A DNA stretch of 27,583 nucleotides, from positions 1 through 27,583 of IMG/VR virus record IMGVR_UViG_3300028920_000224. One strand, written 5' to 3'. The DNA comes from a virus. Below the pieces are notes generated by a model. The model did not search any database. It saw nothing but the letters and a program-made list of their open reading frames with translations, and was not told where the DNA came from. A program made the position numbers and the translations under genes. Below, piece after piece: positions 1 through 27,583 of this stretch. The number at the start of each line of letters is the position of its first letter. Position 1 is the first letter of the stretch.

Positions 1-2772
1 ACCGTTCGGCGCATCTACGCCAAGGCCCGAGTGTCGTACACAGATCCATATTTCAGTGACGGCGTTGAGGCATCCGCATCAGAGACAGGGCGCGGCACCT
101 ATCCAGACCAGACCATGGACAATGTGACAACGCAGGAATATAAGTGGTTTAGCCTGCACGAGAACGACCTGTCAGGCGATTACCATCCACTGCCGGCTAA
201 CCAGGAGATAAGTGTCGGCTGGTGGAGTGCGACTTTGTGCAGCGGTGCTGGGGTATTCATATCGCCCCCTGTCCTGACCATCACGCACTCGGCGCGAACT
301 GTGTCCGACCTGCTAGTGGTGGGCGATGACAAGCTGGGCGAGTATCCGACTTGGTTCGTTATAAGGCTGTACTCCGAGGGGGATGTGCTACAGCACACCG
401 AGGCAGTCAACACCGGCAGCTCTGTGACGTGGTCCAAGAGCATAACGCCAGTGCCAGACATCGTAAAGCAGACACTGACCATTACCAAGTGGAACCAGCC
501 GAATGCCGTGGCGAAGATAGCCCAATTTTACACATCTGTAGAGCAGACGTACTACTCTGAGGATGGCGACATCGTGGATTTGCAAGTGCTGGAGGAACGT
601 GAGTTCGTGGGCACTACGATACCACAGGGCAATGTCTCATCTAATGAGCTGGTGCTGCGGCTAAACAACTCAGACCACGCGTTCTCACCCGGGAACTACG
701 CCAGCCCGCTATATGGTGAGCTGCTAAACAACCGGGCCATCAGGGCCTGGCTGGGCGTGGACATGGTACCGTCTGGCGTGCGTGTTTGGTACCCGCTGGG
801 CACGTTCTACTCCCGAGATTGGAACGCCCCAGAAGATGAAATTTGGGCAGAAGTGCGCGGATACGATGCCCTAGACCGCCTGAAGCAGACGGAGTTCTCT
901 GTGTCTGAAGTCTATGAGGATATCACTCTGCATGACCTCGCTGTGATAGTGTTCAGTGACGCGGGGCTGACAGCTGCAGACTACAACATCGACACAGCCC
1001 TAGACACTGCTGCGCACACCGTGGCGTATGCATGGTTTGACACCATGTCGCACCGGGAAGCGCTGCGCAGAATTGCTGCGGCCGCGCTTGGGCAGCTGTA
1101 TTGCGACAGAGACGGCATCATCCAACTGGTCATTTACACGGTGCCGGCGGCCACCAGCCAGGACTGGGAGTATACACTAGACAATAGTTGGCGTGTGGAC
1201 CACCCACTGGCATGGTCCGAAATGATTAACTCTGTGCAGGCCAGGGCCAAGCCTCGCACGCCATCTGCGGAACAGGACATCTGCATAGACACCGAAGAGT
1301 TTACTGTGCCGGCCGGAGACACCACCACCAGAACACATTTCTTCACGTTCTCACCCTGCGTCGATGTGGTAGATCCGCTGGTGTTTGTCAACCCGGGCGG
1401 TAACGTAGTGCTAGATGACATGACCATTTATGCGTGGGGTGTGCTCGCCACATATAGCAATGCAACCGGTGGAGATGAGACGGTTACTAGTGTGACGATA
1501 CGGGGCAAGACCCTGGAGCTAGAGGGTGGTAGCATAGTAGAGGTTGAGGACGCGGCCAGCATAGCATCGAATAGCAGACAGTCGCTGTCGGAGCCGGTGG
1601 AGAGCGAGTTCTGGCAGACCAACGCCCAGGCGCTAGCAGCGGCGACATCTCTGCTGGCCACATACAAGGACCCGCGCCGAGACGTACAAATCATAGCTCG
1701 GGGCAACCCGGCATCTCACATCGGCGACAGAGTGAAAGCGCCTGCGTACAAAGACATAGTTGTCAGCGAGTACGCGGTGCTGTCTAACGATATTAGGTAC
1801 GACGGCGGGCTGGAGGTGTCAGTGCACGCCCAGCTGGTAGCTGGCGGCGCCAGCAGGTACAAGAAGTCGATTGATGCCGGCGTCGGTGCGGGTGCCGACA
1901 TAGACCTCCACGAGATCAATGTGCGCAGGACAGTGTCGGGTGCGGCTAGCGCGGCAGCAGGCGTGTCACGGGCTGTAGCAAAGGGGGTCGTGGCGAATGT
2001 GGCGGCAGCACCGTCTGTGGACGCCCACCCGGATGCCAGATATAGGACCATCGTGGGCGGCGTTGCTGTGGGCGGGTCGGTGGGAATGGTACCGTCTATC
2101 TGGCGCAAGCCAATATCGGCCAATGTCGGCGTGGCTGCCTCAGTATCTCGGGAGGCTGATGTTACCATATTGAGCGAGGCAGGGGATGGATACGTCGGTC
2201 TCTATGGCGTTGCAGCAGGCAGCTGGTCTATCGCAGTAGACGCCGCAGCGGGCAATGAGATGGACGTGGCCGGCAATGACTTGATGGTCATGGCCCACCT
2301 TTCTTCCAATGCATACTTCCGCAGGTCATATATTTACTTTAAGACATCAGACGCTGATACAGGCATAGACCCGGGCCAGTCTATCGACACAGTTACCCTG
2401 AAGATCTACATCAACACATATTTCACCCAGGTAGGGGGCAGCAAGCCGCACCTGTGCTTGTTCGAGGACATGCCCACCAAGCCTGCTGAGTATGGGGGCA
2501 ACCCGGCACTGAGCCAGCTAGACTACAATAAGTCTGGGTATGTCCAGATCGAAGAAAAGACAGACGCGGACCTTGGGTCTACGGCGTATGGCAACGACCC
2601 GGCGCCGCGCGGGTGGCATTCGTTTGACATACCTGTCGGGTATCTCAACCGCAGCGGCATGACGAAGTTTATGCTGGCGACCCAGGAGAACTCTACATCG
2701 TTCTCGCGGAGCATTACAATGGACTCGGGCAACGGCACCAACCCGCCCCGATTGGAAATAGAGACTGCATAG
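1..2772 (+). CDS. Tail-tip/baseplate-like structural protein, 5' end outside window
   Basis: The reading frame is open from base 1. The first possible start in the window is a GTG at 31 with no ribosome-binding site, so the gene most likely begins upstream; about 923 codons are visible. The first 600 residues resemble siphophage tail-hub/tip proteins: there is a stretch with PLGTFYSRDW followed by GYDALDRLK and then a helical region, a pattern I know from such proteins. Residues about 630-710 are Ala/Gly/Val-rich with four degenerate repeats of about 20 residues. The last 190 residues look like a beta-rich DNRLRE-type or carbohydrate-binding-like domain (RSYIYFKTS, then VTLKIYINTYF), suited to surface binding. 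It is followed after 9 bases by fibre-like genes, which supports a distal-tail role. The family assignment is from memory of patterns, not a search; a structural tail role is likely, the exact part is not certain. Confidence 0.75.
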   Translation, partial: TVRRIYAKARVSYTDPYFSDGVEASASETGRGTYPDQTMDNVTTQEYKWFSLHENDLSGDYHPLPANQEISVGWWSATLCSGAGVFISPPVLTITHSARTVSDLLVVGDDKLGEYPTWFVIRLYSEGDVLQHTEAVNTGSSVTWSKSITPVPDIVKQTLTITKWNQPNAVAKIAQFYTSVEQTYYSEDGDIVDLQVLEEREFVGTTIPQGNVSSNELVLRLNNSDHAFSPGNYASPLYGELLNNRAIRAWLGVDMVPSGVRVWYPLGTFYSRDWNAPEDEIWAEVRGYDALDRLKQTEFSVSEVYEDITLHDLAVIVFSDAGLTAADYNIDTALDTAAHTVAYAWFDTMSHREALRRIAAAALGQLYCDRDGIIQLVIYTVPAATSQDWEYTLDNSWRVDHPLAWSEMINSVQARAKPRTPSAEQDICIDTEEFTVPAGDTTTRTHFFTFSPCVDVVDPLVFVNPGGNVVLDDMTIYAWGVLATYSNATGGDETVTSVTIRGKTLELEGGSIVEVEDAASIASNSRQSLSEPVESEFWQTNAQALAAATSLLATYKDPRRDVQIIARGNPASHIGDRVKAPAYKDIVVSEYAVLSNDIRYDGGLEVSVHAQLVAGGASRYKKSIDAGVGAGADIDLHEINVRRTVSGAASAAAGVSRAVAKGVVANVAAAPSVDAHPDARYRTIVGGVAVGGSVGMVPSIWRKPISANVGVAASVSREADVTILSEAGDGYVGLYGVAAGSWSIAVDAAAGNEMDVAGNDLMVMAHLSSNAYFRRSYIYFKTSDADTGIDPGQSIDTVTLKIYINTYFTQVGGSKPHLCLFEDMPTKPAEYGGNPALSQLDYNKSGYVQIEEKTDADLGSTAYGNDPAPRGWHSFDIPVGYLNRSGMTKFMLATQENSTSFSRSITMDSGNGTNPPRLEIETA

Positions 2773-2781
2773 GAGGACAAA

Positions 2782-3261
2782 ATGGCGTGGACGGCGCCGA
2801 AGGTTGATTGGGACGCTGCAGATGGGGTGCTATATTCGGACCTAAATGAAATAGGCGAGAACTTGGTATACCTAAAGGCACACGCAGACCAGGAGAGTGG
2901 GGTGCATGGGTCAACGTCTGCAGCCACCCCTAGCAAGTTGGTAGAGAGGGACGCAGATGGGCGGGCAAAATTCGCTGCACCCGATGCAGAGGATGACGTG
3001 GCGCTAAAATCCAATGTGACGTCAGAGGCCACCACCCGGGCGGCTGCAGACGCTGCGTTGCAAGCGGCCATCGACCTTATAAACGGGGCGACTGGCATGA
3101 TGCCGATAGCGGGTGGCACGTTCACTGGCCCGGTTGTGATGTCGGCGCCAGACACTAGCTACACCACTGCACTGGGGCGCAACATTAAATTGCTGACGTC
3201 GGTGCCCGCGCTGGGCGACCTGGCGAACGGGGAAATCGCATTTGTCTATGAGGTGCCGTAA
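2782..3261 (+). CDS. Small tail-fibre-like protein
   Basis: 159 residues, start ATG preceded by AGGAGGACAAA, 9 bases after the tail-tip gene. The N-terminal 40 residues (DWDAADGVLYSDLNEIGENL) are like the segment with which many phage fibre or baseplate wedge-like proteins begin. Next comes GVHGSTSAATPSKLVERDADGRAKFAAP, split here as GVHGSTSAATPSKLV and ERDADGRAKF, a motif commonly repeated in phage fibre shafts. The middle is an alanine-rich helix (about 75-100) and the C-terminus is a short beta-like tail. No enzymatic motif is seen. The stop codon overlaps the start of the beta-propeller gene by one base (TAATG), so the two are translationally coupled and probably work together at the tail tip. 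Annotation as fibre is by motif and position. Confidence 0.65.
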   Translation: MAWTAPKVDWDAADGVLYSDLNEIGENLVYLKAHADQESGVHGSTSAATPSKLVERDADGRAKFAAPDAEDDVALKSNVTSEATTRAAADAALQAAIDLINGATGMMPIAGGTFTGPVVMSAPDTSYTTALGRNIKLLTSVPALGDLANGEIAFVYEVP

Positions 3262-4352
3262 TGGCTGAGGGCAAATTTGTAAGAGTGAACGACACCATAT
3301 GCCCGGTTGTGGGTGAATACGCCCGGGTAAATGATGCTATTGTGCCGATCAACACCAACGTAGCTAGAGTAAATGACGCCCTGGTTCAGGTGGGCGTGGG
3401 GCTAGTTAAGCTGTTCGTTACAGAGCAGGTGTCAGACAGGCTATATGGCATCGATGATGACGAGGCAAACCTTGACGGCTGGCCAGTGTACGGCAGCGGC
3501 AAGTATGCTGACCCGTCAGATGTGGCGTGCGACGCAGACGGCAATTCGTACTGGGCCTGCGATGCTCACGTATATAAGATAGCCGAGGACGGCACGGAGA
3601 CCTGGGACTATTCTGGTTTCGGCTATCCCGTACTGTCTATATGTGTAGATGCAGACGGCTATGTCTATGCGGGCGATTACGCAGGCGTGGTGAAATGCTT
3701 CAACGGCAATTTGTCCCCGGGCGACCCTGGGTTCGAAGTGTGGAGCACCAGCATTGGGGTGGGCACGTGTAACTGCCTGGCCATCGACTACAGCGAGGGC
3801 AGGCTCTATGCCGGATTCTCATTTGGTGCCCAGGGCAGAGTATATAGGATAGTGTCGTCCAACGGCAATGCGGCTGTGGCGTTCACAACCAGCACCACAC
3901 ATGGAGAAGTGCTGGGGTTGGGCATCGATGAAGATACGCCGTCCCTCTACTTGGGTACATCCAACGGGTATGTGCTCAAGGCAAGCACGGCCGGATACTA
4001 CTATTGGGGTAGCGGGTCGCCCCGCGGCGGGGAGATAAACTGCGTGCGGGTAGGCCACGGTGGGTACGGATACTGCGTGCGTGGGTCAGAGAGGTATGTG
4101 GAGAAGTTTGCTTTGAACGACGGCAGCAACGAGTGGAGTATAAGGCCCGCTGCTGGCCCGGTTGCACGATCTGTGGCCGTTGATCAATTCGGCCACGTAT
4201 GGGCCACATTCCAGGTGGCAGGGTCGTCTGCCCACAACAAAGTGAGGCGGTATAACTCAGCCGGAGTTGAGCAGTGGGATTGGCAGCCATATTTGACGGC
4301 GCAAATGTACGGCATGGCCGTCAAGCCTGGCATAAAAGCGGCTGGATTTTAG
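3261..4352 (+). CDS. Tail-associated seven-bladed beta-propeller protein
   Basis: 363 residues starting at an ATG that overlaps the previous stop. The first 48 residues hold three tandem copies of a 15-16 residue unit built on (F/A)xRVND(T/A)I(C/V)P, probably a trimerisation or docking segment. The remaining 310 residues show six clear repeats of about 40 residues, each with a pattern like S(I/V)xVDADGYVYAG followed by VxKxF and often a Trp (EWS, TWDY, QWDW). A seventh blade may be formed by the C-terminal MYGMAVKPG pairing with LYGIDDDE near residue 70, as in NHL/PQQ/WD-type propellers. There is no signal peptide, so it is a virion rather than a secreted protein. Position after the fibre gene suggests receptor or glycan recognition. 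No catalytic motif is visible; the ligand cannot be deduced. Confidence 0.7.
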   Translation: MAEGKFVRVNDTICPVVGEYARVNDAIVPINTNVARVNDALVQVGVGLVKLFVTEQVSDRLYGIDDDEANLDGWPVYGSGKYADPSDVACDADGNSYWACDAHVYKIAEDGTETWDYSGFGYPVLSICVDADGYVYAGDYAGVVKCFNGNLSPGDPGFEVWSTSIGVGTCNCLAIDYSEGRLYAGFSFGAQGRVYRIVSSNGNAAVAFTTSTTHGEVLGLGIDEDTPSLYLGTSNGYVLKASTAGYYYWGSGSPRGGEINCVRVGHGGYGYCVRGSERYVEKFALNDGSNEWSIRPAAGPVARSVAVDQFGHVWATFQVAGSSAHNKVRRYNSAGVEQWDWQPYLTAQMYGMAVKPGIKAAGF

Positions 4353-4360
4353 GAGAAGCA

Positions 4361-4672
4361 ATGGACAAACCTGTAACTGAGGCACTCTGTAAGGCGCGGA
4401 CTGAAACAATGACCACCAAACTAGACGCCATCGCGCAAGACGCGGCGCTGTCCCGAGAAGTGGGTGGCAAGATCATGCGCAGGCTGTTCGAGGGCAATGG
4501 AGTAGAGGCCCTCGATGTGCAAATCCAGCGCAACACTGAGTATCGCGTGCGAGAGGCAGACAGGGCAGAGGCGCGCCGCAGGTTTGAATGGGCGCGGAAG
4601 CTCGGGTGGGCCACAGCGGGGATGGGCTGGTTGGTTGCCGTGCTCCTGTGGTGGCTGTCCCAAACCTTGTGA
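4361..4672 (+). CDS. Small phage protein with one C-terminal membrane helix
   Basis: 103 residues. I chose the ATG at 4361 because TTTTAGGAGAAGCA precedes it; an in-frame ATG at 4274 would overlap the propeller gene by 79 bases. Residues 1-75 are charged and helical, Arg/Glu-rich, and likely a coiled coil. Residues 78-100 form a hydrophobic helix (GMGWLVAVLLWWLSQ). This amphipathic-helix-plus-C-terminal-anchor layout resembles XhlA/haemolysin-type lysis accessory proteins and some holin-like proteins, and the place just after tail genes fits a lysis role. There is no recognisable endolysin next to it in this window, so the lysis function is inference only. It could equally be a membrane-anchored accessory of the neighbouring envelope block. 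Confidence 0.6.
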   Translation: MDKPVTEALCKARTETMTTKLDAIAQDAALSREVGGKIMRRLFEGNGVEALDVQIQRNTEYRVREADRAEARRRFEWARKLGWATAGMGWLVAVLLWWLSQTL

Positions 4673-4719
4673 CGAGGTGTGCCCCGGGTGTTTAATGCAG
4701 GCAGTAGGGAGGTGAAATC

Positions 4720-4929
4720 ATGGGAGTTAGTAAGCTACTCAGGTCGATTTTGGCATCGCTGACGAAGAAGTTGCTGTTGGTTGGCGCAGTTCTCGCAGTT
4801 TGGGTGCTAAGATCTATTTTGCCAGAGGGTGTTGCATGGGCAGCAGCCAGAATGATATTGGGTCTGAACAGCGAGTATGCCGGCAGGGAAAAATGGCTAA
4901 TCGCGTACTGGACTGGGAACGAGGAGTGA
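4720..4929 (+). CDS. Small membrane protein, possible holin-like
   Basis: 69 residues, strong site GGGAGGTGAAATC before the ATG. The N-terminus is basic (KLLRSILASLTKK), followed by a hydrophobic helix at about 17-34 (LLLVGAVLAVWVLRSIL) and a second, weaker hydrophobic stretch AWAARMILGL-like at 38-50. The C-terminus is polar and acidic. It is followed after 4 bases by the lipoprotein gene. Size and topology would allow a holin, an antiholin or a small inner-membrane partner of the lipoprotein; no family-specific motif is seen. The base use resembles its neighbours. Confidence is in the gene being real rather than in any function. Confidence 0.55.
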   Translation: MGVSKLLRSILASLTKKLLLVGAVLAVWVLRSILPEGVAWAAARMILGLNSEYAGREKWLIAYWTGNEE

Positions 4930-4933
4930 CGGC

Positions 4934-5998
4934 ATGGAGACGCGAAGAACAACCAGGGCCGTGCTATTGTTATTGACTCTGGTGCTCGCAGTGGGCCTGG
5001 CCGGCTGTGAGCTAATAAGCAACTTGGTAACACCGGGCGGGGGAGATCCTGTTCCCCTGGAGGTGTTCTTGGTTATACGGGGGCAGCGGGTGGTGTCTGC
5101 CCGTGAGCATCCGGTTGACGCATTGGGCGGCCTGCCTGTTGGTGTTTGGGCGTCTGAGGCCTGCTACATTGACTGGGGCGACGGGTCGCCAGTGAGTGAG
5201 CTGCTCGCTGCCGGCGAGACACCGCACCTGTACCTGCGGCAGGGGGAATACGATATACGGTGTTGGACGGACCCGGATGGTGGCGGGTGGCGCGAGGCCA
5301 CCCTGTCGCTAGATGTCACTAACATGAACCCGGTCATCGGGCGCTATTTCTGTTCCGACCCGACCCTGTCCTGGAGGCAGAACCTTAGCGTGTGGCTCAA
5401 TGCGCACGTTGGGGGATGCAACGGCGCCACGGGCGAGTATCTATACGACTGGGGCATGATGGACCCAGATGGAGACGAGACCAGGGTGCGCTGGAACGTG
5501 GATCTAGTACAAGAGATCCTGGTGGATGGCGCGGTGGTGCGGTATGAGTTTGTTGAATCGTGGACCGTGTTTAGTGGCCACGACCGCTCTGTGATATCGA
5601 ACAAATGGGCCGACGTGTGGGCCATATGGTTGCAGGTCGGCTATGCGGGGGCGCTGGCACCGTTCCCATTCTTAACCGTTCCCTACGACTCGTTGGTGCC
5701 AGAGTATCGTGACGAATCGGTGTGGGGCGAGCTGGGCATTAAAGACTGGGGCGGGCCGGATTGGCCCGATTGCGGCGACTGCGACGACCCGGAGGAGCCG
5801 GACCCAGATCCCGAGCCAGACCCCGAGGAGGAGAGGGGCGCGTGCCTGATGCGCGTCAAACAAGAGGTAATGGACCGATGGGGTGGCTATAAACACCAAA
5901 TTTGGTTCATACCGTTAAACGGATGCACGGCCGGGTGTCAAACGGCACCGCCGGCGTTGCCGCCGGTCGTCGGCCCGGGCATTCCGTGTGGGCAGTAA
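4934..5998 (+). CDS. Phage-encoded lipoprotein with PKD-like domain
   Basis: 354 residues. The N-terminus is a typical lipoprotein signal: basic METRRTTR, hydrophobic 9-21, then the lipobox LAGC with Cys25 as the lipidated residue. Residues about 40-120 resemble a PKD-type beta-sandwich: ACYIDWGDGSPV, then TPHLYLRQGEYDIRCW matches the WGDG...Y..G.Y pattern of that fold. A second beta-rich region follows to about 275. Next comes a rigid acidic Pro/Asp/Glu linker (DPEEPDPDPEPDPEEE) and a Cys-containing C-terminal module (GCTAGC, PCGQ), so disulfides are likely. The protein should sit on a membrane facing the periplasm or the cell exterior. Neighbours are a small membrane protein and a secreted barrel-like protein. 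Function unknown; superinfection exclusion, as with other phage lipoproteins, is a reasonable hypothesis. Confidence 0.75.
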   Translation: METRRTTRAVLLLLTLVLAVGLAGCELISNLVTPGGGDPVPLEVFLVIRGQRVVSAREHPVDALGGLPVGVWASEACYIDWGDGSPVSELLAAGETPHLYLRQGEYDIRCWTDPDGGGWREATLSLDVTNMNPVIGRYFCSDPTLSWRQNLSVWLNAHVGGCNGATGEYLYDWGMMDPDGDETRVRWNVDLVQEILVDGAVVRYEFVESWTVFSGHDRSVISNKWADVWAIWLQVGYAGALAPFPFLTVPYDSLVPEYRDESVWGELGIKDWGGPDWPDCGDCDDPEEPDPDPEPDPEEERGACLMRVKQEVMDRWGGYKHQIWFIPLNGCTAGCQTAPPALPPVVGPGIPCGQ

Positions 5999-6016
5999 CC
6001 GGACAAGGAGGATGCA

Positions 6017-6655
6017 ATGAAACGAATGTTATTGGTATTGTCGCTGTTTTGCGCGCTGGCCCTGATGGCCGCGCCAGTGGCCGCAGGCCCCGACCTGCAC
6101 GTGAAGTGGATGTACTACGATGGTAGCTCAGTGTTCGCACCGGGCGCCGGCATCTACTGGCTGGGCAGCACACCGTGGGGCTTCATGGTGGAGCACTCGT
6201 TTGTCGGGCTAGAGTTTGAATCGGCCGAGAAAGGGTGCGACACGTGCGCCATTGGCGAAGTACGATCTGTCATGAATGGATTCTGGGATGCGCAAGTGCT
6301 ATATGACATCAGCCTTGGTGGCTGCAATCCGGGACCATGCGACAAAGGCAAACTGCGTCTGGGTGTGGGCCTTGGAGTTCCTGCCTACCTCGGCGCCAGT
6401 TCCGTACATGGTGTCCAGTTTGGTGCGCCGGAAGCTGGCATCACCGCAGGCATTGGCTATATCTTCGACATGTTTGACGGCAAGCTGAAGGACTGCGCTG
6501 TCCGGTGGGAGCTGTACTACAACTGGAACCGCAACGACCTGGGGTCAGGCATCTCGGTACATGTTGATATGTTCTCGCTGGGCGATTGGATTCGGGGCCA
6601 TGGGCCTATCGAGCCTGAACCGGAGCCGCTGGCGACCAGAGTCATCGACCTATGA
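6017..6655 (+). CDS. Secreted, possibly outer-membrane beta-barrel-like protein
   Basis: 212 residues with ribosome-binding site AAGGAGGATGCA. The N-terminus is a signal peptide (MKRMLLVLSLFCALALMAAPVAA, split as MKRMLLVLSL and FCALALMAAPVAA) with a likely cleavage after residue 23 and no lipobox Cys. The mature part alternates polar and hydrophobic/aromatic residues in strand-length pieces: HVKWMYYDG, AGIYWLGS, WGFMVEHSFVGLEFE, WDAQVLYDISL, KLRLGVGLGV, EAGITAGIGYIF, CAVRWELYYNW and GISVHVDMFSL. This is how small outer-membrane barrels look. Cys pairs (CDTC; CNPGPC) lie in the presumed loops. The C-terminus (EPEPEPLATRVIDL) does not end in the aromatic residue usual for barrels, so this assignment is tentative. 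Its stop overlaps the next ATG (ATGA). Confidence 0.65.
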   Translation: MKRMLLVLSLFCALALMAAPVAAGPDLHVKWMYYDGSSVFAPGAGIYWLGSTPWGFMVEHSFVGLEFESAEKGCDTCAIGEVRSVMNGFWDAQVLYDISLGGCNPGPCDKGKLRLGVGLGVPAYLGASSVHGVQFGAPEAGITAGIGYIFDMFDGKLKDCAVRWELYYNWNRNDLGSGISVHVDMFSLGDWIRGHGPIEPEPEPLATRVIDL

Positions 6656-6738
6656 CACTGCTGGAGGCGCTGCTCTGGTTGCTGGCAGGTGCAGCGATTG
6701 GGGCACTGCTTGGTCTCCTCGTGACAGGGGCAATCTAA
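6652..6738 (+). CDS. 28-residue single-pass membrane peptide
   Basis: This short gene begins at an ATG sharing bases with the stop of the secreted-protein gene (ATGA), so translation would be coupled. It encodes MTLLEALLWLLAGAAIGALL and a further eight residues ending in TGAI, essentially one hydrophobic helix with a GxxxG-like small-residue pattern (AGAAIGALLG). It is the last gene before a non-coding gap. Tiny membrane peptides of this type are seen among phage lysis regulators and toxin-like proteins, but nothing here identifies a function. The support is the coupling, the uninterrupted hydrophobic composition and the absence of any other gene in the stretch. Confidence 0.5.
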   Translation: MTLLEALLWLLAGAAIGALLGLLVTGAI

Positions 6739-6873
6739 CACACTTCGCGTCACCTCCGAAGTGCACCACGCGAGCGGGGCGGGTCTCAACAGCCTGCCCC
6801 GTTGCGCTATCTCCCATGCGTCCACCCCATAGGGTGGAGACACGCCACCTCACCGGGCCGCACTCCTGTATAC
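6739..6873 (+). promoter_or_regulatory. Non-coding segment with three consecutive hairpins at the end of the late/envelope operon
   Basis: No plausible gene is visible. Three inverted repeats occur in a row: CACTTCG/CGAAGTG (6741-6747 with 6757-6763, 9-base loop); CGGGGCGGG with CCTGCCCCG (6775-6783 with 6793-6801, one G-U pair, 9-base loop); and TCCACCC/GGGTGGA (6821-6827 with 6832-6838, loop CATA). None is followed by a T-run, so they are not classical intrinsic terminators. They may be a factor-dependent termination region or mRNA 3'-end protection, or they may belong to a small RNA. Confidence 0.5.
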
Positions 6874-6902
6874 TTGCACACATCGATGCGATGTGATAAA
6901 AT
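6874..6902 (+). promoter_or_regulatory. Sigma70-type promoter of the early operon
   Basis: TTGCAC at 6874-6879 and TAAAAT at 6897-6902 are separated by 17 bases, a near-consensus bacterial housekeeping promoter. Transcription would start near 6909. The -10 region is embedded in GATAAAATTTGGG, which is nearly identical to the promoter before the replication operon (GATAAAATTTTGG). The predicted leader 6909-6945 can fold (GCAGG with CCTGC, plus an inner GGG/CCC) just ahead of the AGGAGGTG ribosome-binding site. Confidence 0.75.
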
Positions 6903-6954
6903 TTGGGTGCAGGGGAGGGATGGCCCCTAACCTGCCCATCGTAGGAGGTGGGTT

Positions 6955-7299
6955 ATGCGACGATTTACAACAGTATCAGCTTCGGCTGTCAAGCAGTGCA
7001 CCACAGAAACGCCAGGAATGGCCGCAATATACCATGTGCGGCCGGAAGCAGGGCAGCCGCGCTTGGTAGAGCAGTTCGGCGACGACGGCACCGGGATCTA
7101 TGAAATTGGCGGAGGCATGACCGTACAACAGATATCCGTGCACCACGCTGGCGACTACACCATCGCTTGGCCAGAGCTGGCGATGGGCCAAGCGATGGCG
7201 ATACATGTCGGCGGGGAATCCCTCGGCATAGTGGCGGTGTTCGAAACTGGGGAGCGTGTTGACCTGGTCGGCCCAAACGTCTCGGGGGTGTCTCGATGA
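6955..7299 (+). CDS. Hypothetical early protein, first gene of the early operon
   Basis: 114 residues, start ATG preceded by TAGGAGGTGGGTT. I do not recognise the family. The first 20 residues are basic and polar without a signal peptide; the rest is predicted to be beta-rich (GIYEIGGGMTVQQISV, then DYTIAWPEL, MAIHVGG and GIVAVFETG), with no long helices and no conserved Cys. It is the first gene behind the early promoter and strongly expressed by its ribosome-binding site, so a host-takeover or regulatory role is possible, but this is inferred from position only. Its stop overlaps the next start by ATGA. Confidence 0.65.
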   Translation: MRRFTTVSASAVKQCTTETPGMAAIYHVRPEAGQPRLVEQFGDDGTGIYEIGGGMTVQQISVHHAGDYTIAWPELAMGQAMAIHVGGESLGIVAVFETGERVDLVGPNVSGVSR

Positions 7300-7538
7300 G
7301 CGAACGCAAGCTGTGCAAGGCAGACGTGACGGTGTTTACTGGCACTTGGCGAATCTCACATGCGCTTAGCGGCCCGCGCGGCCGTGGCAACTGGGGTTTC
7401 AGGCTGTCTAACAATGTGGGCGCACCTTCGCTGGCTGAGTTCTGGCCCGGGGGGTTGCTGTCGTACACAGAGGCCAAGAAGCGGGCAGTGGCTGAGGCCG
7501 CCAGGATGGGGTTCCTTCATGTTGAGGTGCTGCCATGA
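7296..7538 (+). CDS. Hypothetical small early protein
   Basis: 80 residues, start overlapping the previous stop (ATGA). Two halves are visible: an N-terminal beta-like part (CKADVTVFTGTWRISHAL, then GNWGFRLSN) and a C-terminal helix with YTEAKKRAVAEAARMGF followed by a short strand LHVEVLP. The TWRI...YTEAKKRAVxxA layout is typical of small phage proteins with a beta-beta-beta-alpha arrangement. No catalytic residues, Cys pairs or membrane segments are present. It is linked by ATGA overlaps to both neighbours, so the first four early genes are probably translated as a coupled unit. Function unknown. Confidence 0.65.
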   Translation: MSERKLCKADVTVFTGTWRISHALSGPRGRGNWGFRLSNNVGAPSLAEFWPGGLLSYTEAKKRAVAEAARMGFLHVEVLP

Positions 7539-7651
7539 CCAGAGCGATGCAGCGGGAACTATCGCGGATGGCCTCGGCCGACAGCCTGCGGCCCAAGGCA
7601 CCAGAGGACGAGCTGACCATGCTGGAGCTAATAGAGGAGGTGGCGTCATGA
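7535..7651 (+). CDS. 38-residue hypothetical early peptide
   Basis: This short gene starts at an ATG overlapping the previous stop (ATGA at 7535) and ends at 7651, where its stop in turn overlaps the next ATG. The product is MTRAMQRELSRMASADSLRP followed by 18 mostly acidic residues ending ELIEEVAS. It is predicted to be helical, with a basic first half and an acidic second half. It fills exactly the space between two otherwise non-adjacent genes with ATGA junctions on both sides, which is the best evidence that it is real. Function unknown. Confidence 0.6.
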   Translation: MTRAMQRELSRMASADSLRPKAPEDELTMLELIEEVAS

Positions 7652-7878
7652 TCGATAGAGATCCGGATGTGAGGTACAGGCAGCTGGCCCAGGGGGCCGG
7701 CATCAGCAAGAATCTGCTCATCAAGAAACTGGCGCGCGAGACCGGCGCTGACACATACCCACTACAGAGGGTGCGCAGGCCAGAGCTGGCCAGGCGCCTG
7801 GTCGAGGCAGAAATTGAGGCAGGGCTACTGGACGCCAAAGATGGGTGGGGGGAGGACGGCATCGATGCCACACATTAG
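7648..7878 (+). CDS. Small putative helix-turn-helix protein
   Basis: 76 residues. The ATG at 7648 overlaps the preceding stop and has GAGGAGGTGGCGTC upstream; longer in-frame starts would run through two other genes. Residues 7-32 (VRYRQLAQGAGISKNLLIKK) resemble a helix-turn-helix, with GISKN in the turn and basic residues in the recognition helix. A second basic/helical stretch RPELARRLVEAEIEAGLL follows. The C-terminus is acidic. A small DNA-binding regulator of early genes is plausible, but the motif is weak and could be a general helical bundle. It overlaps the next gene by 14 bases. Confidence 0.55.
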   Translation: MIDRDPDVRYRQLAQGAGISKNLLIKKLARETGADTYPLQRVRRPELARRLVEAEIEAGLLDAKDGWGEDGIDATH

Positions 7879-8158
7879 CGAACAGTTCAAGGTGGGAACA
7901 TGGTTTGGGGCGGCCGTGTACTGGCACCCGGAGGGCGGGTTGTCGTGGGAATGGGAACACTCGTGGCTGTTGCAGTTCAGCGACCCCACGACCCAATATG
8001 AGCAGATTGAGTGGCTGCCAGCATCCCAGCTGCACGATTTGGCGGTGGAATGTGCCGGCTCGCCGTGGGTGTTTAGCCGGCTGCTTGGCACCGTACTGGA
8101 GGTGCGAGAGGCAGGCGGGAAGTGGGACATCTCAGAGGAGGCAATGTGTCAATCGTGA
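7865..8158 (+). CDS. Hypothetical Trp-rich early protein
   Basis: 97 residues. I chose the ATG at 7865 because GGGGGGAGGACGGC precedes it; the longer frame from 7814 would overlap the previous gene by 65 bases. The N-terminal half is rich in aromatic residues (WFGAAVYWHPEGG, then LSWEWEHSWLLQF), giving a likely beta-sheet surface. The C-terminal half is mixed. There is no signal peptide, Cys cluster or known motif. The stop lies 13 bases inside the next gene. It belongs to the coupled run of small early genes and I cannot assign a function. Confidence 0.6.
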   Translation: MPHISEQFKVGTWFGAAVYWHPEGGLSWEWEHSWLLQFSDPTTQYEQIEWLPASQLHDLAVECAGSPWVFSRLLGTVLEVREAGGKWDISEEAMCQS

Positions 8159-8382
8159 TCTGCATGAATGACAGGGAGAAGGCGCTGGTGCGGGCCGGCC
8201 AGCCAGACGCAGCAAAGCAGATGTTCAGAGAGCGCACTGGCGCTGGGGCGTATTGCGCCAAGCAGGAAGTGCGGCGGGTGCTACTTACGATGCGCAAGGA
8301 GGTGGGCCATGGCCCAGAGGAAAGTGGGCAGTCAGGGCAACCAGGTGCGCGTGACGATGTCACTGCACAAGGACAGGGATGA
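8146..8382 (+). CDS. Hypothetical small early protein, GTG start
   Basis: 78 residues. The likely start is GTG at 8146, placed after GAGGAGGCAAT, with an alternative ATG at 8164. The product begins (M)SIVICMNDREKALVRAG and contains a helical region with DAAKQMFRERTG and CAKQEVRRVLLTMRKEV. The last 25 residues are low complexity (EESGQSGQPGARDD) and lie in a stretch that also codes for the next gene in another frame: the overlap is 74 bases, unusually long for this window. Either both frames are used, or this gene really ends functionally near residue 55. Function unknown. Confidence 0.5.
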   Translation: MSIVICMNDREKALVRAGQPDAAKQMFRERTGAGAYCAKQEVRRVLLTMRKEVGHGPEESGQSGQPGARDDVTAQGQG

Positions 8383-8512
8383 CGACATCCGCAAGCGCCT
8401 GAGCAAAGAGGGAGACGTGAGCGCATATCTCAGGTCTCTGGTGCGGGCAGACATGGGCGCAGAACAGAACGAGCAAGACAGACTGGACGACCAGTCTAAA
8501 GGGAGGAGCTAA
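8309..8512 (+). CDS. Ribbon-helix-helix-like DNA-binding protein
   Basis: 67 residues; the ATG at 8309 is preceded by a near-perfect AAGGAGGTGGGCC. Residues 12-18 (QVRVTMS) form a short strand, followed by a helix DRDDDIRKRLSKEG and a second helix SAYLRSLVRADM. This is the strand-helix-helix order of CopG/Arc/MetJ-type repressors, in which dimers insert the paired strands into the major groove. The C-terminus is acidic and Gln-rich. A role as an early autoregulator is plausible. It overlaps the previous gene by 74 bases and its TAA overlaps the next ATG by one base. Confidence 0.65.
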   Translation: MAQRKVGSQGNQVRVTMSLHKDRDDDIRKRLSKEGDVSAYLRSLVRADMGAEQNEQDRLDDQSKGRS

Positions 8513-8775
8513 TGGCACATCCTAGCGCAGGACCGAACCCCACATTCCCGGCTATAGGCATGACGGCCTGGGCCAAGGTGGGCAGATGGTGGCAGAAGGC
8601 CACAGTGGTGAAGGTGCCAGAGCCTGGCGAAATCGTAGACGAGGTGCGCCGCTCCGGCGACAGAATCAAATGCGTCATCCATAAGAAAAAACGGGATCAA
8701 AAGCACGACTGGGTCAAGCGAGATTTGGTGGTGCCTAGAGACAAAGGCAGGAAGGGCGACGACAAGCCAGCGTAG
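8512..8775 (+). CDS. Hypothetical basic protein
   Basis: 87 residues, start overlapping the previous stop (TAATG) with GGGAGGAGC upstream. The first 15 residues are Pro-rich. A small beta domain follows (MTAWAKVGRWWQKATVVKVP, then EIVDEVRRSGDRIKCVIHKK) and the C-terminus is very basic (KKKRDQKHDWVKRDLVV, then DKGRKGDD). The pattern of short strands with W-W and basic residues could be an SH3-like or Tudor-like nucleic-acid-binding fold, but no family is recognised. It is 10 bases from the ATPase gene and may act with the recombination module. Confidence 0.6.
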   Translation: MAHPSAGPNPTFPAIGMTAWAKVGRWWQKATVVKVPEPGEIVDEVRRSGDRIKCVIHKKKRDQKHDWVKRDLVVPRDKGRKGDDKPA

Positions 8776-8785
8776 GAGGCTGCAA

Positions 8786-10129
8786 ATGGCAACAAAGAAG
8801 CCAGCAAAGAAGCCAGCAAAGAAGGCGCCAGAGTCGGGCCATGTGATCGAGTTGCAGGTGTCGAATTACAAGGGAGTGAAGGAGATGCGCGTGGTGCTGC
8901 AGCCAGGCACCAACATTGTGGGCGGTAAGAATCGGGCCGGCAAGTCGTCAGGCCTGGACGCGCTGGCCAACATCTTCGGCGGCAAGAAGCTGACGCCCAA
9001 GGCACCGGTGCGCATGGGCACCGACGGGTTCAAGCTGCAGGCGGTGCTAAAAGAGCTGGGCGTCACCATTGTACGAGAGGGCAAGATAGGCGAAGATGGC
9101 AAGCTGCGCGAAAAGCTGGTGGTGTCGGATGCCGCCGGGTTTAAGGCAGAGCGCCCGCAAGAGCTGCTGGACAAGTTGTTGGACGCCCACGCCATCCGGC
9201 CAGAGGCGTTTGATGAGCTAAAGCCCAAGGAACAGGTGGAGCTACTGCGATCCATCGCTGGGTTGGATTTCGCCGAGGCTGACGCGCAATATCAGGATCT
9301 ATACAACAAGCGCCGGGATGCCAACGTTGCGCGGCAGTCAGTGCATGGCCAGATTGAGGCTATGGGGCCGGTGCTAGGTGGCACCCCAGACGAGCCGATC
9401 AGTGTTGGTGCACTGCTGGAAGAACTGGCAGAGATCGACGCCATCAACCGGGCCAACGACGAAGCGAGGCGTGTCCTAGAGGAGGAGGTGCGCCGGCTGG
9501 CCACAAGCAAGGGCGAGGTAGAGCGCCTGACGCTGGAGTTAGTAGAAGCCAAAAAGCGCGTGGTTGCTACATCTAAGGCAGTAGACAATGCCAGGGCAGC
9601 AGTTGACGGCCTTGAGTATCGCGACAGTGAGGCTATCAAAACGCAGTTGGATAACGCCGAGGAAATCAATGCCGCCGTGACCAAAAAGAAACAGCGGGCA
9701 GAGCTGGTGCGCAGATATGAAGATTTGTGCGAGGCGTGGGCAGCGTGTGACGGCGCCATGGCCAAGCTAGTGGCAGACAAGGAGGCCAAAATAGCCGGCG
9801 CTGGTCTGCCTGTGGATGGCCTGTCCTTTAATGACGACGGCGTGCTACTTAACGGGCTGCCGATTGACCAGGCGAGCCAACAAGAGCGGTCTCGGGTTAG
9901 CGTTGGCGTGGGCCTCGCCTTGTCGCCAAAGGTGCGGCTAATACTGGTGCGCGAGGGGTCGCTGTACGATGACGACAACCTGGCTAACCTAAACGCCATG
10001 GCGCTGGAGCATGACGCCATCGTGGTGGTTGAGCGGGTGATGAACGACAAGGAACAGGCAGAGGCAGAAGGGGCCGTTGTCTTCATGGAAGACGGGGTCG
10101 GGTACGTTCAGGAGGTTGACGGTGACTAA
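8786..10129 (+). CDS. SMC/RecF-like recombination ATPase
   Basis: 447 residues after GTAGGAGGCTGCAA. The N-terminal 16 residues are a Lys/Pro/Ala tail (KKPAKKPAKK). An ABC-type ATPase head follows with Walker A GGKNRAGKSS at 46-55, a coiled coil at about 215-325 (EEEVRRLATSKGEVERL and others), and the second half of the head near 360-437. The latter has a signature-like QQERSRVSVGVGLAL, a degenerate Walker B LILVREGSLYDDD and a D-loop/H-loop region with AIVVVERVMN. Such proteins accompany phage annealing proteins and exonucleases and are thought to act in DNA end processing or repair, related to RecF/SbcC/gp46. The coiled coil is much shorter than in true SMC proteins. It overlaps the deaminase-like gene by 8 bases. 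Confidence 0.85.
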   Translation: MATKKPAKKPAKKAPESGHVIELQVSNYKGVKEMRVVLQPGTNIVGGKNRAGKSSGLDALANIFGGKKLTPKAPVRMGTDGFKLQAVLKELGVTIVREGKIGEDGKLREKLVVSDAAGFKAERPQELLDKLLDAHAIRPEAFDELKPKEQVELLRSIAGLDFAEADAQYQDLYNKRRDANVARQSVHGQIEAMGPVLGGTPDEPISVGALLEELAEIDAINRANDEARRVLEEEVRRLATSKGEVERLTLELVEAKKRVVATSKAVDNARAAVDGLEYRDSEAIKTQLDNAEEINAAVTKKKQRAELVRRYEDLCEAWAACDGAMAKLVADKEAKIAGAGLPVDGLSFNDDGVLLNGLPIDQASQQERSRVSVGVGLALSPKVRLILVREGSLYDDDNLANLNAMALEHDAIVVVERVMNDKEQAEAEGAVVFMEDGVGYVQEVDGD

Positions 10130-10772
10130 ACTAGCGTGCGAACTGTTGTCGGGGCCGGGGCAAGAGCTGCGCGGCGGTGTGCCGGGTGCGCTGCTGTGTG
10201 ACTGGCAGATAGGCGTGCTGGCCAAGGCCGGCATGATCAAGCCATACGTGGCAGAACAGGTGCGCTACGACAGCGAATCGGTATCTAAGATGCTCAGGGT
10301 CGCAAGCTTTGGGCAGGGGCCTGCCGGGTACGATGTGCGCCTTGGCGTGGACTTCTCCCGGTGGGATGAGTCGGTCGATTTTCTGGACCCGCACAATATG
10401 CCGGGCGAGGACCAGCTGCATCGGTGGCGCCAGGAATCGGGGGCAATTATAGTTAGGGCCGGGGAGAAGGTGGATGGCGTCACGATGGAGACGTTCGACA
10501 TGCCCGGGGATGTGCAGGCAACCTGCAAATGTAAGTCAACGTATACCAGGCTTGGCCTGACTACACAGACGACTGGGATCGAACCGGGATTTCAGGGCAC
10601 CATAACAGTACAGCTCATGAACAACACGAGGCACGACATTAAGGTGTGGCCGCAGCAAGGCATCCTGCAGGTTCTGTTCTGGCAGATAGCGGTCCCAACC
10701 AGCACCTATGGCGGGTCATTCCAGGGGCAGCGCGGCGTAGTTACGCATGCCGGCCAAGTAGGTGAGGGGTGA
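10122..10772 (+). CDS. dCTP deaminase/dUTPase-superfamily protein with substituted catalytic Glu
   Basis: 216 residues from the GTG at 10122 after CAGGAGGTTGAC. The trimeric dUTPase fold is clear: GYDVRLG at 69-75, KSTYTRLGL at 138-146 (matching the SSxAR(L/I)G motif of dCTP deaminases), then GIEPGFQGTITVQLMN at 152-167 and a beta-strand with GILQVLFW. Known dCTP deaminases produce dUTP (or dUMP) from dCTP and use a glutamate in the strand after PGxxGxI; here that place is Gln164 (TVQLM instead of VLEFY in the E. coli enzyme). Ser139 and Arg143 are kept. The protein may therefore be inactive, regulatory or altered in chemistry. It sits directly before a PurA/PurZ-type gene, pointing to nucleotide-pool remodelling. 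Confidence 0.8.
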   Translation: MTKLACELLSGPGQELRGGVPGALLCDWQIGVLAKAGMIKPYVAEQVRYDSESVSKMLRVASFGQGPAGYDVRLGVDFSRWDESVDFLDPHNMPGEDQLHRWRQESGAIIVRAGEKVDGVTMETFDMPGDVQATCKCKSTYTRLGLTTQTTGIEPGFQGTITVQLMNNTRHDIKVWPQQGILQVLFWQIAVPTSTYGGSFQGQRGVVTHAGQVGEG

Positions 10773-11965
10773 TGCCAGAGAACATGCCTCGCGTGGCGAA
10801 TGGTAGTGAAGGGCGCATTGGGCGCACAGAGTACATCGACGGCACCTCCCGTTTTAACGAAGAGGCAAGGAGCAACATGAGTTCAAGTGATCTGCGGGTA
10901 GAGTTTGAGCGAGACATTGACGCAGTGGTGGGCACACAATACGGAGACGAGGGCAAGGGCATGGTCGCCAAGCTGCTGGCAGACGGTGGGTTCTACGATG
11001 GCGAGCCATATCGATGGACAGCCAGGGTCGGGGCGCAGAACGCGGAGCATCGATTTATCCACCAGGGTGCCGAGTTCTGCGGCCGGGTCCTGCCATCGGC
11101 TGCTGCATTCCGCGACATCGACGTATACCTGGGTGCCGGGCACTGCTTCAGGCCGGACCACCTGCTCACTGAGATGGTGCATATGGGGGTGGCGCCAGAG
11201 CGCATCATGGTAGACGGGCAGGCCATGTGGTTGAAGCCGGAGCACGCAGCCGCCAATGAAGTCATCGGCCAGGCACGCGGCACCACAGGGTGGGGCATTG
11301 GGGCGGCAGTGGCCGAGAAGGTACGGAGACGGCCAGGAACACAGCTCATACGAGATGCGGCCGACCTGTTGCCCGGCATCCGCATCGGCAGCGTGTCTGA
11401 TACCCTGATGGGTGTGGATGGGCCGGGGCTGGTTGAAGGGTCGCAGGGGGCGTTGCTGTCTCTGGACCAGGGAGATTACCCATACTGCACGGCCAAGAAT
11501 GTGACGGTCCCAGCCATGTTCGGCGAGCTGGGCGTGTCGTTCAAGCGTCTGCGTTACGTGTTTGGCGTGGTGCGGTTGGTGCCGATGCGCGTTCCTGGCG
11601 AATCCGGGCCGGCAGGAGGCAAGGAACTATCGTATGACGAGATTGAGCAGTCAACCGGGCTGCGCATCCCCAAGAGCAAGCGCATGCAGGGAGACGCCAC
11701 CAAGGAGACCGAGGAACGCGTGTTCGAATTTAGCATGGATGAGCTGCTGACGTCTCATGGTCTGAACGGGTACGACGGCCTGGCAGTCACATTTGCCGAC
11801 TATCACCGGCCGGGTAATTACCGAGTAACTGAGTGGGACAAGCTGCACGAGGACACCCGCAAGCTAATCATGCAGATCAATGACACAATAGCCCCGGTGT
11901 TCCTGGTGCGGACAGGCCAGGGCGAGCACGACAACATTTGGTTGAAGGATGGGAGGCCAGTGTGA
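10772..11965 (+). CDS. Adenylosuccinate synthetase family enzyme, archaeal PurA/PurZ-like
   Basis: 397 residues from the ATG at 10772 (TGATG junction). An alternative ATG at 10877 has AAGGAGCAAC before it and would remove 35 poorly conserved residues. The P-loop-like VVGTQYGDEGKG is at 52-63 with catalytic Asp59, and NAEHRF has the general-acid His93. Also visible are GTTGWGIGAA at 170-179, VEGSQGALLSLDQGDYPYCT at 221-240, GVVRLVPMRVPGESGP at 265-280 and VTFADY at 339-344. The LSLxxGxYPY and PMRVPGESGP forms are like archaeal PurA and phage PurZ rather than bacterial PurA. PurA joins Asp to IMP; PurZ joins Asp to dGMP for 2-aminoadenine DNA. PurZ is reported to lack the Asp, which is kept here, so substrate is open. 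Confidence 0.85.
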   Translation: MPENMPRVANGSEGRIGRTEYIDGTSRFNEEARSNMSSSDLRVEFERDIDAVVGTQYGDEGKGMVAKLLADGGFYDGEPYRWTARVGAQNAEHRFIHQGAEFCGRVLPSAAAFRDIDVYLGAGHCFRPDHLLTEMVHMGVAPERIMVDGQAMWLKPEHAAANEVIGQARGTTGWGIGAAVAEKVRRRPGTQLIRDAADLLPGIRIGSVSDTLMGVDGPGLVEGSQGALLSLDQGDYPYCTAKNVTVPAMFGELGVSFKRLRYVFGVVRLVPMRVPGESGPAGGKELSYDEIEQSTGLRIPKSKRMQGDATKETEERVFEFSMDELLTSHGLNGYDGLAVTFADYHRPGNYRVTEWDKLHEDTRKLIMQINDTIAPVFLVRTGQGEHDNIWLKDGRPV

Positions 11966-12567
11966 GTGAGAAGACGCTCAAGCAACATCTATCTGAGGTG
12001 ATGGCCAAAGCAGGTTATGTGCAATACGACGGCAAGGCCCCCGCTACGGCGGGGGGCTTCTCGTTCGCGTCTGCCGAGGCCGTGTTTGGCAAGGTGCGCA
12101 AGGAGCTGGCAGCGCGTGGTATCTGCATATCCGGCGACTCTGCGCTGGAGCACTACAGTGTAGACGGGAAGATGTCTCAGGCTGTGATCAAGAGCACCAT
12201 CACATTCCACCTGGGAGACGAGGAGCTATCTGTGTCGGCCCATGGAGAGGGCAAGACCACCGGAGGCAAGGCAGTCATGGTGGCCAATACTGCGGCCAAC
12301 AAGTACGCTGTGGCCAAGTTGCTGTTAATGTCGTGGGGCGATGATGCCGAGTTCCTGGAGGACGACGATGCCATCACGCCGGCCGCCAGCGAGTGGATGG
12401 TTAAGGCCCAGGCTGCAGCCAACAAGGCCAAGGGAGATACAAAGAAGTTTAGCGGATGGTGGGCCACGTTCGGGGATTCAGTCAAGGAGGAATGCGGCAA
12501 GGAGCAGGCAGCCCTGGTCTATGATGCCTACACCATCTTGCTGCGCGAGATGGGAGGTGGCGCATGA
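11962..12567 (+). CDS. ERF-family single-strand annealing protein
   Basis: 201 residues from the GTG at 11962 after GGGAGGCCA, overlapping the PurA/PurZ stop by 4 bases. The order of segments is that of ERF-type annealing proteins: a helix with KTLKQHLSEVMAKAGYV, then FSFASAEAVFGKVRKEL and GICISG, a sheet with STITFHLGDEELSV, a Gly-rich turn GEGKTTGGKAV and the helix ANKYAVAKLLLMSWGDDAEF. The latter matches the KY.L.KLL...GDD signature of the family. The C-terminal 60 residues are helical and alanine-rich. ERF proteins form rings that anneal complementary strands and work with a partner exonuclease, which here is the next gene, overlapping by 4 bases. Confidence 0.85.
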   Translation: MSEKTLKQHLSEVMAKAGYVQYDGKAPATAGGFSFASAEAVFGKVRKELAARGICISGDSALEHYSVDGKMSQAVIKSTITFHLGDEELSVSAHGEGKTTGGKAVMVANTAANKYAVAKLLLMSWGDDAEFLEDDDAITPAASEWMVKAQAAANKAKGDTKKFSGWWATFGDSVKEECGKEQAALVYDAYTILLREMGGGA

Positions 12568-13265
12568 GAGAGCTGAAGTTTGAGCAGCATACACCAGAGT
12601 GGCACGCAGTGCGGGCCAGCATGCCAACCGCATCTGAAGTCAAGCGAATTGTCACCACCAAGGGTGAAGTATCGAAGCAGCGGCAGGCGTACATGTACTC
12701 TTTGGCTGCCCGCAGTGTGTCGGGCGTTACCATAGAGGGGTATCAGTCTAAATCAATGGAAGAAGGCATACGCAGAGAGGCCGAAGCCCGCAGGGTGTAT
12801 GCCATGTTCCGCGAAACACCAGTGCAGGAGGTCGGATTCTGCATCAGAGACATAGAGTCAGCGGACGGCCAAGAGATCATAGCCCAGGCCGGGTGCAGCC
12901 CAGATGGGCTGGTCGGGGAAGATGGTGGGCTGGAGCTTAAGAATCCGGAGGATGGTACCCACGCCGGCTACCTGCTCAGCAACCGGTTGCCCACCCAGTA
13001 TTTCATACAGGTGCAGACCTCGCTGTGGGTAACGGAGCGCCAGTGGTGGGATTTCGTGTCTCACTATCCCGGCCTGCCGCTGTTTGTCGTCCGTGTGTAC
13101 CCGGATGAGAAATTCCACGCGGTGCTCGATGTTGAGATACCCAGGTTCTGCGCAGAGCTGGAAGAGGTGCGGCAACAGCTGCAAGCCACACAGGGGCAGC
13201 TGGCAGTGGAGGTGGGCGCCGCTGTAGAGGGCGCCGATGGCAAATTGAGCTTCGGCCCCAAGTAG
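12564..13265 (+). CDS. YqaJ/lambda-exonuclease-type recombination nuclease
   Basis: 233 residues, ATG overlapping the ERF stop (ATGA). PD-(D/E)XK exonuclease motifs are in order: the N-terminal EWHAVRASMPTASEV at 12-26, MEEGIRREAEARRVY at 65-79, then GCSPDGLVG (Asp114) and LELKNP with Glu124 and Lys126, and YFIQVQTSLWVTERQWWDF at 146-164. Asp114, Glu124 and Lys126 are the expected metal-binding and catalytic residues, and Gln149 matches the family's motif. Lambda exo and its relatives degrade one strand 5' to 3' from a duplex end, and the annealing protein loads on the exposed strand. The C-terminal 50 residues are helical and may contact the ERF protein. Confidence 0.88.
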   Translation: MRELKFEQHTPEWHAVRASMPTASEVKRIVTTKGEVSKQRQAYMYSLAARSVSGVTIEGYQSKSMEEGIRREAEARRVYAMFRETPVQEVGFCIRDIESADGQEIIAQAGCSPDGLVGEDGGLELKNPEDGTHAGYLLSNRLPTQYFIQVQTSLWVTERQWWDFVSHYPGLPLFVVRVYPDEKFHAVLDVEIPRFCAELEEVRQQLQATQGQLAVEVGAAVEGADGKLSFGPK

Positions 13266-13274
13266 GAGGACGAC

Positions 13275-13721
13275 ATGGCAGATAAGGCAGTTACGCGGAC
13301 GGCAATGCTGCGGCGTGTTAAAGAAAAGGTAGGCCAGAACGGGCCGTTCTTGGTGCTTACTGTGGAGATAGACGGCGAAGGCCTGTTCTGCAACCTGTTC
13401 GACCAGTGGTACTGGGAGGAGGGGTCAGCGCACGACATCCAAGACTACGCCAATAAGCCGGTAATAGTCACGTACGAGGAGGTGCAGAAGGGAGACAAAA
13501 CATTTAGGAATGTGCTGCACATCGAACCCGACCCCACTATCATAGAGGATGCTGAGGCGTGGGTTAAACCAGCAGATGGCATGGGAGACCGCAAACCATC
13601 CAAACGAGCTGACGCGGATAGGCAGGCGCTGGCTCAGTTCCTGCAGGCGTGCGCTGATGTGTTTGGTGCGCTGGCCTTGGCGGCCAACACAGCCCGCAAG
13701 GACATACTGGGAGGTGAGTAG
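13275..13721 (+). CDS. OB-fold-like putative single-stranded DNA-binding protein
   Basis: 148 residues after GTAGGAGGACGAC. Residues 8-95 look like an OB-fold: KEKVGQNGPFLVLTVEIDG, then GLFCNLFDQWYW, NKPVIVTYEEV and KTFRNVLHIEPD, with aromatic residues (F, W, Y) able to stack on bases. Residues 110-145 form a C-terminal helix (ALAQFLQACADVFGALALAA). Unlike typical bacterial SSB there is no acidic tip ending in DDIPF. Placed straight after the annealing protein and exonuclease, it is a good candidate for the phage's SSB. The following gene has the same arrangement of strands in its first 90 residues, suggesting an old duplication. Assignment by fold reading and context. Confidence 0.55.
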   Translation: MADKAVTRTAMLRRVKEKVGQNGPFLVLTVEIDGEGLFCNLFDQWYWEEGSAHDIQDYANKPVIVTYEEVQKGDKTFRNVLHIEPDPTIIEDAEAWVKPADGMGDRKPSKRADADRQALAQFLQACADVFGALALAANTARKDILGGE

Positions 13722-13722
13722 C

Positions 13723-14343
13723 GTGGCGGCTAGAGAAGAGAAGGCGCTTAGTCTGTTGATACGGACGTGCCGGGACCGTGGCCAAGACACCAACGGTAAG
13801 CAGTTCTTCACGCTGGCCGTGACCGGGGATGGCAAAGATTTCGAGGTCAATTTCTGGCCGCACTCCTGCTCGGTGGTCGGCACAGACCTGGACATCCGCA
13901 ACTTTGTTGGGCGCGCTGGGAGGGCGCGCCTCCGGCGCAGCTCGGATGGCCAATTCTGGTGCTGTGAGGAGTTTACGCCGTTAGCAGTCATGGAACAGCA
14001 AGGGGCAGCGGTGCCGCCACTGGTGTTGCGCGACATGTCAGATCTGGAGGTATGCGCCAAGCTGTTGGACGTGCTGAAACATTCAAATGGCACGTGGGTG
14101 CACGAGTCTATGCTGGGCGGCCCCATGTCCGGCCGGATGCGGCGCGAAATATCTGATGATGAGCTGCGGCGCGCAGCAGAAGCACTAAAGGCGCGGTGTG
14201 AGCGAGATGGCAGCAAGATTCCATATTTGTTGCACATCCAGCATCGGCCGCATCAAGGTGGCGAGCGCCTGTGCTACAGGCTCGTGCGCAAGGAAAGGGA
14301 GGCCGTCGCGAACGGCCAAATGAGTCTGTTAGGAGGCATGTAA
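13723..14343 (+). CDS. OB-fold-like protein with winged-helix-like C-terminus
   Basis: 206 residues from the GTG at 13723, preceded by GGGAGGTGAGTAGC; the ATG at 13549 upstream lies inside the previous gene. Residues 1-90 parallel the previous protein: KQFFTLAVTGDGKDFEVNFW against FLVLTVEIDGEGLFCNLF, then TDLDIRNFVGRAGRARL against HDIQDYANKPVIVTY, and DGQFWCCEEFTPL against KTFRNVLHIEPD. Residues 115-195 look like a winged helix (LLDVLKHSNGTWVHESML, then DELRRAAEALKARCERDGS and RLCYRLVR). OB plus winged helix is the layout of the RPA32 subunit, though homology is not implied. A replication or recombination accessory role is inferred. Confidence 0.5.
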   Translation: MAAREEKALSLLIRTCRDRGQDTNGKQFFTLAVTGDGKDFEVNFWPHSCSVVGTDLDIRNFVGRAGRARLRRSSDGQFWCCEEFTPLAVMEQQGAAVPPLVLRDMSDLEVCAKLLDVLKHSNGTWVHESMLGGPMSGRMRREISDDELRRAAEALKARCERDGSKIPYLLHIQHRPHQGGERLCYRLVRKEREAVANGQMSLLGGM

Positions 14344-14822
14344 TGTCAGGAGAGAGTTATTGTAAAAGGTGCGTGCACAACAGTGGCACGAAACCGGGGG
14401 AGGACCGCTGTGACCACATAGGCGCGTGTACTGTCATCCTGCGAGATGGCGTGGTCTGCCGTGAAGAGATGGCAGAAAAGGTGGGCGTGCGTGTGCACTC
14501 GGCAGGATTTCGATTCCAATCATTCGATTGGCCGGAAAAATACGACGGCGTGTACATAACCTATTGTGCTGGTTGGGCAGCCGAGAAGCCACAGCCTGCA
14601 GCGGCGGCCATGTACTGGGCGCAGCAGGCTGAAGCATACCAGGCGCGCATCGATGAGCTAGAGGCTGCATTGGAACCACTGATACGACCCGAACGGGTAC
14701 TGGGGTTCACCGCGTTGGACGGCGGTCTAGCACTGGTGCTAACCCTGGATATAGAACAACTGGCGCACGCATGGTGCACGTGGCATGAAGGACGGGAGGT
14801 ACGCGATGGCAAAGACAAATAA
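14343..14822 (+). CDS. Hypothetical Cys-rich protein
   Basis: 159 residues; the ATG at 14343 overlaps the preceding TAA and has TTAGGAGGCATG upstream. Five cysteines lie within the first 40 residues (CKRC at 7-10, then C23, C29 and C39, with His12, His25), which looks like a small zinc- or iron-sulphur-binding module: YCKRCVHNSG then RCDHIGACT. The middle has FDWPEKYDGVYITYCAGW, and there is a helix EAYQARIDELEAALEPL at about 103-119. I do not know this family. It overlaps the next gene by 17 bases. The early position next to recombination genes is the only functional hint. Confidence 0.6.
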   Translation: MSGESYCKRCVHNSGTKPGEDRCDHIGACTVILRDGVVCREEMAEKVGVRVHSAGFRFQSFDWPEKYDGVYITYCAGWAAEKPQPAAAAMYWAQQAEAYQARIDELEAALEPLIRPERVLGFTALDGGLALVLTLDIEQLAHAWCTWHEGREVRDGKDK

Positions 14823-15249
14823 AGAACTACAGGCCGAAGTGTTGGAGCTGCAGGAGAAGTTGGAGCAAGCCACCAGCGGTGCGGGGGGCACCGGGACTGC
14901 GGTGCTACAGTCTGAGCTAAAGCAGGCGCAGGAGGCGCTGCGGGTGACGGTGCTCAAGAATGCGGAGCTAGAGGAGTTAGCCAGGCAGTTGCAGGCAGAG
15001 ATCGACGCCCACTCGGGTGGCACAGTGCAAGACGATGATGCGGTGAGGGCCGCAACGATGAGAGAGCAGGTGCTGTTGGACGCGCTGCGGCCGTTCGCCG
15101 GCATAGCCAAATCAATCCTGCCGATGATGGACACGAGGCGGCTCAGTGCCATGGATGTTGGGGTGTCGCGGTCTTCTCTGGTTGGGGCAGTGTCCTTGGT
15201 TGACCCAGCGTGGCGCCCTCCCGGGAGCACAGACGATGTCGGAGAGTAA
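14806..15249 (+). CDS. Coiled-coil protein
   Basis: 147 residues; ATG at 14806 after GGGAGGTACGCG. Residues 1-75 are a long coiled coil interrupted by a glycine turn at 29-36: NKELQAEVLELQEKLEQA and SELKQAQEALRVTVLKNAEL. The last 60 residues are less regular with REQVLLDALRPFAGIAKSIL. No catalytic or membrane features are seen. Small coiled-coil proteins at this place in phage genomes are often oligomeric accessory factors, but no function can be assigned. Its stop lies 14 bases inside the following nuclease gene, so the pair is coupled. Confidence 0.6.
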   Translation: MAKTNKELQAEVLELQEKLEQATSGAGGTGTAVLQSELKQAQEALRVTVLKNAELEELARQLQAEIDAHSGGTVQDDDAVRAATMREQVLLDALRPFAGIAKSILPMMDTRRLSAMDVGVSRSSLVGAVSLVDPAWRPPGSTDDVGE

Positions 15250-15589
15250 GCACGAGGCCACAATGCGCATGGCCCTAGACGCGGTTGGGTGCCCGCACAT
15301 GGAGCAGGAGCACAAGTTTGACAACCGCACCGGCGACGGCCTGCCGCGCGAGTGGAGGCTAGATTTGGCGCATCTGGATACAAAGGTGTGCCTAGAAATA
15401 GACGGCGGCGAGCATGCCAAAGGCCACCAGGGGAAGCGTAGAGCGGAGGACTACGAGAAGCGCAATGAGGCAACCCGGCAGGGATGGCGCGTGTTTCAGT
15501 TGACCGGCCAGCAGGTGCAGCGCGATTGCATGGTGTGGGCGCGAATGCTCAAGGAGTACATCGAATGGAAGCTAGACACGCGGATATAG
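15236..15589 (+). CDS. PD-(D/E)XK-type endonuclease, Vsr/resolvase-like
   Basis: 117 residues from the ATG at 15236. The pattern REWRLDLAHLDTKVCLEIDGG at 38-58 is split as REWRLDLAHL and DTKVCLEIDGG; Asp43, Glu54 and Asp56 are placed as in Vsr/DUF559-like PD-(D/E)XK nucleases. It continues HAKGHQGKRRAEDYEKRNEA and GWRVFQLTGQQV, which matches phage proteins with the order (F/L)DxA, (V/L)EIDGG, a K/R-rich loop, DxxKxNxA and GW.V.(R/Q)(F/L)T. Such enzymes serve as Holliday-junction or branched-DNA nucleases in many phages. It is the last gene of the early operon and is followed by a promoter, so it closes the recombination set. Confidence 0.78.
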   Translation: MSESKHEATMRMALDAVGCPHMEQEHKFDNRTGDGLPREWRLDLAHLDTKVCLEIDGGEHAKGHQGKRRAEDYEKRNEATRQGWRVFQLTGQQVQRDCMVWARMLKEYIEWKLDTRI

Positions 15590-15594
15590 CGACC

Positions 15595-15624
15595 TTGCAG
15601 CCACACCAGGCTGCAGGATAAAAT
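15595..15624 (+). promoter_or_regulatory. Sigma70-type promoter of the replication operon
   Basis: TTGCAG at 15595-15600 and TAAAAT at 15619-15624 with an 18-base spacer. The -10 context GGATAAAATTTTGG closely matches the early promoter (GATAAAATTTGGG), so the two likely respond in the same way. The predicted start is near 15631, immediately at the foot of a long inverted repeat. Confidence 0.72.
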
Positions 15625-15627
15625 TTT

Positions 15628-15697
15628 GGTAGTGGGCGGCCCTTCGCGGGCCTCCTCGGCTCATCCTACGAGCGGATGCGGTCGCCCACCACCTTTT
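15628..15697 (+). promoter_or_regulatory. Structured leader RNA ending in a T-run, attenuator- or small-RNA-like
   Basis: The outer stem pairs 15628-15640 with 15681-15693 (GGTAGTGGGCGGC against GTCGCCCACCACC; one A-C mismatch, one G-U pair) and is followed at once by TTTTC. Inside are a five-pair GGCCC/GGGCC hairpin with loop TTCGC (15638-15652, competing with the top of the outer stem) and a CATCC/GGATG hairpin (15662-15678). Together these form a possible three-way junction. It lies between a promoter and the initiator gene's ribosome-binding site at 15701-15706. It could terminate most transcripts early, terminate the operon upstream, or make a stable RNA of about 65 bases. Confidence 0.6.
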
Positions 15698-15713
15698 CGT
15701 AGGGAGGTATGTA

Positions 15714-16499
15714 ATGACACAAGATCTTTCGCCCACCACCCTGGATCAGACACCAGTGACAGGTTGGGCGCTAATCCCACCGGCAGTCGCTGCTAGTGAC
15801 GTACTCACACCTTTACAGAAGCTAGTGCTGGGCAGGATCATGGGCCTGGTCGGGCAGCGCGGATATTGCTTTGCATCAAACTCATTCTTGGCACGAGGCC
15901 TGGGCGTTCGCCCCGGCACCATCACCAATGTTGTTTCTGCGCTGGTCAATGCCGGCCTATTGCGCCGGGAGCAAATCAAAGATGACAAGCAGACAGTAGA
16001 GCGCCGGTTGTGGCCGATATTCGCCGGGGGGGTACCTCACGTAGAAGGTAGGGTACCTTCGGAGAGTGAGCACGATACCGGGGGGGTACCTTCGGGGAGT
16101 GGAGTAGAGGGTAGAAGTTCAAAAACGAGGGTAGAAAAAAGCGCGCATGACATCCTTGAATATCTGAACGCAGCAACGGGCAGGACAGGGGCAGAGAGGT
16201 TTGCCAGCCCCGTCGGAATTACCGCCAGGCTGAAGGCAGGTGTCTCTCTCGACGATGCGCGGTTGGTCATCGACCACAAAGTGGCTGAGTGGGGCGACAA
16301 CGAGGAGATGTGCCCATTCCTGCGCCCACAAACGCTATTCGGCAAAGAGAAGTTCCCAGGATACCTGGCTGCCGCACACAGGTGGGATAAGAATGGTAGG
16401 CCGATGCCGAAGCGCAGGAGCAAGGTGTCCATTGGGCAAACGACACAGGGCCAGGGGGCTAGCCAGTACGCTGGATTAGTGCAGGGTGGTGCCTCATGA
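15714..16499 (+). CDS. O-like replication initiator/replisome organiser
   Basis: 261 residues; ATG at 15714 after GTAGGGAGGTATGTA. Residues 25-95 are a winged helix-turn-helix: LTPLQKLVLGRIMGLV, then SNSFLARGLGVRPGTITNVV and SALVNAGLLRRE. Residues 104-144 are a Gly/Ser/Val linker coded by repeated DNA. Residues 145-230 match the conserved phage C-terminal domain of replication proteins (Phg_2220_C type): ILEYLNAATGR, ITARLKAG, DARLVIDHKVAEW, and FLRPQTLFGKEKFPGYL. By analogy with lambda O and P22-type initiators it binds origin repeats and recruits the helicase loader, here the next gene (ATGA overlap). The basic tail MPKRRSK follows. The linker repeats are candidate iterons. Confidence 0.85.
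   Translation: MTQDLSPTTLDQTPVTGWALIPPAVAASDVLTPLQKLVLGRIMGLVGQRGYCFASNSFLARGLGVRPGTITNVVSALVNAGLLRREQIKDDKQTVERRLWPIFAGGVPHVEGRVPSESEHDTGGVPSGSGVEGRSSKTRVEKSAHDILEYLNAATGRTGAERFASPVGITARLKAGVSLDDARLVIDHKVAEWGDNEEMCPFLRPQTLFGKEKFPGYLAAAHRWDKNGRPMPKRRSKVSIGQTTQGQGASQYAGLVQGGAS
16024..16136. repeat. Direct repeats inside the initiator gene, candidate replication origin
   Basis: CCGGGGGGGTACCT occurs exactly twice (16024-16037 and 16078-16091). GGTACCTTCGG(A/G)GAGTG occurs twice (16052-16068 and 16085-16101, one difference). The core GGTACCT is thus present three times. Next, GAGGGTAGAA occurs exactly twice 20 bp apart (16107-16116 and 16127-16136), with A-rich runs around it. The repeats code for the linker between the two domains of the initiator, as the iterons do in lambda O. 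Confidence 0.55.
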
Positions 16500-17185
16500 T
16501 ACGCGGTGGCAAGATGGGGCGCACATACTCTGGCTGTACGTTCGACAATTTTGATGCCTACACGCGGGAATTGGTGCTGGCCATGGACGCTTGCAGGGCC
16601 GTGGTCGATGGAACCTCTAGGGGGGTCATATTGCTCGGCAAGGTCGGCACCGGCAAAACGCATCTAATGGCTGCCTTGGCCAAGGAGTTTGCCGGCATGC
16701 GGCCACAGGCGGCAGCGTTCACAGAGCCTGCAGACATGGTTCCTGTCCCGAGCCTGCGTGAGCTGGCAAAGCAGGCAGACAGCGAAGCAGACTGCGACCA
16801 GGGACCAACGTTGTCGCAGAGCGAGATGGGCAGCACCAAGTGGGTAGAATATTGGCCCGTGCTGGACCTGGTTGACGCACTGCGCGAGGGCTTGAGTGAC
16901 CCAGGTAAGAAGATGGTTGCCACCAGATGTGGCGACTGTGACTTGCTGGTGCTGGACGACTTCGGGCAAGAGCGGGAGACACCATTTGCGTTTGAGGAGC
17001 TGGCGCGCATCCTGGACTGGAGGTATCGCGATGACAGGCCTATAGCGGTCTCGTCTAACCTGACCGTAGAGGAAATCGTGGCCAAGTATGGCGAGCGGCA
17101 GATATCGCGATGGGGGCACCGGTGCACCATAGTGGCCGTCACCTGCGCCGATTTCCGAATAGGGGGCAAGCCATGCGCAAATTAG
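16496..17185 (+). CDS. dnaC: DnaC-like helicase loader ATPase
   Basis: 229 residues, ATGA overlap with the initiator gene. AAA+ motifs are present: Walker A GKVGTGKTH at 48-56, Walker B DLLVLDDFG at 149-157 with Asp154/Asp155, sensor-1-like PIAVSSNLT at 182-190, and an arginine-finger-like ERQISRWGHRC at 200-210. The N-terminal part YSGCTFDNFD is the usual entry of DnaC/IstB-like ATPases. Relative to DnaC there is an inserted, polar stretch at about 70-115 before the DALREGL helix. DnaC-type proteins open the DnaB ring and load it at the origin. No replicative helicase or polymerase is seen in this window, so it probably recruits the host helicase or one coded elsewhere. Confidence 0.85.
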   Translation: MIRGGKMGRTYSGCTFDNFDAYTRELVLAMDACRAVVDGTSRGVILLGKVGTGKTHLMAALAKEFAGMRPQAAAFTEPADMVPVPSLRELAKQADSEADCDQGPTLSQSEMGSTKWVEYWPVLDLVDALREGLSDPGKKMVATRCGDCDLLVLDDFGQERETPFAFEELARILDWRYRDDRPIAVSSNLTVEEIVAKYGERQISRWGHRCTIVAVTCADFRIGGKPCAN

Positions 17186-17625
17186 CGATAAATCAACCGC
17201 TATACACGATGCGCGAAACGTCCCAGCGTCTGAATGTTCACGAGAAGACTGTGCGCATAATAGCTAAGAAATTTGGGTGGGAGCAAGTGGTTACAACCAG
17301 GCGGGGCCGCGAGCAGGAGTGTTATCGTCGGGAGGATGTGCAGGCGGCCCGCGAATGGATGAGCACTCTGCCAGGCCCCGGCGCGCCGTGTAGGCCAGAA
17401 GAGCGTGGGCGTGCAGCTGCCCTAGTTGAATGGGCCGACAGTTTGGACGCGTGGCCAACTGAGGCCGAGATTCGCGCCAGGATGTCGCACGTGTATCGGT
17501 TTAAAGATATCTGCAGCATAATAGAGAACAGGCCGGCGCGGGGCAAGCCGAAACTAAGCAGGCAGGGGGTCAGGCACGCATACCACACTAGTACGGGGAG
17601 GAGACATGGCGCAAGCGATCTGTAA
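17173..17625 (+). CDS. Helix-turn-helix (MerR/excisionase-like) DNA-binding protein
   Basis: 150 residues; ATG at 17173 after AGGGGGCAAGCC, overlapping the loader gene by 13 bases. Residues 10-60 are a winged helix-turn-helix of the MerR/excisionase kind: LYTMRETSQRLNVHEKTVRI, then ECYRREDVQAAREWM, where the Y.M.E.A..L.VS..TV pattern and the later Y...DV are diagnostic. A second helical block at about 95-110 (WPTEAEIRARMSHVY) may be another small helix-turn-helix. The basic tail follows (RPARGKPKLSRQGVRH). It could be a regulator of the replication operon. No integrase lies nearby, so an excisionase function is not supported. Confidence 0.6.
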   Translation: MRKLAINQPLYTMRETSQRLNVHEKTVRIIAKKFGWEQVVTTRRGREQECYRREDVQAAREWMSTLPGPGAPCRPEERGRAAALVEWADSLDAWPTEAEIRARMSHVYRFKDICSIIENRPARGKPKLSRQGVRHAYHTSTGRRHGASDL

Positions 17626-17809
17626 AACCTGTAGGCATTTTTCATTCGTTAGGGAGACACGGGCTGGGTATCAGGGGTGCTGCTGGCATCATTCTCCACC
17701 GTGGGATCAGACATGGTCTTTGGGGTACGAATCGTGTTCAAATTGGGAGGTGAAGCAGGATGTCGTTGAGCAGCAAGGTGCGCAAGGCAGTGATGGAAAG
17801 AGACCATAG
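17606..17809 (+). CDS. Small Cys/His-rich putative zinc-binding protein
   Basis: 67 residues, ATG after GGGGAGGAGAC. Cys and His positions are ICKTCRHFSF (6 and 9, His11), YQGCCWHHSP (25, 26, 28, 29) and YESCSNW (about 44). The CxxC...CC.HH...C..W form is common in short phage proteins that probably bind zinc. The last 20 residues are Gln/Gly-rich and are read from DNA shared with the next gene (50-base overlap), while its start overlaps the previous gene by 20 bases. Both ends are thus nested in neighbours. Function unknown. Confidence 0.6.
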   Translation: MAQAICKTCRHFSFVRETRAGYQGCCWHHSPPWDQTWSLGYESCSNWEVKQDVVEQQGAQGSDGKRP

Positions 17810-18743
17810 GGAGTGCCAGTTCTTTTGCGGCGGCCAGCCGGCCACGCAGGTGGCACACAGAGACCACCAGGGTGCAGGCGGGCTGCCTGTGTCCCACTGG
17901 AAGAATCAACCTCCTAACCTGGCAGCGGCGTGTGACCAATGCCATGGCAGGCATCAAACAGAGCTGCTGTGGGTGGAGTTCGAGCCTGCCGATGTCGGCG
18001 ACGATGGCGAGGTGCTTGATGTCGGGCGCATGGTGGTGCGCACGCTGGATGGCGAGTTGGTGCCCGAGGAGAATTTGTGGTTCTACCAGCGGTGGGTGAA
18101 ACGGGCGGCCGAGCTGGCGTCGAAGTCTCTGCAGACCATCGGGGTGATTGACAACCTGGTCGGCCAGATGATGCACGATCTCAGGCTGGGATCTCACATG
18201 TTGCCCGAGGGCGGCGAGTTTGACCAGTACGTGTCGTCGCTGGGGTGGGACCCTATCAAAGCGGGCAAGGTAGCTGACGCCTTCGAGTGGGCGCTGGAAT
18301 TTGGTGGATGGCCAGAGGGCGTGCCATACTCCAAGATAGAGCTATTGTTCAACACCGACTGGGCGCCATTGAAGTCGATGGACGGGGAGGTTGCTGCAGA
18401 CAACTGCCCCCAAGCGTACCTACAGCGCGCCCGAGGCGGTTCGTCATACTCGTCATTGCAGCAGGAACTGCAGGAGGCGAAGCTGGCCCAGGCCAACATG
18501 CGTAACTACTTGGTGGGGGACATCGATGCCCTATTCAAGGCTGGGGCGTTAATACGCACCAGTGAGGAGTTGAGGCTGCTGAGGTTGGCTGGTGCCCGAG
18601 GCCTGGGGGTGCTGAAGATTAACGCATTTAAGGGCCGGCTAACGTTCCAGCGCGGGCGCGATGCGGGGCTGGTGGATAAAGCCAACCCAGCGCGCAGGAT
18701 ACATCCGATGTCGCTGGACGATTTCGCAGAGGAGGCAGAATGA
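17760..18743 (+). CDS. HNH-domain protein with long unknown C-terminal region
   Basis: 327 residues; ATG at 17760 preceded by GGGAGGTGAAGCAGG. The first 70 residues are an HNH nuclease-like zinc domain: KVRKAVMERDHRECQFFCGG, then VAHRDHQGAGG, NLAAACDQCHGRHQ. Cys19, Cys23, Cys58 and Cys61 would hold the structural zinc, His33/His36 and His62/His65 the active-site metal. The remaining 255 residues contain no domain I can name; they include an aromatic region WFYQRWVKRAAELASKSL, FEWALEFGGWPEG, and a helix LQQELQEAKLAQANM. Free-standing HNH proteins are often homing or packaging nucleases, but the long C-terminus next to a replication operon argues for a dedicated role in DNA metabolism. Confidence 0.72.
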   Translation: MSLSSKVRKAVMERDHRECQFFCGGQPATQVAHRDHQGAGGLPVSHWKNQPPNLAAACDQCHGRHQTELLWVEFEPADVGDDGEVLDVGRMVVRTLDGELVPEENLWFYQRWVKRAAELASKSLQTIGVIDNLVGQMMHDLRLGSHMLPEGGEFDQYVSSLGWDPIKAGKVADAFEWALEFGGWPEGVPYSKIELLFNTDWAPLKSMDGEVAADNCPQAYLQRARGGSSYSSLQQELQEAKLAQANMRNYLVGDIDALFKAGALIRTSEELRLLRLAGARGLGVLKINAFKGRLTFQRGRDAGLVDKANPARRIHPMSLDDFAEEAE

Positions 18744-19159
18744 AGATTGACGGAACTCCATATAGTGAAGAAGAGGCATTGCGGATGGAGGAAATTGAGG
18801 AGTTACATAAAGAACTCTCAGCCCTAGAGACTGCCATTGCCGAGAAGGATGATGCGTTAAGGGTTGGCATTGAGACTGTGCGGCGTTTTGATGTTGTATC
18901 CGGTGCTGCATTTGCTACGAACCCGCAAGGATCAAGAGCATACGAGGCAGTATGCGCGTTGCGAGGTTGGGCTAATCCGTCATTCGGGAAAGCCCAAGTA
19001 GCCCTCTCCTCCGAGCCGACCGTCGAGGTGGTGGTTCGTGCCGACGAAGCCATGCGCAGGGAGACGATTGAGGAATGCAAGTTAGCAGTTGCTAACGCAT
19101 TAGTTGCTGGCACGCCACCTCTGGAAGCTCTTTGCGCCCTAGTCAAAGGAGGAGCATGA
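18740..19159 (+). CDS. Hypothetical protein with coiled-coil N-terminus
   Basis: 139 residues, ATGA overlap with the HNH gene. Residues 8-50 are a charged coiled coil (EEEALRMEEIEELHKELS, then ALETAIAEKDDALRVG). The rest is helical with FDVVSGAAFATNPQGSRAYE and VEVVVRADEAMRRETIEECK. No known domain, Cys cluster or membrane segment. From here to about 19670 the DNA seems less GC-rich than the rest, with more A/T-ending codons such as GAA, AAA, GTT and GCA, which suggests a different origin for this and the next two genes. Function unknown. Confidence 0.65.
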   Translation: MKIDGTPYSEEEALRMEEIEELHKELSALETAIAEKDDALRVGIETVRRFDVVSGAAFATNPQGSRAYEAVCALRGWANPSFGKAQVALSSEPTVEVVVRADEAMRRETIEECKLAVANALVAGTPPLEALCALVKGGA

Positions 19160-19533
19160 AAGTCATCTGCCCATATTGCCACAGACCAGCAGAGTTGGTT
19201 GATGGCAAAGCGATATATCCATCGCGCCCTGATTTGTACCAGAAGAAATTTTGGCTATGCACACTGTGTGACGCCTACGTTGGTACGCACAGGGGCAGCA
19301 AAGCGCATAACCCGCTGGGTCGCCTAGCAAACGCAGAGCTTCGACGCGCCAAACAAGATGTGCATCGCGTGTTTGATCCGTTATGGAAGACAAAGCAGAT
19401 GACGCGAAACGAAGCTTACAGGTGGTTGGCTGAGGAACTAGGCATTGATCGAAAGGAATGTCACATTGGCATGTTTGATGTAGATCGATGCCGACAGGCA
19501 TTTGAAATCGTAATGCAACTCAAGAGGCAATAG
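19156..19533 (+). CDS. DUF3268-type zinc-finger protein
   Basis: 125 residues from the ATG at 19156 after AAAGGAGGAGC, overlapping the previous stop (ATGA). The order VICPYCHRPAELVDGK, FWLCTLCDAYVGTHRG, NPLGRLANAELRRAKQDVH, FDPLW, YRWLAEELGI and ECHIGMFDVDRC matches the DUF3268 family, short phage/bacterial proteins of unknown function. Two CxxC pairs (5/8 and 35/38) should hold one zinc. The CHIGMFD segment near 102 is the family's most conserved stretch. Its codon use resembles the previous gene and differs from the window in general. Confidence 0.8.
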   Translation: MKVICPYCHRPAELVDGKAIYPSRPDLYQKKFWLCTLCDAYVGTHRGSKAHNPLGRLANAELRRAKQDVHRVFDPLWKTKQMTRNEAYRWLAEELGIDRKECHIGMFDVDRCRQAFEIVMQLKRQ

Positions 19534-19552
19534 ACCGCATTGGAGGTGGATG

Positions 19553-19672
19553 ATGGGTACATGTGTGTGTGGAAGACCATTCGCAGAATGCGAGCAACTA
19601 GAAGATGGGCGCTTGTATACGTGTAGCGAATGTGGATCGACAGAATTTGAACCATTCGAGCGTGACGCCTGA
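19553..19672 (+). CDS. 39-residue zinc-ribbon-like peptide
   Basis: A short gene with GGAGGTGG just before a double ATGATG; the second ATG at 19553 has the better spacing. The product is MGTCVCGRPFAECEQLEDGR followed by LYTCSECGSTEFEPFERDA. Cysteines at 4, 6, 13 and the CxxC at 24/27 make a small zinc ribbon likely. It lies between the DUF3268 gene and the next gene, where there is no competing frame, and the following gene has the same GAGGTGGATGATG start context. Function unknown. Confidence 0.55.
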   Translation: MGTCVCGRPFAECEQLEDGRLYTCSECGSTEFEPFERDA

Positions 19673-19691
19673 CCAACCGAAGAGGTGGATG

Positions 19692-20006
19692 ATGGCGAAC
19701 CTACAGAGTGAGATATCTCGCGTTGTCCGCGAGGTGCCGGTCACCACAGCGCTGCTGACTCGTCTGCGGTTTACTAGCGGATATGAGAAGCAGGCAGCGG
19801 ATGCCAGGGCAGAGCTGCACCAGGTCTATACTAAGCTGGCACTCCTGCAGGCTGGGATGTCGGCCATGCTGGAAATGCTGCTTGTGTGTGACGGAGACAT
19901 GGAGCAATATGGCATGATGTTGGGGATAACATTTGGCGCCGAGGTGCCCGGCAGGGACATGGCGTGGCTGTTAGGGAAAGATGGGGAGGCTGGCAATGGA
20001 AGCTAG
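19692..20006 (+). CDS. Hypothetical helical protein
   Basis: 104 residues. The start region is GAAGAGGTGGATGATG; I use the second ATG at 19692, although 19689 is equally in frame. The protein is nearly all helix: MANLQSEISRVVREV, then ALLTRLRFTSGYEKQA, ARAELHQVYTKLALLQAGMS and a hydrophobic MLEMLLVCDGDMEQYGM. No signal, Cys pairs or nucleotide-binding motifs are visible. It overlaps the next gene by 11 bases. It belongs to the distal part of the replication operon; its role cannot be told from sequence. Confidence 0.65.
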   Translation: MANLQSEISRVVREVPVTTALLTRLRFTSGYEKQAADARAELHQVYTKLALLQAGMSAMLEMLLVCDGDMEQYGMMLGITFGAEVPGRDMAWLLGKDGEAGNGS

Positions 20007-20457
20007 GGAACCGAAGCAGGAGGCGCCTGGTATCACGGTGTCGGTGTTAGAAGGAAAGCAGGTGGAGGCGCCATATCTGAGGATGTTGCGTTTGGTGCGG
20101 GTGACGCCAGGCACCGGGGAACCGGGCGATAGCGGGTTTGTGCCGGCCATGCGCGAGGCGCTGGATTTCAGGTCTGGAGAGTGGGTCGAGATATTGATAG
20201 GCGAGGATTTCCCGGAGGGCACCACTACGATAGTGCAGGCAGACACCGCGGTCAGAATGTTCCTAGACCTAGTGGACTGCGTGCGGTGCGGGAAGACCCA
20301 TGCGCGACTGCCGATATTCGACCTAGATGGCAGCCCCGACTACAACTGCTGGTGCATGTGCCCGGAGACGCAGCAGCCAGTCATGCTCTCTGTGCAGGGC
20401 GCAGACGAGCCGCCAAAGCTGGTAGTGCCGGCTTCCAAAGAGATCGTGACACCGTAG
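19996..20457 (+). CDS. Hypothetical protein with C-terminal Cys-rich module
   Basis: 153 residues; ATG at 19996 after GGGGAGGCTGGCA. The first 95 residues are mixed strands with hydrophobic pieces (APYLRMLRLVRVTPG, EWVEILIGEDFPEG). Residues 98-125 hold DCVRCGKTHARLPIFDLDGS and NCWCMCPETQ, i.e. a CxxC followed by CxCxC, likely a zinc site. The C-terminus has no special feature. I do not recognise a family. Thirteen bases after its stop comes a very short membrane gene and then the packaging promoter, so this is near the end of the replication operon. Confidence 0.62.
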   Translation: MEAREPKQEAPGITVSVLEGKQVEAPYLRMLRLVRVTPGTGEPGDSGFVPAMREALDFRSGEWVEILIGEDFPEGTTTIVQADTAVRMFLDLVDCVRCGKTHARLPIFDLDGSPDYNCWCMCPETQQPVMLSVQGADEPPKLVVPASKEIVTP

Positions 20458-20470
20458 GGGGTGTGTTTAA

Positions 20471-20569
20471 ATGTCTAAGAGTAGCAGCCCAGTGATTAGC
20501 GGCGTGCTGTTTGTAGGGTGCATCCTGGCTCTGGCCATGCTGTGGTCGATGCTCCGGGGCGGTATTTGA
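20471..20569 (+). CDS. 32-residue membrane peptide
   Basis: A short gene starting at ATG 20471 with a weak GGGGGTGTG upstream. The product is MSKSSSPVISGVLFVGCILA followed by LAMLWSMLRGGI, a single hydrophobic helix with a polar N-terminus. Its stop codon is embedded in the -35 box of the packaging promoter. Because the ribosome-binding site is weak and the gene is tiny, it could be a chance frame; its clean membrane-helix composition is the argument for it. Confidence 0.4.
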   Translation: MSKSSSPVISGVLFVGCILALAMLWSMLRGGI

Positions 20570-20595
20570 CGGATGATACTTCGGTCGGTTATACT
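20566..20595 (+). promoter_or_regulatory. Sigma70-type promoter of the packaging/late operon
   Basis: TTGACG at 20566-20571 and TATACT at 20590-20595, spacer 18 bases: the closest to consensus of the three promoters seen. The start should be near 20602. The leader then begins with a perfect seven-pair hairpin GGGAACG/CGTTCCC (20605-20611 with 20617-20623, loop CCCAA), followed by the 12-base palindrome CCCAGGCCTGGG (20622-20633). The -35 box overlaps the stop codon of the short membrane gene. Confidence 0.75.
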
Positions 20596-20648
20596 CTATA
20601 TGGCGGGAACGCCCAACGTTCCCCAGGCCTGGGACATGGGGGTCCACA

Positions 20649-21077
20649 ATGGCAGGTGAGAGCAAGACGAGCAAGCGCAGACTAGAGGGCCGCGCACGCC
20701 AATCGCAAGCTCTTGAACTGCGGACCACGGGCATGACGTTCCAGGCTATTGCAGACCAGCTCGGATATGCGGGCGCCCCCCAAGCGTACACCGCAGTCAT
20801 GATGGCTCTGAAGCGGGTGGATGTAGAACCGGCAGAGGAGCTGCGCAATCTAGAGAGCACCCGGATGGACGCTATGTTGGACGGCATCTGGGCCAAGGCG
20901 AAGTCTGGAGACGACAAGGCCATCGCCGCAGTGATTAGCATCATGAAGCGCCGGGCCAAGCTAATGGGGCTTGACCTGGAGAAGACGGACGGGCCTGTGG
21001 TGGTCGTAGGGCCGCTGGTTATCCAACGCAGCACCCCCGTGCCCGAGGAAACACGAGGAGAGGACAATGAATCGTAG
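20649..21077 (+). CDS. terS: Terminase small subunit
   Basis: 142 residues, the first gene after the packaging promoter; the ATG follows a modest GGGGGTCCACA. The N-terminus is basic and contains a helix-turn-helix: SQALELRTTGMTFQAIADQL, then GYAGAPQAYTAVMMALKRV. The middle has PAEELRNLESTRMDAMLDGI and the helix KAIAAVISIMKRRAKLMGLD, a sequence order I know from phage small terminase subunits. TerS recognises the packaging site and forms a ring that regulates the large subunit, which lies downstream at about 22000 after three or four small genes. That separation is unusual. The palindrome in its leader could be part of a packaging recognition site, but this is speculation. Confidence 0.85.
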   Translation: MAGESKTSKRRLEGRARQSQALELRTTGMTFQAIADQLGYAGAPQAYTAVMMALKRVDVEPAEELRNLESTRMDAMLDGIWAKAKSGDDKAIAAVISIMKRRAKLMGLDLEKTDGPVVVVGPLVIQRSTPVPEETRGEDNES

Positions 21078-21513
21078 GGATGTCGATGTGTGTGATAGAA
21101 ATCAGGGCCATGGAAGAGGTATCCTGGGGGTACTATGCCGGTATCCATCGATCAAAGTCAGGATGGCAATCTTGCGGGCCAAGCTCCGGGCGACCAGGCG
21201 ACGGAGGGCCATGGCGTTCATAGAGGCGATTCCCGAGACACTGACCACGCACAATTGGACCAGCCGGGGCAGCACTATCGAAATCCTGGAGCTGGAACTG
21301 ATAAATAAGCACGGGGTGCCACATGGCAGGATTACTGAAGACATCGGCATCCACGGGGAGCCGGGTGACTCGCTGGTGTTGGAGCTAAACATGGCGCTGA
21401 CGGTCGATGGTGAGAAGCTGCCACCCATCCCGGTGTTGATCATCCCCAAGCGTGCCGTGGAGTTGGTGCAGAACACCGCGTTCCAGTTTAAGCGGGAGGT
21501 GCGCCATGTCTGA
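21067..21513 (+). CDS. Hypothetical protein between the terminase genes
   Basis: 148 residues from ATG 21067, which has the strong CGAGGAGAGGACA upstream and overlaps terS by 11 bases. The first 48 residues are Arg-rich and irregular. From MAFIEAIPETLTTHNW (an ATG at 21211 after CGGAGGGCC) the protein becomes regular, with strands TIEILELEL, DSLVLELNMALTVDG, PIPVLIIPKRAVELV and a jelly-roll-like pattern. The true start may therefore be 21211, giving 100 residues; a different frame at 21080-21223 would then fill the gap. No family recognised. The beta-rich part suggests a structural or regulatory role in the packaging operon. Confidence 0.6.
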   Translation: MNRRDVDVCDRNQGHGRGILGVLCRYPSIKVRMAILRAKLRATRRRRAMAFIEAIPETLTTHNWTSRGSTIEILELELINKHGVPHGRITEDIGIHGEPGDSLVLELNMALTVDGEKLPPIPVLIIPKRAVELVQNTAFQFKREVRHV

Positions 21514-21811
21514 GAACATGAGAGTTCGGCCGGCGCGGGGGCAGCGCCCCATGACGTCTATTAAGGTGCCAGCAATGTCGGCTAAGGCGCTGGCGGCAGA
21601 ATTAGAGGCGGCCAGGGAGAGGCGGGAATTGCGCCTGGAAATGGCGGCCAGGGACCGTGCAGATCGGTGCGCCAGGCACAACAATCTAGAGGGCGAGCAC
21701 ATGCGGTACTGCGAGGCGTGCGAGGTCGGGTTGGGCATCATGTTGCTGTCGTCGTTTCGCAAGCTGAGGAAATGTAAATATTGTGGCGGGCAGGTGCACT
21801 CATGGCACTAG
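21506..21811 (+). CDS. Small zinc-ribbon-like protein
   Basis: 101 residues; ATG at 21506 after GGGAGGTGCGCC, overlapping the previous stop by 8 bases. The N-terminal third is basic; residues 30-52 form a helix (AKALAAELEAARERRELRL). The C-terminal half contains CARHNN, RYCEACEVGLG and KCKYCGGQVHSWH: two CxxC pairs plus flanking Cys/His that can bind zinc, in the manner of phage HNH-like or zinc-ribbon accessory proteins. It lacks the HNH catalytic core. Position between small and large terminase subunits suggests a packaging accessory, which is inference only. Confidence 0.62.
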   Translation: MSENMRVRPARGQRPMTSIKVPAMSAKALAAELEAARERRELRLEMAARDRADRCARHNNLEGEHMRYCEACEVGLGIMLLSSFRKLRKCKYCGGQVHSWH

Positions 21812-21822
21812 GAGGCAGAGAA

Positions 21823-22011
21823 ATGGCCAGACCAGGCGTGTGGCTTGACGAGGTGGGCCTGATCCCCAGTGCCTTGATGGCGCAGTTGGTCTCTGAGGCC
21901 GCGCGGGCGACATATTTCCCGCCACTGTTTGCGCAACATGCCAAGAGACCGAGTGGGCCGGCCTTTTACTGGCAGAAGTACATTGAGGAGGATAAATCAC
22001 CACCGGAGTAG
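21823..22011 (+). CDS. Hypothetical small protein preceding the large terminase
   Basis: 62 residues; I chose ATG 21823 after TAGGAGGCAGAGAA over the in-frame ATG at 21802. The sequence has MARPGVWLDEVGLIPSALMA and then FPPLFAQHAKRPSGPAFYWQ, ending in an acidic tail KYIEEDKSPPE. It is compact, with no Cys or known motif. Its 3' end contains the AGGAGG (21986-21991) that would best serve the terminase gene, so the two are likely coupled. Function unknown. Confidence 0.58.
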   Translation: MARPGVWLDEVGLIPSALMAQLVSEAARATYFPPLFAQHAKRPSGPAFYWQKYIEEDKSPPE

Positions 22012-22028
22012 CGACACCGACCAGCAAA

Positions 22029-23264
22029 GTGGTCGTGCCTTATCGACACCAGGAGCGGACGTTGGATTCCAGCGCCCGCTTCATTGCGTTAATGGGCGGC
22101 ACAGGCGGTGGCAAGACGTGGTGGGGGCCAATCTGGATGTACAACCTCATAGCGGGGGATGTAGCGCGGGGTGTCGGGAAGGGCGCCAAGTACCTAGCGG
22201 TGGCCCGGACCTATGCCATGGCGTCAGACACACTCATCCCTTTATTCCGGGAGCACTTCGATGGCACGCCACTGCAGGGACACTGGCACGAGCAGAAGGG
22301 CAGGTACGAACTGCCGACGGGCGGCACGGTGTTTTTCAAGTCCGGTGACAAACCGCACCGAATCGAGGGGATTCACGCCCGGGGCGCCTGGCTGGACGAG
22401 CCTAGCGAGATGCCGGCCTTGATTTGGGTCATCATCCAGAGCCGGGTGGGGCTGTACACGGCGCCTGTCTTGTTCACTGGGTATCCTACCAACATGGGCT
22501 GGTATTACGACCAGGTGTTCAGGCCATGGGAAGAAGGCGACCACGAGTACGATGTGATCCAGTTTGACAGCACCGAGAATCCCATGTACTCTGCAGAAGA
22601 GATGGCCCGGGCCAAGCGTGTGTTGCCGGCCTGGCTGTATGATATGCGCTATCGTGGGCTGTTCCGCAAGCCGGCTGGGCTTATCTACCCGACGTTTGGG
22701 ACGCACCAGTACGTAGAGCCGTTTGACATACCTGACGACTGGCCGTCCTATGCCACTGTTGACCCGGGGCTGTTTTACGGGGCTGTGTTTATGGCGTGGC
22801 ATGAGGGCGTTTACTACCAGTATGACGAGTATTCGACCACGGACCCCAGGTCTGCACAGGCCCATGCGGACCAGATGCGCCCAAAGATCAAGGGCAGTTT
22901 CCTAGGGTGGATGTATGACCCGGCTCGCAAGACCGACATATTGAATCTGATCCAGGCGGGGCTGGGGCCATTTTATAAGGCGAACAACGCGGTTAACGCC
23001 GGCATAGAGACGACATTGGAAGTGATCGGCACTGACCGATGGAAGATCATGCGGGGCAAATGCCCCAGCACGGTGGACCAGTTCTCTAAGTATAAGAGGC
23101 CGACGGACCCTGGCACCGGAGAAGTGACCAGCGACAAGCCACTGAAGAAGGACGACGAGATGCCGGACTGCGTGCGCTACATGTTCCACACGTTGGAGTC
23201 GGCGCCGCTGAAGACCAGGGAGGTCGTGGTGGCCAGCCTGGCAGAAGAGATATCTAGCTATTAG
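22029..23264 (+). CDS. terL: Terminase large subunit
   Basis: 411 residues counted from the GTG at 22029. The ATPase has Walker A GGTGGGKT at 23-30 and Walker B GAWLDEPSE at 119-127 (Asp123, Glu124), with a coupling-like FTGYPTNMGW at 149-158. The nuclease domain has RNase H-like acidic residues in ATVDPG (Asp245), GWMYDPAR (Asp297) and DDEMPDCVRY (Asp380). It drives DNA into the prohead and cuts the concatemer. The GTG lacks a ribosome-binding site; in the same frame AGGAGG at 21986-21991 is followed by ATC at 21996, which would add 11 residues (ITTGVATPTSK). Either an unusual start is used or a base error has removed an ATG. Confidence 0.9.
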   Translation: MVVPYRHQERTLDSSARFIALMGGTGGGKTWWGPIWMYNLIAGDVARGVGKGAKYLAVARTYAMASDTLIPLFREHFDGTPLQGHWHEQKGRYELPTGGTVFFKSGDKPHRIEGIHARGAWLDEPSEMPALIWVIIQSRVGLYTAPVLFTGYPTNMGWYYDQVFRPWEEGDHEYDVIQFDSTENPMYSAEEMARAKRVLPAWLYDMRYRGLFRKPAGLIYPTFGTHQYVEPFDIPDDWPSYATVDPGLFYGAVFMAWHEGVYYQYDEYSTTDPRSAQAHADQMRPKIKGSFLGWMYDPARKTDILNLIQAGLGPFYKANNAVNAGIETTLEVIGTDRWKIMRGKCPSTVDQFSKYKRPTDPGTGEVTSDKPLKKDDEMPDCVRYMFHTLESAPLKTREVVVASLAEEISSY

Positions 23265-23273
23265 AGGTGAAGG

Positions 23274-23546
23274 ATGAGCAATTGGAGCGTGGCGATGTTA
23301 GAGGCGGCCAGGGACGTGGCCCAAAAGGTGCCGATCCCAGAGGATGGCAACCCACTGCCGCACCCGGACGCGCTGTGCGGTGCCGTGCTGGCGTTTGCGG
23401 TTACAGAGGCCCACAGTTCCGGCGCCCTAACAGAGAACACCAAGCTCTGCGTCAGGCAGGTGGCAGAGCGGTGGCCGATGTTGCTGTGGGGCACTGAGCA
23501 CAACAAGGCCTGGCGTGGACTTATAGCAGAGGAGGCGGCAGCATGA
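23274..23546 (+). CDS. Hypothetical small protein
   Basis: 90 residues; ATG after TAGAGGTGAAGG. Almost entirely helical: WSVAMLEAARDVAQKVPIPE, then LCGAVLAFAVTEAHSSGALT and CVRQVAERWPMLLWG. No charged coiled coil, membrane helix long enough to be sure of, or metal site. The gene overlaps the next by four bases (ATGA). It is one of four small genes inserted between the large terminase and portal, a position where phages often carry accessory genes. No function can be assigned. Confidence 0.62.
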   Translation: MSNWSVAMLEAARDVAQKVPIPEDGNPLPHPDALCGAVLAFAVTEAHSSGALTENTKLCVRQVAERWPMLLWGTEHNKAWRGLIAEEAAA

Positions 23547-23830
23547 CCACATATAAGAAGGGAATCACGGCAAACATAAACAGCAAGGGGTCCCAGGGGG
23601 CGCCGTCAGTCACGCCTGTGGATGGCAGGCCGCCGGCAGAGGGCAGGCTGTTCAACCCCGAGCCTAGGAAATATGGCAAGAATGGAGATGGTCGTGAGGT
23701 CGTCACCAGATGTGTGGCCGGCGTGGGCGAGCACAACAACCAGTGCAGGCACAAGCGCGGCTGGGGTCCGGCGGGGCAGTTCTGCAAGGAGCACGCGGTG
23801 CAAATGTCCGTCGTGCGGAAATGGCAGTAG
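23543..23830 (+). CDS. Hypothetical Gly/Pro-rich protein with Cys/His C-terminus
   Basis: 95 residues, ATGA overlap with the previous gene and GAGGAGGCGGCAGC before it. The first 50 residues are Gly/Pro/Ser-rich and probably disordered (SKGSQGAPSVTPVDGRPPAE). Residues 55-95 contain VVTRCVAGVGEHNNQCRHKR and QFCKEHAVQM, i.e. C..H...C.H...C..H, a possible small zinc site. It may be a short RNA/DNA-binding protein, but this is a guess. A 69-base gap follows in which I see no gene. Confidence 0.58.
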   Translation: MTTYKKGITANINSKGSQGAPSVTPVDGRPPAEGRLFNPEPRKYGKNGDGREVVTRCVAGVGEHNNQCRHKRGWGPAGQFCKEHAVQMSVVRKWQ

Positions 23831-23899
23831 TCGGCGGGCTGGCCAGGTACGACTTTAGGCCCCCGTTGGCGATTGTTGCGCCATCGATAGGAGGACGGC

Positions 23900-24088
23900 A
23901 TGGAGCTACAGGAGAAACGAGTGTTATCCCGGCGGCTAGTCCGGGGCACGTCCGTGGGCGATGTCTACCTGGTGGTGGCCGAGGGGCCGGTGCCAGGAGA
24001 CGACAGGCCGCACATATTCTCGATGGTGATGCCGGTGGACATGATGTATCGGTGGGAGAGGTTCGAGGTGGGAAGGGGTGACGCATGA
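23900..24088 (+). CDS. Hypothetical small beta-rich protein
   Basis: 62 residues; ATG after GATAGGAGGACGGC. The sequence forms a small sheet: [40 protein letters not shown]. No Cys and no membrane segment. A competing frame through the same bases (23710-24081) is rich in Arg/Gly/Ala as expected for an out-of-frame reading of GC-rich DNA, and this one has the strong ribosome-binding site and the ATGA link to the next gene. Function unknown. Confidence 0.58.
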
Positions 24089-24315
24089 GAGGTGGATTCC
24101 TTAGTGGCAGGCGTAAAGAGTCGATGATATACAGGGGCAAACCGGGCCGGGCAGGCAGCAAGCGCAGGGCCAGTGCGCGCGGGATCTTTTTACGGTCGAA
24201 GCTGTACACTGGTGCGAACAAGCCAGGTAGGAATGAGCCATGCCCGTGTGGGTCGGGCCTGAAGTTCAAGAAGTGCCACGGGTCGCCGACGCGGTCCATG
24301 TTTAAACAGGCATAG
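24085..24315 (+). CDS. SEC-C motif protein
   Basis: 76 residues, ATGA overlap with the previous gene. The first 45 residues are very basic ([17 protein letters not shown]). Residues 48-66 are a textbook SEC-C metal-binding motif, [19 protein letters not shown], with Cys53, Cys55, Cys64 and His65. In SecA this motif binds zinc and contacts SecB and the ribosome; it also occurs alone or attached to nucleases and other proteins in bacteria and phages. Here it is almost the whole protein, between the large terminase and portal genes. Whether it interacts with the host Sec system, ribosome or nucleic acid is open. Confidence 0.8.
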
Positions 24316-24323
24316 GGGGAGAA

Positions 24324-25964
24324 ATGGCAGGAGACACGCCCAAGCGCGAGACAGTGGCAGGCCTAAGCGCCAAGTTATCAGAGGCACAAGAGACAAATGC
24401 GGTGCTGCTTGCTAACATGCAGGAGGCTGTTGCCGAGCTAGAGCTGGCGATTGAGGATCAGGGCTGGCTCAAGTCCGGATCTGGTGCCACGATGCGCGAT
24501 TTCTCCAGGGACGGGCTGCGCGCCATTTGCCGCGAGTCGTTCCTGTTCTACGAGAAGAATCCGCTAATCCATCGGGCAGTGCTCCTAGAGAAGGACTATG
24601 TGTTCGGGCTGGGCATCACCATCAAGGGAGACCACCCAGGTGTCGATGCTGTTGTGCAGCAGTTCCTGTCAGACAAAAAGAATGAGGCCGAGCTAACCAC
24701 GGTGCTGCGCATGGCCGAGACCAACACGGACCTGAAGATCGACGCCAACATATTCATTAGGATATTCACCAATTCCATGGGCCGGGTGCGTGTCCGGTGT
24801 GTGCCGTTTGACGAGATTGAGGACGTGGTGTGCAACCCCGAGGATCGGAAAGAGCCATGGTACTATGTGCGCACCAGGCCGGATGGCAAGCAGGAGGCGT
24901 TGCCCGACTGGAGATATCGGCCGGCGAACAAGCCTGCCAGCATAAAGCCCGACGCATCGTCGCCATCGATCCCAGTGGATTGGAGCACGCCAATCTACCA
25001 CGTCAGTGTCAATCGGGTACGGGGCCAGAAATTTGGGGTGTCGGAGCTGTACGCAGCCCAGGACTGGGCACGGGCGCACAACAAATTCCTGTCCGACTGG
25101 GCGACCATCGTGCGCTCTTATGCTCGCTTTGCATGGGACGTGGTCAAGAAGGGCAGTGCGGCAGCGAGGGCGGCCCTAAAGAATCAACTGGATTCGGGCA
25201 TATCTTCAGGGCAACGGGCGCCATCTCCCGCTACTGGGTCGGCAGCCATCCATGACGAGGATGTGCAGGTTAGGCCCATGAAGACAGCTGGCGCGACTAC
25301 CAGCGCGGACGACGGCAGGCGAATCCTGTTGCAGGTGTGCGCGGCTACTGGCTGGCCCGAGACGTTCTTTGGTGATGTGTCCGTGGGAACGCTGGCTACG
25401 GCCAAATCGTTGGACAGGCCGACCGAACTGCGATGCATCAACCGGCAGCGCCTGTGGCAAATGCTGTGGGAGGAGCTGCTGGAGTATGTGGCCCAGGTGG
25501 CGGCTGAGCACAAGCTGGAGGGCCTGAGCGGCGGGTGGGCCAAAGGCGACTGGAACGAAGAAGAATTTGTCTGGGGTGTAGATACGACGAGCGATGACCC
25601 GGACAAGATGGGAGAGCCGATTGACCCCCACGTGTCGGTGACGTTCCCGGACCTGGTAGAGAGGGACATGAAGGAGTCCGTGGAGGCCATTGTGGCCGCA
25701 TCGCCACTGATCCCGGATGCCCAGTTCAGCGCTGAGGCGCTGCTGCGGGTGCTTGGTGAGAAGGACATTGAGGAGATCATGGAAAGGATGTTCCCGGATG
25801 GCGAGTCGCCAGAGGCGCAGAACATGCGCGACATGGTGGGCAGTCTCCAGGGGGCGATTGATCAGATGGCAGCCGGCCAGGAGCAGGACCGGGCTGAGGT
25901 AGTGGGCGCCATGGCTGAGGCGTTCGTAGAAGCAATTCGCAAGCTGCAGGAGGACGATGCCTAA
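24324..25964 (+). CDS. Portal protein
   Basis: 546 residues after ATAGGGGGAGAA. The N-terminus is a coiled coil (AKLSEAQETNAVLLANMQEA). The core has features of siphophage portals: FLFYEKNPLIHRAVLLEKDYVFGLG, split FLFYEKNPLIHRA and VLLEKDYVFGLG, near 72-97; IDANIFIRIFTNS and the CVPFDEIEDVV segment; NRVRGQKFGVSELYAAQDWA and the wing/stem region with HNKFLSDWATIVRSYARFAW; and the clip region after FGDVSVGTLATAKSLDRPTE. The C-terminal 100 residues are acidic and helical. Twelve copies form the DNA entry ring at the capsid vertex. It follows the large terminase operon and overlaps the minor head gene by 8 bases, as usual for such phages. Confidence 0.88.
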   Translation: MAGDTPKRETVAGLSAKLSEAQETNAVLLANMQEAVAELELAIEDQGWLKSGSGATMRDFSRDGLRAICRESFLFYEKNPLIHRAVLLEKDYVFGLGITIKGDHPGVDAVVQQFLSDKKNEAELTTVLRMAETNTDLKIDANIFIRIFTNSMGRVRVRCVPFDEIEDVVCNPEDRKEPWYYVRTRPDGKQEALPDWRYRPANKPASIKPDASSPSIPVDWSTPIYHVSVNRVRGQKFGVSELYAAQDWARAHNKFLSDWATIVRSYARFAWDVVKKGSAAARAALKNQLDSGISSGQRAPSPATGSAAIHDEDVQVRPMKTAGATTSADDGRRILLQVCAATGWPETFFGDVSVGTLATAKSLDRPTELRCINRQRLWQMLWEELLEYVAQVAAEHKLEGLSGGWAKGDWNEEEFVWGVDTTSDDPDKMGEPIDPHVSVTFPDLVERDMKESVEAIVAASPLIPDAQFSAEALLRVLGEKDIEEIMERMFPDGESPEAQNMRDMVGSLQGAIDQMAAGQEQDRAEVVGAMAEAFVEAIRKLQEDDA

Positions 25965-27583
25965 TACGGCAGAGCTGACCCGATGTTTCGTGGCACTATA
26001 TGAGGCCGCATCCGCTTGGGATAGGACCCGGGCGGTAAAGGCTTTAGAGCGCCAATTTGCCGACTGGTTTCAACGCCAGGGGGCCGAGATATTGGACAGG
26101 CTGCCCATTATCAAGCATCATTTTGCCGAGGCGCAGACCCAAATGCGGCGCACGTTCCCCACGTGGGCGTCGTTCGCAGAGGCCGATGTGGGCGCGTTCA
26201 TGGAGGTTAGCTTGCCATCGCTGGACGGGCTGATCGATGACGCACTAGAAGTGACCCGGGACGAGGGCCTGGCGTTTGCCCAGGGTGGCGTGCTGAACGG
26301 ATACACTGCTGGGTATGAGGATCTGGATAACAACCTGGGCCTGTCGAATGCCTTCAACATGAGTGACCCCAAGGCTATAAAGTGGGCAGAAGAGCGAGCC
26401 GGCAGGACGATATCTCAGGTAAACAAGACCACCAAAAAGCGTGTGCGCCAGCTCGTAGAGTATGGCCTGGCCGAGGGCGATAGCTATGGAGAGGTAGGCC
26501 GCTCTATCAAGGCGCTGACAGACGACTTTGCGGGCCGGGGCACCGCACCAAGGCACATCAGATCCAGAGCAGAATTGATTGCCGTCACCGAGATGGGCGA
26601 GGCATACGAGGCCGGCCAATCGCAGCTGATATCTGACATCGAGTCGGTGGGCGTGCCGATGCTTAAGCGCAGAGCCGGGCCGAACGATGACAGGACGTCT
26701 GATGCTTGCAAGGAGGATCTGGCCGCAGGGTGGATACCCAATGACGAAGAGTTCCCCAGTGGCATCATGTCGGGGCTGGAGCACCCCGGCTGCCGACACA
26801 GCACCGGCTACCGGGTGGCAGACCTGCCGGAGGACCTGCCCGATGAAGTACGAGATATCTTCGATGCCCCCGCTGCCAAGAAGGCGGTTTCGGCACCGCA
26901 GGCTGCAAAACAGGCCCCCGGTGGCGTGCAGTCCGCACGGATGCCCAACTGGTCAGAGATGACGCCGGCCGAGATGCGCGGGGCTATAAAGATGGCAGAC
27001 GATATTATGTCGGACGAAGCGGCCAAGTATGCGGCCCATCTAAAGGCAGGCCTGGACCCGGACGATTTTGACTGGTCTGAGTGGAAGAGGGCGCAGAAGC
27101 TGTTCGGCCGGAAGCCGACCAACCTGGCCGTGGACATGATGTCGGACGAGGAATGGCTGTGGCTGCGTGACCTGACCGACGAGGAATATCAGATTCTTAG
27201 AGACTGGCAGGCGGGCTACTCCACCAATCTGAGGCTGGCACAAGCCGGGCGCATGGACGAGGCGCTGGCCAAGTTGCAGGATCTCAAGCCGGGCGCCACC
27301 ATGGACGACCTGGAGCTGAATCTGTCACGATTCGAGTCTGCGCTGGCCAAGGCGCCCAAGCAACAGTATGACGAGGTCTACCGTGGGTTGTACAACATTA
27401 GCGATGATGCCATGGAGGCTATGTCACAGGTAGATGATGTGGTGCGCATGCAGGCCACAGGCAGCATGACCAAGGACCTAGATGCTGCGCGGGCGTTTTC
27501 GCTGGGCAAGGCCGACGACGGGCACGCGGTCATATTGCGATTGCAAAACGCCGATGGCGTGGACATGCGGTCGATCTCTGGCA
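25957..27583 (+). CDS. Mu F/SPP1 gp7-like minor head protein with ADP-ribosyltransferase-like C-terminus, 3' end outside window
   Basis: The frame opens with ATG 25957 (after CAGGAGGACG, overlapping portal by 8 bases) and stays open to the last base: 542 codons visible. Residues about 120-290 match the Mu F head-morphogenesis domain: RSRAELIAVTEMGEAYEAGQ, then RRAGPNDDRTSDACKEDLAA and SGLEHPGCRHSTGYR. Residues 295-465 are a helical spacer. From about 471 there is an ADP-ribosyltransferase-like start, YDEVYRGLY (Arg476), then ATGSMTKDLDAARAFSL (Ser503, Thr505) and HAVILRLQNADGVDMRSIS, the R and S-x-(S/T) motifs of the R-S-E class. The E-x-E motif would lie beyond the window. Injected with DNA, such an enzyme could modify host proteins. 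Confidence 0.82.
   Translation, partial: MPNTAELTRCFVALYEAASAWDRTRAVKALERQFADWFQRQGAEILDRLPIIKHHFAEAQTQMRRTFPTWASFAEADVGAFMEVSLPSLDGLIDDALEVTRDEGLAFAQGGVLNGYTAGYEDLDNNLGLSNAFNMSDPKAIKWAEERAGRTISQVNKTTKKRVRQLVEYGLAEGDSYGEVGRSIKALTDDFAGRGTAPRHIRSRAELIAVTEMGEAYEAGQSQLISDIESVGVPMLKRRAGPNDDRTSDACKEDLAAGWIPNDEEFPSGIMSGLEHPGCRHSTGYRVADLPEDLPDEVRDIFDAPAAKKAVSAPQAAKQAPGGVQSARMPNWSEMTPAEMRGAIKMADDIMSDEAAKYAAHLKAGLDPDDFDWSEWKRAQKLFGRKPTNLAVDMMSDEEWLWLRDLTDEEYQILRDWQAGYSTNLRLAQAGRMDEALAKLQDLKPGATMDDLELNLSRFESALAKAPKQQYDEVYRGLYNISDDAMEAMSQVDDVVRMQATGSMTKDLDAARAFSLGKADDGHAVILRLQNADGVDMRSISG

Follow-up and report, generated by a model that had tools for sequence, protein, structure and literature searches.

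The gene studied here lies in a 27,583-base viral fragment from IMG/VR, called the window below (the whole stretch of DNA analysed), in which end repeats are absent. Along the window, tail and fibre genes are followed by an early region, and this in turn by terminase, portal, and an open frame resembling a MuF-type head gene. This gene order suggests that the head-tail arm is probably missing and that the early region is probably whole. Genes for Z (2-aminoadenine) normally sit in the early region. No phage DNA polymerase was detected in the 27,583 bases, and the replication initiator and DnaC-like helicase loader found there suggest that the phage probably replicates with the host polymerase. 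The fragment also contains no match to nucleoside deoxyribosyltransferase-like (NDT) proteins, Pol I, DUF5664, or dUTPase in the strict sense. DatZ, MazZ, and DUF550 gave no match in the window or its relatives, while control phages did match; the first-pass annotation had stated that DatZ, MazZ, and DpoZ are not in the window, and this stands. A zinc-finger DUF3268 protein is encoded at 19132-19533 (PF11672, 4.9e-40; phrog_1934).

Table 1. Features of the locus, with residue equivalents in E. coli PurA numbering, and the PurZ0 cassette of a related phage
Feature	Positions	Strand	Remarks
SbcC/RecN-like ATPase (context)	8786..10129	+	phrog_1499 9e-64
dCTP-deaminase/dUTPase-fold gene	10128..10772	+	PF22769 2e-19, phrog_1663 1e-38; open frame from 10077
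PurA/PurZ-fold synthetase, NAEH clade, 397 aa	10772..11965	+	alternative start 10877, giving 362 aa
P-loop-like segment VVGTQYGDEGKG, residues 52-63	10925..10960	+	Asp59 = Asp13, Lys62 = Lys16
NAEHR, residues 90-94	11039..11053	+	Glu92 for Gly40, His93 = catalytic His41, Arg94 for Thr42
Loop RVPGESGP, residues 273-280	11588..11611	+	same length as PurZ0 RVAGNSGP; no insert in PurA
GDATKETEERV, residues 307-317, counterpart of TTVTxxxRR	11690..11722	+	Glu315 for Arg305
Asp343 = E. coli Asp333 (guanine recognition of NTP)	11798..11800	+	Asn/Gln in ATP-using PurZ
Erf-like ssDNA-annealing protein (replication/recombination context)	11938..12567	+	phrog_155 1.6e-8
RecE/lambda-type exonuclease (context)	12564..13265	+	phrog_149 5e-31
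Replication initiator and DnaC-like helicase loader (context)	15714..17185	+	phrog_428 5.9e-30, phrog_50 2.4e-34
PurZ0-type gene, NDT-dUTPase fusion, and Pol I of G020 (L201-L202; positions in that phage)	20026-22551	-	

The frame first annotated as a PurA/PurZ-family gene is open over its full length and matches the Pfam family Adenylsucc_synt (PF00709, 2.6e-28) and PHROG 1211, the PurZ family (6.5e-41), so that the assignment is sound. All of the motifs read from it earlier are present (Asp59, NAEH with His93, LSLDQGDYPY, PMRVPGESGP, and GTTGWGIG). The best matches among solved proteins are archaeal PurA (5k7x, 3.9e-25) and phage PurZ (6fm1, 5.5e-24), and bacterial PurA matches are weaker (3ue9, the best bacterial one, 2.2e-20; E. 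coli, 1e-16), in agreement with the earlier view that bacterial PurA is the more distant relative of the protein, and archaeal PurA and phage PurZ the nearer ones. The structure was predicted with AlphaFold2 (pLDDT 82, pTM 0.82). Structural comparisons of the predicted model gave Z scores of 40.4 with 5k7x, 38.9 with PurZ 6tnh, and 38.3 with PurZ0 7vf6, and the model thus confirms the PurA/PurZ fold. The true start may be the ATG at 10877, which is preceded by AAGGAG and matches the N-termini of relatives; the ATG at 10772 overlaps the TGA of the preceding gene.

That preceding gene, which is dCTP-deaminase-like, is joined to the purA-like ATG by a TGATG overlap. At the Glu position of the deaminase, found as LEF or LEL in solved dCTP deaminases, it has Gln (VQL; ITVQLMNN in the window gene vs VTLEFSN in solved deaminases). 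Judged by its residues, the protein could be a dNTP hydrolase rather than a deaminase, acting in the role of DutZ. A pattern search found no relatives of this gene in the viral contigs.

In a tree of 67 proteins (LG+C20+F+G4), the window protein and six close relatives, 60-66% identical to it, form clade A, next to seven proteins at 35-39% identity to the window protein (clade B). Clades A and B together are supported at 100/100, separate from PurZ, PurZ0, archaeal PurA, and bacterial PurA. PurZ and PurZ0 form groups of their own (100/100 each), and both exclude the window clade. With two later B members (L208 and L209) and the partial L026, the 14 proteins in the tree make a clade of 17, hereafter the NAEH clade, all of whose members found here come from one MAG contig or from contigs of uncultivated viruses. 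The best tree places clades A and B outside bacterial PurA. However, an AU test on four deep groupings, which concern how the clade branches among archaeal PurA, PurZ, PurZ0, and bacterial PurA, rejected none of them (p 0.16-0.36, with 0.36 for bacterial PurA), and the wider grouping with PurZ and PurZ0 had a p of 0.22. Among 50,697 phage records there is no close member of the clade, the best matches being at ~30% identity, and the clade is not described in the accessible part of the PurZ0 paper (PMC12884076). Our confidence in the NAEH clade, a previously undescribed branch of the PurA/PurZ family, is high. A lone PurA-like protein on a Woesebacteria MAG contig (L115, 2932-4047) has NAEH with an intact Arg305 and sits on a long branch.

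Active-site residues were compared in a table over the aligned proteins, using E. coli PurA numbering (17 or 16 clade members per site, and 54 others at the Arg305 site). Asp13 is the catalytic base in E. coli PurA. It is retained in all 17 clade members, as Asp59 in the window protein, and is Ser in 8/8 PurZ, 6/6 PurZ0, and the Bacillus phage vB_BpsS-140. The first-pass annotation was therefore right that the catalytic Asp of PurA is kept here and that PurZ has Ser in its place (14/14 PurZ and PurZ0 examined). Catalytic His41 is kept in every member, and Lys16, Arg143, and Gln224 are also retained. Together with the presence of plain PurA in many phage contigs, these residues would fit an adenylosuccinate synthetase of the ordinary kind, serving to raise dATP/ATP supply in infection. 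Other sites argue against this reading. Arg305 is replaced by Glu in 16/16 members, and it is Arg in 54/54 other proteins, including all 39 PurA-type rows; Glu315 of the window protein falls on this position in profile-profile alignments with both PurZ and PurZ0. Gly40 of NAGH is also Glu in 17/17 members and in only one of the other aligned proteins. The separate clade and a PurZ0-type dNMP loop stand against ordinary PurA as well: the loop insert occurs in 16/16 members, 6/6 PurZ0, and only one ordinary PurA in the set, with the consensus RVPGxSGP in the clade and RVAGNSGP in PurZ0. Plain dATP supply is in our judgement the less likely role, and we consider it quite unlikely.

Further changes set the clade apart. 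Thr42 is Arg in 17/17 members, the Lys331 site is mostly Phe, like PurZ, and Asp333 is Asp in 16/16 members, as in PurA and PurZ0, where PurZ has Asn or Gln. The TTVT tip is lost in the clade; in PurZ and PurZ0 this tip and Arg305 are constant. Our confidence in these residue changes is high. The proposal in the first-pass annotation that the protein may be PurZ0-like does not survive this comparison: in PurZ0 the Asp13 site is Ser and TTVTxxxRR is intact, and the window clade shows neither feature, so that PurZ0 membership was rejected on the Asp, the changed Arg305, and the tree position. Trp174 of GTTGWGIG, which the same annotation had pointed out as a replacement of bacterial Arg, is indeed present, in 8/8 of the close clade, but it carries little weight and was dropped as a clade marker, since ordinary PurA has R, T, K, Q, or S there.

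In E. coli PurA, Arg303 and Arg305 bind aspartate, as known from mutants of the enzyme; a statement of aspartate binding by Arg305 was not found in the open literature. In the PurZ of S-2L and phiVC8, the TTVT loop tip is strictly conserved and the loop contacts the aspartate substrate, the neighbouring loop insert brings a Val up against C2', which disfavours ribonucleotides, and the residue at the Asp333 site decides the base of the NTP (PMC8342488). The PurZ0-type insert kept in the NAEH clade thus predicts that deoxyribonucleotides are probably used, and the kept Asp333 predicts that GTP probably is. The change of Arg305 to Glu in every covering member, together with that of the NAGH Gly to Glu, suggests that the amine donor may be other than L-aspartate. 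Arg94 could also take over the role of Arg305, in which case aspartate would stay the donor.

Genes within 6 kb were counted in 15 clade contigs, 47 ordinary viral PurA loci, and 59 cellular loci. Pol I was found near the gene in 11/15 clade contigs and a DmtZ-like NDT in 8/15, and both were found at 0/47 and 0/59 of the other loci, which further argues against an ordinary phage PurA. The one-sided chance for NDT is ~2e-6 by hand (8/15 vs 0/47), an overstated figure, as some B contigs are closely related and the counts are not independent. The NDT profile used for the counts included clade seeds; a profile from two DmtZ of PurZ0 phages alone recovered 6/8 of the NDT genes (2.5e-7 to 5e-4) and the later L209 (1.2e-8), and Pfam PF05014 is above its cut-off in four viral contigs and L209. 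The catalytic Asn77 and Glu103 of DmtZ are conserved in the NDT genes of the B group. One relative (L032) has an NDT-dUTPase fusion like DmtZ-DutZ, as in Arthrobacter PurZ0 phages, and one of the 15 clade contigs (L031) encodes a DUF5664 dATP/dGTP diphosphohydrolase. In G003, a relative of 45.9 kb that is nearly complete, Pol I is present and pool enzymes are absent. A dUTPase neighbour was dropped as evidence, since 18/47 ordinary phage PurA loci also have one. The overall reading of the first-pass annotation is thus supported in part; it had missed the distinct clade, the Glu at Arg305 and at the NAGH Gly, and the DmtZ-like, dUTPase-like, and Pol I genes of the relatives.

Phe replaces the steric-gate Tyr in helix O of Pol I in both DpoZ groups. 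The Pol I of 10/11 relatives keeps Tyr, and Phe is found only in L003, so that the DpoZ signature is mostly absent and Z-selective replication is not indicated. We note that in L003 Pol I and the purA-like gene are separated by a gene (1647-2240) whose NPPF motif resembles that of adenine methyltransferases and which has no Pfam match. The clade-B phage L031 has a class II ribonucleotide reductase-like gene at 11351-13660, a further sign of nucleotide-pool remodelling. On the Eisenbacteria MAG contig (L100), an FtsH-like AAA and peptidase M41 protein is encoded two genes past the purA-like gene (9652-11346).

PMC12884076 reports that, of 98 PurZ0 genomes, all (98/98) have dutZ and 85 have dmtZ, and gives dATP removal and Z recycling as the functions of these enzymes in PurZ0 phages. 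The DmtZ-like, fusion, and DUF5664 genes of the relatives are accordingly accessory kinds common to the NAEH clade and PurZ0 phages. A portal search for relatives of the window phage found G016 and G020, with a clade member in neither. The G020 portal is 41% identical to that of the window, and G020 carries a true PurZ0 together with an NDT-dUTPase fusion and Pol I. Related phages thus carry either an NAEH-clade gene or PurZ0. Separately, the 'purA' with Ser of Bacillus phage vB_BpsS-140 (L019, 7974-9095) groups with PurZ (98/96), and this is likely a Z phage of a Bacillus host; it also has a weak NDT match at 555-1031.

The neighbours shared with PurZ0 phages and the true PurZ0 cassette in G020, together with the PHROG match to the PurZ family, the PurZ0-like loop, and Asp333, are what would be seen if the enzyme were equivalent to PurZ. 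It would then convert dGMP and L-aspartate to N6-succino-2-aminodeoxyadenylate for Z-DNA, with a rewired aspartate pocket (e.g. through Arg94) and with Asp59 reading the N1-H/N2-H edge of guanine. We find this rather unlikely, as Arg305 and the TTVT tip are lost in the clade, the Phe gate of DpoZ is mostly missing, and the position of Asp59 is Ser in all 14 PurZ and PurZ0 compared here and in all 147 phage PurZ and PurZ0 of PMC12884076. A further explanation is an ammonia-using aminase, which would turn dIMP or dGMP into dAMP or dZMP with no lyase, or a catalytically weakened, nucleotide-binding regulator. The loss of the aspartate-binding Arg, acidic replacements that could hold ammonium, and the absence of a lyase gene (PF00206) in 13 viral records all agree with it; a host lyase would do the job anyway, and the retained catalytic Asp and His disfavour a mere regulator. 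We rate this explanation as very unlikely.

Our preferred reading, which we hold tentatively at slightly under an even chance, is that the NAEH clade is a PurZ-like third lineage whose GTP-dependent enzyme aminates C6 of a purine dNMP for a non-canonical purine, with a donor that is perhaps not aspartate. The substrate would be dIMP or dGMP, a purine deoxyribonucleoside monophosphate whose 6-oxygen GTP would activate, an amine would then be coupled to C6, and the resulting non-canonical purine deoxynucleotide would enter a pool remodelled by the phage. A small or positively charged amine would suit a pocket turned acidic. The lack of a lyase gene in the 13 viral records is in keeping with this reading too. 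Our confidence in a role in a non-canonical purine pathway is moderate, and that in the exact substrate is low; the identity of the donor and of the product is inferred, as is incorporation of the product into DNA. The stronger proposal, that the clade makes a novel DNA purine (e.g. adenine or 2-aminoadenine with an N6 substituent) by putting a non-aspartate amine on a deoxynucleotide and that this purine replaces adenine, seems to us possible but doubtful. To our knowledge, only PurZ and PurZ0 among phage PurA relatives make a DNA base. If our reading is true, recruitment of the PurA scaffold for DNA purines happened more than once, and a third branch that made the opposite choice at the Asp/Ser switch and has an altered amine pocket would be a defined target in the search for a new base.

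Like PurZ0 (Gordonia phage Archimedes 7VF6; Ghobes, Wayne), the window protein has the fold (Z 38.3), the RVxGxSGP insert, and Asp333, and the clade has DmtZ-, DutZ-, DUF5664-, and Pol I-type genes nearby. Unlike PurZ0, the window clade has Asp instead of Ser at 13, NAEHR instead of NAGH, Glu at Arg305, and no TTVT tip; it is a separate clade, and its Pol I is mostly without the DpoZ Phe. With PurZ (phiVC8 6FM1, S-2L 7ODX) it shares the fold (Z 36.6-38.9), the Cys in YPYC(T), Phe at Lys331, and the Pol I neighbour, but it has Asp instead of Ser, Asp333 instead of Asn or Gln, Glu at Arg305, and neither DatZ nor MazZ. Archaeal PurA (Pyrococcus horikoshii 5K7X; Micrarchaeota) is the closest structure (Z 40.4), with Asp13 and a short chain without the long bacterial insert, whereas the clade has the PurZ0-like insert, Glu40, Arg42, Glu305, a lost Lys331, and a phage replication cassette. 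Bacterial PurA (E. coli) shares the catalytic Asp13, Lys16, His41, and the IMP-phosphate Arg143; the window protein is shorter, has Glu40 and Glu305, and is not placed within the bacterial group by the best tree. Taken together, the NAEH clade is best described as a third branch of the PurZ-like synthetases of phages, one in which the Asp is retained and the amine pocket remodelled.
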